Assembly: GCA_002354555.1 (NCBI GenBank)
Contig: DELT01000055.1
Coordinates: 1 to 52,818 of the forward strand
Direction: 5' to 3'
From: Methylophaga sp. UBA2689
GTDB lineage: Bacteria > Pseudomonadota > Gammaproteobacteria > Nitrosococcales > Methylophagaceae
DNA: 52,818 nucleotides
Under the pieces are notes generated by a model. The model ran no database searches, had not been told where the DNA came from, and saw nothing but the letters and a program-made list of their open reading frames with translations. Position numbers and translations under genes: made by a program. Shown here one piece after another: positions 1 to 52,818 of the stretch; positions within the stretch are counted from its first letter, which is position 1; the number at the start of each line of letters is the position of its first letter.

Positions 1-1110
1 GTGGCACATGATTTTAATAATCTGCTCACGGTGGTTATTGGCAACTCGCAAATCCTTACAGAATCATTTGAGGATTCCAACAGACTCAAACCGTTAGCGG
101 ATATGATTTTACAAGCCGGTTACCGAGGCGCGGACTTAACCCGCAGTCTATTAGCCTTCGCCCGTAAACAACCGCTTGACCCCAAGCCAGAGAGTATCAA
201 ACAACTTATCGATCAGCTCTGGCCGTTATTGGAGCGAGCTGTTGGGGAAGGGATTGCAATCAAGTTTATTGCTGAAGGTCCATTAAAGCACGTCTTGGTC
301 GATGCAGGACAGTTTGAAAATGCTCTGCTTAATTTGTCATTAAATGCAAAAGATGCAATGCCAAAAGGCGGACAACTGGTCATTGAAGCCAAAAATACCC
401 ATTTACCGGAACAATATGCTCAAAATAATGACATCAGTTCAGGTGATTACGTTGTGCTTGCCGTTTCGGATTCTGGCTGTGGTATTGATGCAGAAAAACT
501 TGATAAAGTATTTGAGCCTTTTTACACCACCAAATCCAAAGACAAAGGGACAGGCTTAGGGTTGGCAATGGTTTATGGCTTTATTAAACAAAGTAACGGT
601 CACGTTAATATCTATTCCGAGCCTGGACAGGGCACAACAGTAAGACTTTACCTGCCAGTCGCAATTGATAATACACTCCAGCGTAAAGTTAATACTCAAG
701 AACCCAACAACTTACAGATTGGTCATGAAACTATTTTAGTGGTTGAAGATGATCCTATGGTAAGGGAATATGTATTAACGCAATTGACAGCTTTAGGTTA
801 TGACGTATTGTCAGCCGCTGATGGCAAGCAGGCAATGGATATTCTGCAATCTGAACAGAAGATTGATCTGCTATTAACAGACGTTGTGCTACCTGAAGGA
901 TTTAATGGCCGAAAAATAGCTGAGCTGGCACTGAAGCTGAGACCATCATTGCGTATTTTATATACTTCAGGTTATACCGAAAACTCTATTGTTCACCATG
1001 GTCGACTTGATAAAGGGGTATTACTCCTATCTAAACCCTATAAGCGTGAAGAGCTTGCCAGTAAAGTCAGAATGGCGCTTGATGGCGAAGGACAAGTCTC
1101 ATCGGATTAA
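1..1110 (+). CDS. Hybrid sensor histidine kinase, C-terminal part (kinase core + receiver)
   Basis: The reading frame is open from the first base, so the real start lies upstream and the sensor region is missing. The visible protein begins at the H-box (AHDFNNLLT, phospho-acceptor His at residue 3). The HATPase motifs follow: N-box NLSLNAKDAMP (about 109-119), G1 DSGCGID, F-box FEPFYTTK and G2 GTGLGLAMVYG (about 183-193). A receiver domain starts near residue 243 (ILVVEDDPMV), with the phospho-acceptor Asp in LLLTDVVLPEG and the conserved Lys in LLSKPYKREEL. The protein is a membrane or cytosolic phosphorelay kinase; its signal and target cannot be read here. The small sigma-54-promoted gene downstream is separated by about 480 bases, so co-transcription is unlikely. 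Confidence 0.9.
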   Translation: MAHDFNNLLTVVIGNSQILTESFEDSNRLKPLADMILQAGYRGADLTRSLLAFARKQPLDPKPESIKQLIDQLWPLLERAVGEGIAIKFIAEGPLKHVLVDAGQFENALLNLSLNAKDAMPKGGQLVIEAKNTHLPEQYAQNNDISSGDYVVLAVSDSGCGIDAEKLDKVFEPFYTTKSKDKGTGLGLAMVYGFIKQSNGHVNIYSEPGQGTTVRLYLPVAIDNTLQRKVNTQEPNNLQIGHETILVVEDDPMVREYVLTQLTALGYDVLSAADGKQAMDILQSEQKIDLLLTDVVLPEGFNGRKIAELALKLRPSLRILYTSGYTENSIVHHGRLDKGVLLLSKPYKREELASKVRMALDGEGQVSSD

Positions 1111-1594
1111 ACTAAATCAAGTTGATCTATAAAAGTACAATCCTGACAGAATCCTTAGTCTAGTTTTTGTTTGTATTACAAATTCCTTTTTTTGTATGAC
1201 TCATGTGAAGTTATCTTTTTTACAGTTATTTGTAAAAATTTCATGACGCTTTCGAAATTTTATTTACCTCATAATTCACTCAATTACCTCGCCAGCTACA
1301 CGTTCAAATCTGTCAATGCCCTATAGCAAGAATTAATGCCAAGTGTGACGTTTCGCAGTTAATTTTTATTCGGATTGGCATAACGGTTGCGTAATATTTT
1401 GTGCGAGGAATAATGAGATTAGTGCGCTAAATCTAAAGCGTTTTTAATCATTAAAGTAATTGAAAAGTCGGCTTTAGTATTAATAGTGGTGACTCGTTTG
1501 AGGATTGCTAATTTAGAGCCATCAAAAGTATTCCTTGTAAATATATGACTGTTTTTTTACTCAGACTATAGAAGGCATTTATTAGGAGGAAGCC
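1111..1594. other. Intergenic region with a sigma-54 promoter
   Basis: This AT-rich stretch of 484 bases has no convincing reading frame. Its one clear signal is a -24/-12 promoter at 1376-1391, listed separately. About 190 bases of untranslated leader would then precede the ATG at 1595, which is long. I see no hairpin or riboswitch motif in the leader. Confidence 0.5.
1376..1391 (+). promoter_or_regulatory. Sigma-54 (RpoN) promoter
   Basis: The sequence TGGCATAACGGTTGCG matches the -24/-12 consensus TGGCAc-N5-TTGCw. The invariant GG (1377-1378) and GC (1389-1390) are 12 bases apart, the exact canonical spacing. It lies upstream of the OB-fold-like secreted protein gene at 1595. The same element occurs at 2527, 5264 and 35369. 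Confidence 0.75.
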
Positions 1595-2224
1595 ATGAAA
1601 AACACGAGAATCCTGACATTTGCTTCTTTTACTCTATTTGCATTGCCAGCAGTCGCTGTAAACCCTTATGCAATGGAAGATAATAGCTGGATCAGTATTA
1701 ATGGTGAAGTTACCTCTGTCACCGCTGATGCGTTTGAATTGGATTATGGTGATGGTCAGATCACTGTAGAAATGGACGATGGTGATCGTGATGCGGATGG
1801 TTACAAGTTAATGATGGGAGATGAAGTCAGAGTCTCAGGCATGATTGATGATGATTTTTACGATCTGACTACTATAGAAGCCAGCAGTGTTTACGTAAAA
1901 AATATTGATACCTATTTTTATGCGAGTGCAATGGATGAGGAGGATATAGGTTATTCCATAATCTCACCCAGTGTAACGGACACAGTAGTGCAGGGGACCA
2001 TTACCAGCGTAGATGTGAATGGAGAGCAATTTACGCTGGATTCTGGACTTCAAGAGCTGACTGTCGAAGTGGATGAGTTGACATACAATCCACTTGATGA
2101 CGAGGGATTTCAACAGCTGGATGTGGGGGACAGAGTAAGTGTGCAGGGAAGCATTGACCACGACTTTTTTGAGGGTCGAGTTTTTGAAGCGAATTATGTA
2201 ACGACTCTTTATAGCGCTTCATAA
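1595..2224 (+). CDS. Exported protein with two OB-fold-like repeats
   Basis: A 209-residue secreted protein of unknown function. An N-terminal signal peptide ends about residue 21 (LPAVAVNP). The mature part is acidic and holds two copies of the same unit. Each starts with a short GxITSV-type strand (SINGEVTSV near 34, VQGTITSV near 132) and continues through a hydrophobic 'ELDYGDG/TLDSGL' strand to GDxVxVxGxIDxDFF. This resembles small periplasmic OB-fold families (DUF5666 or YgiW/BOF-like); I infer the fold from the pattern, not from a search. An AGGAGGA ribosome site at 1583-1590 fixes the start. The sigma-54 promoter at 1376 and the terminator at 2241 make it monocistronic. A stress or envelope role is inferred from the regulon. 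Confidence 0.85.
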   Translation: MKNTRILTFASFTLFALPAVAVNPYAMEDNSWISINGEVTSVTADAFELDYGDGQITVEMDDGDRDADGYKLMMGDEVRVSGMIDDDFYDLTTIEASSVYVKNIDTYFYASAMDEEDIGYSIISPSVTDTVVQGTITSVDVNGEQFTLDSGLQELTVEVDELTYNPLDDEGFQQLDVGDRVSVQGSIDHDFFEGRVFEANYVTTLYSAS

Positions 2225-2240
2225 TCTTTTTAAATACAAC

Positions 2241-2275
2241 AGGCCATGCTGGCTCAGTCGGCATGGCCTTATTTC
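2241..2275 (+). terminator. Rho-independent terminator
   Basis: A 9-bp perfect stem (AGGCCATGC, 2241-2249, with GCATGGCCT, 2261-2269) encloses an 11-base loop and is followed by a T-rich tract. It sits 17 bases after the stop of the OB-fold-like gene. Confidence 0.75.
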
Positions 2276-2526
2276 TAATGTAACGTTTCAAGCGATTATT
2301 CTAGAGTTTTATTTTAGTAAGCCGCTTTTATTGTATTGGCTAAACACCTAAAAAATTTAGAGGTGATTGTAAAAATTACATGACTTCGTCATTGGCTGTA
2401 CATGAAAAATTCATAAGAGAATTTGATTATAAAGTTAATGTGTTTTGTGTTAATTCTATTTCAACATACTGATTTTAAATAGTAATTATTTTAGTTTTTC
2501 CGTGTATTTTATAGTAATAATTATTT

Positions 2527-2542
2527 TGGCATGAGGCTTGCG
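2527..2542 (+). promoter_or_regulatory. Sigma-54 (RpoN) promoter
   Basis: TGGCATGAGGCTTGCG has GG at 2528-2529 and GC at 2540-2541 in exact -24/-12 spacing. Transcription would start near 2553, about 80 bases before the ATG at 2632. Confidence 0.75.
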
Positions 2543-2631
2543 ACATTGTTTAATACAAGGAAAGCATTCGGCTCTTTCTTTGATTTAATACTTGAATACA
2601 AAAATTGCCGTTAAATAAAAAGGAGAATGAA

Positions 2632-2952
2632 ATGTTTAAGCAACTATTTCTTTCAACTGCAATTGCTACAGCTTTTGCTGTTACACCTGTCTTAGCAGAT
2701 GATCATGAAAAAATGAATAAAGATGATCCTGAGTGGGAACAAAAAGTTAATAAAACCAAACACGACATGGACAAAGATCACAAGAACAAAGATCATAAGG
2801 ATAAAAGCAGTCAGGATGGTAAAACTGTGACCTATGACGAAATGGATGAAGACATGGACGTGGTGCCTGACAAAGAGGCCTATGATAAGAGTAAGAATGG
2901 AAACGATAAGCACCCAGCGCATAAAATGGGCGAGGAAGGATATCCTCAATAA
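2632..2952 (+). CDS. Small periplasmic Asp/Lys-rich protein
   Basis: A 106-residue hypothetical protein. The signal peptide (MFKQLFLSTAIATAFAVTPVLA) is cleaved before DDHEK. The mature part is extremely charged, with repeated K-x-K-D-H and D-K-D-H units around residues 42-62, and has no hydrophobic core, so it is probably disordered and may bind cations or metals. The start is ATG 2632 because AGGAG lies at 2621-2625; an upstream TTG at 2605 in the same frame has no ribosome site and would spoil the signal peptide. It is driven by the sigma-54 promoter at 2527. No family recognised. Confidence 0.8.
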   Translation: MFKQLFLSTAIATAFAVTPVLADDHEKMNKDDPEWEQKVNKTKHDMDKDHKNKDHKDKSSQDGKTVTYDEMDEDMDVVPDKEAYDKSKNGNDKHPAHKMGEEGYPQ

Positions 2953-2993
2953 AGTAACTTGAGCGCTAAATAAAATTCTAAGTTCAATGGGAG

Positions 2994-3076
2994 CGTAGCG
3001 TTTTTAATGGAGTAAGTAGCTGGTTGATTTCTCAGTGTTGACCAACTAATTTACTATGGAAGTAACGCTACGTTTT
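2994..3076 (+). terminator. Long imperfect hairpin, possible terminator
   Basis: CGTAGCGTT (2994-3002) pairs with AACGCTACG (3064-3072). Inside the loop, further interrupted complementarity (AGTAAGTAG..TGGTT against ACCAACTA..TTACT) extends the stem to an approximately 80-base structure, which is followed by TTTTCATTTTTTT. It could be a terminator for the gene ending at 2952 or a short palindromic mobile element. Confidence 0.5.
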
Positions 3077-3217
3077 CATTTTTTTATCAAGCTAATTTTT
3101 CACCTAAGCACTTCATTTTTAGCAAATGAAATGTTAAATCCTTAAGACATTTAACTTCATATTCTTATTTAACATAAGCCTTAATGCTTTCTTTAGCATT
3201 TTGGATAGGAGTTTAAA

Positions 3218-3517
3218 ATGGCTACACAACTCATTAAAATGACGATTTTTGCCAGCATGATTACGAGTCTGCCTTTATTGGCAGATGAAATGAATGATGT
3301 AAACGAGATAGAAAATCCTGTTACTCATAGTAATAATATTTCAAGTGACAAATCTAGCCGGGGTACTGTGACACAAGGAGTAATAGGAGCTGAAGCAGAT
3401 GAAAACAAGAAGCTGGTTCCAGAATCATCCCCCGCTGCGACGGAAAAGGATACTGATCCCAATATCCGTCTGAAAGATGAGATCACTGAAGATATTGAAA
3501 CATTTGAAGCGGAATAA
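3218..3517 (+). CDS. Small exported hypothetical protein
   Basis: A 99-residue protein with a signal peptide (about residues 1-22, ending SLPLLA before DEMND) and a short, Ser/Glu/Asp-rich, probably disordered mature part without Cys. A TAGGAG ribosome site stands 8 bases before the ATG. No family recognised. Its look resembles the neighbouring small exported acidic proteins at 2632 and 5903, but no -24/-12 promoter is visible upstream. Confidence 0.7.
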   Translation: MATQLIKMTIFASMITSLPLLADEMNDVNEIENPVTHSNNISSDKSSRGTVTQGVIGAEADENKKLVPESSPAATEKDTDPNIRLKDEITEDIETFEAE

Positions 3518-3529
3518 TGATTTAGGGCT

Positions 3530-3640
3530 TGTTTATCTTTCATATCCACCACTGCTGGCGGCTATTTTGTGTCCGACAAGGCGGAAAGCACGCCGTGTAG
3601 TCTTCCTACATAAGTGATTTACAACCCAGGCGGCCAATAA
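3530..3640. repeat. GC-rich intergenic block, possible dispersed repeat
   Basis: In the AT-rich gap between convergent genes lies a block of about 110 bases that is clearly richer in GC, with GGCGG, GCGG and CCGCC-type motifs. It includes the tract TGTCCGACAAGGCGGAAAGC near 3570. It has no reading frame. Its composition and compactness resemble dispersed intergenic elements, but it occurs only once in this window, so this is a weak call. Confidence 0.25.
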
Positions 3641-3646
3641 TTTATT

Positions 3647-4105
3647 TTATAACTGTTTAAGTGTCTGACAGGCATTATGTCCCTCACTTAGTAAAATGAT
3701 GTTTTTGTGTATACAAGCATCGTTCCAGCCATTTACATTATCCGGAGCGGCTCGTTTGGAAAAAAATTCCAAGTCTACGGCCACTGTATCGGTAAATTGA
3801 TACAGTTCAATTCGTTCACTCTTCCATTGGCCAACCCAACCACCTTCAGCATTTTCAATCAAGGTTTGGCGTTGATACTGCTTTTCAAACCCGGCCGCTT
3901 CAACATCTGCAATCTGGATTAACTGATCATTAAACGAGATTTTATAGAGTAGCATCAGGCCTAGTAAAAGTGCCGCAAAACATAGGGTATTAATAAAATG
4001 ATCTGTGGTGGTTAAACCGGGATTTTTGATATGGCATTGGACACAATTATTGGCTGTTCGTGCTACCTGATATTCACAGTTTCGACATTTAACCAGTTTT
4101 GCCAT
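3647..4105 (-). CDS. Zinc-ribbon membrane protein of unknown function
   Basis: A 152-residue protein. The N-terminus carries a zinc ribbon with two CxxC knuckles (CRNC at 7-10 and CVQC at 21-24), followed by one transmembrane helix (about residues 38-56, FINTLCFAALLLGLMLLYKI). The C-terminal half is soluble and contains two further Cys. An AGGGAA ribosome site precedes ATG 4105. It is the last gene of an apparent minus-strand operon with 4148 and 4540, with gaps of 30-45 bases. Zinc binding is inferred from the motif; no specific function is known. Confidence 0.7.
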   Translation of the reverse strand: MAKLVKCRNCEYQVARTANNCVQCHIKNPGLTTTDHFINTLCFAALLLGLMLLYKISFNDQLIQIADVEAAGFEKQYQRQTLIENAEGGWVGQWKSERIELYQFTDTVAVDLEFFSKRAAPDNVNGWNDACIHKNIILLSEGHNACQTLKQL

Positions 4106-4147
4106 TGTAAATTCCCTTTTTTATATTGTTGGTCAGAACAGGAAAGG

Positions 4148-4504
4148 TCAGCTGGCAAGCTTGCGATAGTTATCTAAAATCCAATGCACTCTTTCACAGG
4201 CTTGAATGTAATCCACGATCATCGAAACAGGGGGGGATTGGATGCCCTCGATACTCATACGGGTATATTCAAGGCTGTGGATTAGACTTCCCAGTCGGGG
4301 ATCCAAAACTGTGATTTCACCAATATTAAGCCTGCCCTGTTTAATTAAATCATTGTTTGGCTTGTCTGAAGATGCAGATAAATAATTGATTTCCTTTTCT
4401 AAAACATCCCAGGCTTTACGCATGGAATAAATGGGGAACACTGTGGCTTCTTTTTTCAGTGACATCCATTCCTTCTCTGCTTTCTTTGCATGATTGTTAT
4501 TCAT
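4148..4504 (-). CDS. Hypothetical cytosolic protein
   Basis: A protein of about 118 residues without signal peptide or membrane segment and with a predicted mostly helical composition. A TTG (4519), an ATG (4510) and an ATG (4504) are in frame. GGGA at about 4514-4517 is spaced best for the ATG at 4504, giving MNNNHAKKAEKEW, so that start is chosen with reserve. The gene lies 35 bases after the hemerythrin gene and 42 before the zinc-ribbon gene on the same strand, so co-transcription is likely. No family recognised. Confidence 0.65.
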   Translation of the reverse strand: MNNNHAKKAEKEWMSLKKEATVFPIYSMRKAWDVLEKEINYLSASSDKPNNDLIKQGRLNIGEITVLDPRLGSLIHSLEYTRMSIEGIQSPPVSMIVDYIQACERVHWILDNYRKLAS

Positions 4505-4539
4505 AATCATTATTCCCAAATGGGTTTATAAGGCTTGGC

Positions 4540-5004
4540 CTAGGTTTTACTAAGCTGTTGTTTACGTTCTGTAATTTTTTCACCTAGTAATGCAAGATCC
4601 ACACTGCTGTCTTGCATTAAAGGAAACATTTCGTCTTCTTCTTCCTTAACATGATGTTCGATGTACTCAGAGAGCACTTTTACTTTGGCATCAAACAATT
4701 CTTCATCGGCCTGCATTTGCTGAATTTGCTTGATTAACATCTTGGCACTGTCGTGTTCAACCTGTGCTTCATCGACCAGATCTTTTGCATCAGCAAGTTT
4801 TTCACGAAAAGCAGGGTAGATAATTTCTTCTTCTAATTGGGTATGCAGTGTAAGTTCTGCACAAATTTCATCTGCCAGTTTTTTCTTATGAACAAACGCA
4901 TATGGCCCGAGCTCTTCGTATTGGGCAAACGCCTGTTTAACTTTCTGATGATCTTTTTTCAATAAGCTTATGGCGTTGTTCTGTGTCTCTTTTGCATCAG
5001 TCAT
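4540..5004 (-). CDS. Hemerythrin HHE cation-binding domain protein
   Basis: A 154-residue four-helix bundle of the HHE hemerythrin family, which binds a di-iron centre for O2, NO or iron handling. The ligands can be placed: His19 (KKDHQK), His54 and Glu58 (LHTQLEEEIIYP), His84 (EHD), and His117/118 with a following acidic run (HHVKEEEDEMFP). The C-terminal half is close to HHE proteins of Proteobacteria in length. It is the first gene of the minus-strand group 5004-3647. It lies divergent from the DUF2383 ferritin-like gene at 5385 across a 380-base region, suggesting a shared iron or stress theme. Confidence 0.88.
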   Translation of the reverse strand: MTDAKETQNNAISLLKKDHQKVKQAFAQYEELGPYAFVHKKKLADEICAELTLHTQLEEEIIYPAFREKLADAKDLVDEAQVEHDSAKMLIKQIQQMQADEELFDAKVKVLSEYIEHHVKEEEDEMFPLMQDSSVDLALLGEKITERKQQLSKT

Positions 5005-5384
5005 GTTTTAAAACCTTTCGATTTATGGAAGTAAGTATCAGTCCTTTTGCAAATTATGTACCTGAGATAAATAAATCTTTGCCACAGCTTGGTGCGCTTG
5101 AATATAGCGGTGAGTTTTATAAGGGTTATGTGAATAAAAGAAAATAAAATATGGGTAAAAATTACTGGCAGTTACAGAAAAAATTATAGGGATAAAACTG
5201 AATTTACTCTACGAGTCCAAGACTGAAGTTTCCCTAACCTCATTAAGGCTTACTTTCGATGTCTGGCATAAGGCTTGCTGACAGTGATTAACATGCACTT
5301 CTCAAGTGTGAGTTAAATCAGGTAGGAATTTCCAAAGTTTGTATTGAACGATAAGTTAAATGTAATGCTGAAAGGAAAAACATA
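5005..5384. other. Divergent intergenic region (hemerythrin / DUF2383)
   Basis: No gene. It holds the sigma-54 promoter at 5264 reading rightward. I see no matching -24/-12 element for the leftward hemerythrin gene. An AAGG site (5377) serves the gene at 5385. Confidence 0.5.
5264..5279 (+). promoter_or_regulatory. Sigma-54 (RpoN) promoter
   Basis: TGGCATAAGGCTTGCT is an excellent -24/-12 match including the final T; GG 5265-5266 and GC 5277-5278 are spaced exactly. Transcription would start near 5290, about 95 bases before ATG 5385. Confidence 0.8.
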
Positions 5385-5828
5385 ATGACTGAAATGAACT
5401 CGGAAGATCTAATCAAAAAGCTCAATAATTTAATTGAACTCGATTACGATGCCATTGCTGCCTATAAAGCAGCGATTGAGCGTCTTGAAGACATGCAATT
5501 TAAACAACAATTAGCCGCATTTATGGAAGACCATCAAAACCACATTACGGCTTTAAGTGAATCAGTACGCCTAGAGGGTGGTAATCCGGCTGATGGCGGT
5601 GATTTAAAACAAATACTGACCAAGGGCAAAGTAGTGATAGCAGAATTAGGTGGAGATGATGCGATTCTTAAAGCAATGAAAATGAATGAAGAAGTTACTA
5701 ATAAAAGTTATGAAGAAATGGTTAATGAGCCCTTCCCGGGAACAATAAAACTCATTTTACAAAATGGTTTGGCAGATGAAAGACGTCATCGAGCATGGCT
5801 TAATGCAACGCTCGAGCAAATTTCTTGA
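5385..5828 (+). CDS. DUF2383 (PA2169-type) ferritin-like four-helix-bundle protein
   Basis: A 147-residue protein with the hallmarks of the PA2169/DUF2383 family: LNNLIELDYDAIAAYKAAIERL near the start, MEDHQNH in helix 2, and a final helix with GLADERRHRAWL. The spaced Glu/His residues resemble a ferritin-like di-metal site. Family members are often stress-induced, but their reaction is unknown. The AAAGGA site and the sigma-54 promoter 120 bases upstream suggest RpoN control. It stands alone, followed by a lipoprotein gene 74 bases later. Confidence 0.85.
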   Translation: MTEMNSEDLIKKLNNLIELDYDAIAAYKAAIERLEDMQFKQQLAAFMEDHQNHITALSESVRLEGGNPADGGDLKQILTKGKVVIAELGGDDAILKAMKMNEEVTNKSYEEMVNEPFPGTIKLILQNGLADERRHRAWLNATLEQIS

Positions 5829-5902
5829 TTGCGTACAAATAAACTCAATTCGTTAACTAATCAGACCTCTATGGCAAAGATTAATCATTAGGAGTTAATA
5901 CT

Positions 5903-6196
5903 ATGTGGAAAGCACTTTTTTTGACCATGACACTAGCTTTCTCGTCGGTCATATTATCTGGATGTTCAGATGAGCAGGATAATCAGATGGGGCAAGACTC
6001 TGAGCTTGATGCTGACCCACAGTGGAGCGAAAACCCCTATGGTGACGAGGATGTGGAGGAAATTGAAAACCCTCAATCAGCTGAAGAAATCAACCGCAAC
6101 AAAGATGATGACGATTTAACAGAACCTCCTCCTTATGATGAAGAAGAAAGTGGTTTAGATGAGGCAACTGAACAAGGTGTTGGGCAGCAATATTAA
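5903..6196 (+). CDS. Small acidic lipoprotein
   Basis: A 97-residue protein with a lipoprotein signal (hydrophobic residues 5-18, lipobox LSGC with lipidated Cys at about 21). The mature part is strongly acidic and Pro/Asn-rich (DEDVEEIENP, DDDDLTEPPPYDEEE) and probably disordered. A TAGGAG site precedes the ATG and a good terminator follows. Unknown function; it belongs to the set of small exported acidic proteins in this section. Confidence 0.75.
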   Translation: MWKALFLTMTLAFSSVILSGCSDEQDNQMGQDSELDADPQWSENPYGDEDVEEIENPQSAEEINRNKDDDDLTEPPPYDEEESGLDEATEQGVGQQY

Positions 6197-6229
6197 GATT
6201 GCTTCACCGAATTCTGTCTTATCAACGAG

Positions 6230-6267
6230 AACCCAATAAATCATAGAGGTTTATTGGGTTTTCTTTT
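6230..6267 (+). terminator. Rho-independent terminator
   Basis: An 11-bp perfect stem AACCCAATAAA (6230-6240) / TTTATTGGGTT (6250-6260) with a 9-base loop is followed by TTCTTTT. It ends the lipoprotein gene and also lies just beyond the stop of the minus-strand mini-gene at 6271. Confidence 0.85.
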
Positions 6268-6270
6268 AAA

Positions 6271-6432
6271 TTAATGAATTTTTGACCCCCTTTGGACACC
6301 TGATTGATTCTGTCTCCATGGTTTACCCTCACAAAAAGCATAATTTTTACAGTCTGCAGTGCAACCACGGCAAGGTAACCGTTTCGATTGCAGGCTGTGT
6401 TTCAAATTTGGCTCAGATTTACTATTACGCAT
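6271..6432 (-). CDS. Small Cys-rich protein (CxxC..C..C)
   Basis: A 53-residue frame on the minus strand (MRNSKSEPNLKH...). Its core holds four Cys spaced C-x2-C-x3-C-x5-C (PCRGCTADC then NYAFC), followed by EGKPWR. The spacing suggests a small zinc or metal-binding knuckle. GGA lies 4 bases before the ATG, a weak ribosome site. The frame fills the otherwise empty gap between the terminator at 6230 and the metallopeptidase, and ordered Cys spacing in a random frame is unlikely. Function unknown. Confidence 0.5.
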   Translation of the reverse strand: MRNSKSEPNLKHSLQSKRLPCRGCTADCKNYAFCEGKPWRQNQSGVQRGSKIH

Positions 6433-6651
6433 ATTTCCAACTCGTTTAATAATTGATTATTAAAGTAGCGTTTTCCAGGTGAATATGTCGTGAAAAATTT
6501 ATTCTTCTGCAAAAAGTAAGCTTTCAAATAAAACCATTGCCACTTATTAAACTGCTTTAGCTTCAGCTCTGGAAAAGACTATGATGTCTGCAGAATTAAA
6601 TAGCGTTATTTTCATCGACAATTCAGCCGATATAAATAAGGATTTATAACA

Positions 6652-7560
6652 ATGCGTTGGAAGGGAAGACCCAAAAGCAGCAATATTGAAGACAGACGGG
6701 CCATGCGAAGTTCAGCCGCAGGTGGTTTTGGACGTGGTGGTTTACGATTATTACCGTTGGTTTTTCGATTTCTTGGTTTTAAAGGTACTTTGTTTGTTAT
6801 TGTCTGTGTGGTTGCATATGGTTTGTTTACCGGCAATTTAGGCAATATGCTGTATGCGCTAGGACTAGGAGATAGTCCGCCAACCAGTGTTGCTACAGAA
6901 ACGCTTAATCAAACGCCACAAGAAAAGGAACTGGTGGAATTTGTTTCAGTAATCCTCGCCGATACCGAGCAGACGTGGAGCAGTATCTTTCAGGAAAATG
7001 ATGAGCAGTATCAGGAGCCTCGTCTGGTATTGTTCAGAGGAGCGGTACGATCGGCCTGTGGAACGGCTCAGTCAGCAATTGGCCCTTTTTATTGTCCAGC
7101 GGATCAACAGATTTATCTGGATCTGAATTTCTTCGATCAACTCAAAAACCGATTCAAAGCTCCTGGTGATTTTGCTCAGGCTTATGTAATTGCCCATGAA
7201 GTAGGACATCATATTCAGACCCTGATGGGAATTTCAGAGAAAGTTCATACTGCCCGCAGCCGGTTAAATGAAACAGAAGCCAACAAACTCTCTGTCAAAC
7301 AGGAACTGCAGGCAGACTGTTTTGCCGGTATCTGGGCCAATCATGCAAATGATCAACGTCAGCTTTTGGAAACGGGTGATATCGAAGAAGGTTTAAGAGC
7401 TGCCAGTGCGATTGGTGATGATGCTTTGCAAAAGCAGTCCCAAGGCTATGTTAGCCCTGACTCATTTACCCATGGCAGCTCGCAACAACGAATGCAATGG
7501 TTTAAAACGGGATTTGAAACTGGAGATATCGCGCGTTGTAATACATTTGCAAACGGTTAA
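6652..7560 (+). CDS. YpfJ-type neutral zinc metallopeptidase
   Basis: A 302-residue protein of the putative neutral zinc metallopeptidase family (Pfam zinc_peptidase, E. coli YpfJ). An Arg/Gly-rich cytoplasmic tail with the typical MRWKGRPKSSNIEDRR start (residues 1-32) precedes one transmembrane helix (about 45-62). The periplasmic catalytic domain carries HEVGHH at 182-187 (zinc ligands and general base) and a downstream ELQADCFAGIWANH motif supplying the third ligand. The conserved SACG and FYCPADQQIYLDL motifs are also present. Length is normal. The family is conserved, but its substrate is not known. Confidence 0.93.
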   Translation: MRWKGRPKSSNIEDRRAMRSSAAGGFGRGGLRLLPLVFRFLGFKGTLFVIVCVVAYGLFTGNLGNMLYALGLGDSPPTSVATETLNQTPQEKELVEFVSVILADTEQTWSSIFQENDEQYQEPRLVLFRGAVRSACGTAQSAIGPFYCPADQQIYLDLNFFDQLKNRFKAPGDFAQAYVIAHEVGHHIQTLMGISEKVHTARSRLNETEANKLSVKQELQADCFAGIWANHANDQRQLLETGDIEEGLRAASAIGDDALQKQSQGYVSPDSFTHGSSQQRMQWFKTGFETGDIARCNTFANG

Positions 7561-7842
7561 TCTCTTTAGGAAAGAATTTTTTATTTTAAAAACTACAGCT
7601 TCTCTGCTCACCGGATGCAATTCTTTTGGAAGCTTAAAATTTAATATTCCCCATTTTGTATTGATTAATGTACTTAACACAGACCATTTCGATGCTTTCG
7701 TTAGTATTTATGGATGTGATTAATACCAAAAACGGGCTATTTAAATTACGGTCAATTACACCTTTTGGATTATTGCTTGCGGGTGCAGATACCAGCAACA
7801 TAGAATGGCGCGTTTTTTCTTATAATTATTTGGAGTTTAACA

Positions 7843-8394
7843 ATGTCAGAACCCGTATGGTTTAGAACCGCAGAAGCCACCGTTTTTGCCAGTGAAGATC
7901 AAGGCACCGATGCGATGCCGGAAATTTTAATTGGCAGCACCAAAGGTCCGGCAGGCCAGGCATTTGCCAATTTGATGGGGCAGACAGAAGGTCACACCCG
8001 TATGTTTGCCATTCGTGCCACCAATCAACAGGTTAAACCTGCAACCATGATCGTGCCTAAAGTCACCATCAAATCTAGCAGTTATGTGGAACTGTTTGGT
8101 GGTCCAGTACAATCCGCGGTGGCTGATGCGGTATTGGATAGTGTTATTGAAGGCGTAATACCAAAAGAACATGCCGATGATTTGTGCATCGTGGCGATGA
8201 TTTGGATCGCTCCAGATGCGGCTGCTAATCCGGATGTTGATCGCAAGGATTTATACCGCACTAATTACGAAGCCATGAAACTGGCCATCAAACGTGCGAT
8301 GTCAGGTTCACCAACAATTGATGAGCTGATTGCCAACCGCAATAAAATCCATCATGAAATGTATGATCCTGAGACTGGTGAATCAGCCTGGTAA
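7843..8394 (+). CDS. Formaldehyde-activating enzyme (Fae) family protein, divergent
   Basis: A 183-residue Fae-family protein. Fae condenses formaldehyde with tetrahydromethanopterin in methylotrophs. Family landmarks: EILIGSTKGPAGQAFAN (27-43), GHTRMFAI, VKPATMIVPKVTIKS (65-79), PVQSAVADAV, EGVIPKEHADDLCIV and NYEAMKLAIKRAMSG. In canonical Fae the first motif reads A-H-I-D-L-x-IG with the proposed catalytic His; here it reads A-M-P-E-I-L-IG, so that His is Met25 and the Asp is Glu. About 15 extra residues follow the usual C-terminus. I infer a paralogue with altered chemistry or a formaldehyde/pterin-binding role. No C1 genes adjoin it. TTGGAG precedes the ATG. Confidence 0.88.
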   Translation: MSEPVWFRTAEATVFASEDQGTDAMPEILIGSTKGPAGQAFANLMGQTEGHTRMFAIRATNQQVKPATMIVPKVTIKSSSYVELFGGPVQSAVADAVLDSVIEGVIPKEHADDLCIVAMIWIAPDAAANPDVDRKDLYRTNYEAMKLAIKRAMSGSPTIDELIANRNKIHHEMYDPETGESAW

Positions 8395-8412
8395 GTTAAA
8401 CCCGTATTCACT

Positions 8413-8448
8413 AAAAAACCCTCTTTGTGTAAGCAAAGAGGGTTTTTT
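8413..8448. terminator. Bidirectional terminator between fae-like and dacB
   Basis: A perfect 15-bp stem AAAAAACCCTCTTTG (8413-8427) / CAAAGAGGGTTTTTT (8434-8448) with a 6-base loop has a T-run on both strands. It separates two convergent genes. Confidence 0.92.
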
Positions 8449-8475
8449 TATGGTTGAAGGGCAAATAAAAGCCTA

Positions 8476-9882
8476 TCAATGCTCGTTAAATAACCTTTCA
8501 TAGAAACCACGTTCAAAATCGCGTAGTGGCTTACGCGCTACATTGCGGTTATCACTATCTGAATGGTAATTGGAAAGTAACTGTACAAAGTACAATGACT
8601 TACCTGATTTTGTATTGATTTTGCCGGCCAGATTGTAAACGCCATATATAGAACCGGTTTTTGCCGTTACTTTACCACTCAATGGGGTATTGATCAGGCT
8701 GCTGCGGTATCGCAGGGTTCCTGACTGGCCAGATACGGGAAGCGTATCAACCAAACCTAGTTCCTTGTTGCTGAAGATGTACTGGACCACCTGCATTAAT
8801 TGCTTGGCGGTGACCCTATTGTTACGTGATAACCCTGAACCATCCATGATGATGGCACGAGATAAATCAATACCGGCTTTTTCCTTAAATACCGCTTTGA
8901 TGGCGGCCGCACCATTCTCATAACTACCAGGTTGTTTGTAATAAACTCGCCCTACCGTTTTAAGCAGATTATCAGCAATCAGGTTATCAGACCGTTTCAT
9001 CATCAAATCGATTAGTGTCATCAATGGTTCAGATTGATGCAAGGCAATAACGGTTCCGTTTGCGGTATCGTCACGAATAATTTTGCCACGTAATCTGATT
9101 CCGGCACGATCCAGTTCCTCTTGAAGAACCTCTTTGAGATATAAGGTGGTGTTTTGTACTGCGAGATGGAAGTTTACCGGTAAACGATGCGAGCCAACGC
9201 AGCCGTTAAGAGAGAAGTGATTTTTATTGTCGGCAGTCAGCTTGAGATCACAATCAATATTCTGATTTTCCAGGCCTTCGCGGATGATGATATCGTCAGC
9301 ACTGATACTGATATACGGCGAGCCACTGGCTTTCAGACCTTTAACGGGGGCTGGGGAAGTACCCTCTATTTTTCCGTAGATACAGTTACCATTCATGGTA
9401 ATGCTACTGGAAGGTGCACTGTAACAGACACCCATAATATCCCATGGTAAGCCAACAGCACGCTCAGAGGTGTCGAAGGCGCTGCCATTCAAATAGAGGT
9501 TTCCATCGATAGTAGTTTGCTTGAGTTTAAGCTTTTCGACCAAAACACGCAGATGGGTACGAGTAAAAGTCGGGTCACCACTGAAATTGATTATGGCATC
9601 TTTTTCAGTCGTTTCCATTGTGGTTTCAAACCGAAAATCTTTATCCAGAACCAGGCGAGCTCCGAGACCGGTAATGATTTTCTGCAAACTGGCAGGTTGT
9701 TGGAACTGTTCAGCACGTTCAGAGTAAATTTCCTTGCCACTTGCAGTATCGACAACATACAAAGCAATATCTGCACCTTCCGGTGTAGGCTTGCCATTCA
9801 ATGCCGGGTCAGAGAAAGTTTGTGTAGCTTGAGTTGAAAAACTAAATAAAAGCAACATTGCCAGGGTGAGATATTTGGTCAT
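8476..9882 (-). CDS. dacB: D-alanyl-D-alanine carboxypeptidase/endopeptidase PBP4 (peptidase S13)
   Basis: A 468-residue periplasmic penicillin-binding protein. A signal peptide ends at about residue 19 (FSTQA). The three active-site motifs are present: SLQK (Ser65-Lys68, acylated Ser), SDN (298-300) and KTG (408-410). The large insert between motifs 1 and 2, typical of class C PBPs, is retained. The enzyme trims and cleaves cross-links in peptidoglycan. The gene stands alone, ends at the shared terminator at 8413, and has normal length for DacB. Confidence 0.93.
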   Translation of the reverse strand: MTKYLTLAMLLLFSFSTQATQTFSDPALNGKPTPEGADIALYVVDTASGKEIYSERAEQFQQPASLQKIITGLGARLVLDKDFRFETTMETTEKDAIINFSGDPTFTRTHLRVLVEKLKLKQTTIDGNLYLNGSAFDTSERAVGLPWDIMGVCYSAPSSSITMNGNCIYGKIEGTSPAPVKGLKASGSPYISISADDIIIREGLENQNIDCDLKLTADNKNHFSLNGCVGSHRLPVNFHLAVQNTTLYLKEVLQEELDRAGIRLRGKIIRDDTANGTVIALHQSEPLMTLIDLMMKRSDNLIADNLLKTVGRVYYKQPGSYENGAAAIKAVFKEKAGIDLSRAIIMDGSGLSRNNRVTAKQLMQVVQYIFSNKELGLVDTLPVSGQSGTLRYRSSLINTPLSGKVTAKTGSIYGVYNLAGKINTKSGKSLYFVQLLSNYHSDSDNRNVARKPLRDFERGFYERLFNEH

Positions 9883-10010
9883 ACAGTCCAGTGATACTTG
9901 AGTTTAAGGTTGAAAGATTGCAAAGCCTAACATGAAAATCAGCATTTGATTTGAAACAAAAAGCTGTCGTTGGAGAAACTCTCACAACAACAGCGTATGG
10001 CAGGTGAAAC

Positions 10011-10382
10011 TTAAGTGTACATCGGTTTGTTTTCGGCTACATTCATCCAGCCTTTGGCTATTCGATAGATAACCCAAATCGCATTTGCCAGCAGAATGAA
10101 AACACCTATAACAACGGCACTCAATAAAGCACCAATCAAGCCCCACAAAAGACAGAACCAGAAGGTACGGATCTGCCAGCGAAAATGTGACTCAAGCCAT
10201 GTACCACGGACATCATCACGTTTGATGTAGTTCATGATAACGGCCACCAGGAAGGTTAAACCAACAATAAATGATGCTGCTTGCAGTGCATAAATGACAA
10301 TCGTCAGTGTTTTGGCTTGATTAGAATTATTTTTCATAACGGGATCTGGGGAAGGAGTTGGAATGACTCTGGGTTCAGACAT
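10011..10382 (-). CDS. DUF4870-like small integral membrane protein
   Basis: A 123-residue protein with a Pro-rich cytoplasmic head and three predicted transmembrane helices (about 27-49, 71-86 and 88-105). It shows the recognisable signature NYIKRDDVRGTWLESHFRWQ followed by RTFW in the middle, shared with DUF4870/Tic20-like proteins of gammaproteobacteria. Function unknown. AAGGA precedes the ATG by 6 bases; an 18-bp inverted repeat directly upstream overlaps that site (see 10392-10439), so translation may be controlled by RNA structure. Confidence 0.8.
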   Translation of the reverse strand: MSEPRVIPTPSPDPVMKNNSNQAKTLTIVIYALQAASFIVGLTFLVAVIMNYIKRDDVRGTWLESHFRWQIRTFWFCLLWGLIGALLSAVVIGVFILLANAIWVIYRIAKGWMNVAENKPMYT

Positions 10383-10391
10383 GAATTATCC

Positions 10392-10439
10392 TTTGGTTAT
10401 CTGCCTGCAAGGATAAATCTTTTGCAGGCAGATACCAAA
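10392..10439 (-). promoter_or_regulatory. Strong leader hairpin overlapping the ribosome-binding site
   Basis: TATCTGCCTGCAA (10398-10410) and TTGCAGGCAGATA (10422-10434) form a perfect 13-bp stem with an 11-base loop. With one bulge the stem extends through TTTGG/CCAAA to about 18 bp. In the minus-strand mRNA the 3' arm runs into AAAGGA, the ribosome site of the DUF4870-like gene. No U-run follows, so it does not look like a terminator. Confidence 0.55.
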
Positions 10440-10503
10440 ATTTTTATCTCAGGAAAAAGTTAAGTTAGGAAAAGTTTTGTACCGCTTAGATTAGTTGGTT
10501 TGA

Positions 10504-10743
10504 TTAATTAAGCGTTTCGTGAGGAGTGGAATTGTTGCAGTGTGCACATCCATCAATTAAATGAGCATGATTGTAAAATTTTCTTCTGGCTACATGTATT
10601 GCGGTTTTGCTATCCGGCAGGTCACCCAAATGAACCCGTTCTACCGGAGGTGGCAGGTTAGGGCATCCTTCTGGACACACATGATGAATATCGCATCCGT
10701 TGTTAGGTAAGTTAGGATTTGAATCTAAGTAATAACTTGCCAT
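10504..10743 (-). CDS. Small Cys/His-rich conserved-looking protein
   Basis: A 79-residue protein without signal peptide. Five Cys and several His are grouped as GCDIHHVCPEGC (about 17-28) and CAHC (about 66-69), suggesting one zinc or iron site formed from two knuckles. A GGGAGA ribosome site supports the ATG at 10743. The next gene (10382) is 120 bases downstream on the same strand. No family recognised; metal binding is inference. Confidence 0.7.
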   Translation of the reverse strand: MASYYLDSNPNLPNNGCDIHHVCPEGCPNLPPPVERVHLGDLPDSKTAIHVARRKFYNHAHLIDGCAHCNNSTPHETLN

Positions 10744-11202
10744 ATCGATATCTCCCTGATTTCAAAAACATCTTTGTTTTCCGTTAGGCCAATATTGAAC
10801 TAACAGGTAAGTCACATAATTATTAATACTCCTATAACTCTATTCAACGTAAATGAATAATTCCTGTTTTCACAGGAAACTTTACCCATCAATACCTAAG
10901 GAAAACGGAAAACCTATTAATTAACAGTAGGTTGAAGCTGTAAATTTAGATACTTAATACAATGTTATTTAAACAAAATAACAATCCTCCATAGAAAAAT
11001 GATAACTAAGTCACGCTTTTCGCGCAATAACGTAAAAAATAATTCAAAAGTGTTAAATGTGTCACGTTTATTATGCTTATAAATCGGTTTTAACGATTGT
11101 TTTTATATGAATAAACTGTTTTACAGCTCAATTCGTTGTCAGTATTGTGACAATCCTAAACAAATTAGCCACTACAACGAAATTATATAGGGATTTAATC
11201 AT
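10744..11202. other. Divergent intergenic region upstream of gnd
   Basis: 459 AT-rich bases without a gene. A small palindrome, TTCCTGT-4-ACAGGAA, lies at 10861-10878, and a 10-bp inverted pair GTTTTCCGTT / AACGGAAAAC spans about 10777 to 10913. Either could be an operator, but nothing ties it to a regulator. The region must hold the gnd promoter; I cannot single one out. Confidence 0.35.
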
Positions 11203-12663
11203 ATGAAAACAACCAGCCAATTAGCTGATATTGGTGTCGTCGGCCTTGCTGTAATGGGCCAGAATCTTGCTTTAAATATAAACGATAAAGGCTTTACTGT
11301 TGCAGTTTACAATCGCACAAGCACAAAGGTAGATGAATTTATGCAGGGCCCTGCAAATGGCACCAGAATCATTGCCTGCCACGATTTGAAAGCATTTACT
11401 GAGTCTTTGCAAAAGCCCAGGAGGGTGATGCTGATGGTAAAGGCGGGGAATGTAGTCGACAGCTTTATTCAGCAACTTTTACCTTATCTGGAAAAAGGTG
11501 ACATCATTATCGATGGTGGTAATTCTTTGTTTAATGACAGTGATCGCCGTACTCAGGAATTACATCAGCAAGGCATTCTGTTCATTGGCAGCGGTGTGTC
11601 TGGTGGTGAAGAGGGTGCCCGACATGGACCTTCGTTAATGCCTGGTGGTAATAAAGCCGCATGGCCAGCAATAAAAGACATATTCCAATCAATTTCTGCA
11701 CAGGTAGATGGTGAGCCTTGCTGTGACTGGGTAGGAAATGATGGCGCAGGTCATTATGTGAAGATGGTGCATAACGGCATTGAATATGGTGATATGCAAC
11801 TAATCTGCGAAGCTTATCAAATGATGCGCGAGGGCATGGGCCTGTCGGGAGATGAAATACAGCAAGTCTTCGCAGAATGGAACGAAGGCATACTGGACTC
11901 CTACCTGATTGAAATTACTCGTGACATTCTTAAAGTAAAAGAACCCGATGGCAGTTTGTTAATTGACCATATTCTGGACACTGCAGGCCAAAAAGGTACC
12001 GGCAAATGGACAGGTATGAACGCATTGGAGTTAGGTACGCCGCTAACCTTAATTGGTGAGGCAGTATTTGCCCGTTGTTTGTCAGCCTTGAAAGATGAAC
12101 GGGTTACGGCTTCTCGCGTATTGCCGTCCAAGGCAACCGCATTTACCGGGGATAAACGTGAAATGATTGATGCGGTAAGAGATGCACTTTATGCCTCGAA
12201 AATCATTTCCTATGCCCAAGGCTACATGTTAATGCGTGAGGCAGCGGCAACCTATGGTTGGCAGTTGAACTATGGTGGTATCGCGATGATGTGGCGTGGA
12301 GGCTGTATTATTCGGAGTCAGTTTTTATCCAACATCCGTGATGCATTTGAGCGTGATCCGAACTTGCAGAACCTGTTGCTGGATGAGTTCTTTATTGACG
12401 CCATTAGCGAAGCATTACCTGGCTGGAGAAAAGCGGTCGTTAAAGCGATTGAGATTGGTGTGCCGGTACCGACATTCAGCAGTGCTTTATCATTTTATGA
12501 CGGTTACCGCAGTAAACGTTTGCCAGCCAACCTGTTACAGGCACAACGCGATTATTTTGGTGCGCATACCTACGAACGACTCGATAAACCCCGAGGTGAA
12601 TTTTTTCACACCAACTGGACAGGGCGCGGCGGAAACATATCTGCAAGCAATTACGATGTCTGA
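11203..12663 (+). CDS. gnd: 6-phosphogluconate dehydrogenase, decarboxylating
   Basis: A 486-residue enzyme that oxidises 6-phosphogluconate to ribulose 5-phosphate and CO2 with NADP+ or NAD+; in ribulose-monophosphate methylotrophs it closes the dissimilatory formaldehyde cycle. The Rossmann motif GLAVMGQNLALN lies at about 14-25. The substrate motifs IDGGNSLFNDSDRR, SGVSGGEEGARHGPSLMPGG and KMVHNGIEYGDMQLICEAY (catalytic Lys and Asn-Gly-Ile-Glu) follow. GTGKWT and the C-terminal QRDYFGAHTYER are also intact. Full length for the long-form family. The neighbours (trkA and an exporter) are not metabolic partners. Confidence 0.97.
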   Translation: MKTTSQLADIGVVGLAVMGQNLALNINDKGFTVAVYNRTSTKVDEFMQGPANGTRIIACHDLKAFTESLQKPRRVMLMVKAGNVVDSFIQQLLPYLEKGDIIIDGGNSLFNDSDRRTQELHQQGILFIGSGVSGGEEGARHGPSLMPGGNKAAWPAIKDIFQSISAQVDGEPCCDWVGNDGAGHYVKMVHNGIEYGDMQLICEAYQMMREGMGLSGDEIQQVFAEWNEGILDSYLIEITRDILKVKEPDGSLLIDHILDTAGQKGTGKWTGMNALELGTPLTLIGEAVFARCLSALKDERVTASRVLPSKATAFTGDKREMIDAVRDALYASKIISYAQGYMLMREAAATYGWQLNYGGIAMMWRGGCIIRSQFLSNIRDAFERDPNLQNLLLDEFFIDAISEALPGWRKAVVKAIEIGVPVPTFSSALSFYDGYRSKRLPANLLQAQRDYFGAHTYERLDKPRGEFFHTNWTGRGGNISASNYDV

Positions 12664-12863
12664 ATGAATTCAATGCATTAGTGATATGTTTGCCGGTTTC
12701 CAACTGGTGTGGACGTTCAATATAGAACCTGCAATGTTTTCGATTTGGTGGATTATGTACTTTATATTGTCACTGGGTTGGGATTGAACGTTGCGATGAT
12801 GACAGCCGGTCTTGATTCTATTTCTGCCAGCCTATTGGCGCAATTAACAGAGAGGTTTTGCAG

Positions 12864-14237
12864 ATGAAAATTATTATTCTGGGTGCGGGACAGGTCGGCA
12901 GTTCGACGGCAGAAAGTCTGGTCAATGAAGGTAACGATGTCACGGTGATTGATCAAAACCCGGTATTGCTGGAGCGATTGCAGGAGCATCTGGATATTCG
13001 AACGGTGGTCGGATATGCAGCACATCCTGGCACCTTGTTAAAAGCAGGTATTAAAGACACCGATATGCTGATCGCAGTCACACATAATGATGAGATCAAC
13101 ATGATTGCCTGTCAGATTGCCAGTTCACTATTTAATACGCCCAAAAAACTGGCACGGATACGTGCCGCAGATTATCTGGAATACCCGGCTTTATTTGCGC
13201 TGGATGCCGTGCCAATTGATGTCATTATCAGTCCTGAACAATTAGTTACTGATTACATTACCCATCTGATTGAGCAACCTGAAGTTTTGCAGGTTCTGAC
13301 CTTTTTTGAAGATCGTGCACGACTGGTCGCCGTTAGAGTAGATGCCGGTAGTATTATGGATGGTAAAGCGATCCATGATTTGCTGGATCTGCTCCCCAAA
13401 ATTCAAATGCGTATCGCGGCCATTTTCCGCAATGAGAGTGCTATTCCATTGGGTGGAAAAATCATTTTGCAGGCTGAAGATGAAGTGTTTTTTCTGGCCG
13501 AAAAACATCAAATCAGTGAGTTGGTAAAAGTATTCAAAAAAGATTACCAACCCTATAAACGAATATTTATTGCCGGTGGTGGACAGATTGGTAAACAACT
13601 GGCACAGCGACTGGAAAAGTCGCATAACGTTAAAATTATCGAACATAATGAAAATCGGGCACGGGTGATCGCCGAAGATCTGCATCACAGTCTGGTATTG
13701 CATGGTGATGTAGGCGATGCCGGCCTGCTTAAAGAAGAATATATTCATAAAACGGATGTGTTCTGCGCCGTGACTAACGACGACGAAGCTAACATTTTGT
13801 CTGCGATGTTGGCCAAGCGTCTGGGAGCTCGCAAAACCTTTTCCATTATCAGTAAGGCCAGTCATGTTGAACTTGTTGAAGGAACCAGCATTGATATTGC
13901 CGTATCGCCCGCACAAATCACCATTGGGACCTTATTGACCCATATTCGTCGTGGTGATGTGATTACCGTGCATTCCTTAAGACAGGGGGCTGCAGAAGCA
14001 ATAGAGATTGTGGCACATGGTGATAAGCAAACTTCTAATGTTGTGGGACGCAAGCTCTCAGAACTCAAACTACCTAAAAGTGCTACCGTCGGAGCGATAT
14101 TACGCAAAGAAAAGATTTTGTTTGCCGAAAAAAATATTCAGATTGAAAGCGGCGATCATCTGGTCATCTTTTTGACCGAACAGCAGGATGTCGATGAGGT
14201 TGAAAAATTGTTTCAAGTGGGATTTGAGTTTCTGTAA
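12864..14237 (+). CDS. trkA: Trk potassium uptake system NAD-binding protein TrkA
   Basis: A 457-residue peripheral membrane protein that gates the TrkH/TrkG K+ channel through nucleotide binding. It has two RCK units, each with a Rossmann fold: IILGAGQVGSS (about 3-13) with the acidic VIDQNP after strand 2, and IFIAGGGQIGKQ (about 233-244) with IEHNEN. Each is followed by a TrkA-C domain. ATG 12864 is preferred over the in-frame TTG at 12858 because AGAGG (12851-12855) spaces it properly. trkH is not next to it. Length matches E. coli TrkA (458). Confidence 0.95.
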   Translation: MKIIILGAGQVGSSTAESLVNEGNDVTVIDQNPVLLERLQEHLDIRTVVGYAAHPGTLLKAGIKDTDMLIAVTHNDEINMIACQIASSLFNTPKKLARIRAADYLEYPALFALDAVPIDVIISPEQLVTDYITHLIEQPEVLQVLTFFEDRARLVAVRVDAGSIMDGKAIHDLLDLLPKIQMRIAAIFRNESAIPLGGKIILQAEDEVFFLAEKHQISELVKVFKKDYQPYKRIFIAGGGQIGKQLAQRLEKSHNVKIIEHNENRARVIAEDLHHSLVLHGDVGDAGLLKEEYIHKTDVFCAVTNDDEANILSAMLAKRLGARKTFSIISKASHVELVEGTSIDIAVSPAQITIGTLLTHIRRGDVITVHSLRQGAAEAIEIVAHGDKQTSNVVGRKLSELKLPKSATVGAILRKEKILFAEKNIQIESGDHLVIFLTEQQDVDEVEKLFQVGFEFL

Positions 14238-14349
14238 ATCAGTTTATTACAGATGTAGGAGCTTCAGTTTGTATCATCCGTCTTGAATATTTACTTTTTC
14301 CTTAAAAGTTCATCTTGATAATGAAACAATATCTGTGATTTTCTAAAGC

Positions 14350-14973
14350 ATGCCAATTGAAGTCTATGCAGTTTTTATATTCACCTCAGCGTTGCTGGCC
14401 CTAGCCCCCGGGCCAGATAATATCTTTGTGCTTACCCAGTCAGCACTTTATGGTAAACGCAGTGGGATTCTGATTACCTTAGGTCTATGTACTGGCTTGG
14501 TTTTTCATACCTGTTTAGTGGCATTTGGTGTTGCCACTATTATACAAACCTCTGACTGGGCATTGAGTGCTTTGAAGGTCATCGGCGCACTCTATTTGGT
14601 CTACCTCGCCTGGCAGATGCTTAACAGTCAGACAGAAGATTTATCAGGTAAAGACGTAGTATTAAGTGATACAAACTTATATCTGCGCGGCATTGTGATG
14701 AATGTAACTAATCCCAAAGTTAGTATTTTCTTTTTGGCCTTTCTACCACAGTTCGCCAGTTCAAACTATGGTGCGATTACCCCACAAATTATATTGCTCG
14801 GGACTATATTTGGTGCTGTTTCACTCTTTATCTTTAGTGGTATTTCCATATTAGCTTCCAAGCTTGGTGACTTGCTTAAAAGAAAACCCAATGCTCAGGT
14901 TTATCTCAGTCGTATGACAGCACTGATTTTTGTTGTGTTGGCGTTTAATCTTTTGATGGGCCTAATTAGTTGA
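14350..14973 (+). CDS. LysE/RhtB family amino-acid exporter
   Basis: A 207-residue inner-membrane protein with about six transmembrane helices. The family motif ALLALAPGPDNIFVLTQSALYGKRSG (about 14-39, shown in part) is diagnostic, as are GALYLVYLAW and the mid-protein RGIVMNVTNPKVSIFF. Members export amino acids or derivatives; the substrate cannot be deduced. The ribosome site is weak. Convergent with the next gene on the minus strand. Confidence 0.92.
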   Translation: MPIEVYAVFIFTSALLALAPGPDNIFVLTQSALYGKRSGILITLGLCTGLVFHTCLVAFGVATIIQTSDWALSALKVIGALYLVYLAWQMLNSQTEDLSGKDVVLSDTNLYLRGIVMNVTNPKVSIFFLAFLPQFASSNYGAITPQIILLGTIFGAVSLFIFSGISILASKLGDLLKRKPNAQVYLSRMTALIFVVLAFNLLMGLIS

Positions 14974-14989
14974 GTCAAAACGCTAAAAG

Positions 14990-15319
14990 TCAGTAAATTG
15001 ACTCAGTGCCTTGTTGACGTTTAACGCAGGCATCAAAAATCTGGTCATGAATAAAATCCGCTGATTTACTGGTTGGCTGGATAAATACCTGTTTGGCAAT
15101 TTGCAGTAAATCATCACGGCCTTGAGATTTTTTGTAAATCGATTTTATCTTGGTTTCAAACGTTTCCCAGTCGTCGCCCTCGGTTTGACGGATTTTCTGG
15201 ATTTCATAGGCAGTACCTGCCTGATAGGCACAACTTGTAATGGTCCCATGCTCAAGATTTTCTGCCTGGACTGAACCTATGCTCACACAAACAATTGTCA
15301 TCATGACTAAGTGTTTCAT
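14990..15319 (-). CDS. Small exported hypothetical protein
   Basis: A 109-residue protein. ATG 15319 is chosen because GGGGT lies 7 bases upstream and a clean signal peptide then starts the protein (MKHLVMMTIVCVSIGSVQA, cleaved before ENLE). The mature part has two Cys (ITSCAYQ and FDACVKR), probably one disulfide, and is helical with a C-terminal TESIY. Function unknown. Confidence 0.75.
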   Translation of the reverse strand: MKHLVMMTIVCVSIGSVQAENLEHGTITSCAYQAGTAYEIQKIRQTEGDDWETFETKIKSIYKKSQGRDDLLQIAKQVFIQPTSKSADFIHDQIFDACVKRQQGTESIY

Positions 15320-15470
15320 CTGACATACCCCACTACTAAAACTCACACAGAAACCTTGCTAAATGCTTTGAATCATCATGACATATTATGTGCAGAATAA
15401 TACTAGGGCTTGTATGAAAGGACGTTGCTATGCTAACAAGGGTGCAAGAAGTCCAAAGGAGCTGAAGTCT

Positions 15471-15926
15471 ATGAGCAAAGAAATAGAACAAAGCATGATC
15501 ATTCTGGCCCGACATCGTTTGAAATGGTTGAGAGTTGCCCTGGCGGGACGGAATGCCGATCTGAATCTGGTACAGAACACCTTTCATCAACTGACAGGGT
15601 TAACGAGTTTAAGATTTGTCCAGGATAACGGCCTTAGTCAGGCGACAGCAAAAGAGCTGGCTATTATTGATAATCTGGCGATATTGAATGTTCAACAGAA
15701 ACACCCTGAAGTCCTGGAAAAGTTTTCCAATGAATCGCAGGAATTGTCTAAATATCTGGATATGCCTGCCCGGGATTTACTTGATTTGCTGTTTAAGGAA
15801 GGAGGCCGGTTTCAGAATCAGGAGGCCATTTCAGTGGCTATGCACCGGGGCTTGATCAGTGATATTCATCACGAGAAAGAAGCCTACGACAGATTGGATG
15901 CACGTGAGCAGAAACAGGACATGTGA
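15471..15926 (+). CDS. Hypothetical cytosolic protein
   Basis: A 151-residue, mostly helical protein without membrane segments. The ATG at 15471 has AAGGAG at 15456-15461, 9 bases upstream, so it is taken over the longer in-frame ATG at 15378. Features include ILARHRLKWLRVALAGRN near the start and a Glu/Lys-rich C-terminal tail. No family recognised. It ends 8 bases before the stop of the convergent SDR gene. Confidence 0.7.
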   Translation: MSKEIEQSMIILARHRLKWLRVALAGRNADLNLVQNTFHQLTGLTSLRFVQDNGLSQATAKELAIIDNLAILNVQQKHPEVLEKFSNESQELSKYLDMPARDLLDLLFKEGGRFQNQEAISVAMHRGLISDIHHEKEAYDRLDAREQKQDM

Positions 15927-15934
15927 AAACCTGT

Positions 15935-16654
15935 TTACCAGTCTATGATTTTTCCTTGCCAATCCAGAAATGACAATTCACCGTCAGTTGGTAAACCCTT
16001 TAGAATTTCAAATAATCTATCGGCAACAAAATCCGGGGTGAATAACTTATCGTCAGGCACATTTGTATTATATGGACGAGACAGTGGAGAGTCAGTGGTA
16101 CCGGGATGGAAGGCCAGTAACTTGACCATTTTGGCGCGACGGGCATATTCAATGGCAGTGGATTTTAACAGCATATTCAACGCTGCCTTGCTAGCGCGAT
16201 AGCTATACCAACCTCCCATATGATTATCATTAATGCTGCCAACCCGTGCACTGAAGATGGTTACCTGACAGGTTTCAGCATATTTGAGTACAGGTAAAAG
16301 CTGTTTCAGCCACAGTACAGGCGTAATGGTATTGATATTAAACACATGGTTGATGGAAGCTGCTGTAAGTTGTTCCAGACGCTTTTCAGGTTTTACTGAT
16401 GCATCATGCAGAATGCCATGACAGATGAAGACTTTTTCAAAGTTACGTTGCTGTTCATAAAACTGCATCGACAGATTGCTCATACTTGCTTCGTCGTATT
16501 CCGACTGATACCAGATGACACCTGCAAACTTATCAGGTTGTGGCCCACGACTTACAACCACAATATTTTCAGCAGTTAAGTAGGTCAATAATTTTTCAAT
16601 GATGGCCTGAGCAATCTGCCCACTGCCGCCAATAACTAAAGCGGATGTTTTCAT
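15935..16654 (-). CDS. Short-chain dehydrogenase/reductase (SDR)
   Basis: A 239-residue oxidoreductase with the nucleotide motif VIGGSGQIAQAI (about 7-18), an Asn in NINTITP, the active Ser in FSARVGS, and YRASK as the YxxxK catalytic pair. HPGTTDSPLSRPY follows, typical of C-factor (CsgA)-like SDRs. The N-terminal glycine pattern GGSGQIA is slightly unusual. It acts in the cytosol with NAD(P)H; the substrate is unknown. Divergent from the 17-25 kb cluster. Confidence 0.9.
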   Translation of the reverse strand: MKTSALVIGGSGQIAQAIIEKLLTYLTAENIVVVSRGPQPDKFAGVIWYQSEYDEASMSNLSMQFYEQQRNFEKVFICHGILHDASVKPEKRLEQLTAASINHVFNINTITPVLWLKQLLPVLKYAETCQVTIFSARVGSINDNHMGGWYSYRASKAALNMLLKSTAIEYARRAKMVKLLAFHPGTTDSPLSRPYNTNVPDDKLFTPDFVADRLFEILKGLPTDGELSFLDWQGKIIDW

Positions 16655-16970
16655 TTGTTGATTATGCGCCTGATGATGTGAATTTTGTGTGTTAAAAAAT
16701 TTACTCGTTCACACGCTCCTGCGTGTGAACGTAAGTAAGATAATTTCATTAGGAGCAATTTCTGAGATCCATTTAAATGCTTTATAAATTGCAAAACAAA
16801 TTAGACTATTCAGTCAACATTCATTAACAATGCTTTAACGTCTCATACTTCGAGCTCTATAAAGCAGTGAAAACTTATCACTGCCGTCTGCTGACAAATG
16901 TTCTATCGGATACATAGTGGCGATAGACTTCTTTTTTTCTGTAGGTATTAATGGATTAGTGCACAATCTT
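16655..16970. other. Divergent intergenic region before the vWA/PEGA cluster
   Basis: 316 bases between the SDR gene (leftward) and the first cluster gene. It contains the REP-like palindrome at 16706-16731 and must hold promoters for both sides. No -24/-12 element is seen. Confidence 0.4.
16706..16731. repeat. REP-like palindrome (CGTTC-type)
   Basis: CGTTCACACGC (16706-16716) and GCGTGTGAACG (16721-16731) form a perfect 11-bp stem with loop TCCT. Relatives occur at 25313, 25736 and 25789. It matches the widespread proteobacterial CGTTCCCACGCTC-type intergenic repeat. Confidence 0.7.
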
Positions 16971-17621
16971 ATGAAAATACTCAAACAGCGATATCTGAAT
17001 TTACTCAGTTTATTTTCACTGAATAACCTTATGAGCCTGGTCTTGTCAGTTTTAGTGACAGGTTTGCTCACGGTTCAGGCAGAAGAGGCGACCACTCCCG
17101 CTGAGGACTGCGGTGAAGCGGAAATTCGTTACAGTGATAGCCCGGAGCTTACTCGCGCAGAAAGAATAGCGTTAATGGAAAAAGCTTTTTTTGATTCGGT
17201 CAACCGCTTTGAGTCATGCAATTTGTCTGATCCAAATAATACGTCTGCAACTGGCAGCGATGGTGGAGAGAGTGGCGAACAGGGCGGTGGAGAAAATCAG
17301 GGTGGTAACGCTGGTAATAGCTCAGTCGCCAGCCAGGAAATGCAGGGCACTGAACCTGAGACAGAAACGGAAAGCTCAATGCCAGCTCAAGCCGGTACAG
17401 CAGATTCAGTTGAGCCATCTGAAAATGAGGGTGGTTCGGTGGTTTCTTCTGGTGGAGCAGATAACGGTGCTATCCCGGAAGATATTCCATCCGCCAATAA
17501 TGACGATGCCATTGCTGCACAAATCAGGCTCGCTGCTGAAGCTGAACAAGATCCAGAGATTAAAAAGAAACTCTGGAACGAATATCGTAAATATAAGGGG
17601 ATGAACATTGTTGAAGACTGA
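16971..17621 (+). CDS. Exported Ser/Gly/Glu-rich protein, first gene of the vWA/PEGA cluster
   Basis: About 216 residues from ATG 16971; an in-frame GTG at 16917 would add 18 residues, and neither start has a strong ribosome site. A long signal peptide ends near VLVTGLLTVQA. A short N-terminal domain with two Cys (EDCGEAEIRYS and FESCNLSD) leads into a low-complexity Gly/Ser/Glu/Gln linker of about 110 residues. A helical C-terminal tail follows (AAQIRLAAEAEQ, KLWNEYRKYKG). The stop overlaps the next gene by 14 bases, so translation is coupled. The linker suggests a flexible periplasmic or surface spacer; no known family. Confidence 0.72.
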   Translation: MKILKQRYLNLLSLFSLNNLMSLVLSVLVTGLLTVQAEEATTPAEDCGEAEIRYSDSPELTRAERIALMEKAFFDSVNRFESCNLSDPNNTSATGSDGGESGEQGGGENQGGNAGNSSVASQEMQGTEPETETESSMPAQAGTADSVEPSENEGGSVVSSGGADNGAIPEDIPSANNDDAIAAQIRLAAEAEQDPEIKKKLWNEYRKYKGMNIVED

Positions 17622-18843
17622 ATCATTTAGAGCCCCCTCCAGGTTTCTTATTTATCTGATTATTCTTACCCATGTGCTGACGGGGTGTGCTACTACATCC
17701 TCAGGCAGTTTAAAAACTGGTCCACAGCTGGCTTCTGCCCAGGAACAAAACAAAGAAATACCCTATCAGGGCGTTAAACTGGACGTTATTATTCCGGTCT
17801 TTTCGCCAGGGCTTTCCGATTCAGCCGCTGAATATGAAGAAGAAGGTATCTGGCCTGAATTGAGACGAGCGGAAGCCAACCGATTTGCCTATAAATTAAA
17901 AACGGCTTTGGATGAAAGTGGTAAGTTTGGTGCGGTTCGAGTCGCCCCCAACAGCACTGCCTCGGGTGATTTATTTACCGTTGGTGAGATCATTGAATCA
18001 AATGGTCAAGAGCTTGAGTTTAGTCTCAGAGTGGTCGATGCTAGCGGCAAACAGTGGCTAAATGAAACCATTGATCACGAAGTTGGTGAAGGTTTTTACA
18101 AAAATCCCAGAAACGATGGCAAAGATCCTTACGATCCGGCTTTTGATAAAGCGGCCCAGGCGATAATTGAAGCCTTGCTCAAACAAAAGCAAAGCGAACT
18201 GGCTCAATTGCAAAATATTAATGATCTTCGTTTCGCCGCCAGCTTCAATGAACAGGCCTTTAAGGAATATCTCGACACCAGTGGTCAACAAATCAAGCTG
18301 GTAAGTATGCCAAGCGATGCTGACCCAATGTTTGAAAGAGTCAAATCAATCCAGGTTCGTGAACAGTTATTTGTTGATAATCTGCAGCAGAATTACAGTG
18401 CATTTTCCCAGCAAATGGATGACAGCTATCTGGCCTGGCAGGAAGCAAGTGCCACTGAAATGCAATTACGCAAAGAAGCCAAAACCAAAAGCATCTGGAA
18501 AATGATTGGTGGGGCAGTTTTGATCGGTGCAGCTGTTGCTGCCGCCACCTCAGGCAGTTCCAACGATCCTCGTTTTGGCCGTGATCTCGCTACGGTTGCC
18601 GGTGGTATTGGCGGTGCTGTGTTGATCAGCAGTGGCTTTAAATCCCGTGAGGAAGCCAAGTTTCATCAAGAGGCATTAAACGAATTAGGTGAATCGGTGA
18701 ACTTGGAAATGGCACCACAGGTGATGACTTACGAAGAAGAATCGGTCGAGTTAACAGGTGATATTGATGAGCAGTTCCGCCAGTGGCGAGCTTTTTTGAA
18801 CCGGATGTATCAATTAGAAGCTACGCCTGATGTACAGCTGTAA
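17608..18843 (+). CDS. Lipoprotein of the vWA/PEGA cluster
   Basis: A 411-residue protein starting with TTG (17608 or 17611); GGGG at 17597-17600 supports this. A lipoprotein signal carries the lipobox LTGC (Cys about 27). The first half is an alpha/beta domain (about 50-200) that resembles TolB N-domain-like outer-membrane accessory proteins only loosely. A helical, Gln/Glu-rich segment follows, and then a Gly/Ala-rich hydrophobic stretch (about 297-350, GGAVLIGAAVAAATSG then GGIGGAVLISSG), which looks membrane-inserting. The gene overlaps the preceding gene and is 27 bases from the next. Outer-membrane component is my inference. Confidence 0.78.
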   Translation: MLKTESFRAPSRFLIYLIILTHVLTGCATTSSGSLKTGPQLASAQEQNKEIPYQGVKLDVIIPVFSPGLSDSAAEYEEEGIWPELRRAEANRFAYKLKTALDESGKFGAVRVAPNSTASGDLFTVGEIIESNGQELEFSLRVVDASGKQWLNETIDHEVGEGFYKNPRNDGKDPYDPAFDKAAQAIIEALLKQKQSELAQLQNINDLRFAASFNEQAFKEYLDTSGQQIKLVSMPSDADPMFERVKSIQVREQLFVDNLQQNYSAFSQQMDDSYLAWQEASATEMQLRKEAKTKSIWKMIGGAVLIGAAVAAATSGSSNDPRFGRDLATVAGGIGGAVLISSGFKSREEAKFHQEALNELGESVNLEMAPQVMTYEEESVELTGDIDEQFRQWRAFLNRMYQLEATPDVQL

Positions 18844-18870
18844 ATTACACTTGAGGTTCAGCCCTAGATC

Positions 18871-20307
18871 ATGATCCATCAGAAAATCGCTGAGGCTAAA
18901 CTCGCTAAACGAAAATTATTTTTCAAAACATTGCTTATTATCATTTTGCTTAGCGTGTTTTGCGTGGCGTTAATCTTGTGGGCATCAGCTCCCAAAAACA
19001 GTTTCAATAATGACGAAACTGACCAGCCAATGGATATTGTTGATATTTCATCACAGGAAACTGTCAGCGAGGACCAAGAAACCTTGCGTCAGCAATATCT
19101 CGATGCCTATGCACATTTTGAAAATACAATTAAACCCGAGTTAAACAAGATCGATCTGCCCACGTGGGATAAACCGCTGGCCGACCGTTTAAATGCAAAT
19201 GAAAGTGCTGCAATAAAACAGTTTGGTGAAGCTAAATATGCTCAGGCTAATGCGACTTTAGAAGCTCTGATTAAACTGGCTGAAACAACTATCGCAGATA
19301 GCCAGAATCAATTTGAATCGGCAATGCAAACTGCTCAACAGGCTTTTGATAACAATCAGTATGAGCAGGCTAAAGCCGCGATTTCCAAAGCATTGATGTT
19401 GGATAGTAGCTCTAATCAGGCTTCGGAATTAGCAGAAAGAATTGAGCTATTACCGGAGATTGCAGCTTTAGTTGAGCAAATTGAAGTCGCTAAAGTCGAA
19501 AATAATCGCCAGACCGAGCTGACATTAATCAATCAGTTATTAACGCTAACGCCAGAAAGAGAAGCGTTGAAGCAACGTGCTCAGGCGTTGCAAACCACAC
19601 TCAATAATCAAAAATTTCAATCGCTTATCTCCCAATCCTATGCTGCAATTGATGACGGTCGCATTGAAGCCGCCAAATCAGCATTGAGTCAGGCCCGAAA
19701 TATCTACTCCAATCGCTCCGAGCTTAGTGATGTAAATACAGCGATACAACAATATGAAAAAAACCAGCGGATTCAGTCGGGTCTGACCATCGCCGCCCAG
19801 GCCGAGTCCAAAGACAACTGGCAAGCTGTAAAAACCAATCTTGAGCAGGTGGTTAAGGAAAACCCCAATAACAAATCAGCCACAGAAAAACTGGCCATGG
19901 CCAACAATATATTGTCACTGAATAAACAGATTGATGACTATTTGGAATCGCCTTATCGACTGTCAAACAACCAACTGGCAGCACAGGCGCGTGCTGCCAT
20001 AAATGCTGCTGCAGCATATCGTAATCAAAGCCTCTCGCTGACCCGTAAAAGCCGTGAACTGGAAACAGTATTAACTGCAGTGAACCAGACGGTTCCTGTT
20101 GAAGTTCGTTCCGACAATCAAACGTTTATTCAGGTGCGGGGTGTTGGCAATGTTGGTGAGGTTGATTCAAAAGTGATTCAGCTTAAACCAGGCCAATATA
20201 CTTTTGAAGGTAAACGCAAGGGGTACAAGTCAAAGTTAGTTGAAGTCACTATTCCTTACGATGTGAACCGTTTTAGTTTGACACTGGTGTGTGATGAGCC
20301 AATTTAA
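18871..20307 (+). CDS. Membrane-anchored helical-repeat protein with PEGA-like C-terminus
   Basis: 478 residues. A basic N-terminus is followed by one transmembrane helix (about 17-40). The large periplasmic part consists of Ala/Gln-rich helical hairpins resembling TPR repeats (for example AFDNNQYEQAKAAISKAL near 158) up to about 400. The last 80 residues are beta-rich (VEVRSDNQTFIQVRGVG, then LKPGQYTFEGKRKGYKS), matching the PEGA pattern of a Gly-Tyr turn. It overlaps the next gene by 14 bases. Likely a periplasmic scaffold; inferred. Confidence 0.78.
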   Translation: MIHQKIAEAKLAKRKLFFKTLLIIILLSVFCVALILWASAPKNSFNNDETDQPMDIVDISSQETVSEDQETLRQQYLDAYAHFENTIKPELNKIDLPTWDKPLADRLNANESAAIKQFGEAKYAQANATLEALIKLAETTIADSQNQFESAMQTAQQAFDNNQYEQAKAAISKALMLDSSSNQASELAERIELLPEIAALVEQIEVAKVENNRQTELTLINQLLTLTPEREALKQRAQALQTTLNNQKFQSLISQSYAAIDDGRIEAAKSALSQARNIYSNRSELSDVNTAIQQYEKNQRIQSGLTIAAQAESKDNWQAVKTNLEQVVKENPNNKSATEKLAMANNILSLNKQIDDYLESPYRLSNNQLAAQARAAINAAAAYRNQSLSLTRKSRELETVLTAVNQTVPVEVRSDNQTFIQVRGVGNVGEVDSKVIQLKPGQYTFEGKRKGYKSKLVEVTIPYDVNRFSLTLVCDEPI

Positions 20308-22300
20308 TCAGCAACTGGAACTTGCCCGTAAACGTCAACACCGAATGTATCTGTGGTTACTGACATCATTTGTGCTGGTTTTCCTGATTATAGTGACGGT
20401 GATCTTTGCATCACGTGGTACCCGTGTTGAAGTTCAGCCGGATGATGCTTCTGATGTATCAATTAATGCTGAGTCCTGGCTGGCAATGGTTATTTTGGAT
20501 TCAGTTTATTCGCTTGCCGAATCTACCCAAATTCAGGTGACTGCGGAAGGCTTTTATCCTCACAGCAAAACCATTGAACGAGCTGATACAGGCAAAGTCA
20601 TTACGGTCACATTAACCCCGCTGCCGGCACAGGTTGTATTGTCCACATCGCTTGACGATAATCTCACTCAATGGCTGATAGACGATGAAATCATCGCAGT
20701 AGCGAATCACCTTGAATATGAACTTCCTGCGGGTGAGCATCAGCTCATTGCACAGCATCCACATTATCAAACTACGACGATCGATCTCACACTCAGTCGT
20801 GGTGAAACAGTCATTCAGGATGTTGAGCTGCCACCGTTGCAAGGTGAATTTGTTGTAAATTCGGTGCCAACCGGGGCAATGGTAACGGTAGATGCTGTTG
20901 AGGTTGGCAAAACACCACTCACAATACCACTTCAAGGCGGTTTTCATGATGTGCAGTTAACATTGCAAAAATATGAAACCACCGAAGAAATTATCGAGAT
21001 AAAAAATTCCAGCCCAACAATAGAAAGAAACTATCGTTTGTCTGCAGAAACAGCGGCTGTGTTGTTAAATCTTCAACCCTCAGGTGGTCAACTGACTTTG
21101 AATGGGCTGCGGATCGATAATCAGCATCGCATTTCGGTTGAAGCAGGTAAACAAAATCGATTGAACTATTCCAAGCCGGGTTTTTTCTCCAAAACTGAAA
21201 CGTTCACGTTGGATACCAATGAAAAAAGAACCATTGGTCTCACCTTGGAAGAAGAAATAGGCAAGGTAGAAGTTCTATCCACACCATCTGCTGAAGTGAA
21301 AATTGATGGAAAAACGGTAGGGAATACGCCAATTGAGCTGGAATTAAATGCCATTCCACATGATGTACAGCTGAGCCTTCAAGGATATCGAACGGTCTCG
21401 AAAAGCATTACTCCGTCAGCTGCTGCACCCCAAAAAATATCCGTTACTTTAATTCCCGAAGCCCAAGCCAAAAAGGCTGAAGCTCCAAGAGTGTATAAAA
21501 CCAAAGCCGGTGGTGAAATGGCGCTGTTTTTCCCCAACGACATTATTAAAATGGGGGCAGGGCGTGATGAGCCGGGGCAACGTGCCAACGAGTTTTTAAA
21601 ACAAGTTCGACTCAACCGACCGTTTTATGCCGGTACACATGAAGTGACTAATGCAGAATTCCAGCAGTTTGATAGCAGCAAATCTGGCGATGCCCAATTA
21701 CCGATCACCAATGTGAGCTGGCTGGAAGCGGTCAGATTCTGCAACTGGTTAAGCCAGCAGGAAGGCTTAACACCTGTTTACCAGCTGCAAGGTAATCAGC
21801 TTATTCAAATTAATAACAATGCCGATGGCTATCGATTATTAATGGAAGCTGAGTGGGAATGGCTGGCTCGAAAAGCGGGTAAACCCGAGCAAACTTTGTT
21901 CGTATGGGGCAATGATAAAACCATCCCAACAGAAGCCGTGAATATTGCTGATGAATCTGCCAAAGGCAGTGTAAAGCTATATGTGCCAAGATTTTATGAT
22001 GGTTATGCCGGAATTGCTCCAGTGAAGAGCTTTGACCGCGAAAAGTCTGGGCTTTACGATTTGGGTGGCAATGTCAGCGAATGGACTCATGACAGTTATT
22101 CACTAATAGTGCCAAAACTGGATACCGTTTATCCTCATATTCTTGATAGATCAACCATAGCAATGCGGGTGATAAAAGGCGCAAACTGGCGTTCAGGTTC
22201 ACTCAGTGAATTAAGAGCGTCCTACCGTGATGGAGCAGAACAGGGACGCGATATTCTGGGCTTTAGAATCGGCCGATTTTTATCTGGAGGAAATGAGTGA
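20294..22300 (+). CDS. PEGA-repeat / SUMF1 (formylglycine-generating-enzyme-like) membrane protein
   Basis: About 668 residues (ATG 20294, with an in-frame GTG at 20291). One transmembrane helix lies at about 20-40. At least three PEGA-type beta repeats follow between 60 and 385, with signatures such as VPTGAMVTVDAVEVGKTPL and TPSAEVKIDGKTVGNTPI. The C-terminal 260 residues are a SUMF1/FGE-fold domain: FYAGTHEVTNAEFQQF, NVSWLEAVRFCNWLS, LLMEAEWEWLARKAG, GNVSEWTHDSY, IKGANWRSGS and GFRIGR. The Cys pair of true formylglycine-generating enzymes near the C-terminus is absent, so this is probably a binding or structural SUMF1 domain. It overlaps both neighbours. Confidence 0.88.
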   Translation: MSQFNQQLELARKRQHRMYLWLLTSFVLVFLIIVTVIFASRGTRVEVQPDDASDVSINAESWLAMVILDSVYSLAESTQIQVTAEGFYPHSKTIERADTGKVITVTLTPLPAQVVLSTSLDDNLTQWLIDDEIIAVANHLEYELPAGEHQLIAQHPHYQTTTIDLTLSRGETVIQDVELPPLQGEFVVNSVPTGAMVTVDAVEVGKTPLTIPLQGGFHDVQLTLQKYETTEEIIEIKNSSPTIERNYRLSAETAAVLLNLQPSGGQLTLNGLRIDNQHRISVEAGKQNRLNYSKPGFFSKTETFTLDTNEKRTIGLTLEEEIGKVEVLSTPSAEVKIDGKTVGNTPIELELNAIPHDVQLSLQGYRTVSKSITPSAAAPQKISVTLIPEAQAKKAEAPRVYKTKAGGEMALFFPNDIIKMGAGRDEPGQRANEFLKQVRLNRPFYAGTHEVTNAEFQQFDSSKSGDAQLPITNVSWLEAVRFCNWLSQQEGLTPVYQLQGNQLIQINNNADGYRLLMEAEWEWLARKAGKPEQTLFVWGNDKTIPTEAVNIADESAKGSVKLYVPRFYDGYAGIAPVKSFDREKSGLYDLGGNVSEWTHDSYSLIVPKLDTVYPHILDRSTIAMRVIKGANWRSGSLSELRASYRDGAEQGRDILGFRIGRFLSGGNE

Positions 22301-22440
22301 TGCTATTAAAAAGAATCTTACTGATTGGGGCTTCAATCATGCTTTTAGTGGTCTTATCGTTGATGATTCACAATGCCTGGGCAGGCGGTAAATCCGTTAT
22401 CAGTCTGAACTCACCCGTTTCGTTCCCAGTGGATATCTGA
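22300..22440 (+). CDS. Exported mini-protein inside the vWA/PEGA cluster
   Basis: A 46-residue frame that starts on the last base of the preceding stop (TGATG overlap), with GGAGG at 22286-22290, and ends 2 bases before the next ATG. It fills the gap in the operon exactly. Residues 1-28 form a signal peptide or membrane helix (basic MLLKR, then ILLIGASIMLLVVLSLMI, then HNAWA). The predicted mature part is only 18 residues (GGKSVISLNSPVSFPVDI). The start overlap, ribosome site and signal peptide all support a real gene; function unknown. Confidence 0.72.
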   Translation: MLLKRILLIGASIMLLVVLSLMIHNAWAGGKSVISLNSPVSFPVDI

Positions 22441-22442
22441 AC

Positions 22443-23231
22443 ATGAGTGATTTGATGAAAAGCTTTGCTGCCTTAATCGTATCGATCATTGTGGTACACA
22501 TGATTTATATCGGCTTTATCCGGCCAGAAGCTGCACAACTGGTTGAGTTTGCCTTGCAACAGCAACAGTCCTCACCACGTAATATTGTGGTTATCATCAA
22601 AGACTACGAACAGGAAATCTGTTTTATTCTGATGTTTTGGGGCTGTTTTTTAATTGCCAGCTCTTACCGTGAGATTCTCAAAACAAAATACCTGTACAGC
22701 GTCGATTTGATTGAAGATCCAACCAACAGTAATGAACCACCAAATGATAAATCTGAGCATAAAGAACTGGATGTAAATCGTATTATTCAACGGTTGGATA
22801 GTGAGATTCCCCAGGATTTAATCTCCTCGCCACTGGTTCAGACTTTACGCGCATCCTTATGGCGTTACAGTTCGACTAATAATGTACAAAATCTCTCGGA
22901 TGCTATTGAAAGTAATCTGGAAGCGCTGGCCGTCAAACAGGATTCCGAAAACTCCATGATCCGTTACTTGATCTGGGCCATTCCTTCTATCGGCTTTATC
23001 GGCACAGTACGTGGTATTGGTCAGGCGCTTTCACAAGCTGATCAAGCACTTGCTGGGGATATTTCCGGCATGACTGATAGTCTTGGTCTGGCATTTAATT
23101 CGACATTGGTTGCCTTATTGATCAGTATCTTTCTGATGTTTTTGTTCCATCAACTGCAACGTATGCAGGATAGTCAGATCGTTGATACCCAAAGCTATTG
23201 CGACAAATATCTGTTGAGACGCATTCGCTAA
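22443..23231 (+). CDS. MotA/TolQ/ExbB proton channel family protein
   Basis: A 262-residue inner-membrane protein. Hydrophobic helices lie at about 7-25 and 55-75. A cytoplasmic helical region with a charged stretch (about 95-110) follows, and then the family core: IPSIGFIGTVRGIGQAL (about 179-195) and LGLAFNSTLVALLISIFLMFLFH (about 217-239, shown in part). This channel type uses proton or sodium flow to drive ExbD/TolR/MotB partners. No ExbD or TolR gene follows; two vWA proteins with an ExbD-like anchor do. Confidence 0.9.
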   Translation: MSDLMKSFAALIVSIIVVHMIYIGFIRPEAAQLVEFALQQQQSSPRNIVVIIKDYEQEICFILMFWGCFLIASSYREILKTKYLYSVDLIEDPTNSNEPPNDKSEHKELDVNRIIQRLDSEIPQDLISSPLVQTLRASLWRYSSTNNVQNLSDAIESNLEALAVKQDSENSMIRYLIWAIPSIGFIGTVRGIGQALSQADQALAGDISGMTDSLGLAFNSTLVALLISIFLMFLFHQLQRMQDSQIVDTQSYCDKYLLRRIR

Positions 23232-23237
23232 CAGCAA

Positions 23238-24308
23238 ATGGCCTATCGACGTAAAAAAACTGAAGGTTCCAGTCTGGCATTCCTGGATATCATGTCCTGT
23301 GGCCTCGGTGCGGTTATCCTTGTGTTTATGCTGGTCAAGCAGAAAATTGATGAAACCCCGGTTGAAATCGATAACCTTAAACAGGACATCAGTCAGCTTG
23401 AACAGGTGCGGGATGATGCTGAGACTACATTGGGTCAAATAAGAGAACAGCTAAGCAATGAAAATGCGCGTTATCAAGAGTTAAAAAAACAACTGGATGA
23501 CAAGCAGTCGACACTGGCGAGTCAGAGTCAGCAGGTTCAACGATCTGAAAGTGAACTGGATGAGCTCAAATCCAGTATTACTTCCATCGAAGTGCCACAA
23601 CAACAGCAGGATTTGGTTGAATCTCCTCGCATTAATGAAGAAAACTATCTGTTAGGACTAAAAGTTGAAGGTCCAAAAATAGCGATTCTGGTTGATACCA
23701 GTGCTTCAATGACCAATGAAAAACTGATTGATATTATTCGCACTAAAAGCAGTTCCCAGCAAAACAAGCAGAATTCCGCCAAATGGCAACGCACTAAAAA
23801 TGTTGTTGAGTGGTTACTGGCACGAACACCGGAAAACAGTGACGTTGTGGTGGTGGCTTTTAGCGAAGATGCCAAGGTGTTAGGTAATAACAAAGGTTGG
23901 CAAAAAGCCAGTGCATCACAAACGACTGCTTCAATTATGAGTGATTTGAACTCCATTGTTCCGGAAGGCGCAACCAACCTGCAAAAAGGCTTGAATACCG
24001 TAAACCAGTATTCGCCATCCAACCTCTACGTGATTACTGACGGTTTACCGACCAAAGGTGAATCCCAATATCGTAGCCTGAATCCTTTTTCCAGTTGCAG
24101 TTCGCTCACCGGAGATGCCCAGACGATTTCCGGTGAATGTCGGGTAAAACTGTTTCAGCAAACCATCAATGAAAGCGGGAAGCGGGGAGTGCAGGTGGAT
24201 GTCATTATGCTGCCACTTGAAGGGGATCCTGATGCCGTTAATCAATACTGGATTTGGGCTGCCACTACCGGTGGATTACTGATCAGTCCGGCGAGTAACT
24301 GGCCATGA
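23238..24308 (+). CDS. Membrane-anchored vWA-domain protein 1
   Basis: A 356-residue protein. A basic N-terminus is followed by one transmembrane helix with the signature SLAFLDIMSCGLGAVILVF (about 12-30), in which Asp17 sits at the membrane entrance as in ExbD and MotB. A coiled coil follows at about 40-115. The vWA domain begins near 148 with a complete MIDAS motif, DTSAS at 153-157, and a later VITDG. A Cys-rich short insert (SCSSLTGDAQ..GEC) near 285 may form a disulfide. It overlaps the next gene by ATGA. Paralogue of the next protein. Confidence 0.88.
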   Translation: MAYRRKKTEGSSLAFLDIMSCGLGAVILVFMLVKQKIDETPVEIDNLKQDISQLEQVRDDAETTLGQIREQLSNENARYQELKKQLDDKQSTLASQSQQVQRSESELDELKSSITSIEVPQQQQDLVESPRINEENYLLGLKVEGPKIAILVDTSASMTNEKLIDIIRTKSSSQQNKQNSAKWQRTKNVVEWLLARTPENSDVVVVAFSEDAKVLGNNKGWQKASASQTTASIMSDLNSIVPEGATNLQKGLNTVNQYSPSNLYVITDGLPTKGESQYRSLNPFSSCSSLTGDAQTISGECRVKLFQQTINESGKRGVQVDVIMLPLEGDPDAVNQYWIWAATTGGLLISPASNWP

Positions 24309-25255
24309 AACATCGTAGAAAAGGGATCGATATATTCAGTCTGTCTTTTCTGGACGTGATTTCCTGTGGGTTTGGCGCAGTGGTAATGCTGATTTTGATC
24401 TCTAAAACCGATGTCGATGTTTCTACCGCCGGTGCTGATGATGTCAGCAGTTTGCTGGCCTCGTTGATTGGTCTGGAAAACTCGGTGGCTGAAGTCAGTC
24501 AGCAAATTGAGCAGGAGCTTTCGACGTTAGAAGGCTTATCGGGTGAAAAACAGGCTATCGCTCAGGCTGAATCTTCTTTGGAAAATCAGCTCAAAGCACT
24601 GCAGCAAAAAAATGCCGCACTGGAAGAAAATATTTCTGGATTAAGTCTGGTGGAATCACGCCTAAAGCAGGCAGCTTTGCCAACGCCAAGGAAATCTGCT
24701 GATAAGCGTTCCGAAGAAGTCGGGGGTATTCCGGTCGACAGCGATTATGTGGTGTTTATTATCGACACGTCCGGAAGTATGAAACAGATATGGTCGCGGG
24801 TATCCAGAGAAGTGGTGAACGTGTTGAATATTCACCCTGAAGTAAAAGGCTTCCAGATATTAAATGATATGGGGACATCGATGATTTCCGGCTACGATGG
24901 CCGTTGGATGCCGGATACGCCCTCAACAAGAAACAGTGCCATCAGAATGTTTGAGAATTGGTCAGTAGTCTCCAACAGCAGTCCGGTGGAAGGCGTGGAA
25001 ATGGCGTTGAGAAAATATGCCAAACCCAATATCACTACTTCAATCTACGTATTTGGGGATGATTACACCGGATCATCATATGACCCTGTTATTGACCGTT
25101 TAACCAAACAGAACAAGCAACTCAGCGATGGGCGACGATTAGCCAAAATTCACGGTGTGGGCTTTTTATCCGTTAACAGCACTGACAGATTCAGCATATT
25201 GATGCGAGAGTTGACCAAACGTAATGAGGGTACTTATATCGCTTTACCACCTTGA
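24305..25255 (+). CDS. Membrane-anchored vWA-domain protein 2
   Basis: A 316-residue paralogue of the preceding protein with the same plan: basic start, the anchor SLSFLDVISCGFGAVVMLI (about 12-30) with Asp at exactly position 17, a coiled coil (about 55-115), then a vWA domain. Its MIDAS is DTSGS at 154-158. A conserved GDDYTGSSYDP segment lies in the second half. The ATG overlaps the previous stop by 4 bases. Metal-dependent protein binding is expected of the domain; a role as a stator or adaptor of the ExbB-like channel is inference. Confidence 0.88.
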   Translation: MKHRRKGIDIFSLSFLDVISCGFGAVVMLILISKTDVDVSTAGADDVSSLLASLIGLENSVAEVSQQIEQELSTLEGLSGEKQAIAQAESSLENQLKALQQKNAALEENISGLSLVESRLKQAALPTPRKSADKRSEEVGGIPVDSDYVVFIIDTSGSMKQIWSRVSREVVNVLNIHPEVKGFQILNDMGTSMISGYDGRWMPDTPSTRNSAIRMFENWSVVSNSSPVEGVEMALRKYAKPNITTSIYVFGDDYTGSSYDPVIDRLTKQNKQLSDGRRLAKIHGVGFLSVNSTDRFSILMRELTKRNEGTYIALPP

Positions 25256-25312
25256 GGTCTGTTTATCGGTTTCCCCCGGTGAGGACAATCGGAGCCAGAA
25301 TGTGTAATACCT

Positions 25313-25337
25313 CGTTGCCACGCTCCAGCGTGTGAAC
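25313..25337. repeat. REP-like palindrome (CGTTC-type)
   Basis: CGTTGCCACGCTCCAGCGTG is followed by TGAAC; the core CACGCTCCAGCGTG is self-complementary. Same family as 16706-16731, lying just after the last cluster gene. Confidence 0.6.
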
Positions 25338-25343
25338 ACATAT

Positions 25344-25679
25344 CTAATCAATAAAATCATACTTCCAGCGAATCTCATCCGGCTTCATCATCTGCCCAAC
25401 ACTAAAACGAATCATACCTGTCGGATCGGAAGCTTTACCAAGCAAAACATAACGACTGCCATCACTATCAAATCCCACGCCGGTTTGATCATTGAATTCG
25501 GTAATAGCACTGCTGTTTTGCAAGATAAAGGGTAATAAATCATCGGCTGCATCGGGTGGTGCGAATGGCGGAACAGTTGCTGGCCGATTGCATAACCCAA
25601 CAAAAATTTCTTCATCGCTTGGCAGGATCAGAATATTCCAGTTGAACAGGGTATAGACTGATTTAGCTGTGTTATTCAT
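25344..25679 (-). CDS. Hypothetical protein
   Basis: A 111-residue soluble protein with no signal peptide or membrane helix and a Pro-rich centre (TVPPFAPPDAADD). Motifs such as GVGFDSDGSRYVLLGKASDPTG and EIRWKYDFID look ordered, so a real fold is likely. No family recognised. It lies between two sets of REP-like palindromes, on the strand opposite to the vWA cluster, and may be a later neighbour rather than part of it. Confidence 0.6.
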   Translation of the reverse strand: MNNTAKSVYTLFNWNILILPSDEEIFVGLCNRPATVPPFAPPDAADDLLPFILQNSSAITEFNDQTGVGFDSDGSRYVLLGKASDPTGMIRFSVGQMMKPDEIRWKYDFID

Positions 25680-25735
25680 TATATGGACAGCTCAGTTGAG
25701 TGATTTCCACAGAGTGCGTGCAATCAGATTAAAGA

Positions 25736-25813
25736 GGCTCCCACGCAGAACATGGGAGCCAAATGTATTTAATTAATTTCGTTAACTTCGTTCCCATGCT
25801 CTGGGTGGTAACG
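25736..25813. repeat. Pair of REP-like palindromes (CGTTC-type)
   Basis: Two palindromes lie about 28 bases apart: GGCTCCCACGCAGAACATGG continued by GAGCC (25736-25760), and CGTTCCCATGCTCTGGGTGG continued by TAACG (25789-25813). They are in inverted orientation to each other, the usual paired arrangement of REP elements, between the hypothetical gene and the hydrolase gene. Confidence 0.65.
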
Positions 25814-25819
25814 CCGCGT

Positions 25820-26563
25820 TTAACGTAATGTTCTGCTAAATAAATTCAACGCCAGTTGATAACCAATCTGTGCTGTCTGAGCATCATAACGACCGTCATC
25901 ACCTTCATCACGCATAAACGCATGTTCGGCATTGAATTCATGCCAGGTAAATGGAATGTCAGTTTCGTTGAGTTTGCTGTAAATCAGAGTACGGCCTTCA
26001 GATGGAACATGGTTATCCTGTTTGCCCCAGATCATCAACAATTCGCCTTTGATATCTGCCAGACGTTCCATGCTGTGTTGACCAGGCTTATTCGGGATTT
26101 TCTGAATATGTAAATCGGTAGCATAAAAACAGGCAGTGCCTCTCACTTCAGGTTGCAGTGCTGCACGGAAAGCCAGATGTCCGCCAATGCAATAACCCAT
26201 TGCACCGAACTGCCCATTGCACCAGGATTGTTGCTTGGCAAACTTGATTAACGCTTCATTATCCGTGTCATAGCCCTGCACATCTTTGTTTTCTTTATCG
26301 GCATTGCCTTTATCACGACCAGCATCGTCATAGCCTAGGACCGTACCAATCGGATTCAGCTCATGAAATACTTCGGGGACTAATACGGCATAACCATGAC
26401 TGGCCATTAGTCTGGCAGCACGCTCAATTGGACCGGTTTGTTGGAAAATCTCTGAATAAAACAAAATGACAGGGTAGCTGCCTTCGCCAACAGGTCGATG
26501 AATATAGGTACGCATCACACCGGTGGGTGTATCAAGATCGGCAAAATGGCTTTGAATCTTCAT
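25820..26563 (-). CDS. Dienelactone hydrolase family protein
   Basis: A 247-residue alpha/beta hydrolase from ATG 26563, chosen because GGGAG lies 5 bases upstream; a longer in-frame start at 26611 has none. The nucleophile elbow is GYCIGGH (Cys nucleophile, the hallmark of dienelactone hydrolases rather than Ser). The Asp lies in IWGKQDNHVP and the His in EFNAEHAFMRDEG. Normally such enzymes hydrolyse lactones in aromatic degradation, but no such pathway adjoins it. Cytosolic; substrate unknown. Confidence 0.9.
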   Translation of the reverse strand: MKIQSHFADLDTPTGVMRTYIHRPVGEGSYPVILFYSEIFQQTGPIERAARLMASHGYAVLVPEVFHELNPIGTVLGYDDAGRDKGNADKENKDVQGYDTDNEALIKFAKQQSWCNGQFGAMGYCIGGHLAFRAALQPEVRGTACFYATDLHIQKIPNKPGQHSMERLADIKGELLMIWGKQDNHVPSEGRTLIYSKLNETDIPFTWHEFNAEHAFMRDEGDDGRYDAQTAQIGYQLALNLFSRTLR

Positions 26564-26908
26564 GAAAGCTCCCTTGAAGTTGGATGGAAAAATAATACCG
26601 TTATTGTACAACGAGTGATGGAATTCCAGAGGCCTGATTAATCGGGCTCGGATTTAAACGTTGATTAAAAAACGTATTAAATATTGATGATTTTATAACG
26701 GCAGAGAGTTTACTCTTCGATGGTTCCAAATGGGAAGTAGTATTCAAAAGTTTACTGGTGAATATAAAAATAAACTTTATTGATAAGGTTGTTAAAAGTA
26801 CCCAGATGGCTATAAAGTATTTTGCAATAATTAATAATCTATTGAAAAATCAAAGCTTATGGAAGTTTAATGTACGATTATTAGATCTAACTAATGAATC
26901 TCAAACAA
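26564..26908. other. Intergenic region, nothing identified
   Basis: 345 AT-rich bases between two minus-strand genes. A rightward frame here (26758 onward) overlaps the EAL gene and has no ribosome site. I see no repeat or terminator. Confidence 0.4.
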
Positions 26909-28999
26909 TTAAATTGAAAGCTTTCCCTGCACTAAGCCATTGTGCAATTGGAAGTAATCCTGACAATCAGTTTCTGCTATTGGTGGGCTGTGATAATAAC
27001 CTTGAAAAATATCGCAACCCATTTCAGACAGCACTTCGCGTTGTTCTTTGGTTTCAACGTATTCTGCCACTACATGCACTTTTTGTGCTTTTCCCAGTGA
27101 ACATATTGTCCTGACAATATCTGCATTAGTGTCATTGACCAAAACGTCCCGCGTAATTGATCCATCAATTTTTATGGCATTCACCTGAAAGCGTCGCATA
27201 TATAACAATGATGAATAGCCCATACCGAAATCATCCATTGCCAGATGCACACCGGTTTCGACCAGCTGTTGCAAAATCAAATCTGTCAGATTGGTATCTG
27301 GAATTTCAGAAGATTCGGTAATTTCCAATTCAAGTTCTTCTGCCTCTATACCGTAATCATTAATATATTTCGTAATATAAAAAGGTAAATCTTTATCTGT
27401 TAACTGAAGTGGAGAAATATTTACCGCGACAGTTAATGCTTTATATCCTGCGGTATTCCAGCGAGCTTTGCAGGCACAAGCCTGTTTGATTACCCATCTG
27501 CCCAGGTGATGTATCAATTCACTGTCTTCAGCGACGGCGATGATTACAATCGGAGAGATAAAGCCATATCTGGGATGCGTCCAGCGAAGCAGGGCTTCAA
27601 CACCAACGATGTGACCCTGACGATCATGCTTGGGTTGATAGACCAGTGTCAGCGAGTTCTGTCTAATAGCATTTTGCATATCAACAGCAAGATCCCGGGC
27701 AATCATGCCAACTTTATCCTGTCGGGTGACAATTTTTTGTTTAGTGTTTCCTACCTTGATAATCGTATCGGTGGTCAGTTGGAATGCTTCCATGGCATGT
27801 TGGTGACGTTTTTCTTCGGCTTTCCTGACAAAGGGGATATAACACACAGTGCTGAGTGCGATTAACAGGATTTGCAAGGCCACCCCACGCCACGATTCGG
27901 TAAGTAACCAGCCAGAGAGTAAAGGAGGTGTTGTCCAGCTGACGACGGCAGTTTCATAAATAGTAATAAAACCAAACTGTAATGCCAGTAAAGAAATCAA
28001 CATCAGCAGCAATGGAATAAGTACAAATGGGATCAGGTAAAACGGGTTGAAAACAATTGGCAGACCATAGATCAATATATCGTTAATATTGAACAGGGAA
28101 GGGATAATCGAAATTTTTGCGATTTTATTCTGTGAACCTCGCCGCGTTACGATAAAAATGGCTATTAATAATCCCAACGTTGCTCCTGAACCGCCAATCA
28201 GCACAAAATTACTGAGCATGGTTGGTAATGCCAGATTGGATTCAAATCCGGCAACGGTCGAAGCCGCGAATAATGCACCATCAGCAGCTCCTTGCAAAAA
28301 AACACTGCCATGAAGCCCAATAAACCAGAATAATTGGTTTACCAGGACCACAAAGGTACTTAAAATCCATGTGCCATTTCCATCGGATTGTGCCCAATCG
28401 ATAATCCAACGGGTAACCTCAGGAAATTCGGGTGTGGAGGACAACAGCATGCCGATGCTAAAAAAGACAAGTCCATTCAGAATAATAGAAGGGCTTAAGC
28501 GCATGGCATGATAAAAGGTAGTATCACTGTCAACGGGCAGGTTTAACCAATCAAGATAAGATTGTTTTGCTGCCCAAAGCATTAGTTCTGCAGAGAATAA
28601 TCCGATGACAATACCTATAATAATAATCTCAGCACTGAATTCAACGGGTGAGACATTTGGTAATGAAACGGTAATGATAAGATAGTTTATAACAGCACTG
28701 AGCGCCACCATCAACGGGGGAGCAATTTGACGCTGCTTGGTTAAGCTTGGAAGACGAAAAACAAGCTGGGCAGAGACGATAGCTGCCAGTAACAAACCAA
28801 ATAATGTAAACGAATTATCGATGATTTGTCTTAATGGTTCACGCCAGTCTGAACCCAGCCAATGGTCCATTGACTGTTGATAATAAAGCCAGGGGAAGTT
28901 CAGTATAAGTTCGGCAATAACGCGAAGAAAAGTGAGCGGCAAAAGTGCAACAAAGCTGTTTCTCGTTGCTATCATCCATAAAAGCAAACGTGCTTTCAA
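26909..28999 (-). CDS. PTS EIIC-like membrane domain fused to EAL c-di-GMP phosphodiesterase
   Basis: A 696-residue protein with a TTG start supported by AGGAG 7 bases upstream. The first 400 residues form about ten transmembrane helices with the sequence style of cellobiose/lactose PTS IIC permeases (FNINDILIYGLPIVFNPFYLIPF, GGSGATLGLLIAIF; shown in part). The C-terminal EAL domain is complete: EALLRW (Glu468), NISPLQL, ELEITESS, DDFGMGYSS, KIDGS, AEYVET and QGYYHSP. All catalytic residues for c-di-GMP hydrolysis appear kept. A sugar-sensing membrane phosphodiesterase is likely. The GGDEF gene lies 319 bases upstream, same strand. Confidence 0.92.
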   Translation of the reverse strand: MKARLLLWMIATRNSFVALLPLTFLRVIAELILNFPWLYYQQSMDHWLGSDWREPLRQIIDNSFTLFGLLLAAIVSAQLVFRLPSLTKQRQIAPPLMVALSAVINYLIITVSLPNVSPVEFSAEIIIIGIVIGLFSAELMLWAAKQSYLDWLNLPVDSDTTFYHAMRLSPSIILNGLVFFSIGMLLSSTPEFPEVTRWIIDWAQSDGNGTWILSTFVVLVNQLFWFIGLHGSVFLQGAADGALFAASTVAGFESNLALPTMLSNFVLIGGSGATLGLLIAIFIVTRRGSQNKIAKISIIPSLFNINDILIYGLPIVFNPFYLIPFVLIPLLLMLISLLALQFGFITIYETAVVSWTTPPLLSGWLLTESWRGVALQILLIALSTVCYIPFVRKAEEKRHQHAMEAFQLTTDTIIKVGNTKQKIVTRQDKVGMIARDLAVDMQNAIRQNSLTLVYQPKHDRQGHIVGVEALLRWTHPRYGFISPIVIIAVAEDSELIHHLGRWVIKQACACKARWNTAGYKALTVAVNISPLQLTDKDLPFYITKYINDYGIEAEELELEITESSEIPDTNLTDLILQQLVETGVHLAMDDFGMGYSSLLYMRRFQVNAIKIDGSITRDVLVNDTNADIVRTICSLGKAQKVHVVAEYVETKEQREVLSEMGCDIFQGYYHSPPIAETDCQDYFQLHNGLVQGKLSI

Positions 29000-29318
29000 T
29001 CCCTGCTCCTTTTTTCCAGAATTATCAGGTTTGGTTGTATGAATTTCTCAAAAGCGACGACCATTAACATTAACCTGATGTTCTAATTATTCCAGCATAT
29101 TTACATATAATCAGTTCGGCATTCAATTTTATGTGACACTTGCCAGAAAAAAATATTAAAGGAGGGGCTCAATGATTCGCATAAAAGCCAAATTATGCCA
29201 AATCTTATCTATTTACCCAAGCAGATTGCTTCTACTTTAAGCGCGAAATTAACTATATTTTAAAAGCAACATTAATTGATTTTTTAGCAAATTTAAAAAC
29301 TCAATATCTGTGTGATTA
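29000..29318. other. Intergenic region, nothing identified
   Basis: 319 AT-rich bases between the GGDEF and EAL genes on the minus strand. No gene, terminator or repeat recognised apart from the AGGAG ribosome site near 29006 for the TTG start of the EAL gene. Confidence 0.4.
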
Positions 29319-30287
29319 TTAACGAACCTTATTACCTTTTTCGGCATACATTTCTTTATCTGCAGCAGCTAAAAGATCGTTAACATCGATATTGTTTTCT
29401 ATCAGGCTGTTTACAAAACCCACACTGTATTCAATATCATATCCCCGAGCTGCTTCCTGATTATAGGTCTTTACTTCACTATTAAAGCGTTGAATAACCC
29501 GTTGAGTATTTTCAGCATCGACATCCATCATTAACACGGCAAACTCATCACCACCAAGACGGCCGAATACATCAGATTCACGGAAAACTTTCCGTAAAAT
29601 ATTTGCAAATACGATTAGCGCTCTGTCGCCCTCAGCGTGACCAAATTTATCATTTATGGGTTTAAACTTATTTAAATCAAATAACAGGATAGAAGCTGAA
29701 AGCCCTTTACGTCGGCAAACATTCAAGCTGTGTTTAGCCAGCTCAGTAAAACCTCTGCGATTTGAGATTAAAGTTAGATCATCCAAGGTTGCTAATTGTA
29801 ATGCTGCAATTTCCTGTTCGGCCATTACCCCTAGATCTCTCAGTAATTGCAAATCTTCGGGATCAAATTCTCTTGGTTTATCATCAATGATGCATAGTGT
29901 GCCAAGGGCGCTGCCGTTATTTACTTTTAATGGATAACCAGCATAAAAACGGATATTAGGATGCTCTGTGACCAAAGGATTATCTTTGAATCGGTAATCC
30001 TCCAGAGCATCTTCGATAACAAATACGTCATCACCTAATATTGCATGGCCACAAAAGGAAATTTCTCTCGTTGTCTCATCTGGAAGTTCGTTTTCTGAAG
30101 CTTTGGATTTAAACCATTGACGCCCATCATCAATCAAGCTCAATACTGAGATATCTACCCCAAACATACGTTTGGCCATGCGGGTCAGTCGGTCAAATCG
30201 TTCTTCAGGTGCCGAATCCAGAATTTTAAGCGCTCTAAGCTTTTCAAGTCTTTGTTTTTCATCTTCGGGAATTGTTGGTGAAATCAT
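29319..30287 (-). CDS. GAF-GGDEF diguanylate cyclase
   Basis: A 322-residue cytosolic enzyme. The N-terminal GAF domain (about 20-150) has the typical motif DISVLSLIDDGRQWFKS, followed by CGHAIL and GTLCIIDDKPR. The GGDEF domain (about 165-320) has TLDDLTLISNRRGF, DLNKFKPINDKFGHAEGD and the active motif GGDEF. RESD stands five residues before GGDEF, so the product-inhibition I-site is present. It makes c-di-GMP from GTP and may be balanced by the EAL protein next door. Confidence 0.93.
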   Translation of the reverse strand: MISPTIPEDEKQRLEKLRALKILDSAPEERFDRLTRMAKRMFGVDISVLSLIDDGRQWFKSKASENELPDETTREISFCGHAILGDDVFVIEDALEDYRFKDNPLVTEHPNIRFYAGYPLKVNNGSALGTLCIIDDKPREFDPEDLQLLRDLGVMAEQEIAALQLATLDDLTLISNRRGFTELAKHSLNVCRRKGLSASILLFDLNKFKPINDKFGHAEGDRALIVFANILRKVFRESDVFGRLGGDEFAVLMMDVDAENTQRVIQRFNSEVKTYNQEAARGYDIEYSVGFVNSLIENNIDVNDLLAAADKEMYAEKGNKVR

Positions 30288-30467
30288 TATTTTCTTGCTG
30301 TCTCCTAAGAATGTACTTTGTGAGAGTCACTAGCAGAAGGCAACCTTATTGCTCTTGCCCATTCAAATCAAGCAACAAGATCACACAAATATAGATTCAA
30401 GCTGAAGAACAATCAGTTTTAAATTAAAACGTTATTCAGCGAATATGGATAAGGTTAGTAATCAAGG

Positions 30468-31097
30468 CTATGCATCTTCTGGTTGGTAACCATCCCTAAT
30501 CGTGATGTCAGTGTCTTTTGGGTGTTTTTCCAGAATCATACTGTTTTCACCAATGGTGATTTTGAAACTGTCCCGTGTAACTTCGGAAACTGTATAGGGG
30601 GTCAGATCAAGTAACAACATATTGCCACGAAGGCGCGTAATGCTGTCATCTGTCTGAGAAAGATAGGTCATATCGTCATCGTGATAAGTCACCAGTTCGG
30701 AAACCGTTTCCATGCCCTTGTCGGTCATGGTGAACGTTAAAGCAAAGCTATATTGACCCTGCTGTCCGATCCAGGTCGTGTCTGCAAGCATCGCATAATC
30801 GACACCACGAGTCAGTGTCATATCAGCAATTTGCAGATGATCTTCATCTTTAACGGTAAGGGTATCAGTAGGTAAATCGTCTTCGGCTTTCAGCTTAATC
30901 AATTGTTCGCCACTATCATATTCGTACTCGGCAGTAGTGACATCTTCCCCCTGATGAATCTCAAGCGTTCCATCAGTATTGAACTCATAACTGACATTAC
31001 CTTCCGGCCCCACAAATCTACCCTGAAACTCATCATAATCACAGCCAGTTAGCGTAATAGATAGAATTAAGGCGAACAGCCCGATTAGTTTGTTCAT
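30468..31097 (-). CDS. Hypothetical lipoprotein
   Basis: A 209-residue protein with a lipoprotein signal (lipobox LTGC, Cys19). The mature part looks like two copies of a beta-rich unit: GRFVGPEGNVSYEFNTDGTLEI near the start, and TTWIGQQGQYSFALTFTMTDKG near 108, each followed by a 'display of threshold' strand set. This hints at an internal duplication like that of the lipocalin-like lipoprotein folds. Function unknown; single gene. Confidence 0.8.
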   Translation of the reverse strand: MNKLIGLFALILSITLTGCDYDEFQGRFVGPEGNVSYEFNTDGTLEIHQGEDVTTAEYEYDSGEQLIKLKAEDDLPTDTLTVKDEDHLQIADMTLTRGVDYAMLADTTWIGQQGQYSFALTFTMTDKGMETVSELVTYHDDDMTYLSQTDDSITRLRGNMLLLDLTPYTVSEVTRDSFKITIGENSMILEKHPKDTDITIRDGYQPEDA

Positions 31098-31218
31098 TGA
31101 ATAAGTTATCCTTGTTTATAAATCATATTTAATGAAGCAAAGGATACCGTTAAAGCATTAAGACGCAAAATCAATACGTCGTTATTGCATCAATCACAAC
31201 ACTTGTGAAAAATTAAAT

Positions 31219-31295
31219 GTAGGTGGGGCTGAATTTATGATGCCCAGCAGATGAAATACCATAACTGTTGGGCTTCGTGCCTCAGCCCAACCTAC
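31219..31295. repeat. REP element of the GTAGGTTGGG family (GGGCTGA type)
   Basis: Outer arms GTAGGTGGGGCTGA and TCAGCCCAACCTAC are complementary and enclose inner TGATGCCCAGC / GTTGGGCTTCG arms. A TTGTGAAAAATTAAAT box precedes it, like the CATGTGA box of the other copies. A degraded half copy follows at about 31331-31358. Confidence 0.85.
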
Positions 31296-31383
31296 AAAAA
31301 TAACAGCTTATTAATTTTATGTAATTTGATAACTGTTGAGTTTGATTCTTCAACCCAGGCAACCACGGTTATAGTATTTCCAA

Positions 31384-32790
31384 TTAATCTGCAGGTTTAT
31401 ATCCAAACAACTGCTGCGCTTTAATTTTCTCGGCAACTACCTCTGGAACTAAATTTTCCCAACCGTTCTCGTTGCTGGTGATCTTTTTTAATACATCGGG
31501 TGAGAAGATATGCAGATAATCTTCGTTGAACGCTTCAATCTGCTGAATGTGATCAGCTTGTTTCAGGTATTCATATAGATACTTTTGTTTCGGATCCACA
31601 TTGAGATTTTCTACCTTGAACAGGGTATTGGTTGCAGCGTCTTTGAAAGGATAGATATAGAGTTTGACGTTATTCTTAAACAGTCTGCCAAAGCCTTCCA
31701 GAATACCGCCATGCAACGCACTGTAATACTGGTCATTGAATAACTCAATCAAACTATGAGCGCCCATGGTCATACCAATTCGACGATTGGTGTAACGTGA
31801 TAAATAAGTGGCTAGTCGGTAATATTCAGGATAATCAGAAATCATCACGGTGTGCCCTGTAGCTTCTAGCACCTCGATACGACTGATAAAGTCTTCCAGA
31901 TCGACACTATCATTATCATCGCGCAGATTGTGCATGGTGATTTCCATAATGGAGAGGGTTTCTTGCGGGTCAGAATTATCCTCGGCTTCAAACTGCTTCC
32001 TGGCCGCATTCAACATATCAATATTGACGTGAGTGACAGGGCGGAAACGGCCTCTTTCAACCAGGATGTTCTTTTTACGCAAGTGTTCAGATGGTTGCAG
32101 CACTTTGCCGTCTGCTGAAAACATGGCCGCATCACTTAAACCGAGCTGTACTAAACGTAAACTGATAACACGGTTATCAACATGCATAAATGCATCACCA
32201 TGGAAGTCGATCATATCGACTTCAATACGATCCACAGTCAAATTATCCAGCAGTGATTTAACCAGCATATCCGGGCTGTGGCTTAGATGAAATGCACCAT
32301 AAATCAAGTTAACACCGATAATGCCCAAGGCTTCCTGCTGTAGTGAGTTTTCATGATCCAGCATTCTGACATGAACAATGATTTCACTCGGTGCAGCATG
32401 TGGTTCAGTCTGAAAGCGTATCCCTAACCAGCCATGACATTCATTGGTGCCATGATAATTACGAGCAGAAACAGTGTTGGCAAAGGCAAAAAAAGCTGTG
32501 TTATCACTGCGTTCTTTTAAACACTCAACGTTTAGGTCATATTCAAGCTCAAGCATGTCCTCCAAACGCTCACGCGATACATATCGAGCGGCTTTACCAT
32601 AAATATCATCACTGATTTTCATATCATAAGCAGAGATGCTTTTGGCAATCGTGCCCGCGGCACCACCGACTCGAAAGAACCAGCGAACAACCTCCTGACC
32701 GGCCCCAATTTCAGCAAAGGAACCATAACGAAGGGCATCAAGGTTTACTTCAAGCGCCTTTGCGCCAGTAGATAAGGTTTTGTTTTCCAT
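31384..32790 (-). CDS. Conserved hypothetical protein (about 467 aa)
   Basis: Starts at ATG 32790, which has AGGG 6 bases upstream; a 49-residue in-frame extension upstream has no ribosome site and looks random. The N-terminus (GAKALEVNLDALRYGSFAEIGAGQEVVRWFFRVGGAAGT; shown in part, residues about 8-45) is very characteristic of a conserved bacterial family whose database names are unreliable (I recall nicotinate-nucleotide or TonB-type labels that the sequence does not support). No signal peptide or membrane helix; cytosolic. No catalytic motif that I can identify. Function unknown. Confidence 0.8.
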   Translation of the reverse strand: MENKTLSTGAKALEVNLDALRYGSFAEIGAGQEVVRWFFRVGGAAGTIAKSISAYDMKISDDIYGKAARYVSRERLEDMLELEYDLNVECLKERSDNTAFFAFANTVSARNYHGTNECHGWLGIRFQTEPHAAPSEIIVHVRMLDHENSLQQEALGIIGVNLIYGAFHLSHSPDMLVKSLLDNLTVDRIEVDMIDFHGDAFMHVDNRVISLRLVQLGLSDAAMFSADGKVLQPSEHLRKKNILVERGRFRPVTHVNIDMLNAARKQFEAEDNSDPQETLSIMEITMHNLRDDNDSVDLEDFISRIEVLEATGHTVMISDYPEYYRLATYLSRYTNRRIGMTMGAHSLIELFNDQYYSALHGGILEGFGRLFKNNVKLYIYPFKDAATNTLFKVENLNVDPKQKYLYEYLKQADHIQQIEAFNEDYLHIFSPDVLKKITSNENGWENLVPEVVAEKIKAQQLFGYKPAD

Positions 32791-33151
32791 AGAATCCCTA
32801 CTGATTGTTTTTTTTCGTATTGATTTATATCGCTGAGCCACAAGGCTGACAACTGCATTTAACGGTAGTTTGATTGTAACGGCTTTGATCGTGAACTTGA
32901 AATGTGAAGCAATTTGGTCGGTTGGGATGATATGCAAAGCGAAATAAACTGATGATGCTCGAGTAGGGCTTATCGACCGGTAAAGGCATCATCTGAAAGA
33001 AATTAATTTAACCATGTTGCACATCTTCTGAGTTTTATTGGGGATAGATGCTGGTTGATAAAGGTCATATGCACGGTCAAAGACGATACTATTGTCGTTA
33101 TCAATTCATCATGAGTGTTTCATACACTTAAGCCAATAATAAGGATGCCTA
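32791..33151. other. Divergent intergenic region before the ABC exporter
   Basis: About 360 bases without a supported gene. It carries the promoters of the large unknown gene (leftward) and the Atm1-type ABC gene (rightward), and AAGGA at 33141-33145 as the latter's ribosome site. Confidence 0.4.
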
Positions 33152-34939
33152 ATGCGTTCGATGCCTCCACCTGCAGACGCAGAACCGGCAAAGCTAAGCT
33201 GGAAAACTCTGAAATCGCTATGGCCATACCTCAACGAATATCGCGGCAGAATTGTCATCGCCATGATGAGCCTTGTTGCCGCCAAGCTGGCGACTATTGT
33301 GGTGCCATTTATTCTGAAATATATCGTGGATGGCCTCGACAGTAATCAACTGCCGGATAAGGTGTTGGCGTTGCCATTAGGCTTATTATTAGCTTACGGT
33401 TTAGCCCGTCTTTCCACGACATTATTCAATGAGCTCCGTGACACGGTGTTTGGTCGAGTGACTGAACGAGCCATGCGTCGTGTTGGCCTTAAAGTGTTTC
33501 AGCATCTCCACGCATTGGAACTCGATTTTCACTTGAATCGTCGCACCGGTGGTTTGTCTCGCGATATAGAGCGTGGCGTCACCGGGGTGGGGTTTTTACT
33601 TCGAGTTCTGGTTTTCAATATCGTGCCGACAGCGCTGGAAATGGCGTTGGTTATTGGTATTTTACTGCTTAATTATCACGTTGGTTTTGCGTGGATTACC
33701 TTGTTGGCAGTGATTAGTTATGTGACTTTTTCAGTCGTCATAACCAATTGGCGGTTGGCATTTGTGCGTGAAGCGAATCAGGCTGACTCAACCAGTAACA
33801 CACGGGCGATTGATAGCCTGTTGAATTATGAAACCGTCAAATTTTTTGGTAACGAAGCATTTGAAGCCAATCGTTATGATGACGAACTGGCGAAATGGGA
33901 GCTAGCCCGCCGTAAAAATCGCTTGTCGTTATTTTTACTCAATGGTGGTCAGGCACTGGTTATTGCTTGTGCAATGACCGCGATGACTGTCCTGGCAGCG
34001 TCCCAGGTTATTGCAGGGCAAATCACGTTGGGTGATTTTGTCCTAATCAACGCTTTTACTATGCAATTATTTATCCCTTTAGGATTTTTAGGCTTTGTTT
34101 ACCGCGAGTTGAAAAGTTCAATGACTAATATTGAACGGATGTTTGGTTTATTAGATAAATCACCACAGATTAACGATAAACCAGATGCAAAGCCTTTAGT
34201 TATTTCCGATGGCGCCATTGAATTTGATGCAGTGAGTTTTGGTTACAACGATCGTTTGCCGATTCTTAATGACTTCAGTTTTAAAGTGTTACCGAAACAA
34301 AAAGTTGCAGTAGTTGGCAGCAGTGGTGCAGGTAAATCCACCTTAATTAAGTTGTTATTTCGCTTCTACGATATTCAAGGCGGTAGTATTCGTATTGATG
34401 GTCAGGATATTCGTGATGTCACACAAGCCTCACTGCGACAAGCTATCGGTATCGTGCCGCAGGATACGGTCTTGTTTAATACCACGTTGGGTGAGAATGT
34501 TCGTTATGGCCGTATTGACGCCACCGATGCCGAAGTAGAGCAAGCTATAAAACTGGCCCATCTAAAAGACTTTATTACTGAATTACCAGACGGTTTAAAT
34601 ACGCTGGTCGGTGAGCGAGGCTTAAAGCTTAGTGGCGGTGAAAAACAACGTGTTGCCATTGCCCGTACAATTTTAAAACGTCCCCCAATATTGATGTTTG
34701 ATGAAGCAACATCCTCGCTGGACAGTCATTCAGAACGCATTATTCAGGATGCCATTCGCGACATTTCAAAAGGCCAGACCAGCCTTGTGATTGCTCATCG
34801 TCTGTCTACGGTAGTGGATGCCGATGTGATTGTGGTCATGCAACATGGACAAATCGTTGAGCAAGGAACCCATGAATCTTTATTAAAGCTGGGTGAGGTC
34901 TACGCTAAGCTTTGGCGGTTGCAACAACAAAAGACATGA
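33152..34939 (+). CDS. Atm1/ABCB6-type ABC exporter (fused permease and ATPase)
   Basis: A 595-residue half-transporter. Six transmembrane helices (about 30-320) include the intracellular motif RAIDSLLNYETVKFFGNEAFE that typifies the ATM1/HMT1 heavy-metal exporter branch. The ATPase part has Walker A GSSGAGKST (about 388-396), Q-loop VPQDTVLFN, signature LSGGEKQR (about 492), Walker B ILMFDEATS and the H-loop AHRLST. Homologues export glutathione or sulfur/metal conjugates. It probably works as a homodimer in the inner membrane. AAGGA lies 6 bases before ATG. Confidence 0.93.
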   Translation: MRSMPPPADAEPAKLSWKTLKSLWPYLNEYRGRIVIAMMSLVAAKLATIVVPFILKYIVDGLDSNQLPDKVLALPLGLLLAYGLARLSTTLFNELRDTVFGRVTERAMRRVGLKVFQHLHALELDFHLNRRTGGLSRDIERGVTGVGFLLRVLVFNIVPTALEMALVIGILLLNYHVGFAWITLLAVISYVTFSVVITNWRLAFVREANQADSTSNTRAIDSLLNYETVKFFGNEAFEANRYDDELAKWELARRKNRLSLFLLNGGQALVIACAMTAMTVLAASQVIAGQITLGDFVLINAFTMQLFIPLGFLGFVYRELKSSMTNIERMFGLLDKSPQINDKPDAKPLVISDGAIEFDAVSFGYNDRLPILNDFSFKVLPKQKVAVVGSSGAGKSTLIKLLFRFYDIQGGSIRIDGQDIRDVTQASLRQAIGIVPQDTVLFNTTLGENVRYGRIDATDAEVEQAIKLAHLKDFITELPDGLNTLVGERGLKLSGGEKQRVAIARTILKRPPILMFDEATSSLDSHSERIIQDAIRDISKGQTSLVIAHRLSTVVDADVIVVMQHGQIVEQGTHESLLKLGEVYAKLWRLQQQKT

Positions 34940-35546
34940 CCCATTTCGAATAGTGACTTTAACCTATTAGAAACAAGGGTTTGCTTAGCACCTCTGGGCG
35001 CGAACTTTAAATTGTCATGTCATCCGGCAGGATCAAGATACTAAACCTTCTCAGAAACCAGCCTTGTTAATGCTCATCTAACCCCAAATAACGAAAAAAG
35101 CCTGTATCTCTGTAAAACCAGTCCGTCAGGAAGGCTACTGTGATATTGAAGATTCATGAAGCAATTACGTGATTTCTGTTGTAAAAAATTCACATCTCTC
35201 TGAATTTTCTTTTCACCCTTTATGTAATAAATAAAAAAATAAGGCCAGTTCAACCGATTTCAAATTAAGTGATGAAAGTTTATTTATCTCCTTAACTGCC
35301 CATTCACCCTCATATTTTTCCTTATACAAATCTGGGTGATCGCTAAATTGTGCTATCAAATTTTGGGTTGGCATTCATATTGCGTTAACCATAGTAATTA
35401 ACCTTTTTATCTTATTTAAAGGGGGGGAATACTTATATTTATGCAGCTTCTCAAGCACTCCCTCTGCTAAATATTTATAACTTTAGGAAAGCACTCTCAT
35501 TTGTCTTACGTATGGGCGAGAGTTTTAAATGAAATGGAGAATTTAT
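34940..35546. other. Intergenic region with sigma-54 promoter
   Basis: About 600 bases with no supported gene. The second half is very AT-rich and contains the -24/-12 element at 35369. The first half (34940-35150) contains no palindromes that I can support as operators. There is a G-run (GGGGGGG, about 35420) between the promoter and the coding region. Confidence 0.45.
35369..35384 (+). promoter_or_regulatory. Sigma-54 (RpoN) promoter
   Basis: TGGCATTCATATTGCG has GG at 35370-35371 and GC at 35382-35383 in exact spacing. It is the fourth copy of the TGGCAT-N5-TTGC element in the window and drives the DUF4142 gene, with a leader of about 150 bases. Confidence 0.7.
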
Positions 35547-36146
35547 ATGAAAAACAAACTACTTAACATTGCAATTTTAACGGCTTTGGGGCTTACGGCA
35601 GCCCAGCTTCAAGCTGACGAAAGTGAAATTGATATACCAGATGAAAATACTATCAGCGCTAAATCAGCAGAAAACGCTGCGAATGAACCAAATCCTGATT
35701 GGGAGGATGATATGACGAGAGAGCCAATAGATGTTGAAGATTTCGTTGAAACAGCTTCTGCAAAAGGAATTGCCGAGATTGAAACAGCACGTATGGCACT
35801 TGATGAAGGTACTGAACAAGTACACGAATTTGCTAATCGGATGATAGAAGATCATACAAAAGCGAATAACGAGTTGAAAGACATTGCAAGACAACAAAAT
35901 CTTGAAGTCGCTGATGATCCGACGCTGATGGATCAGGCCAAAGCCATGATTCTGAGCATTAGAGATAATGAATCCTTCGATGAAGCTTACATCGAAAACC
36001 AAATCAACGCTCACGAAGAGACTATCGAGCTGTTTGAACGAGCAAGCCATTCAGATAATGATGCAATCCGTGCATTTGCCCGCGAAAAATTGCCAACCTT
36101 ACGAGAGCATTTGCAGATGGCGAACGAACTCGAAGAACAGTATTGA
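35547..36146 (+). CDS. Exported DUF4142 (ferritin-like) protein
   Basis: A 199-residue protein from ATG 35547, with GGAGA 6 bases upstream and a signal peptide (MKNKLLNIAILTALGLTAAQLQA); a second ATG at 35529 is in frame. After an acidic linker comes a DUF4142 domain (about 75-195): VETASAKGIAEIETARMAL, VHEFANRMIEDHTKANNEL and AYIENQINAHEETIELFE. The helices carry spaced Glu/His as in ferritin-like folds, suggesting a periplasmic metal or stress protein. The sigma-54 promoter at 35369 links it to the genes at 1595, 2632 and 5385. It starts a group of same-strand genes. Confidence 0.87.
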   Translation: MKNKLLNIAILTALGLTAAQLQADESEIDIPDENTISAKSAENAANEPNPDWEDDMTREPIDVEDFVETASAKGIAEIETARMALDEGTEQVHEFANRMIEDHTKANNELKDIARQQNLEVADDPTLMDQAKAMILSIRDNESFDEAYIENQINAHEETIELFERASHSDNDAIRAFAREKLPTLREHLQMANELEEQY

Positions 36147-36170
36147 CGTTAATTCGAAGCCTTAAAGTAA

Positions 36171-37010
36171 GTGAAATTTAAAGTGTCTCCTACTTCCTCA
36201 ACTGAAAACTCAGCTGGACGCTCCCACTGGATTGGGGTGGGAAGAGCGGTTGGGGGCGCTTTTGTTTTTGGTTTGCCATTGATGATGACAATGGAAATGT
36301 GGTGGATGGGATTTTACATCGAACCACTACATTTGTTGGTATTAATACTGATAAGTTTTCCTGTGCTGGTTTGTGTCTCAAGCGTCATTGGCTTCAGAAA
36401 TAGTCGTGAGTGGCTTGATAATATTATCGACGTATTTGTTGCTTATGCCTTTGGCTTTGTCATCTCGACTATGGCGTTATTACTCTTTAATACCATTACT
36501 TGGGATAATTTCATTGAGATTAATTACAAGATAGTCATGTTACAAGCCATACCTGCGAGTTTTGGGGCGTTACTGGCTAGAAGTGAAATTGGCAGTGGGG
36601 AGCATGATAGTTCTGCCGAACAAGGCGGTATCGATCATCTGGCAGTGTTAGCCATTGGGGCGATTTATCTTGCTTTTAATATTGCACCAACAGAAGAAAT
36701 ACAACTTATCGCTTTCCAAATGACCTCATGGCATCAGCTCGCACTCTTTATCACCACCTTAGTAGTTATGTGTATTTTTAGTGAGGCTGGCAGTTTCTCT
36801 TCCGGTTCAACATCCACTAAAACGACAAAATTGAAGGTGACTTTATCTTATAGCTGTACCGCATTTTCCGTGGCTTTGGTGGTCAGCATTTTGATGTTAT
36901 GGGTCTTTGGTCACACCGATGGGCTGGCTTTTCCTCAGATAGTTTCCAATACGATTGTGATGTTGTTTCCAGCTGGTATCGGTGCGGCGGCAGCAAGACT
37001 GATTATTTGA
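36171..37010 (+). CDS. TIGR02587 family integral membrane protein
   Basis: A 279-residue protein starting with GTG, 24 bases after the DUF4142 stop. About seven transmembrane helices are visible. Characteristic motifs are GRAVGGAFVFGLPLMMTMEMWW (about 24-45, shown in part), GFRNSREW, LQAIPASFGALLARSE and LFPAGIGAAAARLI. The family (TIGR02587) is nearly always next to TIGR02588, as it is here. Function unknown; the conserved charged motifs suggest transport or signalling in the inner membrane. Confidence 0.9.
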   Translation: MKFKVSPTSSTENSAGRSHWIGVGRAVGGAFVFGLPLMMTMEMWWMGFYIEPLHLLVLILISFPVLVCVSSVIGFRNSREWLDNIIDVFVAYAFGFVISTMALLLFNTITWDNFIEINYKIVMLQAIPASFGALLARSEIGSGEHDSSAEQGGIDHLAVLAIGAIYLAFNIAPTEEIQLIAFQMTSWHQLALFITTLVVMCIFSEAGSFSSGSTSTKTTKLKVTLSYSCTAFSVALVVSILMLWVFGHTDGLAFPQIVSNTIVMLFPAGIGAAAARLII

Positions 37011-37035
37011 AACTGACATTAAGGCATGAAGTCGA

Positions 37036-37425
37036 ATGAAACATAACCTAGCAAACACGCCGTTGTGGGAAAAACTCGTTAGCTTGATGGGCTTTCTGCT
37101 GATTTGCTTTACGGTTGTTTACTTGGTGTGGTCTGCATTCAGCAATACCGACCAACCACCCAGTATTCATTTTAATGTAGCCAACATTGAAGCGTTGGAA
37201 CATCAATATCTGGTACTTGTTGATGTCAAAAACAGCGGTGATAAAACGGCTTCGGAGCTACATTTGGAGGGTCGTTTGATAAGTGCCAATGGAGACATTC
37301 AACGTTCTACTACCAAGGTGAGTTACCTCGCCCCGGAATCAAACCAGCGGGTCGGTTTTTATTTCACATCGGATCCAGCTGATGGTGAGTTGACCATCAG
37401 CCCCATGGGGTATCAGGAGCCCTGA
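37036..37425 (+). CDS. TIGR02588 family protein
   Basis: A 129-residue protein with one N-terminal transmembrane helix (about 15-33) and a periplasmic beta-rich domain (PPSIHFNVANIEALEHQYLV, shown in part, then VKNSGDKTASELHLEGRL). This is the small partner of the TIGR02587 membrane protein, located 25 bases downstream. Probably forms a complex with it; function unknown. Confidence 0.88.
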   Translation: MKHNLANTPLWEKLVSLMGFLLICFTVVYLVWSAFSNTDQPPSIHFNVANIEALEHQYLVLVDVKNSGDKTASELHLEGRLISANGDIQRSTTKVSYLAPESNQRVGFYFTSDPADGELTISPMGYQEP

Positions 37426-37494
37426 TTAGCCTTTTAAATTAATTTACCTATTTTCATCTTAAGAGATGTGTTTTGTCACTGAAAGGAGAAAATT

Positions 37495-37773
37495 ATGATT
37501 CCCGAAAAGCTTAAACAAGCAAAATCTATCGAAGAAGTTGTTCAGATCATTGATAGTGGCGGCACAGAATCAAGCTCTCCGGAAGAGCTCGCCGCTGCCT
37601 ATGCTTATTTACAAACCATAAAAAAAGAAAACCCAGACAAGGAAGATCTCCAAGTAGAGTTTCGCAGACTTATGGAGGAGGGGGCAAAGTTCGATTATGC
37701 GTTAGCGTTGGAATATGCCGAGTCATGGCTTATTGATGCGTTAAATAAAGCAACAGCGTCTCAAGGTTTATAA
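37495..37773 (+). CDS. Small hypothetical cytosolic protein
   Basis: A 92-residue helical protein with no signal or membrane segment (MIPEKLKQAKSIEEVVQIID, then SPEELAAAYAYLQTI). AAGGAG precedes the ATG. No family recognised. It lies between the TIGR02588 and PRC-barrel genes on the same strand with gaps of about 70 bases. Confidence 0.7.
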   Translation: MIPEKLKQAKSIEEVVQIIDSGGTESSSPEELAAAYAYLQTIKKENPDKEDLQVEFRRLMEEGAKFDYALALEYAESWLIDALNKATASQGL

Positions 37774-37847
37774 GCAACGCTATGTTACGTGCTCTTAGAA
37801 AAGATGGGAGTATTTAACCCGTAAAGCTAATGAAACGGAGAATTGCT

Positions 37848-38201
37848 ATGAAATTCAATAATATAGTTTTATCTGCATCTTCACTTGAAGGCGACAAAGT
37901 TAAAAATGCTCAAGGCGAAGATCTGGGAAATGTTAAAGACATAATGATCAATACCGAACGTGGTCAGGTCCAATATTATGTTTTATCTTTCGGCGGAATT
38001 TTAGGGATGGGAGATAAACTTTTTGCCATTCCACCACAAGCCATCGCAGTTGATACACAAGAAGAATGTCTCATATTAAATGTGGATAAAGACAAATTAG
38101 AAAACGCTCCCGGTTTTGATAAGGATAACTGGCCGAATATGGCTGAGGAAGCCTTTAGGGATGAGATATACGCTCATTATGGCTATGAATATCGAGTGTA
38201 A
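37848..38201 (+). CDS. PRC-barrel domain protein
   Basis: A 117-residue protein from ATG 37848 with GGAG 7 bases upstream. The PRC-barrel core is clear: LEGDKVKNAQGEDLGNVKDI (about 12-31), VQYYVLSFGGILGMGDKLFA (about 43-62) and IPPQAIAV. The C-terminal KDNWPNMAEEAFRDEIYAHYGY segment is typical of the PRC-barrel proteins found in stress-related gene sets. Adaptor or binding role; no enzyme activity is expected. Confidence 0.88.
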   Translation: MKFNNIVLSASSLEGDKVKNAQGEDLGNVKDIMINTERGQVQYYVLSFGGILGMGDKLFAIPPQAIAVDTQEECLILNVDKDKLENAPGFDKDNWPNMAEEAFRDEIYAHYGYEYRV

Positions 38202-38302
38202 TACACACCTGGAAAAGTCAGCCAGTCATGACAGAATTGGTCTGTCAATCTTATAAATATTTCACTTTTCCTAATTAGAAACTAATTCAAAGGATATATC
38301 GT

Positions 38303-38707
38303 ATGAAATTTCTTAATTCAAATACATTTGTTTTCAAAAAAAACAAATTGACAATGGCATTTATATTCGCATTGGGCAGTGCCAGCCTTTTGGCCTGTAC
38401 GCCAGATGATACAAATAATGAAGTAAACGAAAGTTTAGACCAAAATGAATTTATTGATCGTGTAAGCGAACGTAACGTCTTTGAAGAATGGGATGATAAT
38501 GATGACAACCAGCTAAGCGAAGACGAATGGAGCAAACATGATCAATATAATTTGATTTATGAATCATGGGATGAGGATGGCGATGGCCAACTCTCAGAAA
38601 ATGAGTTTCATGATGGGCTTTTTACTCACTACGATAGCGACAATAGTGATGCCATCGAGTCAAATGAATGGGATAAGGCTAAAAGTGCTGGTTGGATGGA
38701 CGTATAG
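38303..38707 (+). CDS. EF-hand calcium-binding lipoprotein
   Basis: A 134-residue protein. A long signal ends in lipobox SLLAC (Cys32). The mature part has three EF-hand-like loops: DDNDDNQLSEDE, DEDGDGQLSENE and DSDNSDAIESNE, spaced by about 30 residues, with hydrophobic flanks. Calcium binding at the envelope is expected. AAGGA precedes the ATG and the terminator at 38742 follows. Confidence 0.85.
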   Translation: MKFLNSNTFVFKKNKLTMAFIFALGSASLLACTPDDTNNEVNESLDQNEFIDRVSERNVFEEWDDNDDNQLSEDEWSKHDQYNLIYESWDEDGDGQLSENEFHDGLFTHYDSDNSDAIESNEWDKAKSAGWMDV

Positions 38708-38741
38708 AACAATCAGTTATGAATTAAAGCGCTTAGCTTTT

Positions 38742-38775
38742 AATAGCCCGGAACAGGTCCGGGCTATTTATTATT
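38742..38775 (+). terminator. Rho-independent terminator
   Basis: AATAGCCCGGA (38742-38752) / TCCGGGCTATT (38758-38768) forms an 11-bp perfect stem with a 5-base loop, followed by TATTATTTCT. It ends the group that started at the sigma-54 promoter. Confidence 0.85.
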
Positions 38776-38926
38776 TCTATTTTTAATAAAGAAAATAACC
38801 TTTAATAACTTTCTCTTTTAATTTTATTTAATTATTGATTTCCAGAGAACTTATCGCGTTATTTTAGTATCGGAAGTAGTGTAGTAGTTACATTTTGCTT
38901 ACCGTGTTTTACAGGAGATTAATATT

Positions 38927-39412
38927 ATGTCCAGTCCAGAACACAAGAAAAAAATTTGGGAAATGATAAAAGATATTAAAGTCGGCATGTTAGTCACGCT
39001 TGATGATGATATGCCTCGTGCCAGACCAATGCATCTTGTTCAGGATGCGTATGATGGCACTCTTTGGTTCTATACCCGTCGCAGTGCCGAGAAAGTCACT
39101 GAAACTGACCTTGACCATGATGTCTGTCTGACCTTTTCTGATCAGGATAAAGGTGTGTATGTTTCACTCTCCGGCAAGGCTCAGCTCAGTAGTAACCAGG
39201 AACTGATTGATAAATATTGGAATCCGTTCATTGGAGCCTGGTTTCCCGAAGGTAAAGACGATCCCGAAGTCGCCTTACTGGAAATTAAGGTAGAAATGGG
39301 TGAACACTGGATGGCGAAGGAGAGCAAAGCATTCCAGCTCTATGAGTTTGCCAAAGCCAATATCAAACACACCACGCCGAATATTGGCGAAAATGAAAAG
39401 TTTGGTGGCTAA
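38927..39412 (+). CDS. Pyridoxamine 5'-phosphate oxidase-like general stress protein
   Basis: A 161-residue FMN-binding split-barrel protein of the general stress protein 26 family. It starts EHKKKIWEMIKDIKVGMLVT, followed by RARPMHLVQDAYDGTLWFYT and VSLSGKAQL. ACAGGAG stands 6 bases before ATG. The family binds flavins and is linked to oxidative stress; the reaction is unknown. A preceding terminator separates it from the EF-hand gene. Confidence 0.9.
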   Translation: MSSPEHKKKIWEMIKDIKVGMLVTLDDDMPRARPMHLVQDAYDGTLWFYTRRSAEKVTETDLDHDVCLTFSDQDKGVYVSLSGKAQLSSNQELIDKYWNPFIGAWFPEGKDDPEVALLEIKVEMGEHWMAKESKAFQLYEFAKANIKHTTPNIGENEKFGG

Positions 39413-39428
39413 AAATGCTGGTTAGTAC

Positions 39429-39480
39429 AAAGGGTCATGCTGTATTGAGTTTCATTTCAATCGGGTTTGGCCCTTTTTAT
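39429..39480 (+). terminator. Possible terminator
   Basis: AAAGGG (39429-39434) can pair with CCCTTT (39471-39476) around an inner ATTGA/TCAAT stem, and a short T-run follows. The stem is weak, so this is tentative. Confidence 0.35.
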
Positions 39481-39606
39481 TAAGTTCGAGGTTTTTTACT
39501 CTGACTAACGACTTTCACATTACTCACCATCGATTTGATTTAAAGGTTTTATTGTTTTTTTCATTAAATCAACACTATTAAAAAATGTCTGTTGAATATC
39601 ATAACT

Positions 39607-40962
39607 ATGAATTTTAGATTTTTTTCTATTCTTACTTTTTTTGCTTTTATTATCTCGATGTCGGCATGTGATAATCAGGAAAATAATCAAAAGAATTCAT
39701 CAGGACAAGGCGGAATGAGTCAACAGGCTATTGACGTCGGTTTTGTCGAAATTAAGCCAGTAATGATACAACGTACAAACCAGCTTCCTGGTCGTGTAGT
39801 GTCTTATCAGGTTGCTGAAATCCGCCCGCAAGTCAGCGGCATCATTCAGTCGAGATTATTCAAAGAGGGATCCTACGTAGAAGAGGGTCAACAGCTTTAT
39901 CAGATTGATCCCGCCCGTTATGAAGCTGATTATGAAATGGCTACTGCCAATCTGGAAGATGCTGAAGCGCGTAAACAAAACGCACAAAACCTGGTAAATC
40001 GATATAAAACGTTGATCGCTTCAAATGCAGTAAGTCAGCAAGAGTACGACAATGCTCTCGCGAGCCTTGCTCAAGCACGGGCTGCAGTGAGCCTGGCAGA
40101 AGCTGAAGTTAAAACTGCAAAAATTAATCTGGATTACACTCGCGTATACGCACCAATAAGCGGTTATATAAGCCCCTCCAGCATAACAAAAGGTGCGCTC
40201 GTTACCTCCCAGCAAGCTATGCCGCTTGCCACTGTTCGTCAGCTTGATCCGGTTTACGTTGATTTGTCACAGTCAGCAGCAGAAGTGCGGGATTTGCAAG
40301 AACGTCTATCTGCCTCACGGTTGAATAAAGCATCTCAATCCGAATATGAGGTTTCGCTTTATCTCAGAAATGCAAAAAAAATATACCCGCATAAGGGAGT
40401 ATTGGATGCAACGGATGTCGCCGTCGATGTACAGACCGGTTCAATACGATTGCGCTCAGTATTTGATAATCCGGATACGGTGCTTTTACCTGGAATGTTT
40501 GTCTGGGCCTCCATAAAGGAGCTCGGCAGTTCAAAACAGATCGTGATTCCTCAAAAAAGCGTGGTAATAGACGCTAAAGGCATGAAGAGCGTATGGCTAA
40601 TTGATGCTGAGAATAAAGCTGCCAAGACGCCTATTCGAACGGGAGCTGCTTATGGAAATAATTGGATTGTTCTTAATGGGCTTGAAACCGGCGATCGTTT
40701 GATTGTAGAGGGCACGATGATGCTACGACCGGGAGACTTGGTAAAACCCAAACCAATCGATGCTGGATACGATGATATGAATACTGACGTACCGCCGAAT
40801 TCACTTAAAAATCAATCGCCGCCACCGAACGAACCAAAAACCAATTCGGAGCAGAGTCAGCAAGATAGTTTAGAGAGTTCCGTAGTCAATGGATCAGAAA
40901 ATAGCATGGAAGGCAAAACTGACCATAGCGAGACTAATCAGCACACGATTGAGAAACGTTAG
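39607..40962 (+). CDS. RND efflux periplasmic adaptor subunit (AcrA/MexA type)
   Basis: A 451-residue lipoprotein adaptor from ATG 39607 (an upstream TTG at 39592 is in frame; ribosome site weak). A signal ends with lipobox MSAC. Family motifs: QVAEIRPQVSGIIQSRLFKEGSYVEEGQQLYQIDP, shown in part (first lipoyl half), the helical hairpin (about 95-165), and LDYTRVYAPISGYI. The remaining barrel and membrane-proximal domains follow. The last 70 residues are a Pro/Asn/Gln/Ser-rich tail (NSLKNQSPPPNEPKTNSEQ) unlike AcrA, perhaps a recent extension. It overlaps nothing but is 2 bases from the pump gene. Confidence 0.93.
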   Translation: MNFRFFSILTFFAFIISMSACDNQENNQKNSSGQGGMSQQAIDVGFVEIKPVMIQRTNQLPGRVVSYQVAEIRPQVSGIIQSRLFKEGSYVEEGQQLYQIDPARYEADYEMATANLEDAEARKQNAQNLVNRYKTLIASNAVSQQEYDNALASLAQARAAVSLAEAEVKTAKINLDYTRVYAPISGYISPSSITKGALVTSQQAMPLATVRQLDPVYVDLSQSAAEVRDLQERLSASRLNKASQSEYEVSLYLRNAKKIYPHKGVLDATDVAVDVQTGSIRLRSVFDNPDTVLLPGMFVWASIKELGSSKQIVIPQKSVVIDAKGMKSVWLIDAENKAAKTPIRTGAAYGNNWIVLNGLETGDRLIVEGTMMLRPGDLVKPKPIDAGYDDMNTDVPPNSLKNQSPPPNEPKTNSEQSQQDSLESSVVNGSENSMEGKTDHSETNQHTIEKR

Positions 40963-40964
40963 CA

Positions 40965-43900
40965 ATGATCTCACGCTTTTTTATAGCGCGACCAATTTTC
41001 ACATGGGTTATCGCGCTTTTCATCATAGGGTTTGGTTTATTTTCGCTCTTTCAATTGCCGATTGAACAATACCCCAATATTGCTCCACCGAAAGTATCGA
41101 TTACAGCGACCTACCCAGGTGCATCTGCTGAAACACTTGAAAATACCGTTACACAGGTTATCGAGCAAAATCTAACTGGGATCGACAATCTTCGTTATAT
41201 ACAAGCGCAAAGTTCATCCTCCGGTAATGCAACGATTACATTAACGTTTGAGCCTGGAACAGATTCAGATATTGCACAGGTACAAACCCAAAACAAAGTC
41301 TCTAAGGCGTTATCTTCCTTGCCGACCATTGTTCAACAATTAGGTGTTCCTGTTGAAAAAGCAGGAAACAGTGAGGCGTTGATCATCGGATTTTATTCCA
41401 AAGGCGGCGCCATGAGCCGGAATGATATATCCGATTTTTTGGCATCAAATATTGAAGAGCCTTTGAGCCGTGTTGACGGGGTCGGACAAATTCAGAGCTT
41501 TGGTTCCGAACATGCCATGCGGGTCTGGCTCGATCCGCGAAGTATGAATAATTTCAATATCACGGCGCTGGATATTATTGATGCGATAAAAGAACAAAAT
41601 GTTCAGCTTGCGACAGGCGAAATAGGTGGCACACCACAAGCAGAGGGGCAGCAGATTAACGCCACCATAACCTCGCAATCTCTGCTCTCTTCGCCAGATG
41701 AGTTTAAGGCTATTTTATTAACCGTTCTCGAGGATGGTTCAAGAGTCACATTAGGAGATGTTGCCCGGATCGAAATCGGGGCCGAAAATTATAATATTAT
41801 TGGTCGTTGGAACCGGAAACCCGCATCGGGTATCGCTATTCAACTTGCTCCCGGTGCGAATGCGCTTGCGACAATTCAGAACATCAAGGACCGTGTAAAA
41901 GACTTCGAAAATATTATTCCTGCCGACCTTGAAGTGATTTACCCAATTGATGTCTCATCTTTTATTGAAACATCGATCTTCAATGTCGTTAAAACGCTTT
42001 TCATGGCCATCGGTCTGGTCATTCTTGTCATCTTCATCTTTTTACAAAATTTTCGTGCGACATTTATTCCAGCAATTGCTATTCCCATCGTTCTGCTTGG
42101 ATCCTTCGGAGTTATATTCATACTCGGTTATTCGATCAATGTTCTAACGCTTTTTGCCCTGGTTCTTGCAATCGGTATGCTGGTCGATGATGCCATTGTG
42201 GTAACAGAAAATGTAGAAAGTAAATTAGAAGAAGATCCAGAACGCGACCCAAAGGAAGCGACAAGAACGGCTATGAAAGAGCTTTCAGGAGCCCTTGTAG
42301 GAACCACAGCAGTGATCTGGGCTGTTTTTTTACCCATGAGCTTTTTTGAGGGCTCGGTTGGCGTTATATATCGCCAATTTTCGGTGACTATCTCAGTCGC
42401 TATGGCAATATCACTTTTTATAGCACTGACTTTGTCACCGGCTCTCTGCGGCGTGATTTTAAAAGCGAGAAAAGGTGAAAAAGATAAAGGAATTTTCGGT
42501 TCATTCAATCATGGATTCAATGCTTTACGCCATGGTCACAAAAAACTGTTGGATGGATTGCTTGAGAATAGAGTTTTCTTACCCGCTTTGTTTCTTGTAT
42601 TTATTGCTATCTCTGTACTAATTTTCCTGCGCATCCCTACATCATTTCTCCCTGATGAGGATCAGGGGCGCATGTTCACACTCTTAAACGGACCGCCCAG
42701 CTCTACGCTCGTGCAAACAGTCGAAAAAGTGAAGGCTATAGAAGATTTCTATCTTGAAGAAACAGGAGATGCAGTAGACGGTCTTTTTGCCGCTGCCGGA
42801 TTTAGCTTTTCCGGTCAGGCACAAAATGTAGGCATCGCTTTTATCAAAATGAAAAGTTGGGAAGAACGTGGTGAAGAAAACAGTGTATTCAATATAAAAA
42901 ACCGAGCGACACAATCTTTATCACAAGTCCGCGATGCGATGATTTTTCCCATCGTGCCGCCTCCTGTTAGTGCGCTTGGTAATTCTGGTGGCTTTGAATT
43001 TCAGCTTGTTGACCGCGCAGGTCTTGGCCATCAAGCGCTTGTTAATGCGACCAATCAGTTTTTAGGCCTGGCAAATCAAAGTCCTCTTTTGACGCAAGTT
43101 CGGTTTAACGGGTTAACCGACAGCCCCCAATATGATCTAACGATTGATAACATCAAGTCGCGTGCTTTGGGTGTTCCTATAAGTACTGTCAACCAGACGT
43201 TAAGCACCGCACTTGGTGGAACCTACGTGAATGATTTTTTAGAAAACGGGCGTATAAAACGCGTTTTTGTTCAAGCTGACATACCTTTTCGCATGCTGCC
43301 TGAAGATATTGATGACTGGTACGTCCGCAATAATGATGGCGATATGGTGCAGCTTGTAGAAGTTGCTTCCGGTGAATGGACTTATGGATCGCCAAAACTG
43401 ACCCGCTTTAATGGTGCAGCCTCAAGAGAGATACAGGGGTCTACAACGCAAGGTGTGAGTTCGGGGAAAGCCTTGCAGGAGGTTTTAAGATTGGCTGAAA
43501 AACTTCCTGATGGTGTGGAGGTGGCATGGACAGGTCTGTCCTATGAAGAAAAAGAGGCAGGCACCAATACGCTTTTACTTTATCTGGTGTCTGCGTTAGC
43601 CGTTTTTTTCATCCTGGCGGCGCTTTATGAAAGTTGGGCTATACCGGTGGCTATTATCCTAACGGTGCCTCTGGGAATTTTAGGCGCTGTATTGGCAACC
43701 TGGAGCACAGGACAAGCGAATGATGTCTATTTTCAAGTTGGTCTTTTAATTACGATAGGACTTGCTGCGAAAAACGCCATTTTGATTGTTGAGTTTGCGA
43801 AAAACAATTTTGAAGAGGGCCAAACGGCTTTTGATGCGGCTTATCAAGCTGCACAACAACGGTTTAGGCCAATTTTGATGACGTCTCTTACTTTCATACT

Positions 43901-44105
43901 GGGTGTGTTGCCATTGGCTTTTGCTTCCGGCCCTGGGTCAGGTGCACAGAATGCGATCTCTATTGGTGTTCTTGGCGGGATTATGACCACCACACTCTTT
44001 GTGGTTTTCTTTGGGCCCTATTTCTTCATCTGGGTTTACCGTCTTTTTAAAAAGGACATTGTCAAAAAACACCAACACTCAAGTCAAGATCATAAAAAGG
44101 CATGA
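40965..44105 (+). CDS. RND multidrug efflux pump, inner-membrane subunit (AcrB type)
   Basis: A 1046-residue HAE1-family transporter, full length. The start MISRFFIARPIFTWVIALFI and QLPIEQYPNIAPPKVSITATYPGA (shown in part) are diagnostic. The proton-relay Asp-Asp pair lies in TM4 at about 408-409 (GMLVDDAIVVTEN). Twelve transmembrane helices frame two large periplasmic loops, and the FRPILMTSLTFILGVLPLAFASG motif (shown in part) is intact. It exports drugs, dyes or detergents by proton antiport together with the adaptor and a TolC-type channel; no channel gene or regulator is adjacent. Confidence 0.95.
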   Translation: MISRFFIARPIFTWVIALFIIGFGLFSLFQLPIEQYPNIAPPKVSITATYPGASAETLENTVTQVIEQNLTGIDNLRYIQAQSSSSGNATITLTFEPGTDSDIAQVQTQNKVSKALSSLPTIVQQLGVPVEKAGNSEALIIGFYSKGGAMSRNDISDFLASNIEEPLSRVDGVGQIQSFGSEHAMRVWLDPRSMNNFNITALDIIDAIKEQNVQLATGEIGGTPQAEGQQINATITSQSLLSSPDEFKAILLTVLEDGSRVTLGDVARIEIGAENYNIIGRWNRKPASGIAIQLAPGANALATIQNIKDRVKDFENIIPADLEVIYPIDVSSFIETSIFNVVKTLFMAIGLVILVIFIFLQNFRATFIPAIAIPIVLLGSFGVIFILGYSINVLTLFALVLAIGMLVDDAIVVTENVESKLEEDPERDPKEATRTAMKELSGALVGTTAVIWAVFLPMSFFEGSVGVIYRQFSVTISVAMAISLFIALTLSPALCGVILKARKGEKDKGIFGSFNHGFNALRHGHKKLLDGLLENRVFLPALFLVFIAISVLIFLRIPTSFLPDEDQGRMFTLLNGPPSSTLVQTVEKVKAIEDFYLEETGDAVDGLFAAAGFSFSGQAQNVGIAFIKMKSWEERGEENSVFNIKNRATQSLSQVRDAMIFPIVPPPVSALGNSGGFEFQLVDRAGLGHQALVNATNQFLGLANQSPLLTQVRFNGLTDSPQYDLTIDNIKSRALGVPISTVNQTLSTALGGTYVNDFLENGRIKRVFVQADIPFRMLPEDIDDWYVRNNDGDMVQLVEVASGEWTYGSPKLTRFNGAASREIQGSTTQGVSSGKALQEVLRLAEKLPDGVEVAWTGLSYEEKEAGTNTLLLYLVSALAVFFILAALYESWAIPVAIILTVPLGILGAVLATWSTGQANDVYFQVGLLITIGLAAKNAILIVEFAKNNFEEGQTAFDAAYQAAQQRFRPILMTSLTFILGVLPLAFASGPGSGAQNAISIGVLGGIMTTTLFVVFFGPYFFIWVYRLFKKDIVKKHQHSSQDHKKA

Positions 44106-44207
44106 AGCGGGTTTCATCAGTACCGTTCGGATTGTGCTGGGAAACACCACCCATTCAATGTTAAATCCTTTTTTATATCCATTATCATGATTCATGTGAA
44201 TAAAAAC

Positions 44208-44288
44208 GTAGGTTGGGTAGAGCCTGCGAAACCCAACAAATCCAAAATGTTATTTCATTTATAACTGTTGGGTTTCATGCTTTACCCA
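44208..44288. repeat. REP element of the GTAGGTTGGG family (GGGTAGA type)
   Basis: GTAGGTTGGGTAGAGCCTGC begins the left arm; GTTGGGTTTCATGCTTTACC, continued by CA, forms the right arm. CATGTGA (44193) precedes it, as in the other copies. Directly downstream of the RND gene. Confidence 0.85.
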
Positions 44289-44297
44289 AAAAAACTG

Positions 44298-44486
44298 TCA
44301 CTTGTGATCTTCGGACAGATTTCCACCGACCGCCCAATCGGCTTGAGCGACTTCCTCGAAGATGACGGATATTGAATTAGCTTCAGCACCGGTATTTCGG
44401 ACAATACTTTCGGTAATTTCTTTCGCTACGGCTTTTTTAGCTTTATCGTCTTTATTTTCAAACCATGTCACACGAACGACTGGCAT
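44298..44486 (-). CDS. 4-oxalocrotonate tautomerase family protein
   Basis: A 62-residue tautomerase-fold protein. The catalytic Pro is residue 2 of the frame and becomes the N-terminus after Met removal (MPVVRVTWFENKD). SVIFEEVAQADWAVGG contains the conserved DWA/GG turn. The spacing resembles DmpI-type 4-OT enzymes, which work as hexamers on enol/keto acids. AAGGAG precedes the ATG. It follows the DUF1989 gene by 36 bases on the same strand. Confidence 0.88.
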   Translation of the reverse strand: MPVVRVTWFENKDDKAKKAVAKEITESIVRNTGAEANSISVIFEEVAQADWAVGGNLSEDHK

Positions 44487-44522
44487 AAGTAACTCCTTCA
44501 GAAAATATCAAAATCGATTTCA

Positions 44523-45131
44523 TCAGTTTCCTTGTTTCAATACTTGAAAGTCGATTGGTTTATAGTGAAAGTTATTCGATTGACCAGCTGAACAGGCTGT
44601 CATAGCCACTATTAACGGCATTTCTGCCCGAAAGCGAACAAAATCACCAGCCTTACTGAGTGGTGGTAACACTTGAAACTCACCTGAATCCGCATCAACC
44701 GCCACGTGCATAAAAATATTAAAAGCAATCGGTATACGATCAACGCCAATATTGTAAGGCGCAAGTGCTGCAACAAGATTCCCTTCACAGCCCGGCCGGC
44801 CTTCATCCTCGCCGTAAATGATCTTGAAGGTATCTTTGGAGCAGGGGGTTAATGTAAAGTCATGTCGCCCGCAGGTATCCTCAAGAATAGTGAACATGGG
44901 ACGGCTACGATTCGAGTATAAAATGTCGCCTGTGGTGAGCCACATACGTGAGGCATAATCCAGTGAACGTCCCGAAGACAGGTACTCCTCACGATTACTC
45001 CGTTCAAATGCGACGAGATCACTCACTTGCTGGCCTTCTGGATCGATGATTATCAATTCATCACCTTTATCAAGTTCGACGCTTTGGGCAGAGCAAGGTG
45101 AAATTCTTATCGTCTTTGTAGCGTTATTCAT
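44523..45131 (-). CDS. DUF1989 / urea carboxylase-associated family protein
   Basis: A 202-residue protein from ATG 45131 with AGGAG 5 bases upstream; the longer upstream frame is a shadow of the next gene. Motifs: KGDELIIIDPEGQQVSDLV, RMWLTTGDILYSNRSRPMF and CGRHDFTLTPCS, then CEGNLVAAL. These Cys/His positions are typical of the urea carboxylase-associated (UAAP) domain, whose members include ureidoglycine-, guanidine- or carbamoyl-related proteins. The start overlaps the end of the GntA-like gene by 8 bases, so the pair is co-translated. Confidence 0.85.
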   Translation of the reverse strand: MNNATKTIRISPCSAQSVELDKGDELIIIDPEGQQVSDLVAFERSNREEYLSSGRSLDYASRMWLTTGDILYSNRSRPMFTILEDTCGRHDFTLTPCSKDTFKIIYGEDEGRPGCEGNLVAALAPYNIGVDRIPIAFNIFMHVAVDADSGEFQVLPPLSKAGDFVRFRAEMPLIVAMTACSAGQSNNFHYKPIDFQVLKQGN

Positions 45132-45843
45132 TCGTTCTCCTGAAATCATATGGACACTGCCATTGGTCTTCCACCTCACGGCCACTATATTGTCTAGCTT
45201 CACTCGCTTCACCGAAGTCAGCCAGATTGGGATTAATCGAACCTTGCAACTCAATATCTCGAGCACGAGTAGCCGCTTGCATTTTTTCAAAACGACCATC
45301 TTCTCTGAGCTTATCAAACTGACGGTGAGAATTAAAAACCATGGCCGGATGACTAAAGCGTCTGGCCAGACGTGAGGCATGCGGATGCAAGCCAATAATA
45401 AAAAAAGGATGAACCGATAGGCTCAGACTGAAGTGAGGATTGTTGGTATCGCTACTGACATCTTCTGCGGGCGAGTTGCCTGCCTTAATATCAAGCTTGT
45501 GAAGCCGCCACAGTTGTGACCATAGCTGAGATTCGAACTCATGCTCATTCATATTAAAAGGTCCATCAAACAGAGCCACATAGGAATGCACTGTCGAGCT
45601 GTCATCATCATTCACGTCGAGCATTTCAACAAATCGGGAGAGTCCATCAGCAATGAGTTGGTCATTTTTAGGATTACCCAACATATCGAATTCATGAGTT
45701 TCTATCGATCCATTGGCTAAAGCGGCTTTTGCCCCTACACAGGGAAAAGCATTGTCATCGATAAATTCTAAAAAACTCTCGCTTAAGGTCGCCTCAAGCA
45801 GATTATTATTTTTTGCAGTTTGAAGATCCATGTTTGGACTCAT
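45124..45843 (-). CDS. YqcI/YcgG (GntA-like) heme-dependent N-hydroxylase family protein
   Basis: A 239-residue protein of the YqcI/YcgG family, to which the heme-dependent pre-guanitoxin N-hydroxylase GntA belongs. Motifs: FPCVGAKAALANG (about 33-45), HEFESQLWSQLWRLHKLD, and FSLSLSVHPFFIIGLHPHASRLARR (about 140-164, shown in part) with the conserved His residues. The C-terminus has QWQCPYDFR. Homologues act on arginine- or guanidino-type substrates; whether this one does is inference. AAGG precedes the ATG. Confidence 0.87.
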   Translation of the reverse strand: MSPNMDLQTAKNNNLLEATLSESFLEFIDDNAFPCVGAKAALANGSIETHEFDMLGNPKNDQLIADGLSRFVEMLDVNDDDSSTVHSYVALFDGPFNMNEHEFESQLWSQLWRLHKLDIKAGNSPAEDVSSDTNNPHFSLSLSVHPFFIIGLHPHASRLARRFSHPAMVFNSHRQFDKLREDGRFEKMQAATRARDIELQGSINPNLADFGEASEARQYSGREVEDQWQCPYDFRRTNE

Positions 45844-46297
45844 TTATTACCTTCAATTAGTAATGAAAATATGGATAGCCAAATTAGAAAGAGGAATGTT
45901 TTCTCATATGAATAATGAATCAGTGAGAGACTATGCCAAACAAAGGAGGAGCAATATAAATGCCAAAGCAAAAGAATCGAATTTGTTTAAATTTTTACAC
46001 TAACAACCAAAAGTATTTCGATTGAGATAGCGTAAGGCATAGCGCTCTAAAAATAGCGGGAATATATGCTGAATAACTAAAATCACTATTCAGTATTTAT
46101 AGAATGAGGGAGTTATATATGTTGGGAATATGTGAATTTTTTACAGACTCATTTATAAAATATTTAAAAAACGTAAGTGGGGTTTCACAAGTTCTACCCA
46201 ACCTACGAAATTATTAAAAAAACTTGTAAATTTTCATCTCACAAATCTTTCCATTATGATGAAGACGAAAGCTATCCTCACAACGATAGGAGAATGA
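45844..46297. other. Intergenic region with a REP half-element
   Basis: 454 bases upstream of a secreted-protein gene; AT-rich, holding only the short REP hairpin at 46173-46206 and the AGGAG ribosome site at 46288. No gene or other signal recognised. Confidence 0.45.
46173..46206. repeat. Single REP hairpin of the GTAGGTTGGG family
   Basis: GTAAGTGGGGTTTCACAAGT then TCTACCCAACCTAC: one hairpin (half of the paired elements seen elsewhere) in reverse orientation. It lies about 720 bases before the RAYT transposase stop. Confidence 0.75.
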
Positions 46298-46912
46298 ATG
46301 ATGAAAACCATTCTATTTATACTGTTTACAGTCCCTTTGGTTGTGATGGCTGATATAACATTCAGTGATAAACCTGCTCCACCCTCTATAGATGGACAGT
46401 TTATTCAGCATGATTCAACAATAATCCTAAGCCAAGCTAATCCCAATGATTCAAGTCAAACATTAAACGCCTCCCCAGAAGCTATAAAGGAAATGGAGCA
46501 GGTTTATCAAGAGTGCCAAAAAGATTCCACGCTTTCTGCCCATTACGACTGCAAATGCTGGAGCAACCGTTTTTTGGAAGAGAGGCTAAAAGCTGGACCC
46601 AAAACTCCCGCTTATAACATCAAGTCAGGCATTTCTAATCAATGTTTCAATATCCCTGGCGCTGCTGAATATGCTTTGATCAAATGTGATGGCTATGGCA
46701 AGTCCAGCTATGACCTTGGTTACAATGAAGAGTCGGGTATGAGTTTTGATGAATATTGCCAATGTGTATCAAATAATTACGCGATACAATTAGATAATCA
46801 TGAAGATCGCTTTACGAGACAAACCTCCAATAAATTTCTGACATCCTCGCATTTGCGTTGCCAAATCCCACAGCCAGGTGACAAAAATGTCTGGGAACGT
46901 TTGGACCAATAG
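46298..46912 (+). CDS. Exported Cys-rich hypothetical protein
   Basis: A 204-residue protein with a signal peptide (MMKTILFILFTVPLVVMA, cut before DITF). Eight Cys in the mature part (QECQ, DCKCW, QCFN, KCDG, EYCQC, RCQI) suggest four disulfides and a compact periplasmic domain. The TAGGAG site supports ATG 46298 (46301 is also in frame). Convergent with the RAYT gene. No family recognised. Confidence 0.75.
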   Translation: MMKTILFILFTVPLVVMADITFSDKPAPPSIDGQFIQHDSTIILSQANPNDSSQTLNASPEAIKEMEQVYQECQKDSTLSAHYDCKCWSNRFLEERLKAGPKTPAYNIKSGISNQCFNIPGAAEYALIKCDGYGKSSYDLGYNEESGMSFDEYCQCVSNNYAIQLDNHEDRFTRQTSNKFLTSSHLRCQIPQPGDKNVWERLDQ

Positions 46913-46927
46913 AACGATTCTATAAAA

Positions 46928-47458
46928 TCAACGAATTCGTAAACTAGTCAACATTATCGATTCACCAACACCCCAATCACTTGAAATGATGCCTTTCTCA
47001 ATAAACCGATGAATGCTGGAATAAGGCCAATCAAACGCCTTATCGACATAACCATGCTTCACCGGATTGTAATGAATGTAATCAACATGGCGTTCATAAT
47101 CCAACTCATCACGAATTAAATGCTCCCAATAACGGCGTTGCCATATTCCACGTTCAGATTTTTGTTTTCGTGAATTATTGATTCGTTCGGTAGAGGGAAG
47201 ACCACGAGAAAAATGGGATTTGATTAATCGCCAGCGAGTGGCGAAATCAAAGTCATTTTCAGGTAAAGTCCAGATAACATGAAGATGATCAGGCAACACC
47301 ACGATGGCATCAATATCAAAAGGGTGGGTGGATTTAACTCTACGAAAAGCGGTTTTAAGCAGATCAATATGATCAGTAAGCAGTGATTTATCTCGTTCCA
47401 GCAGATTGACCGTAAAGAAATACGTACCACCAGCAACAAAAGCCCGTCGATATTGCAT
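46928..47458 (-). CDS. REP-associated tyrosine transposase (RAYT, Y1/HUH)
   Basis: A 176-residue Y1 HUH transposase. It starts MQYRRAFVAGGTYFFTVNLL, which is typical of RAYTs. The metal-binding HUH motif is H58-L-H60 (LPDHLHVIWTLP). IWQRRYWEHLIRDELDYERH leads to the catalytic Tyr in VDYIHYNPVKHG (Tyr127), and the C-terminus has the family's WPYSSIHRFI. RAYTs mobilise REP palindromes; matching REPs flank it (46173-46206 and 47495-47583) and occur at four more places. The gene looks intact. Confidence 0.93.
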   Translation of the reverse strand: MQYRRAFVAGGTYFFTVNLLERDKSLLTDHIDLLKTAFRRVKSTHPFDIDAIVVLPDHLHVIWTLPENDFDFATRWRLIKSHFSRGLPSTERINNSRKQKSERGIWQRRYWEHLIRDELDYERHVDYIHYNPVKHGYVDKAFDWPYSSIHRFIEKGIISSDWGVGESIMLTSLRIR

Positions 47459-47494
47459 CAATCACCATCCATGTGATTAAAAAAATAAATAAAT

Positions 47495-47583
47495 GTAGGT
47501 TGGGTAGAGCTTGCGAAACCCAACTAATACAGAATGTTATGTCGTTTATAAAACGTTGGGTTTCATTCTTCAACCCAACCTAC
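47495..47583. repeat. REP element of the GTAGGTTGGG family (GGGTAGA type)
   Basis: Outer arms GTAGGTTGGGT and ACCCAACCTAC (end 47583) enclose an inner AAACCCAAC / GTTGGGTTT pair. The CCATGTGATT box lies 25-30 bases before. Immediately upstream of the RAYT gene; a near copy is at 49889. Confidence 0.9.
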
Positions 47584-47610
47584 GATCTACGATCCAATCA
47601 AAGGGTGTTT

Positions 47611-48615
47611 TCAACTGCTCTCAATAGTCTCAACAATCCCCTCAAGCAATTGCTCCAGGTCACCAAAATGTCCATCACTGCGGGCGGGAAGGGTAGGGTC
47701 AGAGGTAATAACAATGGATAATTTCAGCTCTGGAACAATCACCAGCATCTGCCCACCATACCCCCGTGCATAGACTGCTTTCTGACCTGTATATTCAGTC
47801 AGGAACCAACCATAGCCGTATAAATCATTTGAAAAGGGTGATAAGCCACGAGGCTCCCAAGACGTTTCAATCCAATTTTGGCTGACCACTTCCTGACCAT
47901 TAATTGTTCCACCATTCAAAACCATATCGCCAATCCTGGCCAGACCAAGTGGACTCATAGCCATCTGATTACCACCCATATACCGCCCTTGTGGATCAGT
48001 GGTCCAGGGTGGAATAACAATATCAAGCGGATTCCCCAACCAGTCTTGTGCCAGATGATGCAAGCTGTGTCCGGAGGCTTTTGTGAGCGCTGCACCAAGG
48101 ATATGCCAACCACCTGTGGAATAAATAAAACGGCCTCCAACCCGATCCACTAATGGTTGATTCAGAGCATAGTCCACCCAATTGTTGCTGTTGACCCATG
48201 CCCCATAATTCTTGCCGGATGTGCTAGCCAGCCCGGTCTGCATGGTTAACAAATGTTTGATAGTCAGTTTGTCACGAGCATCACCGAAAGCGGATTTCCC
48301 CAACAAAGGTAATACACGCTGATCAGTTCCCTCAATAATGCCACGGTCTATAGCGATACCCGTCAAGAGAGCCACAATGGTCTTTGAAACAGACTTGATA
48401 TTAACCGGCGCATCCAAAGCCGGACCACGAAAGGCATTAGCGAATAACTGCTCACCATTTTGATGTATGACCAGGGATTGCAGCTGATCAAGTCGTTTCG
48501 CCTCATCTGCGATCGGTTCAAAATCAGGTTTTGCCTGAGCTGCACCATTCGTCAGGGCCATCGTTAATATTGCTGTGCTGGTGATTAAGATCTTTTGCAG
48601 GGATATTTTTGGCAC
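47611..48615 (-). CDS. Serine hydrolase, beta-lactamase/transpeptidase-like
   Basis: A 334-residue exported protein with a GTG start (weak ribosome site) and signal peptide ending at about residue 28 (GAAQA before KPDF). The active-site motif is SVSK (Ser75-Lys78 approximately). The second motif position has YST in RFIYSTGGWHIL, in place of YxN, and the C-terminal third motif is RGYGGQ. It matches the class C beta-lactamase-like (EstB or alkaline-peptidase) esterase family rather than a true beta-lactamase. Periplasmic; substrate unknown. Confidence 0.88.
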   Translation of the reverse strand: MPKISLQKILITSTAILTMALTNGAAQAKPDFEPIADEAKRLDQLQSLVIHQNGEQLFANAFRGPALDAPVNIKSVSKTIVALLTGIAIDRGIIEGTDQRVLPLLGKSAFGDARDKLTIKHLLTMQTGLASTSGKNYGAWVNSNNWVDYALNQPLVDRVGGRFIYSTGGWHILGAALTKASGHSLHHLAQDWLGNPLDIVIPPWTTDPQGRYMGGNQMAMSPLGLARIGDMVLNGGTINGQEVVSQNWIETSWEPRGLSPFSNDLYGYGWFLTEYTGQKAVYARGYGGQMLVIVPELKLSIVITSDPTLPARSDGHFGDLEQLLEGIVETIESS

Positions 48616-48937
48616 GAGTAAATACTATCTCATTTGATAAAAATCAATTCTTAAGTAGGACTACTCAGTAATCTAATAATTTAGTTCAATTCAAAAAAAA
48701 AATGATTAACAAAAGTATCATCCCAATCAGCTTAGGGCGATATAACGCTTTAATTACAATCCATGTGAAAAAATCATTGTAGGTTGGGCTGAGTTTATGA
48801 AGCCCAACAAGCGATTTTTGATTTTAGTTTATGATGAGATTTTATGTAATGTTTGAACATGATGGGCTTCGTGCCTCAGCCCAACCTACGGGTTACATTG
48901 CTTTGAAAAGTTGGGTTTAACGTAAACAATTAAAACA
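48616..48937. other. Intergenic region with a REP element
   Basis: About 320 bases with no gene; contains the REP element at 48779-48889 and otherwise only AT-rich sequence. Confidence 0.45.
48779..48889. repeat. REP element of the GTAGGTTGGG family (GGGCTGA type)
   Basis: GTAGGTTGGGCTGAGTTTAT with inner AAGCCCAAC, and the right half GATGGGCTTCGTGCCTCAGC ending CCAACCTAC. Preceded by CCATGTGAA. It shares its arm type with 31219, not with the other copies. Confidence 0.9.
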
Positions 48938-49711
48938 TTAGTTTATTGCTTTTATCGTTCGACATTTTGGGAATGTTGAACATCCCCAGAATTGTTTACC
49001 TTTATTCTCACCTTTTTTCGTTTCTCTCAATATCATCGTAGATCCACATTTAGAGCAATATTGTTGGCTTTCCTTATCAACAATAATAGTTTGCACATGC
49101 TGAGTATGTTCACGATGGGTTTTAAAAGATCGTTCTAATCGACCAGATTCAATTGATTGAGTGATTTCAACAACTTGACTCGGAGATAACACCGGGTCGG
49201 TTTTAGAAAGAATGTAACGAATATAGCCCATTCCATAGGTCACATTTTCTGGCACATCGGTTTTAAAAGTACTGTTACCAATAAAAATCACTACCGAATG
49301 CAGTTGATGTTCATCAAGATTCAAAAGTGCTTGTAACGTTTTGGTATGTTTATAATTTTGGTGCAGAGGGTTTTGAAATTTAGTTTTGTGTTTATATATT
49401 TGTTGTGTCCAGGTTTTTTGTTTAGCTGAACCAAAAATCCAACCTCTTAAATTTTTGGTTTCAACGACAAATACACCATAAGCTGACACGATGATGTGAT
49501 CGATTTGCGTGGTGCCATCCTCAGTTGGCAGGGTGACGTTTTTAATAAGATGATATTCCGATTTATCCAGTTTCCACTTTGCAAAAGTATTGATGATTAA
49601 CTCACCAAAAATACCTTTAAACCAAGCTGACTTAATCACTGTTGCAAAGATAAAAATTGGTATTAAATACCATAATGAAAACAAAGCCTGATAGATTGGT
49701 GAAAAGTCCAT
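48938..49711 (-). CDS. NERD-domain protein with C-terminal topoisomerase-type zinc finger
   Basis: A 257-residue protein. A hydrophobic N-terminal helix (about 10-25) anchors it to the membrane. The NERD nuclease-like domain has the expected motifs: FGELIINTF (Glu), TQIDHIIVSAYGVFVVETKN (Asp and Glu-x-Lys) and GWIFGS. The C-terminal zinc finger (CSKCGSTMIL .. WGCSTFPKC) is of the topoisomerase type. NERD proteins are thought to act on DNA, often near defence genes; no catalysis is proven. The gene is complete and lies between REP elements, same strand as the TIR-DnaB set. Confidence 0.88.
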   Translation of the reverse strand: MDFSPIYQALFSLWYLIPIFIFATVIKSAWFKGIFGELIINTFAKWKLDKSEYHLIKNVTLPTEDGTTQIDHIIVSAYGVFVVETKNLRGWIFGSAKQKTWTQQIYKHKTKFQNPLHQNYKHTKTLQALLNLDEHQLHSVVIFIGNSTFKTDVPENVTYGMGYIRYILSKTDPVLSPSQVVEITQSIESGRLERSFKTHREHTQHVQTIIVDKESQQYCSKCGSTMILRETKKGENKGKQFWGCSTFPKCRTIKAIN

Positions 49712-49832
49712 TTTTTAATCCAATATAGAGGCCCATTACAGAGCGTTAAGTCAATAAAAATGGGCATTTAAAGAAATCTTAAAAGTTATAACCCATGGGT
49801 TAAATCAATTGTGTTTGCCTCCGTTTGATTTT

Positions 49833-49977
49833 GCAATAAAAGCACGTCGATATTGCATCAATCACCATCCATGTGATTATAAATAAATGTAGGTTGGGTA
49901 GAGCTTGCGAAACCCAACGATTCGATATTGTTATGTCATTTATAAAATGTTGGGTTTCATTCTTCAACCCAACCTTC
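49833..49977. repeat. Duplicated RAYT 5' end plus REP element
   Basis: Bases from 49833 repeat those from 47433 with a constant 2400-base offset for the first stretch. The copy includes the first codons of the RAYT gene (GCACGTCGATATTGCATCAA), the CCATGTGATTA box, and the REP palindrome (49889-49977). Only a few mismatches and a short deletion are seen. It is a partial second copy of the transposase-REP junction without the transposase body. Confidence 0.85.
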
Positions 49978-50610
49978 GAGGCTAAGCTTATATTCAATTG
50001 ATTCATTCAAAAATAATATTTGCAACTCAAGACTATTAGATAGTTTTTGTATTAAAAATACACCTAAATACATTCCTACAATTAATGCAATAAGAATGTT
50101 AGAAAAGTTAGGAGAGATTTTTTCAGAAAATTGAAATGAGGCAAGAAATATTGCAATGAAAGCAGGGAAAAGACCAACCTTTTTGATACTTCCCACTAAG
50201 AAAGATGTTCTATTTTGTAGTTGTTGAAGGTCCGTTTCCATTCCTTTCTTAACTGCTTTGAGAGCATGAACGCTAAATTTATTTAATTTACTTATATATT
50301 CTTCTTTTTGTTTCATACGAATGTTAAACAATTCAAAATACTCATTTAATGGCATAAAAAATGAGCGTCTGATTGAAACGGAGCTAAGCAAAATAAAAAT
50401 AACCGATGAAAAAAGAAATACTAATAAAGCTAAGAGAGATAATGTTTTATTGAAATCAATGATCAGCAATACGGCGGCTATAATCCCACTGAACATTGTA
50501 GTCTTGGTAAAAAACTCTTCTTTTTTTTCTTGTTTAAATATATTGTTGAACCTATATAGTTTTTCACTACTGGATATGAATTTTATAAGTTCATTTACTT
50601 CCTGGTCCAT
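49957..50610 (-). CDS. Hypothetical membrane protein ending in a REP element
   Basis: A 217-residue protein. Two transmembrane helices occur early (about 40-58 and 60-80), a helical and partly coiled middle (about 90-140) follows, and two more lie at about 145-160 and 172-190. The last codons, including the stop, lie in the REP element (49889-49977), so the natural C-terminus may have been replaced. It is AT-rich, like the next two genes on the strand. A 2TM + helix layout is reminiscent of effectors in defence loci (inference). No family recognised. Confidence 0.65.
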   Translation of the reverse strand: MDQEVNELIKFISSSEKLYRFNNIFKQEKKEEFFTKTTMFSGIIAAVLLIIDFNKTLSLLALLVFLFSSVIFILLSSVSIRRSFFMPLNEYFELFNIRMKQKEEYISKLNKFSVHALKAVKKGMETDLQQLQNRTSFLVGSIKKVGLFPAFIAIFLASFQFSEKISPNFSNILIALIVGMYLGVFLIQKLSNSLELQILFLNESIEYKLSLEGWVEE

Positions 50611-50703
50611 TTTTCAATTCTCGCCATAAATTTTTTTGGGGTAGTTATGGTTTGTTATCAAAAATATTTAATCCTGTAAAATTGCCCAACCTATCTTGTT
50701 AAC

Positions 50704-51006
50704 TTAAAACATATCAATGTAAGTGCTTTTAGGGGAAGGCCAGTTTTGAGCGATAACGGTATAAAGTGCTTCAATCCATGCTTCATCGCTAGCTGCGTAT
50801 TGCCCTACATAATTATTTCCAGCACAGAGCGTTTCCAGTCTAAAAGAGATGTTTTCGATATTTATATTTCCAACCTCATCAGAAAGATATAATTCACCCA
50901 ATTGAGTAACCCTCAATTGACGATGTTGAGAATCATCTTTGCTAGCTATGAGTTTGGCAAGATTCTTTTTGTTGAAATCCTCTGGTTTATTTAAATTAAT
51001 TTTCAT
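50704..51006 (-). CDS. Small hypothetical protein downstream of TIR-DnaB
   Basis: A 100-residue soluble protein with GAGGA 6 bases before the ATG. It has motifs such as LRVTQLGELYLSDEVGNINIENISFRLETLC (about 32-62, shown in part) and a WPSPKSTYIDMF end. Its start is 18 bases after the TIR-DnaB stop on the same strand, so it is probably in one operon. No family recognised; it could be an accessory or inhibitor of the fusion protein. Confidence 0.7.
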   Translation of the reverse strand: MKINLNKPEDFNKKNLAKLIASKDDSQHRQLRVTQLGELYLSDEVGNINIENISFRLETLCAGNNYVGQYAASDEAWIEALYTVIAQNWPSPKSTYIDMF

Positions 51007-51024
51007 AATTCCTCACTTTAAATC

Positions 51025-52374
51025 TTATGATTTAATTTGGTCTGAAAAGGTAGAATATTTTTTTTGGTACATCAACTTGATAGTACCGGTGTGACCATTG
51101 TTATTTTTGGCTATGATAATTTCTGCATTAGCGTTATCTGTGAAATCATAGTCTTCGTAGACTTCTCCTCTATATATGAAACCAATTATGTCAGCACAGT
51201 TTGTTAGGTTTTCGAATTCGGAAAGGTCATTCAAATGAGGACGCTTATTTGGTCTCTTTTCAACCGATCTAGGTAGAGATACGGTTAAAATTATTGGCAA
51301 TTGAACTTCCATCGCTAGGTGTTTAAGTTTATGTGCATATTCAGAATATGAAAGCTCAATATTCAGTGATTTTTCTCGGTAGGCTAAGTCTTGTAATGAA
51401 TCAATTATCACCGCTTTAAGGTTGTGTTTTTGTTTGAACTTTACCAGCTTAAGGCGAAGCTCATCCACAGAGGATAAGATGCTTTCATCTATAAATAGTG
51501 GAGCTTCATTTAGCAGTGCAATTACTGATACCAATCTAGGCCAATCATCATCTTGTAGATTTCCTCTGAGTAGATCTTTACTATCAATTCTTCCGACTAG
51601 AGACATTAATCTCCTTGTAGTATGTTCTACAGGTGTGTTCATCGAAAAATAAGCTACGGCTTCTTTTTCATGAATAGCTATATTCGCAGCAATATTCAGA
51701 GATAGTGCTGTTTTACCCATTGTAGGTCTAGATGCTAGTACTATTAACTCTGCAGGGTGAAGGCCGTCAATAATATAATCTAGATCTGAGATCCCAGTTG
51801 ATAGGCCGCTACAATTGCCCGAGTCCGCTTTTTCAAAAACTGTATCAATACGATCAATTTCTCTTGACAGAACATCCCGCATGCTTAGTAAACCTGCACC
51901 TTCACCAACTCTGTTTTTAAATTTTTTTATTTCGGTGATAGTTTTCTTTATTCCTTCAATAACGTTAAGGCAAGCGTCATCCTCGTTGTTCCATTTTGTT
52001 ATTGGGAGGCCATCTGTTGGAAGACCTTGAATTTTCGCAAATGATGTTTCATGCCAATCACAAGGTCTTAGTATTATTGGCAGAACCACAGATAAATTTG
52101 AATCATGTCTTTCTAAAGCTATGGATAATTCATTTTCATAACAATAATTGGAAGCAATAAAGTCTGAACTAACAAGTAAAAGAACTAAATCAGCAGTCCT
52201 TATTTTATCGTCGATTTCTTTTTGCCAATCTTTGCCGGGCACAATTGCTCTATCGTTCCACTCATCAATTAGCTTTTGTCTTTTCAAAGTTGCTAAGTGA
52301 TTAAGCAGCTTATTTTTGAGCTCCTCGTCTTTATGAGAGTAACTACAAAAAACAGAGACAGCGTATTCATTCAT
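51025..52374 (-). CDS. TIR domain-DnaB-like (RecA-fold) fusion protein
   Basis: A 449-residue protein from ATG 52374 (AAGGA 6 bases upstream). Residues 1-150 form a TIR domain: VSVFCSYSHKDEELK, DWQKEIDDKIRTADLVLLLVSS, and the putative catalytic Glu82 in NYCYENELSIALERH, then VVLPIILRPCDW. Residues 185-445 match the DnaB helicase C-terminal domain: TGISDLDYIIDGLHPAEL, Walker A RPTMGKT (216-222), IIDSLQDLAY (Walker B Asp325), DLSEFENLTNCADIIGFIYR and IIIAKNNNGHTGTIKL. The DnaB-typical LE in FSLEMP is MN (Asn246), and KQRNG is KNNNG (Asn425 for the Arg finger). DnaB's N-terminal domain is absent. TIR domains cleave or signal with NAD+; a defence role is inference. Confidence 0.9.
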   Translation of the reverse strand: MNEYAVSVFCSYSHKDEELKNKLLNHLATLKRQKLIDEWNDRAIVPGKDWQKEIDDKIRTADLVLLLVSSDFIASNYCYENELSIALERHDSNLSVVLPIILRPCDWHETSFAKIQGLPTDGLPITKWNNEDDACLNVIEGIKKTITEIKKFKNRVGEGAGLLSMRDVLSREIDRIDTVFEKADSGNCSGLSTGISDLDYIIDGLHPAELIVLASRPTMGKTALSLNIAANIAIHEKEAVAYFSMNTPVEHTTRRLMSLVGRIDSKDLLRGNLQDDDWPRLVSVIALLNEAPLFIDESILSSVDELRLKLVKFKQKHNLKAVIIDSLQDLAYREKSLNIELSYSEYAHKLKHLAMEVQLPIILTVSLPRSVEKRPNKRPHLNDLSEFENLTNCADIIGFIYRGEVYEDYDFTDNANAEIIIAKNNNGHTGTIKLMYQKKYSTFSDQIKS

Positions 52375-52390
52375 AAGCAATCCTTGGCGA

Positions 52391-52419
52391 ATAAAAAAAG
52401 CCGACATAAAGTCGGCTTT
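52391..52419 (-). terminator. Intrinsic terminator in the leader of the TIR-DnaB gene
   Basis: AAAGCCGAC (52411-52419 read leftward) / GTCGGCTTT (52397-52405 read leftward) forms a 9-bp stem with a 5-base loop. The minus strand then continues into a run of seven T. It ends 16 bases before the ATG at 52374, with only the ribosome site in between. It must therefore lie inside the mRNA leader or mark an element boundary. Confidence 0.85.
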
Positions 52420-52496
52420 CTAATCTGTCAGTGCAAGCAAAAACTGCAAAGACAATTCTCATTTAATCAATGGGTTAGAGTTATTTTAGGCTGAGA

Positions 52497-52502
52497 TATA
52501 AT
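52497..52502 (+). promoter_or_regulatory. Possible -10 box (TATAAT)
   Basis: A perfect TATAAT on the plus strand lies just before the twin repeats at 52511. A -35 partner is poor (TTAGAG, 16 bases upstream). No supported plus-strand gene follows within the window. Confidence 0.35.
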
Positions 52503-52510
52503 GATGTTAT

Positions 52511-52570
52511 GCAACCATAAGTTGCAAAAAAAGGGAGGATTACAACCATAAGTTGCAAAGTTGGGAGGAA
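52511..52570. repeat. Tandem palindromic repeats (operator- or iteron-like)
   Basis: Two copies of CAACCATAAGTTGCAAA (starting 52512 and 52543) are spaced 31 bases, about three helical turns. Each contains GCAAC/GTTGC half sites and is followed by GGGAGGA. Such spaced, palindromic repeats look like binding sites of an XRE-type or antitoxin repressor. Confidence 0.6.
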
Positions 52571-52818
52571 TTGATTTAACTTATTGTTTTTATTGTTTTT
52601 TTACGTGCGTTGCGTAAGTGTTTTTATGTGTTTATTATTAACGATACCAGCAGTGACATACTGTGTAAACAGGCAATTAAGTTATTTAATACCGGATATG
52701 GGTTTTAAACCCACATATATTATTAAGGTGTTGAATTACAATACATTATTGCAACATAAAGACATGCTAGGTAAGAGAAGTGCCTCAAATTGGCGATGAC
52801 CTGCCCCCAACATCTAGT

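Follow-up and report, generated by a model that had tools for sequence, protein, structure and literature searches.

What is the function of a protein in which a TIR domain stands in the place of the N-terminal domain of a DnaB helicase? The question is posed by a gene near one end of the window, by which is meant the whole stretch of DNA analysed here, one complete contig (G000:C104, 52,818 bases) in the draft assembly (2.9 Mb) of a marine methylotroph; 444 bases separate the start codon from the end of the contig. The first-pass annotation had proposed that a TIR_2-like domain with a Glu82 motif is followed by a DnaB-like RecA core that seems to have lost catalytic residues and may bind ATP without acting as a helicase. 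The gene, its parts and the features adjoining it are as follows.

51025..52374, minus strand: TIR-DnaB fusion gene, 449 amino acids (ORF scan, Pfam, homologue L010)
51937..52374, minus strand: TIR domain, residues 1-146 (profiles and full-length model)
52129..52131, minus strand: Glu82, the catalytic-type glutamate of the TIR domain (TIR alignment)
51820..51882, minus strand: DnaB linker helix, residues 165-185 (model, structural match and sequence)
51028..51810, minus strand: DnaB-type RecA core, residues 189-449 (Pfam, NCBIfam and fold match)
51709..51732, minus strand: Walker A, SRPTMGKT, residues 215-222, kept (alignment)
51637..51639, minus strand: Asn246, replacing the catalytic glutamate (E. 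coli E262; alignment)
51484..51552, minus strand: retained segment, residues 275-297 (E. coli about 291-313), the loader-contact and hexamerisation-pocket helix
51400..51402, minus strand: Asp325 of Walker B, kept (alignment)
51277..51279, minus strand: Ser366, replacing the glutamine of motif H3 (alignment)
51211..51222, minus strand: Ser385-Glu386-Phe387-Glu388, replacing the ssDNA-contact loop RESG (E. coli R403/E404/G406)
51100..51102, minus strand: Asn425, replacing the arginine finger (E. coli R442; alignment)
52398..52418, minus strand: terminator-type hairpin, 23 bp before the fusion start codon
50704..51006, minus strand: 100-aa ORF, 18 bp downstream of the fusion

The ORF around the fusion extends from 51025 to 52407 (minus strand), and the alternative start at 52407, which gives a 460-aa ORF, is less likely. 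The start at 52374, already chosen in the first-pass annotation, is favoured because the homologue L010:1728-3071 begins at the equivalent place, and an AAGGA is seen by eye upstream of it. The hairpin at 52398..52418 was not listed by a consensus terminator scan. The 100-aa ORF at 50704..51006 is possibly co-transcribed with the fusion and was not matched in any of the 62 further genomes searched in the order. The two domains are separated by a hinge (residues 158-163) that is poorly predicted in the full-length model; the structural match to DnaB begins at residue 161, and residues 165-185 resemble the linker helix of the family DnaBs in sequence.

The amino-terminal part is matched by TIR_2 (PF13676; E 2.6e-16, 60.6 bits against a cut-off of 28), by PF01582 (35 bits against 21.3) and by the PADLOC model of ThsB-type TIRs (PDLC00420; E 3e-52), the last over residues 7-153 of the 449-aa protein (18-164 of the 460-aa ORF). 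Glu82 is invariant in 10 of 10 aligned TIRs, that of the window among them, and aligns with the glutamate of the WC..E motif in Cat1 and Roq1, which we take to be catalytic. TIR chains in the PDB are matched by the TIR profile, the best sequence match being Cat1 (E 2.9e-10). The TIR fold rests on these profiles and on the full-length model (m1040fd32da7a; pLDDT 91, pTM 0.64), in which the position of one domain relative to the other is not reliable; the fold search covered the DnaB part only. From these matches the TIR part would be an NADase or cyclase. The same TIR type is present in 18 of 369 genomes of the class at E 1e-10, G000 counted, and ten such proteins were scanned for partner domains: a STAND NTPase, an AAA_22 and a CHAT domain were found once each, and the other seven have no further Pfam domain at E 1e-4. 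This variety fits a TIR effector with exchangeable regulators.

The remainder of the protein is DnaB-like. DnaB_C (PF03796) is matched at E 2.1e-69 with the whole model covered, and the fold search recovers the full DnaB fold in the modelled DnaB part, whereas the NCBIfam DnaB equivalog TIGR00665 scores 255 bits, below its cut-off of 385.25. The domain arrangement given at first pass is thereby confirmed. The fusion shares its RecA core with the DnaB helicases of the Methylophagaceae (PF03796) but has the TIR domain where they have the N-terminal domain, which is absent, and it lacks their catalytic glutamate, H3 glutamine, arginine finger and two residues of the ssDNA loop. All of these differences recur in a second fusion, L010, described below. 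The catalytic glutamate is lost with FSMNT and FSINS against FS(L/M)EM (in the window FSMEM has become FSMNT, and asparagine stands in both), and the arginine finger with KNN against KQR; these losses, as well as the preservation of Walker A and the Walker B aspartate, had been recognised in the earlier reading and are upheld by the alignment of both fusions. Two further changes were not part of it: the H3 glutamine is lost (VSLPR against (S)QLNR), and the ssDNA loop is altered (DLSEF(E/D) against DLRESG) with the loss of two of its three ssDNA contacts, the equivalents of R403 and G406, that of E404 being kept. The Walker A lysine, the Walker B aspartate and the trans lysine (Lys423 in the window, E. 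coli K440) are kept in both. Roles for E262, K440, R442 and R403/E404/G406 of E. coli DnaB are given in the parts of PMC6391071 that deal with these residues.

These residues are otherwise conserved. The comparison set comprised 29 DnaBs of the family, 29 of the class, two of another family, four of phages and six whole plasmid DnaBs, together with one plasmid DnaB in two pieces and two pieces of host dnaB. The catalytic glutamate, H3 glutamine and finger arginine are kept in every row covering the position, and the ssDNA-loop arginine is a lysine in one of the two other-family DnaBs. Of the 65 viral DnaBs examined from the best 80 of 584 loci, all keep the glutamate, glutamine and finger arginine, and 64 keep the loop arginine; as these loci were found partly through Walker A or the ESG loop, only the other positions give a fair test.

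A separate dnaB is present in G000, in two parts on contigs C18 and C6 (the contig ends share a 23-base overlap), and it carries all of the residues lost in the fusion; 55 of 57 Methylophagaceae genomes have a DnaB match. The residue losses together with this gene rule out a normal replicative helicase. A still active helicase or ssDNA translocase, carrying its TIR domain at replication forks, could appeal to the kept Walker A, Walker B and trans lysine and to the full DnaB fold of the model, but we regard it as highly improbable given the loss in both fusions of catalytic glutamate, H3 glutamine, arginine finger and the loop arginine and glycine, and given the normal dnaB elsewhere in the genome. 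Nucleotide binding by the DnaB part is possible, and ATP hydrolysis with translocation is very unlikely. Judged by its motor-residue losses, by purifying selection on both domains and by the separate replicative dnaB, the fusion is a TIR pseudo-helicase and not the replicative helicase of the cell. What was observed at first pass is correct, and somewhat more strongly so than first stated; the earlier proposal is plausible and in part supported. Its non-helicase half is supported by the residues lost, and its ATP binding stays a possibility, in keeping with the retained nucleotide-binding lysine.

The second fusion lies in a metagenome-assembled genome of the same family (Methylophaga sp. HyVt-379; L010 1728-3071, G064:C28 in the genome set) and shares 65% identity with the window fusion from end to end; it begins at the equivalent position, and its reading frame is unbroken. 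Between the two, pS is 0.758, so that synonymous sites are near saturation, pN is 0.215 and pN/pS is 0.28; by domain, pN/pS is 0.24 for the TIR and 0.29 for the DnaB part, which argues that both domains are maintained by selection. Recurrence in a second genome at this divergence and pN/pS shows the fusion to be more than chance, and an assembly chimera is ruled out by it. The first-pass annotation had named as contrary outcomes homologues acting as normal replicative helicases, or a TIR part without NADase activity and missing from related fusions; the L010 protein keeps both the TIR glutamate and the motor losses, and neither outcome was encountered. These data also bear on whether the TIR might be no enzyme at all, serving instead as a protein-interaction module, or the gene be on its way out or chimeric. 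That both host assemblies are drafts and that there are two members only would allow such an account, which we consider rather improbable in view of the invariant Glu82, the TIR pN/pS of 0.24, and the presence of this fusion in two distinct genomes, the two copies being nearly saturated at synonymous sites.

The TIR-DnaB architecture is rare, with two members known. In the order, 5 of 63 genomes have a TIR match and 2 of 63 the fusion. The TIR query found no further fusion in a class sample of 369 genomes, in which 30 of the 32 listed matches were screened for DnaB on the same ORF within loci extending some 1.5 kb to either side, or less where a contig ended. A phylum sample of 398 genomes, searched with alignment A1 at E ≤1e-62, a threshold that could miss more divergent fusions, gave 38 genomes with a match and no further fusion; all matches except that of G000 start at profile position 134 or later and are ordinary DnaB. 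The three samples overlap, and the whole-genome searches all lie within the phylum. The fusion was seen in 0 of 1222 matching plasmid records with 80% cover, in 0 of 810 phages, and in 0 of 86 loci of viral contigs (6 TIR loci and 80 DnaB loci, the latter the best 80 of 584) with both domains on one ORF; further viral-contig searches gave no fusion and one match, L014, a DnaB without TIR. Among genome contigs searched by exact short patterns, the fusion was present only in L010; L011 and L012 have the TIR alone. No description of a TIR-DnaB fusion was found in literature searches, whose scope took in few subscription papers; PMC7824862, in the portion concerned with these domains, treats TIR and DnaB separately.

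At positions that distinguish the DnaBs of the family from those of the class, the window fusion sides with the family at 18, with the class at 1 and with neither at 17; for L010 the figures are 13, 4 and 19. In trees the DnaB part sits on a long stem (2.93 and 2.11), because of which its branching place is left open (AU p 0.488 and 0.459, no decision), and family descent is read from the diagnostic positions and phmmer scores only. On these, the DnaB part is likely a copy of a Methylophagaceae dnaB that has since changed fast.

The change has not been even. The window fusion was compared with L130, a stand-in near-identical to the host DnaB, and the L010 fusion with the DnaB of its own host. 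Identity is 46% overall and 89% at E. coli positions 294-313 for the window fusion, and 39% overall and 79% over the same segment for L010. At 294-313 L130 shares only 32% identity with E. coli DnaB; at a contrasting segment, 366-385, these two are 95% identical, yet only 40% is kept in the fusion. Once conservation is corrected for, the best 20-residue stretch is 291-310 in the window fusion and 294-313 in L010, with block-permutation p values of 0.02 and 0.002 respectively (0.037 and 0.011 for uncorrected identity). The retained segment and dnaB are 66% identical in nucleotides, with 9 of 22 codons identical where the amino acid agrees, and these codon differences rule out recent gene conversion from dnaB as the cause. 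Neither the presence of the DnaB linker helix nor this one short surface helix, far better kept than the rest, had been remarked on at first pass.

According to the relevant sections of PMC6391071 and PMC4705694, this stretch of E. coli DnaB is touched by lambda P and DnaC and belongs to the pocket that receives the linker helix of the neighbouring subunit; PMC4705694, in those sections, places the pocket that cradles this helix at 264-308 and describes 295-304 as shielded by DnaC, with I297A and L304A defective. Of the 12 positions in the lambda P helix (291-302), 10 are kept in both fusions, against 122/270 and 103/270 elsewhere (p 0.015 for the window fusion, 0.004 for L010); the ranges are taken from print and eight residue sets were tested per fusion, and after eight-fold correction only the L010 fusion remains below 0.05. 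The DnaC site at 295-304 is kept at 7 of 9 positions in the window fusion (p 0.088) and 8 of 9 in L010 (p 0.003), and the DnaC site at 431-435 is not kept (2/5 and 1/5). Because one helix serves both ring assembly and loader contact, the two are inseparable by sequence alone, and more than one account of the retained segment must be weighed.

One is that the fusion is an integrated replisome decoy, a motorless copy of the host DnaB that presents the helix grasped by loaders and is linked to a TIR; a phage loader attempting to capture the helicase would set off destruction of NAD+ instead. It is weakened by the full published list of lambda P contacts, which is not enriched among kept positions (43/107 against 61/178, p 0.37; 19/29 against 33/73, p 0.08, for invariant positions only), and we think it possible but unlikely. 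The same, in our estimate, holds for a scaffold without a decoy, in which the DnaB ring is an oligomerisation platform switched by nucleotide or ssDNA, the helix serves only for docking of the linker, and the trigger is a different one. Such a scaffold is consistent with the unenriched contact list, with the position of the retained stretch, largely within the hexamerisation pocket (264-308 in the part of PMC4705694 on the pocket), and with the presence of a linker helix that agrees with the family consensus at 11 of 17 and 9 of 17 positions, though this helix is not significantly better kept (p 0.14 and 0.31). It is at odds with the rest of the pocket (264-290), which is not kept above average (10/27 and 9/27), and with the loss of the ssDNA-contact arginine and glycine. 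A third account, that the fusion enters DnaB hexamers of host or phage through linker helix and pocket and poisons or brakes replication, blocking or marking the ring with the TIR as tag or effector, would suit the family character of the DnaB part at the diagnostic positions and the 89% likeness of the pocket helix to a host-type DnaB; it is improbable, since the DnaB N-terminal domain is absent and since a protein co-made with the host helicase would, with these catalytic losses, be expected to be toxic.

The surroundings of the two genes were compared next to those of relatives. The L010 fusion lies directly behind nrdB and starts just after the nrdB terminator hairpin. The hairpin before the window fusion resembles that of L010 nrdB; nrdB itself is not upstream in the window and has no match in G000 at E 1e-60, though 31 of 33 searched genomes have one, and its absence may well reflect an assembly gap adjoining the fusion locus. 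Seven other relatives (L100, L102 and L109-L113) have other genes at the site downstream of nrdB: when 24 ORFs taken from these sites and from L010 and the window were compared by BLASTP at E 1e-3, only one pair was related, the membrane proteins of L010 and L113. Ten nrdB-site proteins were scanned for defence functions, and the only strong matches are HEC-01A (E 1.3e-152) and HEC-01B (E 4e-54), at 2480-4227 (minus strand) of L111 (G014), 1.3 kb behind nrdB. A protein at L102 9007-9798, at an nrdB-type site, has a weak AbiU2-HEPN match below cut-off. The 3' side of nrdB may be a cargo site in the Methylophagaceae; its gene content varies and includes at least one candidate defence system, which falls short of proving a defence island. 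Scans of the fusion and the next three genes of the window recognised no further complete defence system. The defence context, which the first-pass annotation proposed to look for, is therefore only suggestive, through the nrdB site of L010 and the candidate HEC-01 pair of a relative.

A number of other genes and repeats are present in these regions. A gene for a NERD domain with a topoisomerase-type zinc ribbon lies beyond the fusion, within a few kb, in both carriers (window 48938-49711, minus; L010 5270-6049, plus); at E 1e-20, 18 of the order's 63 genomes have a match to it, and in G033 and G006 too it is near nrdB. L010 also has an ADP-ribosylglycohydrolase (4194-5132, plus; PF03747, E 7.5e-29) 1.1 kb downstream of the fusion, with a possible link to ADP-ribose chemistry; none was found by Pfam among the window neighbours scanned. 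The 217-aa protein at 49957-50610 of the window (minus) has membrane stretches seen by eye, and its N-terminal part gives a weak match to the ThsA model (E 0.002), probably reflecting composition. At 47611-48615 (minus) is a serine hydrolase of the beta-lactamase-like family PF00144, and at 46928-47461 (minus) an IS200/Y1-type transposase with relatives in the nrdB regions of L110, L111 and L113 and by the NERD gene of L104. Repeats of the form GTAGGTTGGG...CCCAACCTAC are seen by eye near the transposase, at 48780-48895 and 49870-49980, an arrangement like that of REP/RAYT pairs. Two copies of a repeat, CAACCATAAGTTGCAAA, lie at 52500-52562 and 52775-52818, and the contig edge resembles the end of an IS element (both by eye); of 419 bases tested, only a stretch of about 30 was matched, in 3 of 23 other genomes.

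The fusion was also compared with known TIR systems. Its TIR matches the Thoeris ThsB model PDLC00420, and it differs from Thoeris in being a single joined protein. At L020, L032 and L023, a TIR of the same type is joined to a STAND NTPase, AAA or CHAT domain and not to DnaB. A ThsA partner (SIR2/STALD or TM-macro) was not recognised: with STALD, G000 had no match and G064 a single one under the cut-off, and a search with PDLC00413 gave no match; as the controls of both searches were matched in 0 of 14 genomes, these negatives do not show ThsA to be absent. The assembly part of Cat1 is CARF in nature; that of SpbK is its N-terminal domain, and in the fusion the corresponding part is a DnaB pseudo-helicase. 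As described in the portion of PMC12847820 on SpbK and other TIR systems, the extra domains oligomerise and unite the TIRs into an active site, and because of this a DnaB-derived ring appears well suited to TIR assembly.

Taking these observations together, we give an even chance to the fusion being a TIR pseudo-helicase, derived from DnaB, that acts as a sensor or scaffold with an immune function; its oligomerisation, NAD chemistry, trigger and antiviral role are what we infer. The DnaB part probably binds nucleotide and self-associates via linker helix and pocket, and would be unable to hydrolyse ATP efficiently or to move on DNA. In a resting state the TIRs would be apart or inhibited. A trigger, in the likeliest case one of the invader's replication proteins (a helicase loader, for instance), would then bind the DnaB part at the retained loader-contact helix; on binding, a ring would form or rearrange and bring the TIRs together, and the assembled TIRs would cleave or cyclise NAD+ and so stop the infected cell.

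A TIR effector with a regulator is of a kind already known; what would be new among TIR effectors is the regulator, a pseudo-DnaB. There are many TIR defence proteins, and what their partner domains sense is often unknown. For this fusion the trigger can be guessed and is directly testable, because the partner is a degenerate form of a known replication protein whose ligand surface has been mapped. Should the loader decoy be true, the fusion would be a bacterial counterpart of the plant immune receptors with integrated decoys, and assembly of the replication fork would itself be a monitored step in bacterial immunity.
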